Source: Ceratobasidium sp. AG-K
Taxonomy: Eukaryota > Basidiomycota > Agaricomycetes > Cantharellales > Ceratobasidiaceae
Assembly (NCBI GenBank): GCA_037039685.1
Contig: JAWNGF010000009.1
Coordinates: forward strand, 372,001 to 436,000
Direction of reading: 5' to 3'
Length of the DNA stretch: 64,000 nucleotides
The position numbers and the translations under genes are program-made. The notes under the pieces were generated by a model. The model saw only the letters and a program-made list of their open reading frames with translations, ran no database searches and was not told the origin of the DNA. Below, piece after piece: positions 1 to 64,000 of this stretch. The first letter of the stretch is position 1. Each line of letters begins with the position of its first letter.

Positions 1-117
1 AGTATAGTAAGAAGAACACAAACTTGATGTTATAATATATGGTTTTCTTTGGTGGTGACATTCAAGCGACTCCTTATTTTAAAGTCTGCCGGCGCTCGTG
101 GGAACTCATTGGGGCTG

Positions 118-205
118 TTTTGCTTGTAAGTGCTCGCTTAGATAAAGGTGCACTCAGGAGCACCGGGGTAGCGGTGCTCCTTTGTCTGAGCGGACCACTT
201 ACAAG
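118..205. repeat. Short hairpin repeat (MITE-like), copy 1
   Basis: CTTGTAAGTG at 123 and CACTTACAAG ending at 205 are outer inverted arms. GGAGCACC and GGTGCTCC are inner arms around an 8-nt loop. A second copy at about 16852-16950 shares the core TGCTCGCTT...TAAAGG.GCACTCAGGAGCACC pattern, so this is a dispersed family. It has no coding capacity and lies upstream of the kinase gene. Confidence 0.7.
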
Positions 206-399
206 TGCTGCAGATGCATACTTGTTGGCATCGTTGGATTCCGTGTAGCGCCTATGTTGCAGTCAAGTGACCTGTGATCATCCAAATATAGCCTAATTTA
301 CACAGCACCTTTTGACAGGTTGGCGCTCGAAGTTAAGCCAGATCATTGCTTGATCACAGAGGGGGTCTGTTTCTCCCTCCCGCCTCCGCCTCTTCAACT

Positions 400-2055
400 A
401 TGGGTTCTTCAGAATCGCCGTTGACTGACCTGTCTGAGGAGTTTAGTCGGAGTACTTTGAGCAACAACAGCGTCTCCTCCGGCTTCGACGATACTTCTCC
501 AGCTACTGAAAGCCCTGATTCGTCCAATCATTCATCGTCGAATCGAAATAGTGAGCACTTAGCCCCTCGATGTTTCCTACTATCTAAGCTCGTTTCAGAT
601 AAACATGACCATTTCATGTTTAACATGAGAAACGCAAGCATGTCATCAATGAACAATCTACTCGGTTAGTTGCATAGCGCTTTTTTTGACGCTGCCAAGG
701 TCGCTTACCGAAGCTACACCAGGAGGACCGTCCAGATCAACAGACCATAGTCGGAGCAAGCAGAGATAGAGTTGTGGATCTCACGAAACATGTGGTTCGA
801 GATTTGGGGTATCCACCTGGATTTGGTGGTTTCTCGTTCGTGTACAAGTGAGTGTATTGTCGGTATAAGCAGGGAAGTATGTGTCTACTAATGGTGTAAT
901 GTTTGTTACAAGAGGGACTCTTCAGCGGGAGGAAATTTCTTTTACTCCATTTTTGCTCTGACGCTGATTGACTGTTTCAATTACAGGAAATTTCCAGAAC
1001 AAGTTGTTGCAATCAAGTGTCCTCGCGTTTATGGCAGTGTAGGAGATGAAGAGTGCGCCATCAAGCTGAAAAAGGTGAAAGAATTTTTTTAGTTCGGTTC
1101 AACCCGTGGTCGTTGACATTAACGGAGAAGCAATTGACAAAAGAGCTAATGGCGTGGTCCAAAATGGTCCATCTAAACGTTATCGAGCTGCTAGGAACAT
1201 GCAAAATGGAGAGTCTTGAGTTTGAGTGCTTTGTGATGGAATGGTGCCCGTGTACATTGGAGCAGGTCCGTAAAGTATTAGTCCTTGAGCCTCACAGGCT
1301 GAACCGCGCCGATAGAGATTGAAGAGTCCGTCAAGACTCTCGGACATCCAACAGCTGCAATGGTATGTACGTTGCATTTATGTCGCTATGTGTTGCTTTG
1401 CGAGATGGTAGACGCTGAGTACCACCCTCGCTTCGTAGCTACTTCAACTTGCTTCTGGGTTAACCTATATGCACAGCGAAGACGTTGTTCATTCAGATAT
1501 CAAACCGGTAAGTCAACTGCGACGAAAAATATACTCCTCTAATTTGGGTTTTGGCCAGGCCAATGTGCTCATAGGACGGAGGGGCGAAGTCAAAATCGCA
1601 GACTTTGGACTGTCTCGTGTTATCAAGAACGTTGACCCAACAACCGGCTTGAAGGACGGAACGCTGCCGTATGTATCGCCGGAACTCTGCAATTATGACG
1701 CGAACGCCATTCCGGTTTCAACTATGGCTTCCGATGTCTGGGCATTCGGGATTGTTGGGTATCAAGTGAGCTCGCGTACACTTGGACCGGCGCTTGGATT
1801 GACTAATGTTATGCGGTGTTTTATTAGCTACTGGAACACGACGTTCGACGAATGCCGTACTGGTACAGTGGGAGAACTTTAGACGCTGCCCTTGCTAAAG
1901 ATGCGGGACAACCTCCTTATCGTAGCATGGACGTACAAACTGAGGCGATGAGTTACTTCATGGATACCATTTCAATGTGTTGGGCTCGAGACCCCAATTC
2001 CCGCCCAAAGATGAACAGACTGACTATCAAGCTACATGAGAGTGAGTGGAAGTAG
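400..2055 (+). CDS. Protein kinase of the serine/threonine (TKL-like) type, multi-exon
   Basis: The predicted start at 400 opens a Ser-rich leader (exon 1 to about 550, donor GTGAGC). A later exon (about 739-847) encodes a glycine-rich loop read as GFGGFSFVYK. After an intron from 848 the next exon gives VVAIK, with the ATP-binding lysine. Further exons give ELMAWSKMVHLNVIELLG (alphaC to beta4), the catalytic loop VVHSDIKPANVL (HSD in place of HRD), IADFGLSR (DFG), the P+1-like SPELC and SDVWAFGIV. The end is RDPNSRPKM..., typical of subdomain XI, before TAG at 2053-2055. The key Lys and both Asp are present, so it is probably active. Such kinases with short N-terminal leaders are numerous in agaricomycetes. 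The substrate is unknown. Exon joins between about 551 and 739 and near 1840 are uncertain. Confidence 0.8.
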
Positions 2056-2289
2056 GGGCATTATTTCCAATTCGCTTCTGACGGTTGATTCGACTAAGTG
2101 TTTCTCAAGCAAGACTTGTCTGAACCACGGTGGATTTGGCTTTTTGAGCCTACTAGCCCCCGCCTCGAGAGTGACCAGAGCGTTATTGGAGGAAGTGAGT
2201 TTTGGTGCGATAACGCGATATAATAAAGCTAAACGCATGCACTCCTCAGCAAACAGTAGGTCCCTAGGAGACAGTCAAGACAATCGCTG

Positions 2290-2946
2290 ACCCCCGGTGC
2301 TAGGCGACGATCTTATGCGGGACTCGGCCACTAAGCACAAGCAAGGCGCATATAGTGAGGCACGGGCAATGCGTGCCAAGCCGCTGTTTCGGATCTTTTT
2401 CGAGGCAACATTCCCAAGTGCGCCAACATTCAACAAGACCTCGCCGATAGTTGTGCTGGGCAGTTCGATCGTGAGGCCACGATTCGTCATTACAATTCCG
2501 CAATTCACAAATACGAAAGCCTGGGGCCAATTTTCGCCGAGACAACCTTGAACTGCCGCAAAATGCGGGACGCTGCACAAGAAAGTCGCCACTATGACCC
2601 TGGTAAATGGTCCAGCTCATTGGACCGGGCCAACCAGATAGGAGACCTGGGAGAAAAAGCGCTCGATGACGGCCAAGTCGAAATCGCTACAAGATACTTC
2701 GAGGAGCTCTTTGATGTTGCTCGTCGTGATGATCGCCCAGACCTCATGTCCCAAGCATGTCTTCGCCTTGCGTGGGCTCCAGAGCGAGAGTCTTTGGGGA
2801 AGCTAAGTTTAGCTGGAGAGCGTTATAGACAGGCGCTGCAATATGCAAAGCAAGCTAACGCTGCTCCCAATCAAAGGTTGATTGAGGAGTCGTTACAGTC
2901 CCTTCAAGGTATTCTTACTGAGCTACGCTCTCTGTGTCAAGCGTAA
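2290..2946 (+). CDS. TPR-like helical repeat protein, 5' end unresolved
   Basis: A long open frame runs to TAA at 2944-2946. Its helical pattern resembles tetratricopeptide repeats: segments such as 'HYNSAIHKYESLG', 'YFEELFDVARRDDRPDL' and 'GERYRQALQYAKQANAAPNQ' have the A-x(2)-Y/F, G and A spacing of TPR helices. Upstream the frame closes near a TGA at about 2354, so a first exon must lie further 5' or the gene is truncated. It begins about 240 bases after the kinase stop on the same strand. It could be a separate small gene or a detached C-terminal helical domain of the kinase. Function cannot be assigned. Confidence 0.5.
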
Positions 2947-3159
2947 ACCTGTGCAGCCAGGAGGTCAGGTGCATCTTGGTAGCGTAGTTATATGTACGTT
3001 CTTGTTCCTCAAGTCTACGCCTCAATTATATATTTTCAACTTTGAAGTCTACCCTTTGAGACGTCACGACCCGCACTGATCATCCATTGTGAGTTTAAAC
3101 CATAGTGTTTCTTATATTCACATTTTAGTGTTTTACAAATACATGGATATATCGAACAA

Positions 3160-5373
<2,214 letters not shown>

Positions 5374-5720
5374 TTTGGTATTGAGAAGGCCCAGATCGAA
5401 AGATCAAGAGGTGTGAGGGCAAGAGTTGGGGTGAATGGAGTGGTGAGATGGTCGTCGGGGAGACTGAAGGAGCTATGCGGAACGGCGGGCCTCTAAAGAG
5501 CTTTCATGCGAGTCTGATTCGGCAGCTGACTTCATGTCTATCCCCGGCCCGGCGCTCCCGTCGCTGGTCTCCGTCTGCCCCGACGCTGATCTATTCCGTC
5601 ATTGCGTAAGCTCGGCGCTACGATTCGTGGCGCGTGTCCGGTCAGGTGCGATTGGCCAGTGCCATCTTGGGTCCCGCTGAAACTCTTGAGAACGCAAACT
5701 GACTACAAACCGCCAACTTT
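5374..5720. other. Intergenic region between divergent genes
   Basis: This separates the glycerol kinase start (minus) from the small gene at 5721 (plus). No ORF with family similarity and no clear TATA box were seen. It is probably a bidirectional promoter, inferred only from gene layout. Confidence 0.4.
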
Positions 5721-6091
5721 ATGGACTCCCACCATACGCACTCGCCCGATGATGAGTATCCTCATCTTGACGCGGCTGCCTTTGCGAGAATGATAGAAAA
5801 GAATATTGGGCTTGGGGGTATGTGCTGTCCTGCACGCGAAGTCTGCGCTTTTGAGCTTGTGTTTCGTCAGAGCCCACAGAAATCGAACGGCAAGTACTTA
5901 GCGAAACGGTCTCCTATCGACAAGCGACGGATAGCGAAGCCGCTCGTCAAGCAAGTCAGACGATATACAACATCCTGCTTCCGAAAAAGATCCAAGAGGT
6001 CAAGGACGAGGAGATTTTTCAGAACTTCCGGCCACCAACTGCGGGATTAGATGATCCTATGTTGATGGCTCCGGCAAAAAGTAACGAGTGA
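5721..6091 (+). CDS. Small two-exon protein of unknown function (may continue 3')
   Basis: ATG at 5721 opens an acidic leader with MDSHHTHSPDDEYPHLDAAA. A phase-1 intron at 5818-5879 (GTATGT...CCACAG) joins to a helical frame containing VSYRQATDSEAARQASQTIY and LLPKKIQEVKDEEIFQNF. The frame ends at TGA 6089-6091, giving about 100 residues. A donor-like GTAACG at 6081 and later open stretches (6160-6300) leave room for more exons, in which case the TGA would lie in an intron. No family is recognised. The exon-intron fit and the Glu/Lys/Arg-rich helical text support a real gene. Confidence 0.5.
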
Positions 6092-7203
6092 GCAAGGGTT
6101 TTAATAGGAATACGCACCAGTATTCACCTCGAATATTAGCCCCTTTTCTGTGTCGACTGGTCAGGCCAGCTTTCGAAAAAGCACGTCGACCGCCAGAGGC
6201 CTCTCGATGCCCCGGGACAGTACCGCCACGTTAGTAAATCTCTCTTGGACCAACGGGCCACTAATTGTCTTTTTCTTTCAGTTTACTCTGGGGGAAAAAG
6301 GTAAGATTTACGCCAGTTTTCGTCTGATCTAGCCAGACTTATGGATGTACCTTTTCTAGTAACTATTATAGCGCCTCAGTTATACGTCCACAAAGGTCCG
6401 GGTGTGTTCATCCGTGTTGCCCGAATCAGAACTCCAAGTTATGAACAGCTCCAATTAGCGCCTTCGTCGTGTGAATGCTCCTCCTTATCGACGCGTTATC
6501 CAATGGTCTGGGTCATTTACTTCCACATCGTGACGCAACTGTGGAGCTGGAACGCCGATGCATGACACCCTATCGCTGACGACTTTGCCGGAAATGGGAT
6601 TCAGTTTGTTCAAATATTGTCATATCAATAAATAGTGACTTATTGTTGAACCGTATTAAGCGTAGTTTACCCGGTCGTGATGACGAGGAAATGCCTAGGG
6701 GTCAGAGAGAGTGTATAGCCATGATATAATGCCGGTTGTACGTGAGTTCTCTTGGGTCTGCTGGGCTACGGATAACGGTTTAGGAAAGATGTGGAAAGCA
6801 GAGATTTGCTGAGCCACTGGTTCTAATTGTATACAGATAGTTGCACAGTGGAACGTTCTTATATTAAGATGGTATTGGCGATGGAAACCTCAAACTTGCG
6901 GGAAATGTGAGAGCAAGAAGCGAAGCTTCGACTCCCAACTTAGCAACTGCTTGTTACATGAGAGACACGTGCCCAAGGGTATAAGGTTTGGGGAGACTGT
7001 CTCGCACGGACCACACGACTCCATCCCCTTGCCTCTCTTACAGCCAACCACACGAATCGCGCTCGTCTTTGTTCGTCGCGTCAAAGTCCTTTCTGCCAAC
7101 GCTCTCTGCCAACTCGTCGACCGGAGATCTCGTCATAGGCCCTTAGCCTTTATTCCGACGCCCGCTACCCATCTCCCGCCGTTTTAGCTCATCTTCATTT
7201 ACA
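6092..7203 (+). other. Intergenic stretch, possible distal exons then Igo1 promoter
   Basis: From 6160 to about 6560 there are short open pieces with splice-like borders that could belong to the upstream gene, but none could be tied to a protein family. From 6600 to 7203 nothing is recognised. The sequence becomes pyrimidine-rich just before the Igo1 start. Confidence 0.3.
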
Positions 7204-7823
7204 ATGTTGCCGGCTCAGCGCAAGAAGGTCGACCTGAGCGTGAGTATCGTTCCATGCTCTTTGGATGTCTCTGGATTGGACGCGAAAACTTATGAGACCA
7301 TTAGACCTTGACTGAAGAGGAGAAGAAACTCTTCCGTCTATATGGCAAGCTCCCTACTCACAAGAACGTCCTTACCAAGGTTCAGAAGGTGAGTGCTTGT
7401 GGCTTGCTTATCCAGGACACGCTAATCCGAGCCCTGTTTCAGGATCGCAAATACTTTGACTCGGGTGACTATGCTCTCTCCAAGGCCGGTGTGACTCCTC
7501 AGGCCGCGGTTGGCACTGCCATTCCCCACCCGGAGAAGTAAGCGTGCTTATTGTTTAAATTTAGTCTCGCATGCTGACTGTATTGTAGCATTCCGCACGT
7601 TACGCCCTCTCCCCACCCCAACCTACATGCTCCCCTCTCAACCTCTCCCACTGGCCAGAACGTCGGCAGCCCTATCAAGGAACTGGCCTCTGATTCAAAC
7701 CCGATCGCAGAGTTGACCCAGGTCCCGATCATCGCCCAACCGACTCCGGCCGGGGCTGCAGCAGCAGAGCCAGCTCCTGTTCCGGCACCAGCTCCGGTCT
7801 CGCCCCCTACGTCCGGCCAGTAA
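7204..7823 (+). CDS. igo1: Endosulfine/ARPP-19 family protein (Igo1-like PP2A-B55 inhibitor)
   Basis: Endosulfines are phosphorylated by Greatwall/Rim15 kinases and then inhibit PP2A-B55, controlling mitotic entry and quiescence. Four exons: 7204-7239, 7305-7388, 7443-7537 and 7589-7823, with GT-AG introns of 65, 54 and 50 nt. Exon 2 begins LTEEEKKLFRLYGKLP. Exon 3 carries RKYFDSGDYALSKAG, whose FDSGDY is the invariant core containing the Greatwall-site serine. The C-terminal half is low-complexity and rich in Pro and Ala, as is usual outside the core. The total is about 150 residues, normal for the family. Start choice rests on MLPAQRKKVDLS running straight into the conserved domain. Confidence 0.9.
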
Positions 7824-8518
7824 CTGCTTCGCTCATTCATAATTGTCGTCCAACCTCCCCTCGACCAACATTTGTATAATTAATGCTTTCTGCCGTGTTC
7901 GGCGACCTGATCAACCTTAAACGCGAACGTGAATAGGTGAAATCATATTCGAACGTTTATATTGAACAAATATGGGTTATTGTTATCTCCACTGGGGTTG
8001 CTAGTATCTTGTGCGCGTAAAACCCAGAGCACTCGGCGCTTTGGGCCCCAGATTTCTGCATAGTGGTGCTTTGTGTGTCGCTTTGCATGTTTTCAGCGGT
8101 GTATCGTGTACTCGAGGAATGTATATCATTTTGATTGTCGCTATAAATGAGCCCCACGTGATTGATGCGTAATTGCGACCCTTGCTCGTTACCACCACCT
8201 CGACTGCAAACGCAATCCTGTAGACTTCTTGGATAGTTATCTGGGTCTTGTCATGACGTGGCATTTAACCAAAGAAAACAATACCCGGCACGGCGCTCAC
8301 GTTAGTAGTATCCTTTCTGGTCGCTTTTATAGCCTATAAATGCGCATTCAACCAGCTCTGGCTCTAGCTCCTTAACCTACCTATCGATATTTTCATCGCA
8401 ATCGCCAAGAATTTAAGCGCGAGTGGATTAGCAGCACTCTCGCAAACATGCCGTACCCTCCACAGTTCGGTTGGTCGCGGTTTTATCTGGTGGCGGGATG
8501 GTCTAATACTTTGCATAG
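7824..8518 (+). other. Intergenic region upstream of the WD40 gene
   Basis: No supported gene. An ATG at 8448 followed by a branch-point-like TCTAATAC and CATAG at 8518 suggests a first exon and short intron of the WD40 gene, but no donor gives a clean frame join to 8519. Confidence 0.3.
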
Positions 8519-9854
8519 GTGGCTAGCACTGGCTGGGTCACGTATACACTTTCCCGACCGAGGCCAAGCACCTCACTCAGTCGATACATTGCTGAAATTA
8601 GTCCCATACAACGAGCACGATACATCCACCTTACGGACCAAGCATGGTGCTCTCAAATATCTATCGCCCGCCCCCTCTCGCTACATCATTACGCCATACG
8701 TGACGCGATACCGTACCTCGTCGTCACCCCATCCATGCTGGTGATAGCCGTAGCTAACGCCTTGCACGTATACGACTTTCTCCAAGGCGGCCTGCAGGTC
8801 CGTTTCCGTGGACAGGTCCAACTTCACCGTGGTGGCGCACACGACGACATCACTGGACTCGGAGCATTGAAAGCGGGACTCGGTCGAGACGAAGCTCTGA
8901 TCGTCTCGTGCGCCAACGGCAAGGTCTGGAGGGTACGAATATCCCCGGTTGGCGAGCCCTTGAAAGCGACGGTCACAGCCCACTATACGCACCCCACTCG
9001 ATACATCACGTCGTTGAGCACGAGTCGATGGGAGAGCAAGACCTCGTTGGCGTTGACGACTGCACTTGGTGGAATTGTCTCCCTGTACAATACCCGTTCG
9101 CCTTGGGTGGAGCCTACACAGGTGGAGGATTTCGCCACCACTCTTCCAGGCACAAAACGCCCTCGGACTTGGTGCTCGCTCATTGCCCAGTCGGATTCGG
9201 TCGCGATTACGGGCTCCACCAAGCTTTCCCTACATTCGATTCGTCCAACCGGACTAGACGCGTATACGACAACTGCTCCCGGTCCTGAAAAACAGTCTGC
9301 GTGTTACGCTCTTTCCTATGCTCCAAATGATCATCCAGACTTGGTACTCAGCGGGTGGTACGACGGAATTGTGCGAATGTATGACCTTCGCACCAAGGCA
9401 GTAGAATTGACTCTACGCGACCCTTGGTCTGAATCTGGAGTGTACTGCGTCGGCGCGGGGGGTGGATCAGCCACGCAGGTTGTAGCCGGATACTCGAAAC
9501 ACGGAATGGCAAGTCGCCCACACGCATGCTCAACTACAACTAATTCTCCCTCAGCTCGCGATATTCGACATTCGTTCGCCCTCGACAGCATATAGCATCT
9601 ATGCCCCATCACCGTCTCTCGGACCCCCCCGGCCACACAATGGCTTTACCCAAGTCTCATCCATCCACGTCGAAGGCGCTCGCATATTTGGAACGACTCC
9701 ACACCGCCCATTCGTATTCGACTTTGGTCCAGACACGACACTGGGCACGTACCCCTACGTCAAAGAAGTCCCACAACGCATGACGCCCGACGGACGAGGG
9801 TTCGAGACACAGAGCTACGACCACCAACTCGGGCTTCCACGAAGGCACGTATAG
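8519..9854 (+). CDS. WD40-repeat protein with a GC-AG intron; 5' end uncertain
   Basis: Open frame from 8519 with repeated beta-propeller-like blades: LVIAVANALHVYDF, ALIVSCANGKVWRVRI, TTALGGIVSLYNTRSP, SVAITGSTKLSLHSI and LVLSGWYDGIVRMYDLRTK, each ending in the hydrophobic-x-x-[WYH]-D-like strand of WD40 units. A 46-nt intron at 9509-9554 starts with GC (GCAAGT) and ends CAG. It joins to a last exon reading LAIFDIRSPSTAYSIY and ends at TAG 9852-9854. The first in-frame ATG is at 8735, but the frame upstream also looks coding, so the true start is probably in an earlier exon. F-box/WD40 or scaffold proteins are possible. No F-box was identified with confidence. Confidence 0.7.
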
Positions 9855-10020
9855 GAACTAGAATCGATTGCACCGTAACGTAAAGCACGAGAATAGATGA
9901 GACGAATCAAAACCCTTGTAAACAGAGCTACAGATCTCCAATAGTACAATGAGAACAAAGAGTCCAGAGGTGGGGCTAGTCCAAGCAAAGCGAAAAACGA
10001 AATTTCAATTCATGGGTATC

Positions 10021-13000
10021 TTACGACTTGTCCCTGCTCGCCCAACCAAATAGCTCGGACGACTTCATCGTTCCGGCTTTTTGCTCAATGGTATCTGCGG
10101 GCTGGCGGGGCTCGACCAACAGACTGGGCAGGGTTAGTACGAGTAGGGTTCGAGGCGTGGGACTCACCTTCGTCGGTACAGATCCTGTAGATCGTTGCCG
10201 CTCTTCCTGATCTTGTCAAACGCATACTCGAGGTACCTTTGAATTTCGGGAACCTCGATCAACACATACGGCACTTGGAATCGTTGGACGTCTGCACTCC
10301 ATTAGTTGACGTCAGACTCTAGAGAGAGCGACGCACCTTCGGCGATGGACGCCAGCCTCCTATACTTGTCGAAATTCAACAACGTACGTGTATTATCATA
10401 CGGTGCAACCCGCTTGTCCGGATTGCCCTCGCGACAAAATGTCACATCCGTCAGATACAACCCTGCTAAAAGTCAGCCAAGTTCTAATCTAGGACGGGAC
10501 ACGCACCCAAAAAGGGCACAGCATGCCCGCGCACGCTGCGAAGCCTCGTCCGATATTCGTGATGGTTCCGTGTATGGTCCGTCAACTTGCGGAGATTCTC
10601 GATGCGTGTCTTGTTCTTGGCCGATAACCCAATCCAGGTCTTGCTCAGCCGGGAAATCGTCGACGAATCAAGCGCGGCAAGGATCGAGCGAAGGGTACTA
10701 AAGTTGTTCAAATCGTTGCAAAACTAGACCCGCGTCAGCCCCGCCCTCGACACCAAATTTCAGACTCACATCGGCAGTCTTGATGAATAGCTTGAGCAGC
10801 GCCGTGCGCTTCTTGGTATCCTGCTCCTCCAGAATGGTCTCGGTGACCCATCCAGTGATGGCTGTACTGAGCGTGCTCATTGCGCGTATGCTGTTGCCCC
10901 TTTCGCCCGCGTTGCTTGGTAACCCAACGTCGAGAATCTCCTCCGGAAGGATCTTGCAGTACAGGTGCGACTCGAGGATTGTAAACTGCCGCGCGAGCTC
11001 CAGGGGGTCGAAATCGACCACATTAATACTCGCATACGACCCGGCCTTGAGCTGTGCGAATATCGACTTGCTGAGGATAGGCGTTGGAGCCGAACCGTTG
11101 GCTTGCTTGGTTCGCGTCCGCTCTGTCGAGCGTGCACGATCCATCGGACGTGACATTGCTGACAGAGTCGTGCTCCCAGGCTCACGCTGCGTCAACAAGT
11201 CGACGACGCGCTGCACGACCGCTGGGGGCATGCTCGCCGCCGTGGCGCTCACGAAATCCTGCAAGGGAGCCAGCGTGACCGCATCGGTACTCGCCTGCCA
11301 ATGCATATCCAACCATGTCTTGATAAAGTTGTACACACGCAGTCGAACGGGGTTGAGTCGGAGCCGACACCACGCTTCGAATTCTTCAGGCGCGTACGAG
11401 TCGACCGGTGGCCGCAGGTCCCAGCGCTTGTGCAACACACGTACGAGCTCGAGAGGGGTGGTGAACAGCCGAAACGAGAGGTAAAACGTTGCGGCGAATT
11501 TCGGGTCGGGCGTACGGTCTGGGGCGGTCATCTTTTCGACCAGGACGTCGAGCGTAGCACCAATGAGCTGCCCGTCGTTGTTGTAGGCTACGTCGCGTGG
11601 GTCGATTGTCTGGATCGCGAGTAAGTCTGCGCCTTGCGAGATCTGGATCGGGGGAGGAATCGAGGGGAGAGACTTGTCTGCGCGGTACTGGATGTCGATA
11701 CTTGGTTGGGACTCGGGTTCGCTTGGAAGGTCCACAAACTCTACACCATCCTCGAATACGCGCTCTTCACCACTCGATGGCTCGAGCATAAGCGATTCGG
11801 TGTCCACCTCGGGCGAGTCTTGTCCATACCCGGGCTGTTCATCGGGTACGACCGTAGTCGCAGCTGTGTCCTCTGACGAGCGGGGGTATTCGAACAGTGA
11901 AGGCACTCCGAATTGACTGGACCGTTTGAGGTCAAACGAGGATTGGGCATCGGGGTCGCGGTTGAACGAGGGCTGTTGGATCGATGGACCTGGGCTCGGA
12001 GCTCGAGATACCACGACGGGTACCTCGACTGGGCGTACCTCAGGCGCTTCGGGCGTGGGCGGGCGTCCGGGTACGAGGTCTTCCAGAGACACTTCGACAG
12101 CTGCCGGAGTCCGATCGTCGTCTGGCACCTGTTCCTCGACCTGTTCGGGCTCGGGACGAACCGTAAGACTTGCGTTACCAGGCTCGTCTTCGACGCGCTG
12201 TAGCTCTTGCAGCCGTTGGCGCCCCTGGTATGCCCGGATGTGGGCCTCTTGCTCGTGTTGTTCCCCGCCCACTTCTTGCAATGGTTCCCCGCCAAATCCC
12301 TGCATCCGTATCCTGCGCATGCTCTCCCGACTCTCGCTCCGTCGATACTCGGCGCTTCGTCGCGGCTCCTCTTCACCGCCACTGCTTTCCATCTCGACAC
12401 GTCCGTATCGCCGCCATTCTTCTTGACTCGTTCGTCTTGTACCCTCTTCGCTCGTTCGCCTAATCCCTGCCTCGCTACCCGCCCGTCTACGTGGTCCAGG
12501 ATCAGCCTGCCACCCCCGCGCAGCATTCAACACGCTCGCCCGTTGACGCGCGCGCAGAGCCCGAACGGTTCCATGGGCGCTCGGCCCAACCTCAACATCA
12601 CTTTCGCTCTGGCTCGTGCTACCCATGCTTCGCGCTTCGGATACGCTTGGAGGTGGGGCTGGTACGTCGAATATGAGCATATCGTTGGGTTCATATCCTG
12701 CTCGTCGGGTAAGACAGCTCCGGACGGCCGTAACACAGTCTCCGCCTGCTCGTAGAGTTCCCGTCGCGGCCTGGACGGCTACTGCCTTTTCCTCTTCCTC
12801 TCGGGAAAGGGTTCCAGGGGCAAGTAGCCGCTTGACGGCCTCGACGAGGACACTCGTAGCACCGTGGAGGGCATCCTTGGCAGCCGAGAGTGCTATTCGT
12901 TCCGGTCCGACAATGGCCGGGTGGTCGCATACGGCACAGACAATGGTGAGGACCTGTCGAACCTTGTCGACCGTCTCGCGGGTCATCTTGATGAGGTGCC

Positions 13001-13962
13001 CCTTGCTCGATGCATGCGACGCACGGGAATGGGAATGTACATGACCGATAAACGCCGCAATAATCGAGAGAAGATGGTCGTGGGTAGTCCGCAGTGCCGA
13101 GAGAAGCTGAGCGCTAGGGACGTGGCCAGTCGGGATGGATTGGGGAGACGCCGGTGAGGCCGAGGATGACACCGAGGACAACGATGAGACGGAATCACTG
13201 GTGAGCCTAGGAGCGATTTCGGCCGTGGGTTGCGTGGTGGACCAGCTGGCGACATGGACGCCACAGGAGACGGCAACTTCGACGTAGCGCTTGCAGCATG
13301 CAAACACGGCGTCCCCAAGGCGCAACATGTTCTCGGCCAACCATGCGCGCTCGTCGTCGGGAACATCTGTGGCCGATGCTTTTTTGCTAACGCTGACGAG
13401 CCGGCCGAGTTCCTGTAGGACGTCGGAGCGGGCCCGGGCCAAGTGGGGAAAGCGGGCCAGGGCCGGTGCAGTCTTGTGCAAGCAGTCGGTTGCCGTGAGC
13501 ACAGTTCGGACAGAGGATATGACGCAGGCCGTAGACGGTTGATAGTGGGACACCCGGGATGCATGGACAGACGTATTGAGCACCAGAAGCGCATGGTATA
13601 GTGAAACCATCACCCGGGGACATGGTTCTGCTTCACTACCACTTTCGCTCGAGACCGACTCCTACCCCAGTTAGCCAACGAACATATAAAAGATAAAAGC
13701 TCACCCTTGGCTTGCGTTTGTTAGCCTTGACATAATTGCTCGGAAACCAGCCCCTGCGTCCTTCCAGCTCCCCGTCCCACCACCCCGTGTCGTCGCGGTT
13801 GAGTACATGAATCACCTGTCCGGCCCGAAAGCTCAGACACGTCGTGTTGCCGTTGATCGGCACAAAGTCGTGCATCGCTAGTACATACTCGCTGGGATCC
13901 CCCCGCCCCGCCATCGTTGAGCACAACAGGTCCGTGGCGGTGCTGCTTGCATCCGAGAACAT
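10021..13962 (-). CDS. SH3-domain Ras guanine-nucleotide exchange factor (Cdc25/Ste6 type)
   Basis: Catalyses GDP release from Ras, feeding cAMP or MAPK signalling at the plasma membrane. Six exons on the minus strand: 13962-13705, 13661-10770, 10723-10507, 10465-10337, 10291-10168 and 10123-10021, with introns of 41-46 nt. Exon 1 encodes an SH3 domain (YVLAMHDFVP, DDTGWWDGELEGRRGWFPSNYV). Exon 2 has a long disordered Ser/Arg/Glu-rich middle, then a RasGEF_N domain (ATLDVLVEKMTAPD) and the start of the catalytic RasGEF domain (FTILESHLYCKILPEE). Exons 3-5 complete it: NDLNNFSTLRSILAALDSS, LYLTDVTFCREGNPDK and VPYVLIEVPEIQ. The architecture and roughly 1,200-residue length match fungal Cdc25. 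It appears intact. Confidence 0.92.
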
Positions 13963-14578
13963 CCCAGGGTCTGCCTCTGCCGCTCTTCCCCCTTTATGCG
14001 TATGCGCCCTCGTCTATCTCGACGGTGCTTGCTCCCGCTGCGGCTCGGAGTGTCTTCAAGTTCAGCCTGCGGGCGCTCTACTTCTGTAGATCATCTGCGC
14101 TTCATACGCACTTAATCCCACCCTGCATGCTTCTAACCCTGCTCTCGATTGGCGCTATTCCAGGTTGGTCTGTTGGCTTGAACAATTCTTTGGGTCCCCA
14201 GGCCGCCTCGATTCAATTCCTGTCAAATGTCCACGCGCTGATACCTAGTGCCTGCTTTTTCGCTGGTTAGTTGGCTCACGGCCCATGTGCGGACCTCGCT
14301 GATGCGGCATCCGCGTTGGCTGAATTGGGATCGTTGCTCCGAGGACGAGTTTGAACACTGTAATTTCGACGCGACTGTATCAATCAAACATTTCTACCCC
14401 AATCGGTTAATAACAATGTGGCTACGCAAACTATGTGGCTAACATTCCTCGAATACGCGGTGATAGATTCTGACCGATTTAGCTCATTAGCCAACGTCCA
14501 GATAAGCGTCGTGTCTCACTCCGGGTCTTATCAACTCCCGTCGTACACCATTTGCGCGACTCTTCAACATGTGGATCT
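13963..14578. other. Intergenic region between RasGEF and duplicated block
   Basis: No supported gene. Short overlapping open frames in this GC-rich stretch show no family features. The first half is likely the RasGEF promoter. Confidence 0.3.
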
Positions 14579-15332
14579 CCCCTGGAACCTACGTAATCAG
14601 TAAAGTTGAGACGAATGGTGAAGTCCTTTGTCAATACAGAAGTGGCCTGTAAGGGACGAGGAAGCGAGTTTGCGCAGCTTATCAACAAGTATGGGATTTA
14701 TATCATTACAGACATGGCGGCTGCGACTACTGAAGCCCTCTTTCGTAGTGGTACTTGAAACCTCCTCATCGCGCCTAGGATATGTACTCCAAAACATCTG
14801 TTCTAAGTCCTACATCAAACTAGATAGCGACGGGCAGCATGCAGTTGATTTTCATGACGCAACGATCTGGTATCTGGATTATAGATTTGACGGTTCCTAA
14901 ACGTAAGTGGTCGCCTTCCGGAACCCGACGTTGGTCGTCCAACCTCGCTTCAGACTATCGGGGCTTGGAGCGAATTTTAGAATGCACATTGATCAGAGGG
15001 ACTCGGATAGAGTTATATGTTTAACCAAACATTATGCTTTGCAGGTGAAATACGACGAGATTCTAACAGGGTTTCCTAGATTAGCCTTGTTGAAGTTCGT
15101 GCAACAAACGACGAAACATTCCTATGGAAATTGGAAAAAATAAGGTATTGAGGCTATGCTATATTTATTTGTGCGCAGGAATGAACGATTCCACAGCGAC
15201 GACGCGGGTAAAACTCCACCACAGCCAACTCCCGGTACGGGGGCGCACTCTCCCGACCAACCGCCGGCCGACGCACACCGAATAAGGCAACCCTTTCAAG
15301 CACATCAAGTCCACATCCCGATGACCAGGTAA
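14579..15332 (+). pseudogene. Decayed copy of beta-trefoil-like gene (tandem unit 1)
   Basis: Begins MWISPGTYVISKVE at 14579 like the gene at 18251. It then shows the same blocks in order: LGYVLQNICSKSYIKLDSDG, LSGLGANFRMHI, DETFLWKLEKIR, and after a 34-nt intron (15145-15178) NERFHSDDAGK. Relative to the downstream copy, a one-base deletion between about 14758 and 14785 shifts the frame, and exon 1 closes at a stop after 'CQYRSGL'. It is therefore judged a pseudogene, although an unusual exon structure cannot be fully excluded. Confidence 0.7.
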
Positions 15333-15408
15333 TGCTTCCCTTTTATAGGGCTGATACATACACTAAACGTACTGGCTCTAGCACTGCTATACCGACGCCT
15401 TATTTAAT

Positions 15409-15726
15409 ATGTCTCATACGCCTTTTACGCGCGCCCAGCGCCTACTAATACTTGACTGGACTCGAAAGCTGGGGGAGCAAACGTGCCCACGATACAGTCG
15501 TTTGATGAGTGCGATAGAGAGCCGGAAGGGCGGTACGGTTCGAGGTGGGTGCTCCCGAGTGCATTCAGACCTTACTTACAATAGAGATGATTCTCACGCC
15601 GCCAGCAGCCCTCCGCAGTCGCAGGTATCGCTAAGTGTGCCAAAAAGCGCTATGCTAATGGAGCTGGTGGGGACTTACAAGGATGGCACGGTAAAGTATC
15701 TTGTAGATATATCTTCTTTATATTAA
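15409..15726 (+). pseudogene. Short 'PRTPFTR' family ORF, unit 1 copy a
   Basis: Starts MSHTPFTRAQRLLILDWTRK and matches the gene at 19114 in sequence and position, 77 bases behind the trefoil copy. The conserved LGAT..VPT.ESFDECER segment is out of frame here after 'KLGE', so the copy is probably decayed. It has no known domain. Confidence 0.55.
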
Positions 15727-15767
15727 TCATTTCGTGCTAGAACTTTTACACACACATGTTGTTCAAC

Positions 15768-15908
15768 ATGCCTCGTACCCCGCTCACTCGCGCTTAACGC
15801 ATAGCAGCACTCGGTTGGGCTCGGCAGTTAAGCGCAACGAGTGTACCTACAATGGAGTCGTTTGATGAATGCAACAGGATGTTGGAAGCCGGGCAGACTG
15901 ATAGGTAG
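15768..15908 (+). pseudogene. Short 'PRTPFTR' family ORF, unit 1 copy b (nonsense)
   Basis: Reads MPRTPLTRA then TAA where the paralogue at 19475 has a Gln codon. The frame stays open downstream through RIAALGWARQLSATSVPTM and ESFDECN to a stop at 15906. A single CAA-to-TAA change broke it. Confidence 0.6.
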
Positions 15909-16674
15909 CGCGGTGAATTAGTATTGTATGCGATATTATTGCTCATACTGACTAGCTGATGGGTGACGGGTGACGGGCGATTTTCATGTCGTATGCGGGC
16001 ATGGAAGTAGTCTATCTACGCTTACATGTAACAAATGTTATGCCTTGGTCGGGACAACAGCAGGCCCCCTCAGTACATACTCAGAACCATTTCGTCAGGA
16101 CGACCGCCAGCCAATACTGCTTCGGTCTAGATATTTTACTATACTTCTGCATCTGAAGGAGCTGATGACCGAGAACACCAGAGCTTTGTTCGTGGGCGTG
16201 CTATTGTAGCGCTGGGAGTTGAGATGCTTCACTCAGTTATCAGACTTTAAAGTGCATACTTTGTGATAGCTTAGACCATACTGGAGAGGTCGTTAGAGCT
16301 ACGAGGGGAAATTCCATGGCTATCCATACAAAGACAGTACAACATATGACGCATATAGTCTACTTTTGAGCCACACACTCTCGGAGAGTCCCCTGGTATA
16401 TCACTGCCGTGAGAAGGCAGCTCGCGCTAGGAAACGAGGATAACCCACCTGCAAATGTATACTGAGAGACGTAACACCCACGCCAGCTCTCGCCTAGCGA
16501 AAGCGACTGGTCTGTCAAGTACATCGACCCCTGAGGTTCAATCGTGAGCGAGCTATGGAGGTTCGGAAGATACATGTACTGCGATTGCACGCACTTGGTG
16601 AAAACCGAGATACGAAGTCGCGCGCGTCAGCTGTATGCTCGTAGGTGCTAGTTGGGGCTTTGGTTACCTGAGTC
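15909..16674. other. Intergenic stretch in duplicated block
   Basis: No gene supported. It contains a GGTGACG micro-repeat near 15959-15975. Nothing else is recognised. Confidence 0.3.
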
Positions 16675-16788
16675 ATGGCGAGTACTCAATGTATTGCAGC
16701 GCTCAATTGGGCTTGGTGGTCGGGTACAGGCGACGTGCCGACGATCCAATTGCTCAATGAGTATGAGGCGAAGTTGGAAGCGAGATAG
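16675..16788 (+). CDS. Diverged 37-residue member of the short 'PRTPFTR' family
   Basis: Open frame MASTQCIAALNWAWWSGTGD followed by VPTIQLLNEYEAKLEAR, aligning residue by residue with the R-x-Q-R-I-A-A-L-D-W-A-R-x-L-G-A-T-x-V-P-T core of the ORFs at 19114 and 19475. It is too short to judge function and may be a relic. The alignment is by eye. Confidence 0.45.
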   Translation: MASTQCIAALNWAWWSGTGDVPTIQLLNEYEAKLEAR

Positions 16789-16851
16789 GCCAATGGGCGG
16801 AATGGTGCTCAAGCAAATCCGTCGGTTCTCTTTTGGGCTCGTGAGCGCCAA

Positions 16852-16950
16852 TTTGCTTGTGCGTGCTCGCTTGGGTATAGGAGCACCAATTGCACAACCA
16901 CTCGGGTGCTCCTGAGTGCTCCTTTACCCAAGCGAGCACGTATGAGCAAA
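16852..16950. repeat. Short hairpin repeat (MITE-like), copy 2
   Basis: CGTGCTCGCTTGGGTATAGG at 16862 is the near-complement of CCTTTACCCAAGCGAGCACG ending at 16940. Inner arms GGAGCACC and GGGTGCTCC surround a loop with CAATTG. Weaker TTTGCT/AGCAAA outer ends extend it to about 99 bp. It is homologous to the hairpin at 118-205. Confidence 0.7.
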
Positions 16951-17339
16951 CCGACGCTCATTAGCGTCAGAGGATTTTGGTGACGTGGATTTAGATTGCG
17001 GGATAGTCTGATGGGCCAGTATGGCCATCGTAGTAAGGTGAAGCACAGGGTTTATAACGTATCCGGGTGTGGGAATCAAGTTTACATGCGTCAGGTTGAC
17101 TTTGAATAGCATGTACAGCCTCTTTCAAACTTTTCAATGTTAGTGAAACCACGTAAGGGTCTACCAACGGTATTGGTACTGATTGCTAATAGGGGCGAAT
17201 TCGAGGTTATGATCGGGTGGATTTGATTGAAATCCCCACTCTCATCATTGACTAATAATTTATATACACTGTGGAGGCTAAGTGCGCTGAATCCTAGCCA
17301 TATCAACACCGAAAACTCATGACTTAAATTCCTGAGCGT

Positions 17340-17499
17340 GTCCGCTTTCAGTGACTGATGTGCTGAGGATTATCTTCAGGAGTGACTGGGGGGCAAGTAA
17401 GCTCCAGAACCTATTCAAATTTACCTTTTATGGTACTGATGAGAGCCAACCATGCGCGAGATGGCTGAAAAATGATATAATATCTCACTGAAAGCGGAC
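17340..17499. repeat. 160-bp inverted-repeat element
   Basis: Perfect 15-bp inverted ends GTCCGCTTTCAGTGA (17340-17354) and TCACTGAAAGCGGAC (17485-17499) flank a non-coding centre. CCGAAAAC at about 17310 and GTTTTCGG at 17501 form an additional outer inverted pair. A MITE is the simplest reading. Confidence 0.5.
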
Positions 17500-18250
17500 G
17501 TTTTCGGTTCAGTCCATTAGCTAATGTTATTCAGTAACCTGAGACCCCACAGTGTATATATATAACAATTGAGTCCGTGTTGGTGCTGCAGCTCGTCGTA
17601 GAATATGAATATATAATCAGATATACTGGTATATATGTAACTACGTAAATACAATATACCCTGCACCCGGTACCCGGGCACAGGGTTACGTATCGGCATT
17701 TGGCTGGGGGCCGCGCAGCGGAAGTGCGCGGTGTATACCAATGCCCCAGGACGCGAGTACGACTCGCGGGCCTGATGGTGACCTAGTCCCAAACGGGGGG
17801 AAACTTGACAGAAACGACAGGGGCGACGGGCGGAAAATAAGAGACAAAGGAGCGAGTCTAGTGACAATCGCGTGGTGTTGAAGTTGAGAGCAACAGCACA
17901 ACATCAGAGCGCTCGGGTCATGTGTCCTTTTTCTTTTTCTTTTTCCTCTTCTTCCCTCTGCCCTTCTCGACCCTTTGATGAGTGGTTTGACCTGGTGTTC
18001 ATGTAAGCGATGTAGCTCGTTAAATATGTAAATTTTATCTTTTTCTAAGAGTTCGGTTCACGTGCTCACCCGCAAGCGCCGAGCCACATGGTTCAGTATT
18101 GGTCGTACAGCCCTGCAGGCTCCAGTACACGACCCCAAATGTGGCAAACATGCCTCAAACTTGCGATGACTAATTCCGACTGATTTAGCTAAGTCTCGCC
18201 TTGGACTTTGTAAATTCCCCGTAACCCTGCTACCTACGCTACTTTTCAAT
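17500..18250. other. Non-coding stretch upstream of trefoil gene
   Basis: AT-rich ATAT runs (17550-17660) and a polypyrimidine tract at about 17928-17975 (repeated TTTTTC). No supported ORF. The pyrimidine tract could be part of the promoter of the gene at 18251. Confidence 0.3.
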
Positions 18251-19051
18251 ATGTGGATCTCTCCGGGAACCTACGCAGTTACTAAAGTTGGAGAGAGTAA
18301 CTTGGCACTCATCGAGTACAACCAAGACAACCAATTAATGTTTGGTTGTTACAGGCAGGCCAATAGTTCCCAGCACCATCAGGTTCGTGATCTGAGGTCT
18401 AAACGTGGCAGCTATGACCGCTTAAACCCTCTTATGTAGTACCAGTGGTACTTCAAGCCCTCTTGCAGTGGCCTAGGATATGTGCTCCAAAACGTCTGGA
18501 GCAAGTCCTATCTCGAGCTTAATAGCGAAGGTCAACAAAAGGTCGATTTCTATGGCGCAACAATCTGGAGCCTGGGTCATGGACATAACAACTCTTACAC
18601 GTAAGTCGTTGCTCCCCGTAGCTCAGAATTTTCATATAACCTCAGTACAGGCTATCCGTTCAAGGAACGAATCTCCAAATGAGAATTGCATACCCAAATG
18701 AAGAGTATTGCTATGTAGGTCTAACTGCGCACTTCATCTAACAACCTAAAACCAGTAAGAATCTGACCAGCGGATCCTAGATCGGTCTTGTCGAAGCAAA
18801 CGAAACTGATAATGAGGTGTATCTGTGGAAATTCGAAAAGCTTAGGTATGTTTGCTATCCGCATCTCATCTAGGCGTGGTAATGAATCGTTCCGTAGTGA
18901 TGACGCAGGCGAATTGCCCCCACTTCTCCCAGTTCCCAGAGCAGTACCGGAAATCACTGATTACTCACTCATCAACCCACGACCAAACAATGCCACTTCT
19001 ATGGACACCTCAAGCCCATACCCCGACAACGAAGTAGCGCATCTCCTGTAA
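18251..19051 (+). CDS. Five-exon protein with likely beta-trefoil (ricin-B-like) fold
   Basis: Exons 18251-18382, 18440-18600, 18651-18714, 18781-18845 and 18874-19051. All joins keep frame with GT-AG borders, and the last intron is only 28 nt. The N-terminus MWISPGTYAVTKV resembles the 'GxYxIxNxxS' first strand of fungal ricin-B lectins. QWYFKPSCSG and YLWKFEKLR look like the Q-x-W strands closing trefoil repeats. The C-terminal 60 residues are Pro/Asp-rich and disordered. It has no signal peptide. Together with the decayed copy at 14579 it defines a tandem duplication. The fold is an inference from strand pattern, and carbohydrate binding is not shown. Confidence 0.65.
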
Positions 19052-19113
19052 CTCGTCAATATCCATACTAAGCGTTTTAACACCAGCACTGCTACACTGA
19101 CGCCCTATTCAAT

Positions 19114-19414
19114 ATGCCTCGTACTTCTTTTGGATATGCACAACGTTTACTAGCACTCGACTGGGCTCGAAAGCTAGGCGCGACGAATGTTCCTACAATA
19201 GAATCGTTTGAAGAATGCGAGAGAGGGTTGGAGGGCAGGAGCGACTGGAAGTACGTACTCACCGAGTGATCTAGTCTTTGCTTACAATGCTTTCAGTCTT
19301 GGGGCAACGGCTATTCCCCAGCGACGACAAGGACCTCCATATATACACAATAACGCTGTGCTGAATGAACCGGCTGGCCCTTACAAGGATCGCGCGGTAG
19401 TAGATTTTTCCTGA
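19114..19414 (+). CDS. Short two-exon gene of the 'PRTPFTR' family (unit 2 copy a)
   Basis: Exon 1 (19114-19250) reads MPRTSFGYAQRLLALDWARK then LGATNVPTIESFEECERGLE. A 46-nt GTACGT...TTTCAG intron leads to exon 2 (19297-19414), ending KDRAVVDFS and TGA. About 84 residues. The first 40 residues are conserved in every family member here, while the tails differ. Function unknown. A link to the N-terminus of some dispersed transposon-encoded protein is possible but unproven. Confidence 0.55.
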
Positions 19415-19462
19415 GTTATACGCGTTTTATTAACCGATTTGCGCTAGCACCTTTACACCGAC

Positions 19463-19693
19463 ATGCTGTTTAACATGCCTCGTACTCCGTTCACTCGTAC
19501 TCAACGTATAGCAGCACTCGACTGGGCTAGGCAGCTGGGCGCAACGAAAATACCTACGATGGAATCATTTGACGAATGCGAGAGAGGGCTAGACGCTGAA
19601 CAGAGCAATGCCAATAACCTTGGACGTCATAGTGAGTTCGATTCAGAAGGTAGCGTCTGTTGGCAGAACATGAATGCATATATCCTAGAATAG
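19463..19693 (+). CDS. Short gene of the 'PRTPFTR' family (unit 2 copy b)
   Basis: MPRTPFTRTQRIAALDWARQ followed by LGATKIPTMESFDECERGLD, then an acidic/Asn-rich tail to TAG at 19691. An in-frame upstream ATG at 19463 adds four residues; 19475 is the start matching its relatives. This is the best-preserved member and lies 49 bases after copy a. Confidence 0.55.
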   Translation: MLFNMPRTPFTRTQRIAALDWARQLGATKIPTMESFDECERGLDAEQSNANNLGRHSEFDSEGSVCWQNMNAYILE

Positions 19694-20174
19694 AAGTAGT
19701 CGGGTGCTAGTTTAAATTAAGATAATAATTCGAACTACGCACACAACCAACCAAGAGCGCTACTGTAAGCAGGTTTGAAATTGTTATGATCAGCAAATGT
19801 GCACTCGCCCGCCTACAATGCAGCTACACCCTTGCGTCACTCCTTGCTTTTTGTATTCTTGATACAAGTATTTTTGTATATCACAGAGAGTGAGCCCTTC
19901 GCTGTTTTCACGCAATCAACACCTTGTTTGTTATTTACAGTAAGACCTGCTCCCATACACGTACACCGTTGGTGAGTGGTGGATATTACAATTCTTGGTT
20001 TTGGTTGGTAAATAAACTTAAGTGCCCAAGGTAGGGTTGAAACCAGCAAAACCACTCATGAGACACCCTAACATGGCTGAGATTGTATCTGTGTGGTTAC
20101 TCACTTTGGGTTGACCAATTTGGTTGGTACAACAGCGCCTAGCACAGAGACCATGTGAAACCCTTCCAAACTCA
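19694..20174. other. Non-coding boundary of the CpG-poor block
   Basis: No supported gene. CpG dinucleotides become scarce from about 19.9 kb. Confidence 0.3.
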
Positions 20175-20205
20175 CTCAGCAAAAACTGCAGTGCTAATTG
20201 AGGCT

Positions 20206-20239
20206 TGTAAGGGCTTGTTTATGCAAACAAGCCCTTACA
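20206..20239. repeat. Perfect 15-bp-stem hairpin at the left foldback end
   Basis: TGTAAGGGCTTGTTT, loop ATGC, AAACAAGCCCTTACA. It lies in about 40 bp that the right arm lacks between ...GTGCTA and TACATCTGG, so it looks like a tiny separate insertion in the left arm. Confidence 0.6.
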
Positions 20240-20340
20240 TCTGGGAACTTGTAAATACCTAGGTAGGGATATATATCACTAACTGGCATATATAGGTCCC
20301 CTAGCTGAAATGGAAAGGTCCTGTGTTTATAGCAGTATGT

Positions 20341-21737
20341 AGCAGTAACTGTGGTGACCTGAGTGTATCTGGTGTCACATACCCCCAGCTACTATACTAT
20401 AATGGCTATCTTGTGCTATATGATGCTAGCTGGTGCTGGCTGGTGCTAGGTACTGCTCTGGTCTGGGGGGACAAATCTGGTAATGGACAGAACAATTTTG
20501 GACATGACTAAGCACTGACTAAGCAGTGGCTGTGCAAGTCTAGAAGGGGAAATGTTGTTGAACATCAAGCACATCAATCTGGATTCTAATTGATTGTTAC
20601 ATCAAATTAGTCCTTATTAGGTAATGTTTCATCAAAAAAACTCGGCTGTGGGAAAGTATTTCGCCTTTTTTGCAACCATTTCTGGTCCAAATAAGGTTTG
20701 AGTGGTTGATCTGTAATCAAAAAGATCAGGGGTGTCTGCTGACAAAATTTGGCATAGTTGGAAATTCCTCAACTAGAAAGTGATTTAGCCAATCTGAGAG
20801 TGCTCCACATGACTTTGAGATCAAGTCCCTTTAACCCCCTTGGAATCCCCAATTACCCCTGTTCCCCACCCCCTGCATTACCCCCTTGACTCACCTGGGG
20901 GTATTTTGTAGCATTTAGCCACACTGGTGCATGGGGGACAGAGAACCCATGGCTGGTTCAAAAGTATGATCAAAATTGCCAATGTGACTAAGCATTAGCA
21001 ACATATTTCATTTGGCAAATTTGCACAGCCACTGCTTAGTCAGTGCTTAGTCATGTCCAAAATTGTTCTGTCCATTACCAGATTTGTCCCCCCAGACCAG
21101 AGCAGTACCTAGCACCAGCTAGCACCAGCTAGCATCATATAGCACTAGCTAGCAGCAAACTAGTGTTGTGAGCTAGGCTCACCATGGACTTGTCTTGCGC
21201 CCTCTCCTGCATTTAGTTTGGTGTATGGATAATGTGTCACCCTTGGCCCATATGGCCTTGGCTGTTTTTCAGTTTCTTTAATTCCTTTCTCTGGTGTTCC
21301 CTTTGTCTGGCCACAACCTTGTGGCTACCTTGTTACCATCTTGTAATGCCAGCTGCACTTTGACTGGAGTCATGTCTCTTGATAGAGCATGACTCCTGGA
21401 CACTCCTGATTGGTTAGTTGTATGACTTGTTTCTTGTGGTGGCAGTGCTTAACACTGCTGCGTTTGCCTATATATACAAGCCAAACCAAGCCTGGTGTCC
21501 CCAGCTTGTTTGCCTCGTCATTCACCCTCACAATGTCCCTCTACCTTTAAGTGTTGAGAGTGCACTCAGTGTAGCACTGCTTAGAGTTTCTCAGGCCTTA
21601 GACACCATTCATAGTCATAGTCCTTGCAGTCTCAAGGGAAGTTTGTGACATGTAGCACAAGATAGCCATTATAGTATGCTAGCTGGGGGTATGTGACACC
21701 AGATACACTCAGCTCACCACAGTTACTGCTACAGTTA
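20341..21737. mobile_element. Nested inverted-repeat element inside the foldback arm
   Basis: Ends GTAGCAGTAACTGTGGTGA and the inverse TCACCACAGTTACTGCTAC are inverted repeats of about 200 bp (left 20341-20541; right in two parts, 21022-21146 and about 21651-21737, split by a solo LTR). Further inside, GGACAAATCTGGTAATGGAC at about 20470 has its inverse at about 21070. About 0.9 kb without the LTR. No coding capacity. Confidence 0.7.
21164..21650 (+). repeat. Solo LTR (D/E-related Gypsy family)
   Basis: Starts TGTTGTGAGCTAGGCTCACC and ends GTTTGTGACA. It resembles the LTRs at 52645, 59417 and 63529, which start TGTYGTGAGC and end TTAYGACA. It shares AAGCCTGGT.(A/T)CCCCAGCTTGTTT and a TATATATA box. 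No internal region is present. It splits the right inverted repeat of the nested element. The target duplication is not clear. Confidence 0.7.
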
Positions 21738-23456
21738 GTTACATTACTATATGCAGATATCACGTGCAACAAGGATTTAGCTTGGATCCAAGTAAATCGA
21801 CCTACAGAAAATGTGCGTTAAATACAATAAGATACAGCAGTGTCAGATATACGTAATGCATATCATAGCACGCCTGTAGCATCCCAAATGACTGAGTTGA
21901 AAAATTACTAAACACAAGGCTGTGTCCATACTGTTTTGTAACACATGGTTGTGCTTGAACACTCCCTGTTGGCACTTGTCAACCAGAGGGTTATGGTACC
22001 TGCTATTAAACAGTTATGACACATTTGGGCTACTATCATTGTAGGACAAATTTATTCACTGGTGAGAGAACTAGGATTGCTAAAGATCCACAAAAAAAAG
22101 TGCTGAGCAAGGGATTTAAGGCTCAATGGGTGTGTTACATTTTTGAGCAACTCTAAATGCCACCTAAGATGCCATTTGGGTAAAAGATTGCTGCGGAGTT
22201 ACTACCACAGGTCTTGGGGGGATTTTACATTTGCTTTCCCATTGAAAACAAGTTTTGTATGCGCACACATGAGGCCCACATAGTGATATTACTGCATTTT
22301 GGGATGCTTAATCACTGTCAAATGGCTTGATACTGCCTATACACATGTATAAGTGATAGGAAATTTTGCTGCGCTGAGAATTGCCTTGCTCCAGCACTGT
22401 CAATGGGTTGTTAAGAGGCAAACTTATGGGAGTAAAACGACCCTGTTGCCTTACTCCAGCAAACCTTAGTCACCCCAAGCATTTGAACAGATAATCAAAA
22501 AACAGGGCAGCAGTAATGAGATAAGATCTATGGCTAATTCCTGAATGAGGGTGTCTTTGTTTTAATGAGCTTGTAGAGAAACAATTTAGGTTTGCCGAGG
22601 TAGGGTGCCAAGGTTGTTTCCCCTCTGTAAGTTTGCCTCTTCATGGCCCATCAACGACTTTGGAGCGACGCAATTCTCAGTCCTACAGCAGCTCTTGTTA
22701 TTTATGCATGTCTCTAGTTATCATTGAGCAAGAAAATGATGTTTCAGGGTCCCAAAATGCAATAATACTGCTGCCTGGGCCGCATGTATGTGCAAACAAA
22801 AAGGGTTTCCAATGGGAAAACAAATGTAAAGTACACAAAAACCCCTTCTGATCAATTTAATGAACTATCCTACCCAATGAAAACATCAATTCACATCCAA
22901 GGCCTCTCAAAAATGTATGACACCCATTGAGCCTTGAGCCCCCTGCGCTGTGCCTTGTTTCACATTTATGTAGCAACCTGGGATCTCTTATCATCTGAGA
23001 AAGCTACCCTGAGATAGTGATACACCACTTGTAGTATAATACTCTAACCATGGGTAGTATACTTCCTGAGTTGATGAGCACCAACAGGGGGTGCTCAAGC
23101 TCAAGTGTGTGTTACAAAACAGTATGGGCACAGCCTTGCGTTTAGTAATTTTTCAACTCAGTCATTTTTGGCACTACAGACACAGCAGCTTATACAGTAT
23201 GTAGCCCTGACACTGCTGTATCTTATTGTATTTAACGCACATTTTCTGTAGGTCAATTTACTTGGATCCAAGCCAAATCCTTGTCGCACGTGATTTCTGC
23301 ATATAGTAATGTAACCAACTGTATATACTGCTATAAACACAGGACCTTTCCATTTCAGCTAGGGGACCTATATATGCTAGCTAGTGATATATATCCCTGG
23401 CTAGGTATTTACAGGTTTCCAGATGTACTAGCATGTGCAATTTTTGCTGAGCACTA

Positions 23457-25689
23457 TCCACCTCTGCCATCAATCTAACAACCTAGCAACCACACAAGGC
23501 TGCTATGAGTGCACTCAATAATAGGCCAATGAGCCTGGAGGAATCCAGCAGAGGCAGGGGTCAAAGGATTTTAGACTAGGGACCAGTCTAAGGGTCCATG
23601 AAACTTCTTCTTCATGTCAGTGCAAAACCAGGGAAATATGATTCATTTCTAGACAGCATATAGCCAAGTTGGGCATACTGAGTGCATACAGCAAGTTGGC
23701 AGCTGGCATTGGCTTGAGAACCTCTGTGATAACACTGTTAGCTGGTGTCCAGCCTTTGGATTTAGACCCTGCTGCCCCAGTGCTGCCTGCCACCCATTGT
23801 CTGTTGCCACCCATTGTCAGTGGCCACCCACCAAATGTCATACCTCCCCTGTGCTTGAACACATGCATCCCAGACAACAATTCCTCCCTGGTATGCAGAC
23901 CTCTTGCTGCTTGTTCAGCATGGCGTTTCCAAGGGGAACTTGAGCACCAGTTGCACTCAGCAAAAATTGAAATTTCTTTGGACTGCTTCAAAGTGCTCCA
24001 GAGCACAACAAGCTCAGAGCCCCAGTCCCCCTTTAGTGAGTCCTCCAGAGATGTGGCATTTAATCCCCAGCACACCAGGAGAAGTGGTGTTTGATCACAA
24101 GCAGGAAGAGATGTGGCATTTGATGTGAGTGCTGCAAGACATGGCACTCCCGGGGAGATGTGGTGCTTGGGTTAGGGCACACCCTTATTTAGATCTGTAT
24201 GGACATCTGATAGTATGGATTGACTTGTATATTTTTTATATGTCCAACAATGTACAAATGCACTCCAACACCAACAAGGAAAATTATATACATGACAAAC
24301 AAGATGCTACAACAAAGTCATCACACAAAACTTGCTTGCACCTAGACCAGGAGGAGTATCTAGTGAGTCCAAAACAAGCACAGTGAAGACAAGGCTTACC
24401 TACAATCATCCCAGAGTACCCAAACAGGGCCTGGAGCAGTGATGAGGTGGATACAGGCTTGAATGAGCACCAAGTATAGTGCAAACCCCCAAGGTGTGTT
24501 GCTTGAAGTGAGCAGTGAGGTTTTATTGAACATGAGAGGACTTATGACAATAGCCTTGCTGGTGAATAGCAAGAGCAAATTGGTAAAATATTGTTGAGCA
24601 ATAAGGGGTGCACAATGGTGGTAGAGGGAGGAAATGGGGCAAGTCAGCCATGGTGAGGTTTTTAAGTGGCTCACAGGTTTGACCAGCCCTGAACAGTCAT
24701 CAGGTGAGTTGCAATGTCCATGCCTGACCATCCTTGCTATTGTTACCCACTGATATGTCTCATTCTTGCCCATCTTGTTCTCTTACCACCACAAACCTTG
24801 AACAACTCACAATATCCTTGTAACCCCCTTGTCAGTGGGTCTTCTCTCCCACTATGCAAACTTGCTGGCAGTTGAAGTACCCACTGACATGCTTTGAGTC
24901 AGCTAAGGTTAGCATAGGTAATGGGTTGATTCTTGAGTGACACACACAAAGCTGATATACACCTGATAAACACCACATCAGCATGTGCCACATGCATTCT
25001 TGTTCCCACTTGTTGCTGCAGCACTCATCTTCTACACACTGTTTCCTTCACTGTTCCACCAGTCAATGGTTCATACACACTTTGCTCACTGAATCCTTAC
25101 TCATTCCTGCAACCTTGTTGTACCAATGTTTGAGTGTCTTTGTTGTGAGCCTCCATTCTTGTAATGAACTAGTCTGTACATCTTGCCTTGTACAATGTAG
25201 CCCCATCCAATGGATTAATAAATGTGTATTGCTACCTAATTTGAGAACACTTGAATGCTTGTAATTTGACTGATAGGCCAATCAGCCTTGCCAACTCCCT
25301 ACCACATCTCTTGACAATCCTCATCAAATGCCACTTCTCCCCATCAAAATGCCACCTCTCACGAGCACTTGTGGAGCCTACAACACCCTTCAGAGTCCTT
25401 GCTGACTCTGAAGAACACATCCATTTTGCTGACACAGTGCTGTGGCCACATTGTGCAATCCTTTATCCTTGTACTCTATTACTCACTCTATGTCCTTTGT
25501 ACCAGTACTCCCTGTTAATTGTTGCCCATTACATGTACCATGCCATTGTTCATAGTCATACAGTGTGTCTAAGTGCAAGTAGTTACATAGGTTTGCACCA
25601 GGGGGTGAGCATCTCACCCTTCTCAACTGGTTTTCCAACTCACTGTGTAGCCAATTGCACTGGTTGAGGGTACCTCTGAAATGGATATT
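23457..25689. other. Non-coding, CpG-depleted repeat-like DNA
   Basis: Open frames here (for example 23617-24147 minus) show no family features. Motifs of the form GA(A/G)TGTGGCATTTGAT near 24050-24120 recur inverted as ATCAAATGCCACTTCTC near 25325-25360, suggesting ends of another decayed element of about 1.3 kb. No transposase is recognised in it. Confidence 0.35.
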
Positions 25690-27325
25690 ATGGTAGATTG
25701 AGATCCAGTGTGGGATGAAGAGGTACAGCAGATACAAAATGTGTTAATGTTTGTCAACCAGATAGTAAATAGAGGTGACAAACCAATTGCACACAATCCA
25801 CTTAACATAATCAATGACCCTTTTGACCTCAGGTTTGAGGCACTTGGTTACAACCCTGGGCCACCATTGGGGGACAGCAACCTCAATGAGCATATCCACA
25901 TGCTCTTCTGCTACATCACTGAGCCTATTGAACTAGTCCACAAGGTGGAGATTGACCCTCAGTACCAATACTTGTATCATGACAAGTACTCAATCACTTC
26001 ACAGCTGTACCAGATGAATTGGTATCAGCAATTAATGAGTTGGCCACACAAGTGGTTCTGTAGAGCATATAGGTAAGTAAAACAGGACAAGGAGGAGAAC
26101 AGCCTGCACTTACTGAGTTAATCCAGGGTGGCTCAACTAACCTTTGAGTCTCTCACTGACCATCTTTCCAACAACCTGGTATTTCTCCAAGGGGTGGGTC
26201 AACCACAATGGCCTGTTTATTTCCAACCCAGCATGTTTCTCCTTTGTTATGGCATGCTTGGGGGGGATGTGTTTTAACCTTCAATGAAAGCTTCTGTAGC
26301 TGAAGGGACTGTGTTCAATTATTGTTGCCATATAGTGGAGGTGCTCCAGAACTGTTCTTCAGCTCTCTCATGGCCAAATGAGACATGCAAACAGGAAATA
26401 AGGGATTTTTGGGGGGAATGGATGGGCCTGGACTGTGTTGTTGGTACTGTTGACACTACCCATGTCAACTTGACTCACCAACCACCTGTTGGAGGACAGT
26501 TATATTTTGACTGGAAAAAGAACCCTTTGGTAAGCTCAGCTTGGGCACAAAATACAGGATACTGGCAAACTTACTGGAACATGATAGATAAGCGTCCAGG
26601 CCATTTGCAATCACCAATGCAGGTTCATCAGTTATGAAACTGGTCAGCCAGGTTTGGTCAACAACAAGCAAATTTGGTTGGAGTCCCACCTATGGTGCCT
26701 GTGTGGGGAATACTTCAGATACAATGAATTCCTCCTTGGGGATATGGGTCAGTCAACTCTGAGTTAGACTGACATCAATGTCAGCTCACCAGTCATGTAA
26801 AAACTCAGGCTATCCAACATCAACATATCTATTGAGACCTTATGCCAAGAATGAGCTGTGAGTAGATGCACAACATTGGCAAACATTCAATCATATACTT
26901 TCTTGAAGCCAAGTGCTTGTGGAGTGCATGTTTGGGAGACTTAAGGCCCACTCTTGGCATTGAGGTACATGGCCCCAACAAGGGATAGTGACAAACTTTA
27001 TTGAACACTTGGGGCACTGTTTATCCTGCACAATTTGTGTATCAATTACCCCAACACAGTCAATGGGTTGCCTGATGCTTTCATGCAGAGTGAGCTTGAG
27101 TGCCTTCAGCAAATCTCAGACAGTGAGCTCAATCCTGACAAGGACAATGCTTGGATCCCATTCTACAATACTGTTGGCTTGGAACACCCAGGTGATTGGT
27201 TTGATGGAGATGTACCAGATGAGGGAAATATTTTACAGGATGGGGAGGTGTTTTGCTTGCAATGCCTCAAGATAGCAGTTCTGGATTGGTGGACCCAGAT
27301 AATGTATGGGCTGCATGCTTGTTAG
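25690..27325 (+). pseudogene. Degenerate PIF/Harbinger-type DDE transposase
   Basis: Pieces in order: an N-terminal domain (25708-26076, DEEVQQIQNVLMFVNQIV...), then 26284-26637 with EGTVFNYCCHIVEVL and LDCVVGTVDTTHVNLTHQPP, the first catalytic Asp context of DDE_Tnp_4. A middle zone of stops follows, then 'VECMFGRLKAHSWH' near 26925 (the E-x3-G-R-L-K motif) and ALFILHNLCINYPNT near 27010, typical of Harbinger C-termini. The frame is broken repeatedly between pieces, so the copy is dead. An acidic tail (27065-27325) closes it. Confidence 0.75.
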
Positions 27326-27486
27326 ATAGATACAAGAGAATATGTTTTTCAAACCAATTAAATAAGTCCAGGTATAGTACAGGCATCAAAAACAGTATAC
27401 TGGAGAAGAATTAGTACTGCCAAAAAATACAGATGCTGGAGTACATACTCATTTAATCACCTCTGGATCCCACCTGGTTGGGCCAA

Positions 27487-27789
27487 TCACCCCCTTGGAT
27501 GGCTCAGACATTTTTCAAGTGCTGCCTGAATGCTTCCTCCATGTCCAAGTTGAGTTTCTTTTGCCAGCATGAGCTCTGAAATCCTGGTGCAATATTCATC
27601 CTTGTGCTTGGCTGAGGTTTCTGGGTTACAGAGCAGCCACAGCCATAGATCCACAGCAATGTTTGTGTTCTTGCAGATCTCTTCATTCAACTTGGCAACT
27701 GCTTTGCCAATGGCAGCAATCTCCACCATGTTCCCTTGGGACTTCTTGAGGAGTGTGTGGCTCTCACCAGCTTGGACCAAGAATGCCAA
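27487..27789 (-). CDS. Hypothetical helical ORF convergent to the Harbinger transposase relic
   Basis: About 100 residues with KSQGNMVEIAAIGKAVAKLN and VDLWLWLLCNPETSAKHKDE, Lys/Glu-rich and helical. It lies 160 bases after the transposase relic on the opposite strand. Harbinger elements usually encode a second, DNA-binding protein, and this could be a remnant of one. No SANT/Myb motif was seen. It may equally be chance. Confidence 0.35.
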   Translation of the reverse strand: MAFLVQAGESHTLLKKSQGNMVEIAAIGKAVAKLNEEICKNTNIAVDLWLWLLCNPETSAKHKDEYCTRISELMLAKETQLGHGGSIQAALEKCLSHPRG

Positions 27790-27827
27790 TGTTGAATTGT
27801 TTGTCTCAGTGAGACTTGCTATTTAAC

Positions 27828-27938
27828 ATGCCTCCCACTCCATTTACTTGCACTCAATGCACTGCAGTACTTGAGTGGGCCCAAGAACTGGGCCTGGTCA
27901 ATGCATCCACAATGGAGCCATTTGATGAGTGCAAGTGA
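27828..27938 (+). pseudogene. Distant relic of the short 'PRTPFTR' family
   Basis: MPPTPFTCTQCTAVLEWAQE then LGLVNASTMEPFDECK and a TGA where relatives have an Arg codon. It shows that the short-gene family is dispersed beyond the tandem block, inside the CpG-poor repeat zone. Confidence 0.55.
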
Positions 27939-27985
27939 GCTTTGGAGGCTGTAGAAAGTGATATGAATAACACTGGCCATCATGG

Positions 27986-28675
27986 TGGGAGCTAGAAATT
28001 TGACTCTCTGGTTTCATTTATATGAATGTTTTATGAGGCAAAAGGTAGCTAGTGTACTGTGAACATTGGTGTGAGGCTCATAGGTTCACCTCACATGCTT
28101 GTTTCAGTAGTTTTGGCAAAAAATCTCCCTGTGGACTGCCTCATGACCAATGTCTCCTCAATTCATAATCCCATTGGGTGGCCAAACTTTAGTTGGAATT
28201 TAGGCTTTCCAAGTGGTCAATGTCAGCAGTCTAGCCTGGAGGAGCTCCTGGTCTTGAGAGCCTACATGGGCCTGAGGGAGCCAGTTTCTGAAGGGGTCCA
28301 GTTGGTCTCCTGTCCCCACCAAGCATAGTGTTATGACCTCATAACATTTATTCCAATTTTATACCTTTTTCCAAAACACTTTCCTTTTTTGGTATATTTG
28401 TCTTGTCCAGATCATGTGATGTATTTGTCTTTCCTTTGGCAATCTGTGGTGCTTCTGATAAGCCTAGTCATATTGAATTGGATCATGTATTTGATATAGA
28501 TAAGGATTTCCCACATTGCCTCTGTTTATACAGGGCAATGCACACTCATGTATATAAGCTTGGAGGGCAAGCCTGTAAACAACATGGCTTGACCTCCTTT
28601 CCATAGGACTTGCCAATTCTATATATCTATCTACATCATTGCACTTCCTTAAGCTCTTGCACATTTGCAATTGAG
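27986..28675. other. Non-coding stretch before the retrotransposon nest
   Basis: No supported gene. AT-rich and CpG-poor. Confidence 0.3.
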
Positions 28676-29165
28676 TGTCGTGACCTGTCCCGCCCTCTGT
28701 CTCTCTTTCTGCGGACTCGTGGCTTGTACCGGCACCTTATGCACCTCTTCTGTATTAATGTGCCCTCTCCCTCATTTAGTGGGGTGTATGGATGATGTGT
28801 TACCATGAGTCATATGACTCATGCTGTTTTCTATTGGCTGGCCTTACGCAGCCCCCTTTATGACTCGGTTGTGGCTGGACTTGTTGACTCACCTTGTATA
28901 TATGACTTGACCTGTCTTTGCCTATATATACTGGCTTGCAAGCATGGTCATCCCCAGCTTGCTTCGCCTTGTCAACTCTCCCTGCAGTGTGTGATCAGAG
29001 GCACTTGGCTACTTAGCCACTTCAGCAGCCACTTGGGATTTGGAGCTAGGACTTCTACTTAGAAGCTAGCAATTTCCCTTAGCGATTTAGTCTACTTAGA
29101 CTTATTGCTCACGGTCAACAAGGCAATTAGCAGTTGTCAACTCTACTACTTAGCAGGTTGCAACA
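28676..29165 (+). repeat. T-type LTR (5' side of Element B)
   Basis: TGTCGTGACCTG...GGTTGCAACA, 490 bp, with a TATATATA box near 28924 and the palindrome CATGAGTCATATGACTCATG (28804-28823). It is followed directly by TTGCAAAGCAAGC, matching TTACAAAACAAGC after the 5' LTR of D, which is the likely primer-binding region. Confidence 0.8.
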
Positions 29166-29226
29166 TTGCAAAGCAAGCACCACTTCCGCTGAGCCACGAG
29201 AAACAAGGTCACGTGACTTCTCAACA

Positions 29227-29798
29227 ATGAACTCAAAACCCTTGAGCACAGCGTCAAATAGGCAGGGTACTCAGCCTGAGCCACAAATAGTAGAGGTTCA
29301 AGCAAACCCTTCAAGAGCATCCAGAGAACAAGCTGGAGATTGGACAGCACCACTTAGAAGCAACAGCCAAGCCTCAAGGCCACCATCTACCAGCGTCCCA
29401 GGAGGAATTGGCAACATAGTTGAAACATTGCAGGAAGAACCCACAAATTCCAATGAATGATTGACATCCCCTACCATCAGGGTGATTGAAATTACAGACA
29501 ACACGCCACCACCTTTGACTGTACAAAGGGATCCAGGAACAATAGCCAGCCCACAGGCAATTAGGGTCATTCGACCAACAGGAATGGCGCAATCAGGCCA
29601 AAGGAATGCAACACCAGGGCTATCAATGCCACCAACAGGTTGGATGCCACTACCAGCACTCCTTGGACCTAGGCAACCCCTCAAAATGCCAAACTTAGAC
29701 AATTTTTTCCCACAGGCTACTCCGGCACCTTCTACTCCCAGTATAGTTCCAGTGATGCTGGTAGTCTCCAGAAGCCAACGTGTGGCAAGCGTTCCCTC
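29227..29798 (+). pseudogene. Element B gag, N-terminal piece
   Basis: MNSKPLSTASNRQGTQPEPQ opens a disordered Pro/Ser/Thr-rich gag leader. TGA at 29458 closes the first part, and the same frame continues (PTIRVIEITDNTPPPL...) to the insertion point of Element A. 'GGIGNIVETLQEEPTN' corresponds to 'GAFGIADMTIVQEEEPTITN' in the D gag, which identifies the family. Confidence 0.7.
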
Positions 29799-30210
29799 TG
29801 TCCCGACTTGGGTCAATTAGGTATATAAGAGTTAAGGGGTTTGACTTAGACAAGTCTTAGAACCCAAGGAGTAGTGATAGTAAAAGAGTTGAATAGGCAA
29901 GTCCTAGTGGAGAAGAGGTCAAGCCTTGTCGTTAACCGGCTTGACCTCTGGGTTTATATACACGTGAGATCAAGGCCACGTCATCATCTATCAGTGTGGG
30001 AAAGCTGAGTACAACCAATGATAAGCGAGATAAGAGGTATGACTCGACATTCTGGAAGTTCCGGAAGTATCACCAATATCAAATGAAAAGACAGATACAT
30101 CACATGATACAAGTTAAGCGCCAGAGGACATTTGTACCAAAAAAGGAAAGTGTTCGGAAAAAAAGATATAAAATCAGAATAAAATGTCTGAGCTTAGTCA
30201 GCTCATGACA
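29799..30210 (-). repeat. Element A 3' LTR
   Basis: On the plus strand TGTCCCGACTTGG...AGCTCATGACA. It carries a TATATA motif read on the minus strand as GTATATAAACC. A Lys/Arg-rich 70-codon frame inside it is repeated in the other LTR and is considered incidental. Confidence 0.9.
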
Positions 30211-30220
30211 TTACCCCCTC

Positions 30221-32004
30221 CTAAGGGCCTGGCGCGGTGGGATGGAGTTTGTGAAATTTATCAACCAGTTCAGGAGCGTTCTTGAGATCTTCCTTTGACT
30301 GCCAAGAGTTGTCTGCATGAGAGTACCCTTTCCACTTAACGTAATAGTGGAGTTGGCGGCGGATTTCCTTGGAATTAAGGATCTCTTCAACCTCCCATTC
30401 TTCTTCTCCATCTTGTGTGACAATAGGGGGTGGTTGAGCGGGTTCGCGGCCATGGGGATCAGAGTGGAATTTCTTGAGCAGCATGACATGGAAGACAGGA
30501 TGAACTTTCATCGATTTTGGTAACTCCAGTCTAAAGGCGTGAGTCCCTACTTTTTCCATTACTTTGTAAGGGCCTAAAACTTTGTGGGAGAGTTTTACTG
30601 AGGGTCTGTCTGTGGAAACATTCTGATGATTTAGCCAGACTTTATCTCCCGGGTTTATCTCTTCTGGTTCTTTGGCTCCTTTATCAAAGTAGTGTTTATA
30701 GGACTGATTTGCTAGGATGAGGGCGGCTTTGACTTCGTCGTATCCTTTCAACAGGAATTCTGCATGGGCATCAGCTTCAGGAACAGTATAGTCTGATTCT
30801 TCCCCGATGTTCATTCTAGGGTTGAAACCCTGGCAGATTTGGAAAGGGGTTTTGCCAGTGGATGCTTGGATTCCATTGTTGTAAGCAAATTCTGCCATAG
30901 GGAGCAAGGCCACCCAGTCGTTTTGCCTATGGTTGACAAAAGCCCTGATAAAGATTTCAACGACTTGGTTTGCCCGTTCTGACTGTCTGTCTGTCCTTGG
31001 ATGGTATGCTGTGCTGAAGGTAGGTTTCACGTCTAACTGTTTGTACAGATGCCTAATGAACTTTGAGTTGAAAGTGGATCCTCTATCCGAGACTGTTGCT
31101 TTTGGAGTGCCGTGAATTTTCCAAATGTTTGCAACAAAGATATTGGCTATGTCTACTGCTGTGGCCGTTGATTTGCAAGGGAGATAGTGTGCCATCTTGG
31201 AGAACCAATCTACTACTGTTAAGATTGCGTCATATCCTTCTGATTCTGGGAGCCCTACAATCATGTCGTAGGAGATCTCTTCCCAAGGTCTCTCAGGAAT
31301 ATGTAAAGGACGCAGTAATCCTGTGGGGAGTTGGTTTGATGGTTTAACTCGAATGCATGTTTCGCAGTGTGACACATAAGAGTTGACAAATTTCTTCATG
31401 GTTGGCCAGTAGTAAGTTCTGGAAACCAATTCCAATGTTCTTGCTTGTCCAGGATGCCCAGCTGTAATATTGTCATGGCACGATTCCAATATCAGGTTTC
31501 TGACGGTTTCATCCTTGGGAACAAAGATCTTTCCTTTGAACATTAGGAGTCCTTCTCTGTATTCCCAATCTTTGACTTTTTCTCTGTTTCTCAGCTTATT
31601 GTGGGCTTCCTCTAATCTGGGATCTTTGAGGATTGCTTCTCTGATTAGATCGTTAATCTCCTGGTCAGGGGTAATAGCCGAAATAAAAATGTCTGGTTTG
31701 AGGAGAACTTGGTTCTCTACCCCCCCCAAAGGTTCTAGGTCATATCGCCTTGAGAGAATGTCTGCTTTTTTGTTTTGGCTTCCTGGCCTGTATAAGATTT
31801 GGAAGTTGAAGTCCACCAAGAAATTCATCCAGCGGATCTGGCGTTGGTTCAATTGTTTGGATGATGAGAAGTATTCCAAATTTTTGTGATCTGTTATCAC
31901 TTGAATGGCTTTTTCTGTGCCTTGGAGTAAGTGCCGCCATTCTTTGAAGGCTCTAATGATTGCCAATAGTTCCTTGTCAAAAATGTCGTAGTTTTGTTCA
32001 GCCG
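30221..32004 (-). CDS. Element A pol, 3' part: RNase H end, integrase, chromodomain
   Basis: Continues the pol frame cut by Element C: AEQNYDIFDKELLAII (RNase H), ITDHKNLEYF, the zinc finger HDNITAGHPGQARTL...CETC (HHCC), the integrase core with D-D-E in 'TVVDWFSKMAHYLPC', 'TVSDRGSTFNSK' and 'HPRTDRQSERANQ', a GPY/F-like segment, and a C-terminal chromodomain (EWEVEEILNSKEI, YYVKWKGYSHADNSWQ) retaining all three aromatic cage positions. It ends at 30221. The reading frame has no internal stops. Confidence 0.9.
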
Positions 32005-32009
32005 GATTT

Positions 32010-33179
32010 TGTTATGGATACTGACATTCTGTCATAGGAATAACATACTGAAATCCAAACCTATGCTTGTGGCGACTTTTCTGCTTGTTTGCATGTATGC
32101 AGTTTTGTAACTGTCTTTACTCCCTCTTGAACGCTACTTTGTGCTACTTCTTTATGTCGATATGTAGTACTCTCTAGTAGCTTCAATTCACTGTCTTTTG
32201 CGTCTCTATATGCGGGGATTTCATAAAGATATGAAATGTCTAAGTTTATTGTCTTTGGCGCTTAGGGAGAGATACATTGTTATACTTGTATCTCCACCAA
32301 TACTGATCCGTTCGCTTAGCTTGAACTTGCGACTGACTCGCAAGCTTTCAATTCAGCCGATCGCACTTGTTTCATGTGAATTGACCGGCTATTTCCCGCG
32401 ATATGTCTCGTGGCTTGTCAAGGTGCTGAAATGACTCATTTCAGCAGCCACCAGATCTTGAGAGCTGCATAGCTTGTAGATAGTGATTTAGTATAGTTAC
32501 TTGACTGGAGCAATTAGTTAGATGACTCATAATATATGTTCCAGCCAACCAAAGCACTCTGACTCCATGAATGCTAGTCATCAAGGCATCAGTGTTCATC
32601 CACCCCTCCTATCATTGGTAGATGCCCCCAATGATAGCCACAACCAGATGACTAGTGTTCTGAGGCCTCTAGGGTATAAATACATGCCCTCTAAGAGCCC
32701 TCCATCCTCACCTCACTCTACATCTGTTGTGCTTTGGCTTGGCTGTGTGATTTCCCCCATTATTGTTGTGTGCCTCAAACAGTATTTGTTAGCCTAAAGA
32801 AAAGGATCTCCTGAGTACCTATTATAGAGGAAAGGTTGCAGACGTCTTATAGTGCTTTTACAAGTAAGAACAAGGAAGGCATTTAGGGAATAGCCTAAGA
32901 TTAGTACATACTTAGTTCATTGCAACTAGGAGTGTGAAACAGTGACATTTAATAGCTAAGGGAACCTGAGCTCAGTACTCCTGCTCTTTCTATTACTAGT
33001 GTACATACACTCTACAGTAGGAAAGCTTAGTATCAATTCCATTAAGTGTGCAACTAGATTGCTTACTTACTGAGAGCATCTCAGACTACTGAGACATTAC
33101 TTTATATTGTTCCACTGTGTGTATTCTGTAGTTATATCACTTGTACATACAAGTAGCTGCAACTCTCAGATATATAACA
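32010..33179 (+). repeat. Element C 5' LTR
   Basis: TGTTATGG...ATATAACA. TATAAA at 32675-32680 marks the likely promoter. A perfect 23-bp palindrome at 32424-32446 is centred on TGACTCA, and a second ATGACTCAT lies at about 32522, both full bZIP (Gcn4/AP-1) consensus sites. Confidence 0.92.
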
Positions 33180-33315
33180 GATTTAGTGATTTGGAAAGAA
33201 AAGCTACAGGGTGTAATTTTCCTTCTTCATCCTTCTGTGACAAAACTGCTCCTGTGGCATTCTGTAGTTATATCACTTGTACATACAAGTAGCTGCAACT
33301 CTCAGATATATAACA
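33180..33315 (+). other. Displaced copy of 3' host flank plus LTR tail inside Element C
   Basis: 33180-33259 is an exact-looking copy of 45146-45225, the Element A pol sequence that flanks the 3' LTR of C. 33260-33315 repeats the last 56 bp of the LTR (33124-33179). The normal internal sequence (TTGGTGAAGCGACCC) begins only at 33316. Confidence 0.9.
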
Positions 33316-33333
33316 TTGGTGAAGCGACCCAGG
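33316..33333 (+). promoter_or_regulatory. Putative primer-binding site of Element C
   Basis: TTGGTGAAGCGACCCAGG starts directly after the duplicated LTR tail. TGG complements a tRNA CCA end. The tRNA species is not assigned. Confidence 0.5.
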
Positions 33334-33394
33334 TAGTAATCTTTGTTGCTACATATACTGGATTACTACCCAACACCTATACTGTGCTTAAGAG

Positions 33395-36300
33395 ATGTCT
33401 AGTTCTAATTCTAGCACCTCCTTACATGAATCTAGGACTGTTGCTGCTGAAGAGGAGGTTACTCCTCTAGACTCAGTGTCACAACAAGGACCTAGAACCC
33501 CTACTGCTGGACCCTCCTATCTTCCTCAAAGAAATAGGTGGTCAGCCCATGATGCTCAGTCTGATTGGAGTCTTAACTGGCAAGAGATTGAAGCTGATGA
33601 GGACTACATGTACTCATTAATGCCCTATCTGCCTATGGCCTCCACCTCATTTACTGCACTATCTGAGTCTGATAGAAGGAGACTTATATATACTCCTGCT
33701 ACTGCTCAACTCACTAATACTGTGCGCTAGTATAGTGATATTAATGATAGAAGGAAGCTAGCTAGGGCTATTGGCTGGAAGATTTATTCTAAAAGTCCAA
33801 TTCCTCATGAGCATAACATCTACCTATCAATTCAAGGAAGAAAATGGGCAGCCTCTTATCTTCAGACTCTGGATACCTTTTGTGTATTTGCTCCTAAATG
33901 GATACACAACCCTTCTCAAGATGTAGTTATGGATTTTAATCATACACTACATGGATCTTTTAAAAGAGATCTGAAGGTTCTGTATAGGCAGCACTGTCAA
34001 AGGGAGATTCCAGAAGATGAAGTGGACCATCCTGAAGTTCCTTCCTACCCTGCAACAGAGACTTACACTACATTCAATAAAGCTCAGCATGAAATAGCTG
34101 CTGTAGTTTATAGGGATGAAGTGGAGCGCTTTTTGGCTTACATTTACAGGGAATTAAGAAGGAATGAGGATAAAGGTAAGAGCAAAGCTATTCAAGGTCA
34201 TATGGAAACTGTGTTGTCACATAATTCCACAGACTTTGACCAGTTCCCCATATATGCTCCTAGAGCTAGAGAAGCTGCTGAAGCAGTAGTTACTAATCCT
34301 AACCCCCTTGCTCTCAGGCAAGAGTCTGAAGATCCAGTAACTACTATGACACCTTCTCTGGTTCCAAGGTATTACCATAGGCGCAAATCTGGTGCTTTTG
34401 GTTTTATCAAGACTAGGTCTAATAGTCCTGAAGACAATGAGATTAGAAAAAGTCCCATACCAATGGTTACTCCCCTCAGGAGTACTCCATTTGTTGGAGG
34501 AGCTCAGTTTACACCTGGGCTAATGCAACAACTTGGTCAATCTTCTAATCCTCAAGTTTCAGTACTAGGCCCTGCTACTAATACTGCATTTGGCCTACCT
34601 GGAAATAGTACTACTGGAATAGGTCCTAGAAAATCAGGAATGGTTTCCCAACCATTGAGCTTTTCCTTCTTCAATAAGGATTCCATGAAACCTATTGAGG
34701 AAGAAACAATACCTGAGACTCCTAGTAGACCTAAAGTTGGATCAGGAAGAGTGATGGGAAGAAGGCTCTCCAATATGATAGGAGGTACTCTGTCTTCTCC
34801 TCCACCTGCTTTAACCCAACCTCCTACTGCAGTAGTTTCTCAATTAGGACCCAAAGTTAGTAGTATACTACAACCTACTAATACTCAGCCTAGTGTTGCA
34901 CCTGTGGAAGTAACTGCTGCACCTGTTGTAGTTGATCCTTACTCTAATGATACTCTTAGAAGGCCTAGACATAGGTCCAGAGCTCCCTTGGAGGAAGGAG
35001 AAACTGCTGAGATTCTTCAGCCATCTCCCATAAGGTACAATCAATATGGACATATAGAAAGGTTGAATCAACATGCTACTGGCATGATTGCCACCAAACA
35101 ACCAGACCTTAAGGATGGTAAAGACCTAAGTAACCATGAAGGAAGTCAGAGAACTCCTCCTGATCAACCTAGGAATCCACCCTATTGGCACCATGGTGGA
35201 CCACCTGGAGCTGGTCCTTCTGATCAAGGAGGAAACCCAGGCAATGGTGGTTCAGGCAATGGTGGGAATCCTCCTAATCCTCCTGGAGGCAATGGTGACC
35301 CATATGGTCCCCCTGGAGGTAATGGTGGTCCTCCTGGAGGCAATGGTGGTCCCCCTAATGGGAATGGTGGTCCTCCAATTCCTCCAATTCCTCCACAGGG
35401 TAGACAAGGTGGTGGTCCTCCTGGTCCCCCTGGTCCTCCTGGTGGTGGGAATTACTACTATCTAGTAGGTCCTCCTGGTCCCCCTGGACCTCCAGGACCT
35501 GCAGGAACAGCTCCCAGGCTTACTAGACCACATTTTGATTTGCGTCTCAAAATAGAACAGGTGGTACCCAAATACTATGGTGGTGCAGAAGAGCTGATGG
35601 AATGGATCACTCAATTGGACCATGTAGTAAGGAGACACCCAGATCTCTTGGGAGAACTGGGTTATGTAGTACCACTAAGGTTTGAGAAGGATGCCAAAAT
35701 ATGGTTTAATGCACTAGATCCTGCTTGGCAGCAATATATGATGCAGGACTGGCGCCTTATGAAGGAAAATATGGCTAGATACTTCTGGAACCCCCATTGG
35801 CTCAACAAGTTGAGATCTAAAGCTCATCAGGCCAAGTATAGGGAACCAGGTAAAGATACTGAGTCAGAAACTCCTTCACAGTATATCATGCGCAAGAAAG
35901 ACCTTCTTGATGCAGCATATACTTTCACAGATCCAGAAGCTATTGAGGAAGTGCTTAGAGGAGCTCCCCAGCAATGGAAAACTCTGCTCAGCACTGCAAC
36001 TCTTGCTACATGGATGGACTTCATGTTCAAGGTCAAGGAGATTGAAGAACTGCTACAGGACTTCAAACACTCCAAATCTGACTCATACAAGAGTTCTGAC
36101 TTCAACAAAGCTTTTGAGACTTGGAGGCATGAAAGGAGAGAAAAGAAGAAGGAGAAAAAGAAAGCTAGAGTACATGCTGTGAATACTCCCAGCTCTGGGA
36201 AGAAACCTCATGTGCCTAACTACCCTCCTGATGACAAGAATGTGTCTAAAGTCACTCCTGCCTCCCAAGGAAAGCGCCCTTGCTGGCACTGTGGTAGTGG

Positions 36301-36484
36301 TAATCACTGGGATAACCACTGCAAATATGCCAGGAAGAATGCCACTAAGGCTAGGGTGCACTTTGCTAGTATTGAAGGTGATGAGCTTAGAGAACAAGAG
36401 GAGTATGAAGCAGCTGAAGCAGGTTTTAGTAGCAGTTCTGAATCATCAGAAGAGGATGATGAGTCTGACTCTGAGGATTTTTAG
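33395..36484 (+). CDS. Element C Gag, single frame with one internal TAG
   Basis: The frame runs from ATG 33395 to TAG 36482-36484 with one stop, TAG at 33728-33730; no other stop interrupts about 1,029 codons. The second part (from ATG 33929) holds a disordered Pro/Ser/Thr region, then a collagen-like stretch of GNGGPP and GPPGPPGPP repeats (35190-35510), a retrotransposon-gag core (PKYYGGAEELMEWITQLDHV, WFNALDPAWQQYM, PSQYIMRKKDLLDA), a Lys-rich segment, the zinc knuckle CWHCGSGNHWDNHC and an acidic Ser-rich tail. The internal TAG may be read through, may be a recent lesion, or translation may start at 33929. Confidence 0.85.
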
Positions 36485-39400
36485 AACTGTCCCAGGCAGC
36501 TCTGGTTGTTTCAAACCCTGAAACAAGTGCAGAGAACCTAGGGACAACTACTAATGGCTCAGAGACTGCAACTAACTTCAATGCTGTAGCTAATACTGAA
36601 TCTCTAAGTTCAAAGTATACTACAGTAGTGATGCCTCCCAAATCTAAGGTATTCTCCACCAAGGCTAGCTCCCAATTGTCCAAAATAGTCCTTCAAAAGA
36701 CTATGGCCAGACCTCCTGGAACATCTTTCCTAGGAGCTTCCGCTACCACTGTCCTTGCAAGACTAGGTGGACCTCAAGAAGAGGAATTACCATTGACTGT
36801 GGATACAGGTTCTGATATCACACTAGTCAATAAGGATTTCCTCAGCACTCTAAAGGTCCAACCAAAGATCAAGGTGGGGCAGAATGTCCAGTTAATCCAA
36901 GTAACAGGAAAGTCAAGGATTAATGGTTACATTGTGATGCCAATAATCTTTGAGACTCCTGAGGGTCCTGTAGAATTGACAGTAGAAGCCTATGTAGTTC
37001 CTAAGATGAACACTAGATTCCTTCTAGGTAATGACTTTGCAGCTCAATTCAAGTTGTCTATTGATAGAAGTGACCCTAAGGTAACCTACCTTAAGCTGGG
37101 AAACTCTGGAAGGCAAATTGAAGCTCAAGAGTCAGTTACCAACCCAAGAACTGATGATGCTGGCAATGTCTTCAGTGTGCAGGTTGAACCAACATCTGAG
37201 GACAACTCCTCTTCCAAGGCTTCAAAAACCAAAGGGAGGAGGTCAAGCAAGGAATTACCATACTCTTCAGATTTTCAGTTAGTACACCTAGCTCAGGATG
37301 TCATTCTGGAACCTGAGAGCATGACCAAAGTACCCATCCAAGTGGATTGGATACAAGACTTGAATGAAGGATTCATAGAACAGTTGGAATACTCTAAGAA
37401 TGGCAATGAAGATAGACAGAAATGTGGTATCACCAATTGCATCATTTCTAGAGATACTACACATGTTCAAATGATGAATTTATCCAAAGCTGCAGTCAAT
37501 CTCACTCAAGGAGATGCAATAGGACACTTATATGATCCCAACCAATACCTAGATCACTCTGAGAACCTTTCTGAAAGTGATCTAGCAAAAGGGATTGTGA
37601 AGTGCAACCTAATCAAAGCCCACTTGTCTGAAATGCCACTTCCCAAGCCTACTGAGGAAGAGATATTGCTATCTCAACCTGTGGAAGGAGGTCCAAAGAC
37701 TAGTGAGTTACCTGACCCAGACCATATCAAGAAGGACCAATTGTTATCTGAAATACACTTTGGAGAAAATCTAACTCTAGATCAAAAGAAGAAATTAGAG
37801 CAATTGGTACTGAAACACTTCATGGCATTTGGTCTGGATGGGAGATTAGGAACCTATCCTGCTGAAGTAGAGATTAAGCTGGTACCAGGTGCAAAGGAAA
37901 TATCTTTAGCTCCTTATTCTGCCTCCCCTGCAAAAAGGGAAGTCATTGACAAGCAAGTCAAGGAATGGTTAAGGCTGGGAGTAATCCAACCTTCCAAGAG
38001 TCCTTGGGGTTTTCCAGTACTAATAGTGTTTAGGAATGGTAAAGCCAGGCTTTGCATTGACTACAGAGAACTGAATAAGATTGCTGTACCTGATCAATTC
38101 CCTTTGCCAAGGCAAACTGACATCCTCCATACTCTGGAAGGATCTCAGTACCTTACCACACTAGATGCTCTAGCTGGATTTACTCAGTTAAGTATCAAAC
38201 CTGAAGACAGACCTAAAACAGCCTTCAGAATACATGATGGACTATTTGAGTTCACTAGGCTACCTTTTGGGTTCAGAAATGGACCTGCTGTGTTTCAAAG
38301 GGTAATGAGTGATGTACTAGCCCCATTTCTGTGGATCTTTGCATTGGTCTATATAGATGACATTGTAGTATTCAGCAAGACTTTTGAAGATCATTACAAA
38401 CATCTGGATTTAGTGTTTGGAGCCATAGCAGCTGCTGGAATCACCTTGTCACCCATTAAATGCTTCATAGCCTACCAGTCACTTATATTACTGGGGCAAA
38501 AGGTATCCAGACTTGGTCTCTCCACTCACAAACAGAAAGTGGATGCTATAATCCAACTGGAAGCACCTAAGGACAAAGCTACCTTGCGCACATTCTTAGG
38601 TATGACTGGTTATTTTTCCAGTTATATTCCATTCTATGCTTGGATCATTGCACCCCTACTACCCTTGTTAAAGAAGGATGCTGAGTGGAAATGGGATGAA
38701 TTGAAGCAAAATGCATTTGAACTAGCTAAAACAGCTCTTGTTTCAGCTCCTGTAATGGCTTATCCTATACCAGGACTGCCCTACAGAGTATATACAGATG
38801 CCTGTGACTTTGGTTTAGGTGCTATCTTGCAACAAGTACAACCCATGCTGATCAAGGACCTCAAAGGTACCAAGCTATATGAAAGGCTGAGGAAAGTCTA
38901 TGATTTAGGAAAGGATGTACCACTTTTGGTGATCCCTGACTCCAAGCAAAAGGACAACCTGACTGGGGGGGATGAGAATGAGGATTCTGAAAGTTTTGTA
39001 ATCCATGATAAGTGGGCTAAAAACTTTGAAGACACCATAGTCCATGTAGAAAGAGTCATTGCCTACTGGTCTAGAATTCTTATCCCTGCAGAGAGGAACT
39101 ATTCACCCACTGAGAGAGAAGCTTTGGCCCTCAAGGAAGGACTTATTAAGTTCCAACCTTACATTGAAGGGACAAAGTTTCTAGCAATCACAGATCATGC
39201 TGCCCTTACTTGGAGTAGAACCTTCCAGAATGTGAATACTAGGCTTCTGAGATGGGGCCTTACCTTTGCTGCCTATCCAGGCATGAAAATCATTCACAGA
39301 GCTGGAAGAGTACACTCTAATGTAGATCCTGTGTCCAGACTAAGGCGCAGAATACCACTACAAGATGGCCCTGTTGCAGATGATAGTACACCCCTTGTAC

Positions 39401-41115
39401 TGAGTACAGATGAGGATCCCATAAAGAACCTTTATAAGGAACTTGGGGAGAGGTTTGAAGAAAAACTTCTAGCTAATGTAAAAAGGTGCTTGTCCATTCC
39501 TGGAGGTGTTACAATACCCCTTGAGAATGATTTCAGTACTAATGCACTGGCTTTTCAGACAAATTCAAGGCACTACTTAACTGTGAGTATCAGTAAAGAG
39601 GAATTAGAGCACTTTATGCAAGGATATGAGAAGGATGAACACTTCAATAAGGTCCTACAAAGCCTTAGAGCAGCTCATGATCCTATGAACCCACCCTGGT
39701 CACAGTACAAGATTGGAGACAATGGATTAATATACTTCTGCAGGCAGGACAGCTATCTTTTGTGTGTCCCAAAAGATCTACAGCTGAGTATAGTATCTGA
39801 AGTGCATAATGGACTTGCTGAAAGTGCTCATGCTGGCTTTCACAAGACCTACAATAGCATTGCTTCAGTATACTACTGGCCATCAATGTCCAGGACAATC
39901 AAACAGTATGTAACCACTTGTGACATTTGTCAGAAGGCAAAACCCAAAAGGCATGGGCAAAGAGGTTTCTTGCAACCTATTCCAATCCCCACTCAACCTT
40001 TTGAAGTTATAACCATGGATTTCATTATGGACTTACCTATAAGTAATAGTTATAATGCTATCTTGACTATAGTTGACAAACTAACCAAGTATGCATTCTT
40101 CATACCCTGCAGTACTACCATTAATGAGAAGGAGACAGCCCAGTTGTTCCATGATCATATATGGATGCACTATGGACTGCCTTGCCAGGTTATTACTGAT
40201 AGAGATACTAGGTGGACTGGAGCCTTCTGGGAACATCTTACAGCTCTAGTTGGTATTCAGTGCTCACTAACAACTGCCTATCACCCACAGGCAGATGGCC
40301 AGAGTGAGATTATGAATCAGACACTAGAAATAGCTCTGAGATGCTTTGTGGAACCATCAATGGATAACTGGAGTGACCTATTACCAGGTTTCACATTTGC
40401 CTACAACACTACTGTGCATATTGCCACAGGTTTTACACCTGCATACCTTCTTAGAGGTTACCAACCACTCAAGACCTCAGATTTGTTGGCTCAAACAGCC
40501 CAAGCTATGGAGCGCCTTAATGTGAAAGATCCTGCTGCTGAGAATTTTGCTGAAGGAATGAATTCCATTCGCTTACAGGCTACCAATGCTCTCACTGTTG
40601 GACAAGCTAAGCAGAAGGAGTATTACAACAAGGATAGGAGCTTTATTACCTTTGAGCCAGGAGACCAAGTCCTTATTAATCCTCATACCCTTAGACTGCT
40701 TAGGCAGCATAAAGGAAAGGGAACCAAGCTTCTAATGCGCTATGATGGACCTTTCACTGTCAAAGAAAGAGTCTCTGATGTTTCTTATAGGCTAGAAATC
40801 CCTTCCAGCTATAAGATACATCCAGTAATCAACATTGCACATTTAGAGTCTTACAATAAGGATAAATCTGATATTGAGAGGCCTACTAAGAACCTGAGCA
40901 GAGAGGACTTCAAGAACCATCCTGAATATGAAGTTGAAGCCATTCTGAAAGAGAAATGGGTAAAGAAGAGACATAGGCGGCAAAAAGAGTACTTAGTTAA
41001 GTTCTTAGGCTATGATGATACTCATAATCTATGGCTTAACAAGAGAGCACTCACCAATGCTCCTGAGATACTGAGAGAATGGGAACAGAAAAAAATAGCT
41101 GAAAATGCGAATTAA
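36475..41115 (+). CDS. Element C Pol: protease, RT, RNase H, integrase, chromodomain
   Basis: Open in the -1 frame relative to Gag from 36475; first ATG at 36628. Counting from that ATG: aspartic protease LTVDTGSDITLV at about residue 55, RT with RLPFGFRNGPAVFQRVM and VYIDDIVVFS (YIDD near 575), RNase H RVYTDACDFGLGAIL with an acidic insertion of about 75 residues before RVIAYWSRILIPAERNYSP. The integrase HHCC finger includes HAGFHKTYN and CDICQKAK. The core D-D-E lies in TMDFIMDLP/TIVDKLTKYAF, ITDRDTRWTG and HPQADGQSEIMNQ. The C-terminal chromodomain reads YEVEAILKEKW...KEYLVKFLGYDDTHNLWL. It appears intact and active. Confidence 0.95.
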   Translation, partial: GFLELSQAALVVSNPETSAENLGTTTNGSETATNFNAVANTESLSSKYTTVVMPPKSKVFSTKASSQLSKIVLQKTMARPPGTSFLGASATTVLARLGGPQEEELPLTVDTGSDITLVNKDFLSTLKVQPKIKVGQNVQLIQVTGKSRINGYIVMPIIFETPEGPVELTVEAYVVPKMNTRFLLGNDFAAQFKLSIDRSDPKVTYLKLGNSGRQIEAQESVTNPRTDDAGNVFSVQVEPTSEDNSSSKASKTKGRRSSKELPYSSDFQLVHLAQDVILEPESMTKVPIQVDWIQDLNEGFIEQLEYSKNGNEDRQKCGITNCIISRDTTHVQMMNLSKAAVNLTQGDAIGHLYDPNQYLDHSENLSESDLAKGIVKCNLIKAHLSEMPLPKPTEEEILLSQPVEGGPKTSELPDPDHIKKDQLLSEIHFGENLTLDQKKKLEQLVLKHFMAFGLDGRLGTYPAEVEIKLVPGAKEISLAPYSASPAKREVIDKQVKEWLRLGVIQPSKSPWGFPVLIVFRNGKARLCIDYRELNKIAVPDQFPLPRQTDILHTLEGSQYLTTLDALAGFTQLSIKPEDRPKTAFRIHDGLFEFTRLPFGFRNGPAVFQRVMSDVLAPFLWIFALVYIDDIVVFSKTFEDHYKHLDLVFGAIAAAGITLSPIKCFIAYQSLILLGQKVSRLGLSTHKQKVDAIIQLEAPKDKATLRTFLGMTGYFSSYIPFYAWIIAPLLPLLKKDAEWKWDELKQNAFELAKTALVSAPVMAYPIPGLPYRVYTDACDFGLGAILQQVQPMLIKDLKGTKLYERLRKVYDLGKDVPLLVIPDSKQKDNLTGGDENEDSESFVIHDKWAKNFEDTIVHVERVIAYWSRILIPAERNYSPTEREALALKEGLIKFQPYIEGTKFLAITDHAALTWSRTFQNVNTRLLRWGLTFAAYPGMKIIHRAGRVHSNVDPVSRLRRRIPLQDGPVADDSTPLVLSTDEDPIKNLYKELGERFEEKLLANVKRCLSIPGGVTIPLENDFSTNALAFQTNSRHYLTVSISKEELEHFMQGYEKDEHFNKVLQSLRAAHDPMNPPWSQYKIGDNGLIYFCRQDSYLLCVPKDLQLSIVSEVHNGLAESAHAGFHKTYNSIASVYYWPSMSRTIKQYVTTCDICQKAKPKRHGQRGFLQPIPIPTQPFEVITMDFIMDLPISNSYNAILTIVDKLTKYAFFIPCSTTINEKETAQLFHDHIWMHYGLPCQVITDRDTRWTGAFWEHLTALVGIQCSLTTAYHPQADGQSEIMNQTLEIALRCFVEPSMDNWSDLLPGFTFAYNTTVHIATGFTPAYLLRGYQPLKTSDLLAQTAQAMERLNVKDPAAENFAEGMNSIRLQATNALTVGQAKQKEYYNKDRSFITFEPGDQVLINPHTLRLLRQHKGKGTKLLMRYDGPFTVKERVSDVSYRLEIPSSYKIHPVINIAHLESYNKDKSDIERPTKNLSREDFKNHPEYEVEAILKEKWVKKRHRRQKEYLVKFLGYDDTHNLWLNKRALTNAPEILREWEQKKIAENAN

Positions 41116-41264
41116 CTCCCCATTATATTCCAGACATCATGGTTATACTCTCTGGATCTCAGTTTGCTACTTTTGACAGTCCAGCGCTTAAGGCCTGTCA
41201 AACATAACAAATTGCTGTTGAACTCACTGCGCTCTGATACCACCACTACATACTCTTTTTCACT

Positions 41265-41633
41265 ATGGTTAATGACCTCCCTTCGCTTATCATGTTTGTT
41301 CTGTTGCTTCCCAGTATATTTGGCATAGCAGCAGTAGTCTATTGGTATAGGCAACATGGATATCAACATGTCAAATGGAGCGCCCATGTTGAAGTCAAAG
41401 TCTTAGACCCCCACACCTACAGGTTGGACTATCACATTGGTATAGTTAGGTATTCCATCCCTGGTAGGCTCTCTCTCAAAGTAAATGGGAGAGATAAACC
41501 TGTAAATATCACTCCCCATGATGTTTGCAAGGTTACAGTCATCACTGGAGATGAGGAATTCGCTTCCATAGGCATTCCTCTTGACAGTATGACCCATTTG
41601 ACAAGGCCTGAACCTGCCTATCATCCTCAGTAA
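41265..41633 (+). CDS. Element C cargo ORF 1: small single-pass membrane protein
   Basis: ATG 41265 opens MVNDLPS followed by the hydrophobic run LIMFVLLLPSIFGIAAVVYW (residues 8-27) and basic YRQHG, a signal-anchor pattern. The remaining 90 residues are beta-rich (HVEVKVLDPHTYRLDYHIGI, CKVTVITGDEE) with no known family. The stop TAA overlaps a perfect donor (CAGTAAGT at 41629), and an acceptor CTAG/GTACAG follows, so an extended 3' exon is possible. It lies 149 bases after pol and inside both LTRs. Confidence 0.6.
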   Translation: MVNDLPSLIMFVLLLPSIFGIAAVVYWYRQHGYQHVKWSAHVEVKVLDPHTYRLDYHIGIVRYSIPGRLSLKVNGRDKPVNITPHDVCKVTVITGDEEFASIGIPLDSMTHLTRPEPAYHPQ

Positions 41634-42090
41634 GTACTTTGCATTATAAGCTATTTTACTAGGTACTGATTGGCCTGTACAGAGTCTCCCAATCCTATCT
41701 TTCATTCACTTAAGTTCATGTCGCTTGGTTTACATGTAGTCACATGATCTGTTACAATGTTACCTGACTTGATCCTTGTAATCTGTGAGATGATAAGGAA
41801 CTGTAACAGATCAAAGGTGATCTTGAATGCCGGAATTTCTGTCTGTTTGGGTCTAAAAAGGGAATCAAAACTCTAAACTGCCTTATGATAGGAAGCTCTG
41901 ACATCATAGAGCCACTGAATTCACATGTTAGATTTCGCATTCTTGAGCTTATTTTGAGGGTATTGACCTATCTTAGAAAGATCTGGATGTTTTCCCCATG
42001 CACAAACTCTTGGAACTTAATGATGTATTAAGCTCAGAGCCTCTGAATCGTCTCCATCAAGTCTCCTTATCTGCACACTTCCAGTCTACT

Positions 42091-42699
42091 ATGTCTAACT
42101 CCCTAGACTCAACTGCTGCTCCAGAGCGACCCCCTACTCCTCCTGGTATATTGGATATCTTGGCTAGCCAAGGATGGGCTAGATACCAATGGGTTCTTTC
42201 TGGACCAGGAGTGCATTGTGATGTCAATCCTGACTATGACTCAGAGTCTGGTGAGTATGGCTGTGTCCCCTAATACTTTAGGCTGACTATCTATCCTATC
42301 AGATGATGAGGAAGGACCTAGTGCTCCTGATACCTGGCTGGATGACTTTGTCAAGTATACTCCTGTCAATTATGGGTATGATGGACCACTTTGGGCTGGT
42401 ACATGGGATAAGTGAGTATTCTGATGCTCCACTATGCAAGGCTAACTTTACTTTGAAGTTCTAGGCTTGCTGAGGACCAGATCTGGGACGATTTTTCAGA
42501 TTGGGACTCAGAAGAGTCTGCTGAGGAGGTGCCTGTCTCCCCCTCCATGCCTCCTCTGATGGAAGTGGTTACTGACTCACTCTGGAATGTTCCTAACAAT
42601 GAGGAGATTCCAGATGATCAGGATCCTCCTTTGGAGCCTGCTGACCTTGAAAGGTTTGTGGCCCAGATCTTGACTGAAATTAGCCAAGGATCCCATTGA
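42091..42699 (+). CDS. Element C cargo ORF 2: three-exon acidic protein
   Basis: Exons 42091-42250, 42303-42411 and 42465-42699 (504 nt, 167 residues). Intron 1 is 52 nt (GTGAGT, branch GCTGAC, ATCAG), intron 2 is 53 nt (GTGAGT, branch GCTAAC, TCTAG), and frame is kept across both joins. The product starts MSNSLDSTAAPERPPTPPGI, has DTWLDDFVKYTPVNYGYDGP, then a very acidic Trp-containing segment (IWDDFSDWDSEESAEE) and ends FVAQILTEISQGSH. An in-frame ATG at 41998 could extend it by 31 residues. No domain is recognised. The acidic/aromatic composition resembles activation or interaction domains, which is only an impression. Confidence 0.7.
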
Positions 42700-42939
42700 T
42701 TGCATGTAATTACCCATTCTGAATGTATCTGAATGAATCACCTTTCCCTTGGAATGCTGAGTGATAAGGTGTACCACATGGAATAGAAGTACTTGTGCTA
42801 ATCTTTGGTGTGACTCAGAACAAAGAACTACTCCATGAGCGCTTTTTCTGAGTAATTCTTGAGAGTATGACTCCATTCCACAGAGACCTGGAATGTCTAA
42901 GTCCAAATTCTCATGAGGATGCAGGTAGAGATGGAAAGG

Positions 42940-42947
42940 TATATAAC
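42940..42947 (+). promoter_or_regulatory. Internal TATA box before cargo ORF 3
   Basis: GGTATATAAC lies 118 bases upstream of the ATG at 43058, followed by a pyrimidine-rich leader (43000-43050). It suggests independent transcription of ORF 3. The adjoining TATATAACA...TGAAGCGAC echoes the LTR-end/PBS junction of C. Confidence 0.5.
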
Positions 42948-43057
42948 AAGGCTCTCTGAAGCGACTACAGACCAGCAGCAGTCTCTACAGACAAGCTCTC
43001 TTCTACATTCTTGCCTTCACTCTTACTTTCCATTTCCTATCACTTTCCTACCCCAAG

Positions 43058-43930
43058 ATGTGCTTGAACAAGACTAGTTCTATGCCTGTGCACCATGTTA
43101 GGTTCTTGGCTACTAGATATGCCAATATCCTGCAAGCATATGGCCCCTACTATGTAGAGCAGGACTCAGGCTTTTTCATGTCACCATCTATTCTTGAGCG
43201 CAAGTTCAGGGAGGGAATTGAGGTTTGCTGCACTGAGCAGGATGGGAAAAAGCTTTGGTACTTATCCACTGCTACTGTCCTTGCTCTTGTAGATGCCTTG
43301 CTTCAGATTAGGGATATTGTTGGCAATTATTGTGACACTATGGAACATATTGACAACTATAACTCTGATTCTCCCTTGTACAATGCTTTTAAGGAGGCTA
43401 GGCTAAGCTACCCTGCTGAACCTTGTCTACTAGACCCCCATGTTCGCCCTGGAACACCTTTCCAGAATGAATTTTGGGAGGTTAGTTTCTCCTCCAAGGA
43501 AGAACTTGATTTCAGGGTGTCCCACTGTCAACTTTGGGCCCTTGGTATGATAGTTGCTCTCCACTGCCTTGCCCTGTTCAAAGGTGCATGTGCTAAGTGT
43601 ATTCCTATGGACCTGCCTCCTTGGCCTTGTGGTCACATGAAGTTGGCTAGGGCTCATTGGGAGCACTGCTTGGAATGGACTAGGGAGCATTCTGCCCATT
43701 CCCCTGATCCTGCCTTCTTCCCCTCTTCACCCACCTTCCTGCCTTCTGATACTTCCAAGGATTCTGGTTGTACTGAGGCTGTTATCCAGGAGGAAGAAGA
43801 TGAGGATCAGATTGAGGTGGACCATAATGACCTGAATGGATTTGAGGAGCAAACTGGGCGCATTTTTGAGCCTTCTCCCCTGTTCCACTTTTTCTTTGGT
43901 CAGAATGGTGCCATTGCTGTCTCTGCCTAG
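43058..43930 (+). CDS. Element C cargo ORF 3: 290-residue protein of unknown function
   Basis: A single uninterrupted exon; start context CCCCAAGATG. N-terminal half: VRFLATRYANILQAYGPYYV, LWYLSTATVLALVDALLQIR. The middle has a hydrophobic stretch ALGMIVALHCLALF followed by a Cys/His cluster (CAKC, then WPCGH) that could bind zinc. The C-terminus is disordered and acidic (QEEEDEDQIEVDHN). No homology is recognised by eye. It ends 45 bases before the 3' LTR at 43976. Its length, intactness and own TATA box argue for a functional gene carried by the element. Confidence 0.65.
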   Translation: MCLNKTSSMPVHHVRFLATRYANILQAYGPYYVEQDSGFFMSPSILERKFREGIEVCCTEQDGKKLWYLSTATVLALVDALLQIRDIVGNYCDTMEHIDNYNSDSPLYNAFKEARLSYPAEPCLLDPHVRPGTPFQNEFWEVSFSSKEELDFRVSHCQLWALGMIVALHCLALFKGACAKCIPMDLPPWPCGHMKLARAHWEHCLEWTREHSAHSPDPAFFPSSPTFLPSDTSKDSGCTEAVIQEEEDEDQIEVDHNDLNGFEEQTGRIFEPSPLFHFFFGQNGAIAVSA

Positions 43931-43975
43931 CTTGCTAGCTTGTAAGTCAACCATATGTTTGGATTGGGAGGGCTA

Positions 43976-45145
43976 TGTTATGGATACTGACATTCTGTCA
44001 TAGGAATAACATACTGAAATCCAAACCTATGCTTGTGGCGACTTTTCTGCTTGTTTGCATGTATGCAGTTTTGTAACTGTCTTTACTCCCTCTTGAGCGC
44101 TACTTTGTGCTACTTCTTTATGTCGATATGTAGTACTCTCTAGTAGCTTCAATTCACTGTCTTTTGCGTCTCTATATGCGGGGATTTCATAAAGATATGA
44201 AATGTCTAAGTTTATTGTCTTTGGCGCTTAGGGAGAGATACATTGTTATACTTGTATCTCCACCAATACTGATCCGTTCGCTTAGCTTGAACTTGCGACT
44301 GACTCGCAAGCTTTCAATTCAGCCGATCGCACTTGTTTCATGTGAATTGACCGGCTATTTCCCGCGATATGTCTCGTGGCTTGTCAAGGTGCTGAAATGA
44401 CTCATTTCAGCAGCCACCAGATCTTGAGAGCTGCATAGCTTGTAGATAGTGATTTAGTATAGTTACTTGACTGGAGCAATTAGTTAGATGACTCATAATA
44501 TATGTTCCAGCCAACCAAAGCACTCTGACTCCATGAATGCTAGTCATCAAGGCATCAGTGTTCATCCACCCCTCCTATCATTGGTAGATGCCCCCAATGA
44601 TAGCCACAACCAGATGACTAGTGTTCTGAGGCCTCTAGGGTATAAATACATGCCCTCTAAGAGCCCTCCATCCTCACCTCACTCTACATCTGTTGTGCTT
44701 TGGCTTGGCTGTGTGATTTCCCCCATTATTGTTGTGTGCCTCAAACAGTATTTGTTAGCCTAAAGAAAAGGATCTCCTGAGTACCTATTATAGAGGAAAG
44801 GTTGCAGACGTCTTATAGTGCTTTTACAAGTAAGAACAAGGAAGGCATTTAGGGAATAGCCTAAGATTAGTACATACTTAGTTCATTGCAACTAGGAGTG
44901 TGAAACAGTGACATTTAATAGCTAAGGGAACCTGAGCTCAGTACTCCTGCTCTTTCTATTACTAGTGTACATACACTCTACAGTAGGAAAGCTTAGTATC
45001 AATTCCATTAAGTGTGCAACTAGATTGCTTACTTACTGAGAGCATCTCAGACTACTGAGACATTACTTTATATTGTTCCACTGTGTGTATTCTGTAGTTA
45101 TATCACTTGTACATACAAGTAGCTGCAACTCTCAGATATATAACA
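43976..45145 (+). repeat. Element C 3' LTR
   Basis: 1170 bp, practically identical to 32010-33179. Preceded by GGATTGGGAGGGCTA as polypurine-like tract and followed by the GATTT target duplication. Confidence 0.92.
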
Positions 45146-46796
45146 GATTTAGTGATTTGGAAAGAAAAGCTACAGGGTGTAATTTTCCTTCTTCATCCTT
45201 CTGTGACAAAACTGCTCCTGTGGCAAATCCCAACGCGTCTGTCTCGAGGAAAAATTCCTTCTTTTGATCGGGCTGCATCATTACAGGTGCCACCTTAAGA
45301 GCCTTTTTTAGTGTGTTCATGGCCTCTTGTTCTTTGCTTGTCCACTGCCGCTTTTGATCCTTCTTAAGTAGGTTATATAGAGGTCTGGCTTTGCCAGCAA
45401 AGTCTTGGATGAATCTTCGATAGAAGTTGATGAATCCTAGGAACTCTTGAACTTGTTTGACATTCTTGGGAGCCTTCCAATTCATAGCCGCCGTGACCTT
45501 TTCCTGATCCGTTTCGATTCCTTTATTGGAAATGACCAATCCTACCCAGTCCAGTTTGGTTTGGTGGAACTTGCATTTTCTCAATTTTGCAACCAGCTTG
45601 TGTTCCCTTAGTCTTCTTAGCACCTCTTTCACATGTCCTGGATGATCTTCGACTTGTTTGGAAAAAACAAAGATATCATCAATGTATACGAGTACAAAAA
45701 CCCCCATAATGTCCCTGAATATAGAATTCATTAGGGACTGGAAACTTGATGGAGCGTTTTTGAGACCGAAGGGCATGACTTTCCATTTGTACATGCCGTA
45801 TTGAGTTTTAAATGCTGTTTTCCATTCATGGCCTGCTGCTATTTGGGTTTGGTGGAATCCCTGTGCCAAGTCTAGAGTGGTGCCAATGACGAATCCTTCC
45901 AGGGCCCTTAACCATTGGTCCAGTAGTGGTATTCCACTTGCGTTGAATTTGCATAGTGAATTCACATATCTGTAGTCAACGCAAAAGCGTAACTCTGGGT
46001 TGTTTGGATCTTCTGGATGTGGTTTTTTGACAAACAGAACCGGGGAAGCCAAAGGGGACTTAGAAATCTGAATGTGTCCTCTTTGGATCAGGGTTTCTAG
46101 TACTTTCTTCATTTCTTTGTCTTCAGCTGGGGACGTTTTGTAAATAGGGCTGTGCTTTAGTTTAGCTTCTGGTAGGAGGTCAAGCGTAATGTCAGTTGGC
46201 CTGTGAGGTGGGAGTTCTTCTAATCTGGATTTGTCAAATACATCTGCGAACTCTTTGTATTCCTCTGGTAATGTAGTTTCAGCTGCAATTTGGAGTGTAG
46301 ACGGGATTTCTAGGCAGTTTTTTGAGCAGAATTCGCTTGTGTATGCAATTGTCCTATTTTTCCAATTAATTTGTGGGTTATGTTTCTTGAGCCATGACAT
46401 CCCAAGTACGATAGGGTGTCTTCCAATGTTTGTGACATGACATTCTATTTTGCTGGAATGTGTTCCCATGACAAGCTTAAATTTGGTATAGTGGGTGACT
46501 TTTCCAGACGAGACTTCTCGTCCGTCTATAACCCGCAGAGTCTTTGGTTTTTCATGTTGGAAAAGGGGAAGGTTTGCTTCTTTTGCTAGGGAAGGGTTGA
46601 TGAAACAGGAGGTTGTGCCGCAGTCGAGGAGTGCTTGTCCAGAGAATCTTTTCGATCTGTTAACTGACTTAGAATCAGGAGCCGTAGCTAGTGGATGAGC
46701 GGTGAAATCAAGGTATAATTGGTTTTCATTTGATATTGACATGATTTCTAGTTCATCCATATTACTAGCTAATATATCATCAAGTACTTGGCTCCT
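45146..46796 (-). CDS. Element A pol, 5' part: protease, RT, RNase H start
   Basis: Pol frame -1 to gag. The first ATG is at 46760, but the frame is open upstream across the gag end. The protease motif is ALLDCGTTSCFI (Cys in place of the usual Ser/Thr after Asp). RT shows LRFCVDYRYVNSLC, MPFGLKNAPSSFQ and VYIDDIFVFS, then a thumb, and the RNase H start FFLETDALGFATGAVLSQ. The frame is cut by Element C after FLSKSLN and resumes at 32004 on the other side. It has no other stops. Confidence 0.9.
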
Positions 46797-48148
46797 TAAT
46801 AAGCCTTGGTGACGTCTTTTCCCAATTCAATGTCTGAAGAGATTTCTTCAATCTGAGCTTCAAACCCTGAGGCTGTGTTCTTGGAAGGACAGACTCTTGC
46901 TGAGTGTCCCTTGCCACCGCAGGTGAAGCAAATCATTGGTCCTTTTCCTTTCCCATCAAGATCCATTGCGTTGGGGTCTTTAGCAGGAGTGGACGATTTG
47001 GGTGTTTGAATAATTGGAGCGTTGAAGGTACTGATTTGGGTGTCTTTTTGGATTGCTCCAAAAGGGACATTTCCTTTTGTCCCATCGTCCCAGGAGATCT
47101 GTGGTACTGGGCGGCCCTTGGCGTTTCTGGTAATGCTTGAGATTTTGCCGTATTGCACCCCCCCTGTAGGTTTTGACATAAAGACACGGTCGTTTACGTT
47201 GAATCTTTGACCCAGTGAGGTGTTTGCAGCACTTGGGGTTGTCTTGAGAGTGGTTTGTTTTGAGGTACTAGTTTGTGGGTTTTGCGACTTCTTTGGTGCA
47301 TTAATGGCATTCATTGTGGAATCAATTTCCAAGGCTCTTTTGCGAACTTGGTTGAATGTCCTTGTTGCTTTGTGGGGTTTAAAGTTCTGTGACACCATGG
47401 CCATCTTGATTTCATCCTTAAGACCGTTGTAGAAATCATCACGAAGTACTCGATTGGTGTACCCGAGTACCGATGAGTAAGTGACAAAGTCTTGTAGATA
47501 ATCTTGGACAGAGTTCTTCTGGATCAACTTCTTGTATAATTGTCTATATCGGTCGGTTTTGTGAACATCGCCGAACCTAGCTTGCATTTCGTTCCAGAAT
47601 TCATCCATGTCGTGTAGCCAAGTTGTTGCTCCCCTTCTTGCCGTGTCCACATCAATTCCAGGTTGCATCCATACATAGGCAGGCCCCTTACAATAACCCA
47701 TGATATAAGTGATTTTTTGTTCTGTGGTTGCTTGTGGGGATGTATGGTTTATGTACAGAGTACATTGCGACTTAAACTCATCAAATTTATCTACATCTCC
47801 AGAGAATTCCTCTGGGGGATGCATCTTAAGTTTGTATCCTGGGGTGGTTGTTGACGCAGTGGTGGAGGGTGTTGCACCCATGTTTGCAAGTGACTGAGAT
47901 ACCGCATTCATTAATTGGTGAAGGGGTGCAATTTGTGCAGTTTGATTTTGAATTGCATGAATATCTGCAATATTATTGTCGATTCCCAATTCTAGGGTAG
48001 AGGTGATACCATTTAAGGCATTAATATGACCGTTAATATTTCGCACTTTGTCTATTAAGGCATTGATTGCCTGTGCAACTACATTGGGTCCAGATGTTGC
48101 TGAAATTTGGGTAAATCCCCCTTGACTAGGTGATGGGGCTCTCGACAT
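46796..48148 (-). CDS. Element A Gag with an SH3/Tudor-like segment before the zinc knuckle
   Basis: 450 residues. N-terminal helical region (VAQAINALIDKVRNINGHIN), gag core (PPEEFSGDVDKFDEFKSQC, WNEMQARFGDVHKTDRYRQL), then a compact beta-type segment (RFNVNDRVFMSKPTGGVQYG, ISWDDGTKGNVPFG) resembling an SH3-like/Tudor barrel, and a zinc knuckle CFTCGGKGHSARVC. Near the end the minus-strand heptamer GGGAAAA (46823-46817) sits in frame as TTG GGA AAA, 18 nt before the TAA. Confidence 0.88.
   Translation of the reverse strand: MSRAPSPSQGGFTQISATSGPNVVAQAINALIDKVRNINGHINALNGITSTLELGIDNNIADIHAIQNQTAQIAPLHQLMNAVSQSLANMGATPSTTASTTTPGYKLKMHPPEEFSGDVDKFDEFKSQCTLYINHTSPQATTEQKITYIMGYCKGPAYVWMQPGIDVDTARRGATTWLHDMDEFWNEMQARFGDVHKTDRYRQLYKKLIQKNSVQDYLQDFVTYSSVLGYTNRVLRDDFYNGLKDEIKMAMVSQNFKPHKATRTFNQVRKRALEIDSTMNAINAPKKSQNPQTSTSKQTTLKTTPSAANTSLGQRFNVNDRVFMSKPTGGVQYGKISSITRNAKGRPVPQISWDDGTKGNVPFGAIQKDTQISTFNAPIIQTPKSSTPAKDPNAMDLDGKGKGPMICFTCGGKGHSARVCPSKNTASGFEAQIEEISSDIELGKDVTKAY
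46817..46823 (-). promoter_or_regulatory. Predicted -1 ribosomal frameshift site, Element A
   Basis: G GGA AAA in the gag frame matches X XXY YYZ. Slipping to -1 gives GGG AAA AGA CGT, which is the pol frame and is open into the protease. Confidence 0.7.
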
Positions 48149-48172
48149 ATTGGAGTGGGGAAAAAGGTAGAT

Positions 48173-48424
48173 TTATTGAGATCCAAGGCCGTACAAAATG
48201 TCACGGATTCTTCTCCGAACCCTTCTATCTTTAATGATGCGCAAACTCCTCAAAAATATCAGTTCAAGATTTTCGTCCTCCAGAAACAACGCATTGATTA
48301 CTCCCAGTTCGTTGTACTGTTCGTATGTGTAGTTGCGATGAACGTCTTCAATAAAGAGTCTTAGGGACTCTAGTCTAAGCTGTTCCCTGTGTTGTTCCTG
48401 TGTGAGTCGAGGTCTTGGTCCCAC
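48173..48424 (-). CDS. Element A small basic ORF before gag
   Basis: 83 residues, MGPRPRLTQEQHREQLRLES with many Arg/Glu and a basic end (IIKDRRVRRRIRDILYG). It overlaps the end of the coiled-coil ORF by about 55 bases and stops 25 bases before gag. Unknown. It may be a short leader protein of the element. Confidence 0.45.
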   Translation of the reverse strand: MGPRPRLTQEQHREQLRLESLRLFIEDVHRNYTYEQYNELGVINALFLEDENLELIFLRSLRIIKDRRVRRRIRDILYGLGSQ

Positions 48425-48984
48425 TGAAAAGGATTGGGTGCGATAGAATTAAGGTGATTTAGAAGGCGGTAATCCTGGTTAATAGGAATACGCACTTCTG
48501 CTGCGAGATGACAGTATTTGCCCTTGATTTTGTCTTTAAGGGTTTCAATAGTGCGCCACTGTTGTTTGTTGTTGTTGATGAGGGTTTCAACTTTTTGAGT
48601 GTGTTTTTCTTGGATTTTAATAAGTTGGTCACAATTTTCGATCAACACACGGGTTTGTTCTTGCAAGCACTCAACTTCGATATTGGTGTCAGCTAGATTT
48701 ATGCTTTGGACACGATCTTGATCAGCTTGTTGCTTGTTTGTGTTGTCGAGGTTAATTTCGACAAACTTGAGCCTTGAATGAAGAGATTGATAATCGGCTT
48801 TGAGTTGATTGTAGTTTTTGTTGTTTTGAGTACGTTTGACCCTTAAATCCTCTGCTTGTTCAACTTGATCCTCTTCCAGTACTTCAATTCGACTGTTTAA
48901 TTCGTTGACTTTGGTGTCTAGATCAAGTACGAAGTCCTTGAGTCTAAAGACTGCTTTGCAGAGGCTAAAAAATGCGGGAAACAC
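48370..48984 (-). CDS. Element A coiled-coil ORF upstream of gag
   Basis: 204 residues dominated by heptad patterns (LDTKVNELNSRIEVLEEDQV, YNQLKADYQSLHSRLKFVEI, KIQEKHTQKVETLI). It lies between the 5' LTR and gag on the element's sense strand. An extra structural protein or a separate N-terminal part of Gag is likely. Not previously recognised by this reader. Confidence 0.55.
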   Translation of the reverse strand: MFPAFFSLCKAVFRLKDFVLDLDTKVNELNSRIEVLEEDQVEQAEDLRVKRTQNNKNYNQLKADYQSLHSRLKFVEINLDNTNKQQADQDRVQSINLADTNIEVECLQEQTRVLIENCDQLIKIQEKHTQKVETLINNNKQQWRTIETLKDKIKGKYCHLAAEVRIPINQDYRLLNHLNSIAPNPFQWDQDLDSHRNNTGNSLD

Positions 48985-49468
48985 TTTTAAGGTTAATTAG
49001 TTAGTTACTAATTAGTCCTTTTTTTAGTGCGTACTGGTGGAAACGACAAGTGGATGTGGTTCTTGATGGATGAGAGTGTTAACTTGGGTGGTGCTCCGAC
49101 CACTTTCCAGTTTTTGCTTGAGAGGATCTGGCTTCCTTGAGATGTTGATTTGGATGTGAAGGGTGCTAGACGCTAAGCCTTTGCTTTTTATACTCCTTTT
49201 CTGATCTTATCAGTTATCAACAGCCTTGGGCGGGCGTGATAGCGACAGTGTATGACAGAGTAAGGGTGTATTTAGCTGACTAAGGCCGCTATGACCCGAA
49301 AGAGGATAACGATTGGGTTCACTGACAGCGTATAGCGACGTGGAACTACTGGTCTATATCAAGTATAGCTCTTTGTTTGTTGTACTATGCCCGTTTTCCC
49401 GTGTACGTTCTATCTACTTGATGGAAGAGCAGGGGCTTATGGCCAATGCTTAGAAAGGCTTGACCTAA
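48985..49468 (-). other. Element A untranslated leader
   Basis: Sequence between the 5' LTR and first small ORF; no ORF supported. The bases next to the LTR read TTAGGTCAAGCC on the minus strand, not a TGG-type primer-binding site. Confidence 0.4.
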
Positions 49469-49880
49469 TGTCCCGACTTGGGTCAATTAGGTATATAAGA
49501 GTTAAGGGGTTCGACTTAGACAAGTCTTAGAACCCAAGGAGTAGTGATAGTAAAAGAGTTGAATAGGCAAGTCCTAGTGGAGAAGAGGTCAAGCCTTGTC
49601 GTTAACCAGCTTGACCTCTGGGTTTATATACACGTGAGATCAAGGCCACGTCATCATCTATCAGTGTGGGAAAGCCGAGTACAACCGATGATAAGCAAGA
49701 TAAGAGGTATGACTCGACATTCTGGAAGTTCCGGAAGTATCACCAATATCAAATGAAAAGACAGATACATCACATGATACAAGTTAAGCGCCAGAGGACA
49801 TTTGTACCAAAAAAGGAAAGTGTTCGGAAAAAAAGATATAAAATCAGAATAAAATGTCTGAGCTTAGTCAGCTCATGACA
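49469..49880 (-). repeat. Element A 5' LTR
   Basis: 412 bp, five differences from 29799-30210, every one a C/T or G/A change at a CpG. Followed by CCCTC target duplication on the plus strand. Confidence 0.9.
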
Positions 49881-49885
49881 CCCTC

Positions 49886-51521
49886 CACCTTTGAATCACA
49901 AAAGAGCATAGAAACTATCTCCAAAGACAAAAGGTTGAGAAGGGAAATCATTATTGAAAACACCAATGGACGCGCAGTACAAACATTGGAAAGGATTTTC
50001 AACACATTGCAAGTTCAGTATCAACAAGAAAACGCAGTACAGGCACTTCACATCAAGGGGCTGGAAAGAAGATGGGATCTTCAGCAGCAGGAAAGCAACA
50101 ACATGATGCAGCGAATCAAGTGCATTGCATCCAGAACCAAAGACGGGGTCAACACCTGCTACGAGTGTCTCTGAAACGTTGATCGCGCACAACAAAGGGT
50201 TGAACAAATATTTGAGCGATCTATAGAAAACTTTGAGCATATCGACCAACAATTAGTGGCTCAAAATCAGATGATTACTCAGAACCTGCAAAATCAAGTA
50301 GGACATATTGACAGGATGGAAGAAACCATGGGTAGAATGGCTGAGGGAATGAGAAATATCACCCTTGCCCTAGGACAAATCAATGAAGAAGTTGCGGAAG
50401 GATTCCAAGATCAAACCAATTGACTCAGGGAAATCCAGACAGGGGGATGAGAAACGTTTGACCTTCTTGAACAAATTGGAGCCAACGCCCAAGTAGAACC
50501 GGATCATAGACGCAAGGAATCCAAGCCAACTTCCATAGCAGTCCCAAATCCTAGGGAACCCCCCCCACATAGGAGAAACATTTCACCCCAAGGAAGGAGA
50601 TCGCCCTCATTTGAGGTGCAAGGACAATCAGGGTACCAGATCAGGGATGAAGGAAGAACCTTTATCATCCAAACAGGACAAGGTGGAAACGGGAATGGAT
50701 CTGGCCCATGTATCAAGATGCCCAAAGCATTTGAAGGAACAAGAGGAACGGCTGCCAAAACATTCCTTGCACGAATGAAAGCATTTTTTTGTCTGAACCC
50801 AAACCATTATGACACTGAAGAACGTTGGATCGTTGCTACCCTTATGAACATGGCAGAAGGCATGGCAGGAAATTGGGCACAACCCGCTCTCAATCAATAC
50901 AATGATAGGGAAAACCATCCTTGGCTGGAATCATGGGAAGCTTTCCAAAATGCCTACGAGAAGCAGTGGAGTGACCCTAGCAAGAAAATCCAAGCAGAAC
51001 AAGGAATCCAACGCCTCTATCAAAACAAGTCCGTAGGTGAATATGTTTCTGAATTCCGACTTCTTGCACAAGAACTTGATTGGAACAACGCTGCCCTGAT
51101 TGTGCGTTTTAGGCAAGGGCTGAGCAGACTCATCAAAGCAGAACTCGTCTGTGAAGAACTCAGGGATAGAAGGACCGCTGCTCAGAGGGATCTAGAAGGA
51201 TGGATCGATATTGCCCTTCAAGCCAAAGAAATCCAGAAGCTCACCAACCCGCAAAGCAAAGGAAGGAAGGAAGACAAGGCTGAGGGATCCAAACCTTCCA
51301 AACAAGTGAAAGGAGATCTCGTCCCAAAGGCTGAAAAAACACGCCGCAAGGAAAACAACCTCTGCATCAAATGTGGAGAAGCGGGACATGCAATTGCAGA
51401 TTGCAAAAAGGAATGGACCTACAAGGACAAAGGAAAGGCACCAATGAAAGGAAAAGCCGGCAAAGTGAAGGAAGGAGAAGCGGAGGAAACCAAGTCCACT
51501 GACTTGGAGTCAGAAAACTAG
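49886..51521 (+). pseudogene. Element B gag remainder
   Basis: Continues the gag cut by Element A. Helical coiled-coil region with stops at about 50172, 50421 and 50447, then an open stretch (50616-51521) with the gag core (MPKAFEGTRGTAAKTFLARM, SWEAFQNAYEKQWSDPSKKI) and zinc knuckle CIKCGEAGHAIADC. TAG at 51519. The D-type frameshift heptamer is changed here to AGAAAAC. Confidence 0.8.
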
Positions 51522-51538
51522 ATGGGCGTCTCTCCACC

Positions 51539-52644
51539 ATGTGTGAAGATGCCCCGATATCCTCTCTGCAAAATGTATACTACTGCAAAGCCACAAATGA
51601 ATCACCCATGGTATATGCACGAGCAGAGGGAATCACGGAAAACATCTCAACTCTCATCAACTCCGGCTCCAGTAGAAACTTCATTGACCTGAACTTTGCA
51701 AAGAAAAACAAAGTTCCTTTGATCCCTTTACAAACTCCCAGAAACGTGGAAATGATTGACGGAAAGACTCAAAAAAACCTCATCCAACACCAATGCAAAT
51801 TGAAATTCATCATTGAAGGAAGATCCTGCAAACAAAGATTCTATGTCATGCCAACAGGAACCCAGCCTATGATCCTTGGCATGACATGGTTGAAGGAAAC
51901 AAACCCTGAGATTTCCTGGGAACCCTTCTCTATCAAATGGAGAAAGGAGGACAACATCCAAGCAAAAGCAGGGATGTTACAAGAACTTCCTGAAGAACTC
52001 AAGGACTTTGCTGATGTCTTTGACAAAGAAAAATATGACAAGCTGCCGGAACACAGGGAATGGGACTGCAAAATTTACTTCTATGACAACAACAAGCTTC
52101 CAAAACCAAAGAAAGCTTATCCCCTCTCACCAAGAGAAAGGGAAGCCACAAAGGAGTATGTGAAGTCAGAACTCAAGTCAGGAAGAATCAGACCCAGTAA
52201 CTCCCCCGTTGCTGCTAGTCTATTCTTTGTCACAAAGGCACTGAAACCAGGACAAACTGTACAAGACCTGAGACCAGTTGTCAACTACAGAGGGGCAAAT
52301 GCGGAAACTATTCCAGACCACTACCCCATACCTCTGATGGATCAGCTTCTGGAAATCTTCAAAAAGACTAGCGACAAATCAGACAAGGAACTTTTCATCA
52401 CCTCTCTGGACCTGAAGAACAGTTTCTGGAATGTGAGAATCAGAGAAGGAGACGAATGGAAAACAGCATTCAGCACTTGCAAAGGCCTCTTCAAGTATAC
52501 TGTGATGGCCTTTGGACTGAAAAATGCACCTTCAATCTTTCAAAGAATGATGGACAACATCTTCAGAGACCAGATCGGAAAGAAGTTAGTAGTCTACATT
52601 GACGACATCTTGATCATCTCTAGGGGAAGAAATCAACACACTTT
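51539..52644 (+). pseudogene. Element B pol, protease and RT piece
   Basis: Protease motif reads TLINSGSSRNF: the catalytic Asp is replaced by Asn, so protease is dead. RT has VVNYRGANAETIPDHYP, VMAFGLKNAPSIFQRMM and VVYIDDILIIS. Cut after 'GRNQHTF' by Element D (target duplication ACTTT). Confidence 0.85.
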
Positions 52645-53100
52645 TGTCGTGAGCTAGCTCACTCCATCGGACTCGCCCGTTGTCGCGCCCGCCTGTCTTC
52701 CCTCTTGTGTTACGTTCCCCGTTTCCATTTGCCGCGTTGCCACCTTCTTGTGGTTATTCTGTTACATTGTGTAACGCGGCTGTGCTTTGTACGAGTCATG
52801 TCTGTTCATACAGCATGACTCACATGGACACTCCTGACTGGTTGACTGCTGTGACTCATGTGGCTGCGCTCTGTATGACTCGGCCACTTCTTGAATATAT
52901 ATAGAGGACCAACAAGCCTGGTAACCCCAGCTTGTTTTGTCTCGTCAAACATTCCCTTTGAGTGACACTTTGAACCACCCCTACCCTCGAGAGCCTACAG
53001 ACACTTAAGTGTGTTGCGGTTCAAAAGGTCACTTAGGTCTTAGTGCTGTCCACTCTCCATCACGGCTTGCCTCATAGCCACCAAGAAGAAGCTTACGACA
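52645..53100 (+). repeat. Element D 5' LTR
   Basis: TGTCGTGAGCTAGCTCACTC...GCTTACGACA. TATATATA near 52894; TGACTCA bZIP-type sites near 52816 and 52853. Confidence 0.93.
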
Positions 53101-53128
53101 TTACAAAACAAGCTTAACAACATACAAT

Positions 53129-55129
53129 ATGTCTATTCAAGAAGATGGAGGGTCACGCCCCTCATCCACTATATCAACAAGGAGAGGACCCAGTCGGGCA
53201 GCAAGGCCCACAGGATCACTAAACAAACAAGATATCGCACAAATTCAAGCGGGAGGTCCTGCCCGATCACGCTCCCAAAGCCAAACATCAATGCCGGGCG
53301 CTTTCGGCATCGCCGACATGACAATTGTACAAGAGGAAGAACCCACTATCACGAATAGGGAACCAGGAGATCTCACAAATGACCCCACTCCAGCAGCAAT
53401 TCGCATTCCAACTGGAAGTCCAGGGTCATCACGTCCCTTGTGGCCACTAGGGACTAGGAGACAGTTCTTTTCTCCCCAGCCTGAGGCTCATGGGGGCGTG
53501 TCACTTGTTCCCATCAGACCTCCTCCTACACCACACATCCCAAATGTCCCTACAGTTCCCCAAATTGGAGGAACCATCACCAACGCAGGACCAATTCCAG
53601 TGGCTTCCCAGCCAGTCACACCAGCAATTCCAGCACCACCATATGTCCCACAGGGTTACTCTGGACAATTGGCCCCGGTACAACAAAGCACCGGTGATCC
53701 AGGAAGCTCAAGTTCAAGTTCCAGCTCTAGCGGCAGGACTGTAATCAGTAATCTAGACGACCTGGACAATCTTCTAGAAGGAAGACACAACGCCACCCTG
53801 AGGGTTATAGACGGAATGAGAGTCACTATAGATCGAAGGCTTAGTGGTCTAGAACAGGTCACACAAGTCCTAGCAAACAACCAGCAAATCTTTAATGATT
53901 CCATCAACACCCTACAAGGCACCTTAACGGACATTCTAAACTTGGCAAGAAATGGAGAACATAATTCCTTCCTAGTCGGTCAAGACGTAACCCGCCTTCG
54001 AAATGAGGTTACCAACACTCAAGGACTAGTAAACAATGTACGCAAAGAACTCAACACTACCAGACAAGGGCAACTCAAATGGAACGAGGCAGTAACACAA
54101 GGATTAGAAACCTTACGACAAGAAGAAACCTCCTTCACTGCCAAAATCACGGAAATTCAGGAAACTATCAACAACATGCAAGAAGAAATGGACGAAGCAT
54201 CCCTGCACGGGATCCCCTCCAGGCGATCAAATTCTCCACCACACCCAGACGCGGAATCTACCAGGATTGACGAATTGGAATTAAGAATCCAACGACTGAT
54301 TGAGAACCCAAACATTGGTAGTGGACCACGTTGTCCCAAGGTGACTCGTCCAGAAGCCTTTGACGGAAAGAAAGGAGAAGGTGCCAAAATGTTCATCACA
54401 CAAATGGAGAGCTACTTTGTTCGTCTAGGCAATCAATACACTTCCAACAAAGAAAGGATCCGCAAAGCTCTAGCAAACTTCAAATCCGAGAACAAAGCCG
54501 CCACTCACTGGGCACAAGTACTCTTACAATTGCTTAACCAAGGAGAAAACAACCAAAATCTCACCTCATGGGAAAGTTTCAAGGCACACTTCATGGAACA
54601 GTTCAGCGACCCCAACAAAAAAGCTAAAGCCGAATCAGACATCCAAAAATGCAAACAGAACAACTCTGTAGCAAACTATGCTTCAGAATTCCGGTATCTT
54701 CTGGTAGACGTAAATTGGGGACAAGAAGCTCTGATCAACCAATTCAAGGAAGGGTTGAAGTCTGAAGTCAAGACCGAACTGGCTTGTTTCGAGCTAACCC
54801 TGATCAATGAAGATGGGACAGAACAAGAACTTTCCCTCGACCGGTGGATCTCTATCGCAATCTCTATCGACCAGATGCTGCAACAAATCAAGGCCTCTAC
54901 AGGGAAGAAGGCAGCCCAACCAACCGCTAGCAGACAATCCTCTACAAAGCGGCTGCCCGATGAAGTATACAAAGCAAGGATAGCAGCCAACCGCTGCCTG
55001 AAGTGCGGGCAGGAAGGACACCGCTCATTCAAATGCCCGTCCAAGGAATGGATAACGACGGAACCTAGCATTAAAGGAAGGGAAGCAACAATTGGGGAAG
55101 GCTCGGGAAAAGCAGGGGTCTCCCTCTAA
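53129..55129 (+). CDS. Element D Gag
   Basis: 666 residues. Disordered Pro-rich N-terminus, Ser run near residue 195, long coiled coil (about 220-390: VRKELNTTRQGQLKWNEAVT), gag core (CPKVTRPEAFDGKKGEGAKM, SWESFKAHFMEQFSDPNKKA, VANYASEFRYLL) and zinc knuckle CLKCGQEGHRSFKC near 630. TAA at 55127-55129. The heptamer GGGAAAA lies 16 nt before the stop. Confidence 0.93.
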   Translation: MSIQEDGGSRPSSTISTRRGPSRAARPTGSLNKQDIAQIQAGGPARSRSQSQTSMPGAFGIADMTIVQEEEPTITNREPGDLTNDPTPAAIRIPTGSPGSSRPLWPLGTRRQFFSPQPEAHGGVSLVPIRPPPTPHIPNVPTVPQIGGTITNAGPIPVASQPVTPAIPAPPYVPQGYSGQLAPVQQSTGDPGSSSSSSSSSGRTVISNLDDLDNLLEGRHNATLRVIDGMRVTIDRRLSGLEQVTQVLANNQQIFNDSINTLQGTLTDILNLARNGEHNSFLVGQDVTRLRNEVTNTQGLVNNVRKELNTTRQGQLKWNEAVTQGLETLRQEETSFTAKITEIQETINNMQEEMDEASLHGIPSRRSNSPPHPDAESTRIDELELRIQRLIENPNIGSGPRCPKVTRPEAFDGKKGEGAKMFITQMESYFVRLGNQYTSNKERIRKALANFKSENKAATHWAQVLLQLLNQGENNQNLTSWESFKAHFMEQFSDPNKKAKAESDIQKCKQNNSVANYASEFRYLLVDVNWGQEALINQFKEGLKSEVKTELACFELTLINEDGTEQELSLDRWISIAISIDQMLQQIKASTGKKAAQPTASRQSSTKRLPDEVYKARIAANRCLKCGQEGHRSFKCPSKEWITTEPSIKGREATIGEGSGKAGVSL

Positions 55130-55146
55130 CTGTGTGTGGAGAGACC
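55105..55146 (+). promoter_or_regulatory. Predicted -1 frameshift signal, Element D
   Basis: Heptamer G GGA AAA in gag frame at 55105-55111, 5-nt spacer, then GGTCTC (55117-55122) complementary to GAGACC (55141-55146), with inner CC/GG pairs, giving a short hairpin. The -1 frame is the pol frame. Confidence 0.7.
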
Positions 55147-58100
55147 AAAAAACCGGCAACGGAAACAATGTACTTTAGAGGAACAAATGAGTCAACCATT
55201 GTTTACGCAAACGTTGCCAGAATCACAGAACCTGTCCCAACCCTCATCGATTCTGGAGCATCAAAAAACTTCTTGGACATCTCTTGGGCTCAATCCAACA
55301 ATATTCCACTCATGGAGCTTCCCACTCTGAGGAAAGTAATCGGTATCCAGGGGAAGGAACTCTCTCACCAAATACGTTTCAAAGCTAAGATGGAACTAAA
55401 CGTGGAGGGAAGAACCTTCAAACAAGTCTTCTTTGCTATGCCTACTGGGGAAACTAAACTTATCCTAGGATTGGAATGGTTAGAAGAAGCAAACCCGGTC
55501 ATTGATTGGAGAACGAAGCACATATCATGGCGGCCGGAACCCATCCAAGCAAGAACGGCCTCAATAGACGACCTACCGGAAGAATTCAAGGAATTTGCCG
55601 ATGTCTTCAGCAAAGAGAAATTCAAAAGAATCCCGGATCATCGTCCATACGACTGCGCCATCGACTTCAAGGAAGGAGCTGAACTTCCAAAACCAGCCAG
55701 ACCTATCCCACTCTCTCCGGCAGAATCTATTGCACTAAGAGAATACCTGGATGAAGAAATTGCGGCGGGAAAGATTCGACCAAGCAAATCACCCATTGCA
55801 TCACCTTGTTTCTTTGTCAAAAAACCGATCGATCCAAAAAATCCAGGGGCAGTTCGCCAACTACGACTTGTTCAAGACCTCAGAGGAGTAAACGCCATTA
55901 CAAAGGACGACAGATTCCCAATGCCCCTAATGGAAGACCTCCTGGATAAAATCAAGGACACGAAAATTTTCTCCAAGATCAATCTGCGCATGGGTTTCAA
56001 CAATATCAGAATTAGAGAAGGCAACGAATGGAAGACAGCTTTCAGAACAAAAGAAGGACTCTTCGAATACGTCGTCATGCCTTTTGGACTAAAGAACGCA
56101 CCCGCCATTTTCCAGAGATATATGAATCACATTTTCCATGATCTTATTGACGTATGTGTCATAGTATACATTGACGACATCTTAGTCTTCTCTAAGGACA
56201 GAAGCCAACATACCGTGGATGTCAGAAAAGTACTAAGGATCTTACTGGAGGAAAATCTTTTCGCAAAGCTTCCAAAATGCGAATTCTTTGTCACCAAATT
56301 GACATATATGGGACTTGGAATCAGCGATTCTGGGATCTCAATGGAGGAAGAAAAGGTCAAGGCAATAAAGGAATGGAAGGAACCAAGAACAGTCGAGCAG
56401 GTCCAAGCATTCCTAGGATTCGCAAATTTCTATCGCAGATTCGTACCGAATTTCAGCCGATTAGCAAAACCCCTGACAACCTTAACAAAAAAGGACAACA
56501 AATGGGAATGGGGAAACGATCAGCAGGAAGCCTTTGAAGCCCTAAAAGCGGAAATCAGCAAGGAACCGACTCTACGCCATCCGAATCCTGACAAACCTTT
56601 CTTCTTGGAAACAGACGCAAGTGGAGTAGCAATGGGAGCAATCCTGTCACAAAGGCAAGATGACGGCTACCTACACCCTATTGCTTTTCTTTCAAAATCT
56701 TTCAACGAGGCTCAACTCAACTACGACGTCCACGATAAGGAACTTATGGCAATTATAGAATCTTTAACACATTGGAGACTATACCTCAAAGGAACAAAGG
56801 ACCCTATCACCATCTACACTGATCATAGGAACCTACAGTTCTGGAAGGAAGCAAGAACATTCAACCGTCGACACGCAAGATGGCACCAATTGCTTGCTTC
56901 TTACAACTTTGACATCATATACCGCCCAGGCATCCTGTCATCTAAACCGGACCTATTGTCAAGACGGTCAGACCATGAAGATACGCCCACGCCTGAACAA
57001 GTTATGATATCTGTCGAGAGGTTCAAGGGATTTATGGGACAAGTAGACACAGACATCATAGAAACTATCAAGGAAGCACAAGAAACAGACGAAGGGTTGG
57101 CACAAATCAAAAAAATCTGCAAATCAAGGGAAACGCTACCAAAAGCCCTACAACACAGTGCAAAAGATTATGATTTCAAGGAGGGACTGTTATGGTTCAA
57201 AGGAAGGATTTACGTGCCAGAAGACAAGGAATCCAGGCTAGCCATCATGCGAGTTCACCACGACTCAAAAATTGCGGGTCACCAAGGACAAGCTAGAACT
57301 TTGGAACTAATATTGAGAAGATACTTCTGGCCGGGAATGAAGCAAAGCGTAAACAGATACGTGGAATCCTGTGAAACTTGCCAACGGACAAAGGGATCAA
57401 AGTCGATAGTTCCAATCAAGCCTCTAGAGATTCCAAAAGGACCTTGGGAAGACATAGCTTTTGACTTCGTAGTGAAATTACCAAAATCGAAAGGAGCAGA
57501 TAGCATCTTAGTAGTGGTGGATTGTTTCTCAAGAATGGCGCATTTCATACCCTGCAAAGAATCTCACACGGCAAGCGACCTTGCAAACCTTTTCGTCACA
57601 AATGTTTGGAAACTACACGGCTTTCCAAAAAGCACGATCTCTGACCGAGGGACCACTTTCAACTCCAAACTCATGAAAGCCATTTATGAGAGAATTGGAA
57701 CTAGCCCAGGTTTCAGCACTGCCTACCACCCCCAAACTGATGGAATAACGGAAAGAATAAATCAATGGATGGAAGGCTGGCTACGATCATTTGTCAACTA
57801 CCGACAGGATGACTGGGCGGACTTGTTGCCTATTGCGGAATTCAGCTATAATCTACAGAAGCACCGCGTAACAGGTAGTTCCCCTTTCGAAATTGTCTAC
57901 AGCAGGGAACCGCTGTGGAATGTCTCAGCAGAAGAATCAGAGGTTTTGGAAGCAAACAGCATCACGGAAAAATGGCGCAAAATCCATGACGAAGCAATTG
58001 CGTCAATGGAAAGCCAAAGGCTCCCAGAAGAAGAACCAAGAAACAAATACAAGGAAGGAGATCTAGTATGGCTTTTGGGAAGGAACATTCAAACAAAAAG

Positions 58101-59046
58101 ACCATCAAAAAAGCTGGATAACAAGAAATACGGGCCGTTTGTTGTGAAGCGAAGGATAGGGTCACACGCTTATGAGCTGACTTTGCCAGCAACAATGAGG
58201 GTGCACCCTGTTTTCCACATCGACTTGCTCAGCCCCTACAAAGAAGACACAGAATTCAGCCGAAACCAACCCCGACCACCGCCAATCATAACAGAAGAAG
58301 GAGAAGAAGAATATGAAGTAGAAAAGATTTTGGACTGGAAAGAGACAAAGGACGGTCTTTTTTACAGGGTCAGATGGAAGGGTTATGGAAGTGAAGAAGA
58401 CACAGAACAAAGAGCGGAAGATTTTGGTCACCTTTCAAAGATCATCAAGGACTTTCTACGCCGACACCCCGAAGCTCCCACGCCATCTAACTACGTCCCA
58501 GGAAAGATAAAAGGCAGAGGGGGCGCAATTGATAGTGACATCTGCAAGACTTGCAACTACTCCAAAAAACACTCTCAACTCTACTCTCTAAATCCTTTTT
58601 GCTATCCACCATGCCTGCCGTCTCTCGTACCACCATTGCCAACAACCTCACCCGCATCCTTGAAGGACCTGCCTTTGCCACGGCAAGGATCCTTGACTCC
58701 GGAGCCGCCCTCTATGTCTTCAAGAGGTCGCAACAAAGCTTGGGAAGAATGCACTTCAGAGCCTTGGACGACATCCTCCACTTGGACCTGGGGGAATTCC
58801 AGTGGGTCGGGAAAAAATGGCCGACACGAATGCAGCTCCTGCGGAAGGACATATTTGTCTGCCGGGGCTGCGCCGCATTCCAGGTCTCGGAGGTCGTCCT
58901 CCTCTCCACCCACATGCTCGGAGTGGTCGAATGGGGACAAGAAGGAGCGTACTCGAGCAAATGGGTACCAGGTTACGACGGAAGGCAGCCAACGCTCCGA
59001 CCTAGATGGAACAATGCCTGGGACGCCAACTACGAGAGGGACCTGA
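55132..59046 (+). CDS. Element D Pol: protease, RT, RNase H, integrase, variant chromodomain
   Basis: Made as Gag-Pol by -1 shift; the frame is open upstream of 55132. Protease TLIDSGASKNFLD. RT with VQDLRGVNAITKDDRFP, MPFGLKNAPAIFQRYM and VYIDDILVFS (near residue 346). RNase H FLETDASGVAMGAIL, DKELMAIIESL, YTDHRNLQF. Integrase HHDSKIAGHQGQARTLE...CETCQRTK, D-D-E in VVVDCFSRMAHFIPC, TISDRGTTFNSK, HPQTDGITERINQ. Chromodomain YEVEKILDWKETKDGLFYRV, RWKGYGSEEDTEQRAED lacks the third cage aromatic (Trp to Glu). The last 160 residues are Ser/Pro/Thr-rich and overlap ORF3. Confidence 0.95.
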   Translation: MCGETKKPATETMYFRGTNESTIVYANVARITEPVPTLIDSGASKNFLDISWAQSNNIPLMELPTLRKVIGIQGKELSHQIRFKAKMELNVEGRTFKQVFFAMPTGETKLILGLEWLEEANPVIDWRTKHISWRPEPIQARTASIDDLPEEFKEFADVFSKEKFKRIPDHRPYDCAIDFKEGAELPKPARPIPLSPAESIALREYLDEEIAAGKIRPSKSPIASPCFFVKKPIDPKNPGAVRQLRLVQDLRGVNAITKDDRFPMPLMEDLLDKIKDTKIFSKINLRMGFNNIRIREGNEWKTAFRTKEGLFEYVVMPFGLKNAPAIFQRYMNHIFHDLIDVCVIVYIDDILVFSKDRSQHTVDVRKVLRILLEENLFAKLPKCEFFVTKLTYMGLGISDSGISMEEEKVKAIKEWKEPRTVEQVQAFLGFANFYRRFVPNFSRLAKPLTTLTKKDNKWEWGNDQQEAFEALKAEISKEPTLRHPNPDKPFFLETDASGVAMGAILSQRQDDGYLHPIAFLSKSFNEAQLNYDVHDKELMAIIESLTHWRLYLKGTKDPITIYTDHRNLQFWKEARTFNRRHARWHQLLASYNFDIIYRPGILSSKPDLLSRRSDHEDTPTPEQVMISVERFKGFMGQVDTDIIETIKEAQETDEGLAQIKKICKSRETLPKALQHSAKDYDFKEGLLWFKGRIYVPEDKESRLAIMRVHHDSKIAGHQGQARTLELILRRYFWPGMKQSVNRYVESCETCQRTKGSKSIVPIKPLEIPKGPWEDIAFDFVVKLPKSKGADSILVVVDCFSRMAHFIPCKESHTASDLANLFVTNVWKLHGFPKSTISDRGTTFNSKLMKAIYERIGTSPGFSTAYHPQTDGITERINQWMEGWLRSFVNYRQDDWADLLPIAEFSYNLQKHRVTGSSPFEIVYSREPLWNVSAEESEVLEANSITEKWRKIHDEAIASMESQRLPEEEPRNKYKEGDLVWLLGRNIQTKRPSKKLDNKKYGPFVVKRRIGSHAYELTLPATMRVHPVFHIDLLSPYKEDTEFSRNQPRPPPIITEEGEEEYEVEKILDWKETKDGLFYRVRWKGYGSEEDTEQRAEDFGHLSKIIKDFLRRHPEAPTPSNYVPGKIKGRGGAIDSDICKTCNYSKKHSQLYSLNPFCYPPCLPSLVPPLPTTSPASLKDLPLPRQGSLTPEPPSMSSRGRNKAWEECTSEPWTTSSTWTWGNSSGSGKNGRHECSSCGRTYLSAGAAPHSRSRRSSSSPPTCSEWSNGDKKERTRANGYQVTTEGSQRSDLDGTMPGTPTTRGT

Positions 59047-59375
59047 GCGACTGGAAGATGGAAAGGGGAAGATACCAGAAAGAGAAGTTTGAATGGGCGC
59101 CAAACTGGTGGAAGTGGGAGGAGGCGGATGTGTCGGCATGGAAGGAGGCGGAACCTGATGTGCGACAATGGGATGAGGAGTTTGTAGAGACCCAGCAGAG
59201 GGTTTTGGACTGGTTCAAGGCGGACTGGACGAAAGAAGAGACTTGGGAGGAATGGGAGAAGTTCTCGGACGAACCGGGAAATACCGTGTTCAATCCCATC
59301 GACCTGACCTTGGAGGAAGATGAAGGGCTGGAGGAGTATATGCTGAGGAAAGGGAAGGACTGTGCGGTGCAGTAA
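58611..59375 (+). CDS. Element D ORF3: conserved Trp-rich acidic protein overlapping Pol tail
   Basis: 254 residues from MPAVSRTTIANNLTRILEGP. A globular N-terminal half contains ILDSGAALYVFKR, WPTRMQL, a CRGC pair and LLSTHMLGVVEWGQEGAY. The C-terminal half alternates Trp and charged residues (FEWAPNWWKWEEADVSAW, WTKEETWEEWEKF) and ends EEDEGLEEYMLRKG. It is well conserved in the degenerate B/E copy at 62723 despite stops there. In contrast, the overlapping Pol-tail frame diverges strongly. No known family. A third ORF is not a standard chromovirus gene. Confidence 0.75.
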   Translation: MPAVSRTTIANNLTRILEGPAFATARILDSGAALYVFKRSQQSLGRMHFRALDDILHLDLGEFQWVGKKWPTRMQLLRKDIFVCRGCAAFQVSEVVLLSTHMLGVVEWGQEGAYSSKWVPGYDGRQPTLRPRWNNAWDANYERDLSDWKMERGRYQKEKFEWAPNWWKWEEADVSAWKEAEPDVRQWDEEFVETQQRVLDWFKADWTKEETWEEWEKFSDEPGNTVFNPIDLTLEEDEGLEEYMLRKGKDCAVQ

Positions 59376-59416
59376 GTCCGTTCAGGTCCCCCAAACGGAC
59401 TCTTAGGGGGGAGTAA

Positions 59417-59872
59417 TGTCGTGAGCTAGCTCACTCCATCGGACTCACCCATTGTCGCGCCCGCCTGTCTTCCCTCTTGTGTTACGTTCCCCGTTTCCGT
59501 TTGCCGCGTTGCCACCTTCTTGTGGTTATTCTGTTACATTGTGTAACGCGGCTGTGCTTTGTACGAGTCATGTCTGTTCATACAGCATGACTCACATGGA
59601 CACTCCTGACTGGTTGACTGCTGTGACTCATGTGGCTGCGCTCTGTATGACTCGGCCACTTCTTGAATATATATAGAGGACCAACAAGCCTGGTAACCCC
59701 AGCTTGTTTTGTCTCATCAAACATTCCCTTTGAGTGACACTTTGAACCACCCCTACCCTCGAGAGCCTACAGACACTTAAGTGTGTTGCGGTTCAAAAGG
59801 TCACTTAGGTCTTAGTGCCGTCCACTCTCCATCACGGCTTGCCTCATAGCCACCAAGAAGAAGCTTACGACA
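59417..59872 (+). repeat. Element D 3' LTR
   Basis: 456 bp; differs from the 5' LTR at five positions, all CG versus CA or TG. Confidence 0.93.
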
Positions 59873-59877
59873 ACTTT

Positions 59878-61917
59878 GGACATCAGAGAAGTCCTCAAAA
59901 GACTATGAAAGAACAATCTGTATGGGAACCTCAAAAAGTGCACTTTCTATGGCAAAAAGGCTGATTGGGTGGGCTTTGTTGTGGATGGCAATGGTATCTC
60001 CATGAACAAAGACAAAATCAAGACTATCCAGGAATGGCCTGTGCCAAAAACCATCAAGCAACTACAAGCTTTTGTTGGCTTCTGCAAATTCTACAGGAGA
60101 TTCGTAGTTTCCTTCTCCTCCATTGTGAAACCCTTGACCCAACTTACACGAGAGGACCAGAAATGGGAATGGAAGGAAGTACATCAAGAAGCCTTCGAAA
60201 ATCTGAAGAAAATGATCTTGGAAGAACCAGTACTGGCACATCCAGATGAATCAAAACAATACTTCCTAGAAACTGATGCCTCAGGAGTCGCTTTAGGAGC
60301 AATCCTTAGTCAATGACAAGACAACAGATACTTGCACCCTATTGGCTTCCTCTCCAAGAGCTTCAAAGACGCAGAATTGAACTACGACACACATGACAAG
60401 GAACTTTTTGCTATCATTGAAGCACTGAGACACTGGCGCATTCACCTGGAAGGAACAAAGGAACCAGTGATCATCTATACAGACCACAAAAACTTGACCT
60501 ACTGGAAGGACTCCGTCAATTTCAACCAAAGACACCACAGATGGCTTCTGATGCTAGCAAGTTACAATTTCGAAATCCACTATCGGCCTGGGAAGATGTT
60601 GGAAAAACCAGACATTCTCTCTAGAAGAAGCAACCATGGGGACATTGCATCTGCAGAACAGACTATGATCTCCGCCAAGAGATTCAAGGGCTTTGCCGCC
60701 ATGATGGGATCAGACCTCATGAGTGAACTCAAGGAAGCACAGGAAGAGGACAAAGCCTTGCAAACTTTGATCACCAGCACAAAGGACAAAGAGTCCCTTC
60801 CACCTTCCGTGAAAAAACAATTCAAAGACTACAAATGGGAGGAAGACCTCCTGTGGTATCAAGGAAGAATTGTCGTGCCTGACGAAAAAGACATCAAACT
60901 GAAATTGCTTCAACTACATCATGACACACCCATGGCTGGTCACCAAGGACAAGCAAGGACCTTGGAACTCCTCTCAAGACAATACTATTGGCCAGGCATG
61001 AAAAGCCAAGTGAATCAATTTGTTGAAAGCTGCAAAATCTGCCAAAGGGGGAAGGGAAGCAAAGGACACTTGCCGCTCAAACCCTTACCCATCCCGGAAA
61101 AACCCTGGGAAAACATCGCTTACAATTTTATTGTGAAACTACCAAAATTGGAAGGTTTCAACAGTGTCCTTGTGGTGGTAGACCGCTTCTCAAGAATGGC
61201 ACAATTCATTGCTTGCAACAAAGCTACCAACTCGGAACAACTTGCCGACATCTTCATCAAGGAGGTATGGCGCCTCCACAGCTTCCCAAAAACCACTGTC
61301 TCTGATAGAGGAACAACTTTCAAATCTTACTTCCTGGAGGCAGTGTACAAACAACTCAATATCCAACCAACCTTCAGCACGGCCTTCCACCCAGAAACTG
61401 ATGGCCTTGCAGAAAAAACAAACCAATGGTTAGAAGGATGGCTGAGAATATTTTGCAGCCTTCGACAAGATGACTGGGCCAAATGGCTACCTATCGCGGA
61501 ATTCTGCCACAACAATCACAGGAATCGCGTCACAAACAAGTCACCATTTGAAATAGTCTACGGAATGACTCCAAAGTGGACCATTGAGGATTACATGACT
61601 CACTCTCTGGAAGGCAACAAATGGACAAACAACATGGAGGCCATGTGGGAAGAAGCAAAGGCAATGATGGAGTACTACCAAACAAAAAAGAGCTGCCAAA
61701 GCACCAGTACAAGGAAGGGGACAACGTGTGGCTCCTGACTACCAACATCAAGACTAGGCGCCCAAGCAAGAAGCTTGATGACAAGAAAACCGGTCCCTTT
61801 GTTGTCAAAAAACAAATCTCTTCACACGCCTACCAGCTTGACCTTCCCAAGTCCATGAAAATACATGATGTCTTCCATGGAAACATGTTGACTCACTACA
61901 AGGAAGATCTGGATTTC
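59878..61917 (+). pseudogene. Element B pol, RNase H and integrase piece
   Basis: Resumes directly after the D target duplication: FVGFCKFYRRFVVSFSSIVK, FLETDASGVALGAILSQ then TGA (60314), DKELFAIIEALRHWRIHLEG, HHCC (HHDTPMAGHQGQARTL, CKICQRGK) and integrase core. In the first catalytic Asp region 'AYNFIVKLP' replaces FDFVVKLP (Asp to Asn). Stop near 59906, frameshift near 61690. Inactive. Confidence 0.85.
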
Positions 61918-62406
61918 TGTCGTGACCTGTCCCGCCCTCTGTTCTCCTTCTGCGGACTCGTGGCCTGTATTGGCGCCTTATGCGCCTCTTCTGTATAGAT
62001 GTGCCCTCTCCCTTGTTTAGTGAGGTGTATGGATGATGTGTCACCATGAGTCATATGACTCATGCTGTTTTCTATTGGCTGGCCTGCACAGCCCCCTTTA
62101 TGACTTGGACTTTGACTCAGACAAGTGACTCATGTATGTACTATGACTCACTTGTTTTCTGAGTATATATACTGGCTTGCAAGCATGGTCATCCCCAGCT
62201 TGCTTCGCCTCGTCAACTCTCCCTGCAGTGTGTGATCAGAGGCACTTGGCTACTTAGCCACTACAGCAGCCACTTGGGATTTGGAGCTAGGACTTCTACT
62301 TAGGAGCTAGCAATTTCCCTTAGCGATTTAGTCTACTTAGACTTATTGCTCACAGTCAACAAGGCAATTAGCAGTTGTCAACTCTACTACTTAGCAGGTT
62401 GCAACA
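61918..62406 (+). repeat. T-type LTR inserted in Element B pol
   Basis: 489 bp, TGTCGTGACCTG...GGTTGCAACA, related to 28676-29165 but with a different central segment (about 62105-62165). Pol reading is interrupted after 'YKEDLDF' and resumes at 62407 with EEGSKEYEVEK. About 10-12 codons present in D are missing. No target duplication seen. Palindrome CATGAGTCATATGACTCATG at 62045-62064. Confidence 0.8.
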
Positions 62407-63158
62407 CAGAAGAAGGAAGCAAAGAATATGAAGTAGAGAAGATTGTTGATTGGAAAGTGACAAAGGAGGGATTATTCTATAGGATCTGATGGAAGGGGTA
62501 CAGGGAGGAAGATGACATGGAACAACAGGCCAAAGACATCAGTCACCTTTACAAAATAGTACGCAAGTTCCTTAGACATCACCCTGAAGCACCGGCACCT
62601 GCAAACTTCAAAGGAAAGATAAAAGGGCAAAAGGCTGAGGACTGGGAACCCATCTGCAAAACTTGCAACTACTCCAAGTCACACTCTTCACTCTATGCTT
62701 TAAATCTTTTTTGCTCTTTGCAATGCCTGCTGTCTCCTGCTCCACTTTCACCAACAACCTCATCCACATCCTTGATGGACCGGCATTTGCTACAGCTAGG
62801 ATCCTTGACGCTGGAGCGGCCCTCTATGTCTTCAAGAGGCCCCAACAAGGCCCAGGCTGGATGCAGTTCTGAGCATCCAACAACACTCTCCACTCAGACC
62901 TGGGGGAGTTCCAATCAGTCAGAAAGAAATGGCCAACAAGAATGCAACTGGCAAGGAAGGACATCTTTGTGTGCCGAGGATGCGCAGCATTCCAGGTCTT
63001 GGGGGTGGTCCTCCTGTCCACCCATATGCTTGGAGTTGTTGAGTGGGGGCAAGAAGGGGCATACTCAAGCGAATGGGTACCAGGAGCTCAGGGAAGACCA
63101 CCAATGCTTTGACCCAAGTGGAACGTTGCCTGGGACGCCAACTTTGAAAAGGACCTGA
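62407..63158 (+). pseudogene. Element B/E pol tail with variant chromodomain
   Basis: YEVEKIVDWKVTKEGLFYRI then TGA at about 62487 and WKGYREEDDMEQQAKD: the same chromodomain type as Element D, without the third aromatic. It continues into a Ser/Thr-rich tail overlapping ORF3. Confidence 0.75.
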
Positions 63159-63487
63159 GTGACTGGAGGATGGAAAGGGGAAGATACCAAAGGGAAGAAA
63201 TTGAATGGGCGCCTTATTGGTGGAGGAAGGAGGAGATGGATGTGTTGGCATGGAAGGAGGTTGAGCCGGACGCACGGCAATGGGATGAGGAATTTGTGGA
63301 GACCCAGAAGAGGGTGATGGACTGGAGCAAAGCAGATTGGACAAAGGAGGAGACATGGGAGGAATGGGAGAAGTTCTTGGACAAACCAGGTAACACTGTG
63401 TTCAATCCCATTGACCTGATGCTGGAAGAGGATGAGGGGTTGGAGGAGTATGTACTTCGGAAGGGCAAGGAGTGCACAACGCAGTAA
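62723..63487 (+). pseudogene. Element B/E ORF3, two in-frame TGA stops
   Basis: MPAVSCSTFTNNLIHILDGP... with stops at about 62870 and 63111, both where D has Arg. Otherwise highly similar to D ORF3 (RKDIFVCRGCAAFQV, LLSTHMLGVVEWGQEGAYSS, FVETQKRVMDWSKADWTKEE). It ends at the same relative position (TAA 63485). Confidence 0.8.
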
Positions 63488-63528
63488 GCCTGTTTGAGTC
63501 CCCCAAATGGACTCTTAAGGGGGAGTAA

Positions 63529-63995
63529 TGTTGTGAGCCAGCTCACTCCATCAGACTTGCCTTGCATCTTGCCTGCCTGTTCTTTCACTTGTTGTTTTGT
63601 TTGTGTTACGTTTGTTCTTTCCTGTGGTGCATTGCCACCTCCTTGTTGTTTTTCTGTTACATTGTGTAACGTGGCTGTGCTTTGTATGAGTCATGACTGC
63701 CTGCGCAGCATGACTCACACGGACACTCCTGGTTGGCTTGTGTGTATGACTCATGTGGCTGTGCCTTGTATGACTCGGCTGCTTTCTGAATATATATAGA
63801 GGACCAACAAGCCTGGTAACCCCAGCGTGTTTTGTCTTGTCTTACCATCCTTTTGAGTGACACTTTGAACCACCTCTACCCTCAAGAGCTTACAGACACT
63901 TAAATGTGTTGCGGTTCAAGAGGTCACTTAGGTCTTAGTGCCGTCCACTCTTACTTGCGGCTTGTCTCATAGCCATTAAGAAGAAGCTTATGACA
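63529..63995 (+). repeat. E-type LTR at the 3' end of Element B/E
   Basis: TGTTGTGAGCCAGCTCACTC...GCTTATGACA, 467 bp, preceded by polypurine AGGGGGAGTAA. Related to D LTRs and to the solo LTR at 21164. TATATATA near 63790; several TGACTCA sites. Confidence 0.85.
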
Positions 63996-64000
63996 CTAGA

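Follow-up and report, generated by a model that had tools for sequence, protein, structure and literature searches.

Two introns retained in a predicted accessory gene of a Ceratobasidium chromovirus and a candidate intron across its polypurine tract

Results

Architecture of Element C

The window analysed here is a stretch of 64,000 nucleotides from Ceratobasidium sp. AG-K (GenBank assembly GCA_037039685.1, contig JAWNGF010000009.1, positions 372,001 to 436,000 of the forward strand), and coordinates are positions in this window unless a contig is named. It contains an LTR retrotransposon, referred to as Element C, with the following parts.

32005-32009, no strand: target-site duplication GATTT, 5' copy (partner at 45146-45150)
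32010-33179, + strand: 5' LTR of 1170 nt; a TATA-like box lies near 32675 (pair alignment; the LTR of other copies ends at the equivalent of 33179)
33180-33315, + strand: extra stretch in the window copy (alignment with its own 3' flank and LTR end)
33316-33333, + strand: primer-binding-site-like stretch (by eye, directly after the LTR end)
33395-36484, + strand: gag-like ORF with a CCHC knuckle seen by eye and an in-frame stop at 33728-33730 (ORF list)
36475-41115, + strand: pol ORF with protease, RT, RNase H, integrase and chromodomain, in the -1 frame relative to gag (ORF list, Pfam)
41265-41633, + strand: ORF A, 122 aa, with an N-terminus that looks hydrophobic by eye (ORF; 11 matches in the own genome)
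41630-41682, + strand: intron-like unit i0, 53 nt, its donor overlapping the ORF A stop codon (strict motif scan)
42091-42250, + strand: ORF B, exon 1 (gene model, coding phase)
42251-42302, + strand: ORF B, predicted intron 1, 52 nt, GTGAGT..CTGAC..CAG (donor, branch and acceptor motifs; other genomic copies)
42303-42411, + strand: ORF B, exon 2 (gene model, coding phase)
42412-42464, + strand: ORF B, predicted intron 2, 53 nt, GTGAGT..CTAAC..TAG (motifs; other genomic copies)
42465-42699, + strand: ORF B, exon 3, with TGA at its end (gene model, coding phase)
42940-42946, + strand: TATATAA box upstream of ORF C, a possible internal promoter (by eye)
43058-43930, + strand: ORF C, 290 aa; related sequences in other elements and in two records from outside (protein search)
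43942-44003, + strand: intron-like unit i3, 62 nt, covering the polypurine tract and reaching 28 nt into the 3' LTR (strict motif scan)
43961-43975, + strand: polypurine tract (by eye, adjoining the LTR start)
43976-45145, + strand: 3' LTR (pair alignment)
45146-45150, no strand: target-site duplication GATTT, 3' copy (partner at 32005-32009)

Element C is a Ty3/gypsy chromovirus, because it combines the corresponding domain order in pol, including a C-terminal chromodomain, with LTRs, a target-site duplication, a primer-binding site and a polypurine tract. Pfam places RVT_1, RNase H, zf-H2C2 (integrase zinc-binding), rve and Chromo in this order along pol, with the matches to rve, zf-H2C2 and gag-asp_proteas lying below the curated cut-offs, and it returned no match for the gag-like ORF (33731-36481) at E<=0.001. 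There was likewise no Pfam match for ORFs A, B and C, for record P0003, or for the gene B'' of the sister families described below.

The two LTRs differ by 1 mismatch in 1166 aligned bases. The preliminary description of this DNA had called the element active-looking, which agrees with the near-identical LTRs and the GATTT duplication and is qualified by the in-frame gag stop of the window copy. That stop occurs in the window copy only, among 7 copies in which the gag start was read, and was rejected as a feature of the family since the 6 other copies lack it. The extra stretch at 33180-33315 consists of ~80 nt identical to the element's own 3' host flank (from 45146) followed by a repeat of ~65 nt of the LTR end, and it likely reflects a repair or conversion event that brought host flank into the element.

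The TATATAA box before ORF C (42940-42946) is accompanied by a CT-rich leader and looks like an internal promoter by eye. Two records, P0002 and P0003, are related to ORF C, one in a JGI contig (59% identity) and one in Ceratobasidium sp. AG-Ba (36%). Elsewhere in the window, nested inverted repeats occupy 20227-23436, with arms of 85-133 nt that are 90-98% complementary.

Coding evidence for gene B

Once the predicted introns are removed, ORF B reads as 167 codons plus TGA in a single frame across its three exons. Three in-frame exons, introns of 52 and 53 nt and a 167-residue acidic protein had been claimed for this place, with GTGAGT donors, CTRAY branch points and AG acceptors, in a setting between pol and the 3' LTR. 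All of this was confirmed: the coordinates are exact, the donors are GTGAGT in both introns, the branch points CTGAC and CTAAC, the acceptors CAG and TAG, and the pol domains lie upstream and the 3' LTR downstream. The protein is indeed acidic, with a pI of 4.05, 37 aspartate and glutamate residues, 5 lysine and arginine residues, a single cysteine, and clusters that pair W, F or Y with D or E; that it works like an activator or associates with particles is a guess. An upstream in-frame ATG at 41998, which is missing from copy c7b, would add 31 aa and bring the total to 198 aa.

Searching 41634-43057 for the longest ORF that can be assembled with host-like introns yielded the 198-aa form (167 aa from 42091). 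In 1000 dinucleotide shuffles of the same region, no spliced ORF of 120 aa or more was found and the maximum was 90 aa, and the same spliced-ORF search on the reverse strand of the region found none. A codon-use model trained on gag, pol and ORF C of Element C gave +0.349, +0.573 and +0.465 bits per codon for exons 1, 2 and 3, in the predicted phase only, while both introns and two gaps scored <=0.061 in every phase. Host tubulin introns, picked by motif between exon matches, measure 46, 47, 53 and 47 nt (the last two, of 53 and 47 nt, are also readable as 49 and 55 nt) and their signals are styled like those of B; the tubulin intron scan of a fourth genomic piece (L089) reported none. Because of the shuffles, the phase-specific codon bias and the style of the tubulin introns, B is, as judged from its sequence, a host-style gene model well beyond chance, and its splice sites are predicted to be used by the spliceosome.

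Retention of both introns among genomic copies

The organism's own genome was searched (53.6 Mb in 17 contigs; all copy counts are lower bounds), and the 3' region of Element C was found in at least 11 copies, 10 of which carry the B module at 99-100% identity. Each of these ten has all three exons and both introns, with an exact join between exon 1 and intron 1, all four splice sites unchanged, and no stop or indel in B. A spliced junction of intron 1 or intron 2 was found nowhere in the own genome at <=3 mismatches, and the idea of a spliced or processed copy of B or i3 elsewhere in the genome was rejected on the same threshold, with 0 spliced joins for introns 1, 2 and i3.

An alignment of other copies of Element C had been proposed as a check in the preliminary description, and its outcome, with both introns in 10/10 B copies at 8 distinct 3' junctions, the missing spliced junctions and the open frame of B in all ten, supports the regulated splicing suggested there, in which an unspliced genomic RNA exists beside a spliced subgenomic mRNA. 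Family copies with stops or indels in the exons, or without the module, had been named as counter-evidence; the former were seen in none of the ten copies, and the module is lacking in one of 11.

This copy, c2c (L080/L062, contig C2, 3265644-3270560), contains A and C and has lost B through a 746-nt deletion between short imperfect repeats. It was rejected as a product of splicing, since its junction is a short imperfect repeat without GT-AG. In an unrooted tree c2c groups with copies c8b and c4 (support 0.895), and a derived deletion is preferred over an ancestral empty state. Because c2c lacks B, the gene would be dispensable or supplied in trans.

The deletion in c2c is what one would point to if B were a non-working, decaying relic whose introns were never recognised and behave as plain sequence, and such a reading could also draw on a gene model that is known from sequence alone and has no Pfam match. 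Ten copies of ten without a stop or indel, a codon bias that is phase-specific in all three exons, and shuffles of which 0/1000 come close all argue in the other direction, and I regard a relic as very unlikely.

The history of the insertions determines whether the introns were ever exposed to reverse transcription. Matching target-site duplications mark five events (the window copy, c4, c7a, c3, and the tandem pair c2a/c2b), LTR identity in copies with such duplications is 99.8-100%, and with five insertion events of this kind the introns have therefore passed through RNA. The tandem pair (contig C2, 6588391-6613480) has a middle LTR common to both members, and a GAGCG duplication flanks the pair as a whole. 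The remaining copies are less complete or less regular: the 5' LTR of c8a, c7b and c10 is absent from the fetched piece, and the LTRs of c8b are 97.9% alike, with no matching target-site duplication. Copies c4 and c8b (L042 and L040) have an identical 533-bp 3' flank and different 5' flanks, so that one of the two likely arose from DNA recombination, and the 3' flanks of c7b, c8a and c10 contain related repeats at other distances and orientations. The shared flank of c4 and c8b and the common LTR of the tandem pair are the kind of evidence expected if the copies had spread by DNA-level recombination or duplication, with the introns never tested by RNA passage. For the family as a whole this is highly improbable, given five events with matching duplications at different sites and near-identical LTRs, and 5' flanks that, where compared, do not match one another.

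None of the 8 distinct 3' junctions among the ten B copies is intronless, which places intron loss per insertion at <=31% (95% upper bound), or at <=45% if only the five events with target-site duplications are used. Distinct synonymous and nonsynonymous codon changes number 2 and 3 in B (all 3 nonsynonymous ones in c10), 3 and 5 in A, and 2 and 9 in C, and ORF C of c2a has a frame-breaking gap; the recent codon variation in A, B and C among copies thus gives no sign of purifying selection.

Origin of B and sister families

When the own genome was searched with the protein of B at E<=1, only the 10 element copies came up and no donor host gene, and no host gene with the exon structure of B was found in these 53.6 Mb at the same threshold. 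Against 5.8 billion proteins at E<=10, the only match was record P0001, which equals exon 1 of B read on into the intron. Searches of plasmid records and viral contigs gave no lead.

Related elements in the same genome were compared over the last 271 residues of pol. In the L069 element (54% identity), another ORF occupies the position of A, ORF C has a relative (38% identity, E 8.6e-16), and the polypurine tract leads into an LTR start that resembles that of Element C. A relationship between ORF A and its positional counterpart in L069 was rejected, as there was no match at E<=10, and B is absent from the gap of ~670 nt between the ORF at the A-place and the C-like ORF. In L069, GTAAGC adjoins the stop of the ORF at the A-place, comparable to the GTAAGT donor of i0 in Element C.

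The L084/L085 element (53% identity) has a C-like ORF (E 3.7e-4) with two in-frame stops, followed in order by a gene termed B'', a further ORF that includes a hydrophobic stretch, the polypurine tract, and a start resembling that of an LTR. B'' encodes a W-rich protein of 158 aa and is predicted to be spliced via one 52-nt intron. In the L090 element (49% identity, one stop in the compared part of pol), the exons of B'' are 57-63% identical to those of L084/L085, and the intron has the same length and place, with the donor GTAAGC and the branch CTAACCC kept and the acceptor decayed to CAA instead of CAG. Between the two, 20 of the 52 intron bases agree, and the exons have diverged with a dN of 0.286 and a dS of 0.986 (NG86). 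Another relative of B'' (L091, contig C4, 4723560-4723860) is 41% identical and intronless through the junction. The own-genome matches to B'' number 9, among them one to exon 1 and one to exon 2 on C7, 7 kb apart, and two on C12, to exon 1 only; outside relatives were not found at E<=1. Homology of B to B'' was not supported, since 210/1000 shuffles score as high. Because two sister families carry another intron-bearing extra gene, such genes look like a habit of the lineage.

The alternative offered in the preliminary description was a recent capture of a host gene at the DNA level. Worked out further, the introns would have come with the gene, few copies would have been made since, and splicing of the genomic RNA would be too rare to show yet. 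It suits a capture that B was found in family C only and is missing from the corresponding gap in L069, and that a single outside record (P0001) matches it. Nevertheless, no donor appeared in the 53.6-Mb genome at E<=1, the introns are present at eight distinct junctions, and intron-bearing accessory genes occur in two sister families. Recent capture is therefore unsupported, the own genome having given only element copies, although a donor could be elsewhere; I consider it quite improbable, and a retrovirus-like split between two kinds of RNA is favoured over it.

An intron-like unit across the polypurine tract

A strict motif scan of the whole of Element C reported 4 intron-like units, namely i0, the two in B, and i3. 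Every one of them lies 3' of pol on the sense strand, and none was found in gag-pol or on the reverse strand. For the whole element this number is not unusual (shuffle mean 3.75, with 95/200 shuffles reaching 4), while for 41116-44010 the shuffle mean is 0.525 and 3/200 shuffles reach 4. The unusual feature of these predicted units is thus their placement rather than their total number.

The last unit, i3, begins 11 nt past the stop codon of ORF C and ends at LTR base 28. A unit of the i3 type, 61 nt long and in the strict form, is present in L069, L070 and L071, and L084 has one of 62 nt with a relaxed donor, GTTAGT; the type is absent from the older L090 family and from the single control family tested (at 59417). 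Of 2000 shuffled junctions each, 21 gave an i3-type unit for C, 32 for L069, and 57 for L084 with the relaxed donor. The pattern of donor, tract and LTR was found at 12 places, one in each of the 11 family C copies and one in L069. The branch motif of i3 lies within the LTR end, a part that integration may keep conserved in any case. The strict scan also picked out a unit within the C-like ORF of L069 that is probably spurious, which shows that the motif alone yields false positives.

A copy spliced at i3 was not found in the own genome at <=3 mismatches. Such absence is expected by the mechanism proposed below, because an RNA of this kind could not complete reverse transcription; it is equally expected if i3 is never spliced. 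What is new here is the predicted intron-like unit that covers the polypurine tract and extends into the LTR; family C and one sister family have it, and a second sister family has it with a relaxed donor.

Discussion

With a probability of roughly 60%, the three-exon accessory gene, which keeps both introns in all ten copies, reflects a division in which the RNA that is reverse transcribed escapes splicing and a separate, spliced mRNA makes the accessory protein. I infer that unspliced transcripts are exported and packaged. Retention of this kind is not the default, because a sense intron introduced into Ty1 is removed during the life cycle, according to the part of the account available (PMC12786077).

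How the two RNAs would be kept apart is a more tentative matter. An RNA spliced at i3 (43942-44003) would be without the plus-strand primer and the U3 end and could serve as mRNA only; it would be barred from replication because both of these parts are lost. If the 3' introns were spliced together, every daughter copy would descend from unspliced RNA, and the B introns would thereby be kept without a dedicated export factor. This gate would require a coupling of i3 to the B introns, which is hypothetical. That the lineage sorts messages from genomes in this way, by an intron across the polypurine tract, with the spliceosome as the switch and introns kept indefinitely without a Rev-like export factor, is a possibility to which I give limited weight.

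The promoter-like TATATAA and CT-rich leader before ORF C suggest another arrangement, in which B (and C) would be expressed from internal promoters as short mRNAs, spliced as the host-style introns of B would lead one to expect, while the long LTR-driven RNA escapes splicing by promoter, speed or chromatin and the unit across the polypurine tract is uninvolved. By eye there is no clear TATA box before B, however, and a transcript that bears splice sites is normally processed by the spliceosome, so that the escape itself would be left unexplained; this arrangement appears rather unlikely.

The division between an unspliced genome and spliced messages that I favour has parallels elsewhere. Complex retroviruses possess multiply spliced accessory genes and resemble Element C in having introns inside 3' accessory genes and unspliced RNA as the genome. 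Retained splice sites together with an intact ORF, as looked for in a retrovirus-like element, are present in all ten B copies. Element C differs from complex retroviruses in that a basic protein of the Rev type was not seen and the intron across the polypurine tract is proposed as the gate instead. The intron of Ogre elements is located within gag-pol, whereas gag-pol of Element C is without a strict intron-like unit. Ogre elements of legumes have functional introns and, in the portion of text at hand, are alternatively spliced LTR elements that, like Element C, keep an intron through RNA replication (PMC12786077).

A role in export is described for HIV-1 Rev, and in Cer1 of C. elegans the protein CERV, made from a spliced mRNA, is needed to export the unspliced RNA and has an essential cysteine-rich loop, as far as the accessible sections state (PMC10309623). 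In Element C both introns lie inside the extra gene, and protein B is small and acidic and, with its one cysteine, has no loop of the CERV type. EVADE and other Ty1/Copia elements are described, in the extract available, as making both a full-length RNA that stays unspliced and a spliced subgenomic mRNA from a single element, with splicing and early polyadenylation boosting GAG (PMC8892269); predicted splicing in Element C would instead yield an accessory protein near the 3' end. Among fungi, Tcn1-like chromoviruses are Gypsy elements with a chromodomain, some of them with an additional ORF of unknown function, and the excerpt available mentions no spliced gene for them (PMC2864245). Among the literature matches listed, which comprised titles and abstract starts and covered few subscription papers, there was no fungal LTR element with a spliced accessory gene and none with an intron across the polypurine tract.

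Sense introns in elements copied through RNA are normally lost, in one direction only, and for this reason serve as markers of retrotransposition, as the available passage explains (PMC12786077). Because two sense introns are kept in every B copy found, the family must keep its genomic RNA apart from its mRNA. In the parts of the literature at hand, a nematode achieves this with an export factor and plants with partial splicing (PMC10309623, PMC12786077, PMC8892269). If the mechanism proposed here is true, the element would encode this separation in its own sequence, through the intron across the polypurine tract, and the idea is directly testable.
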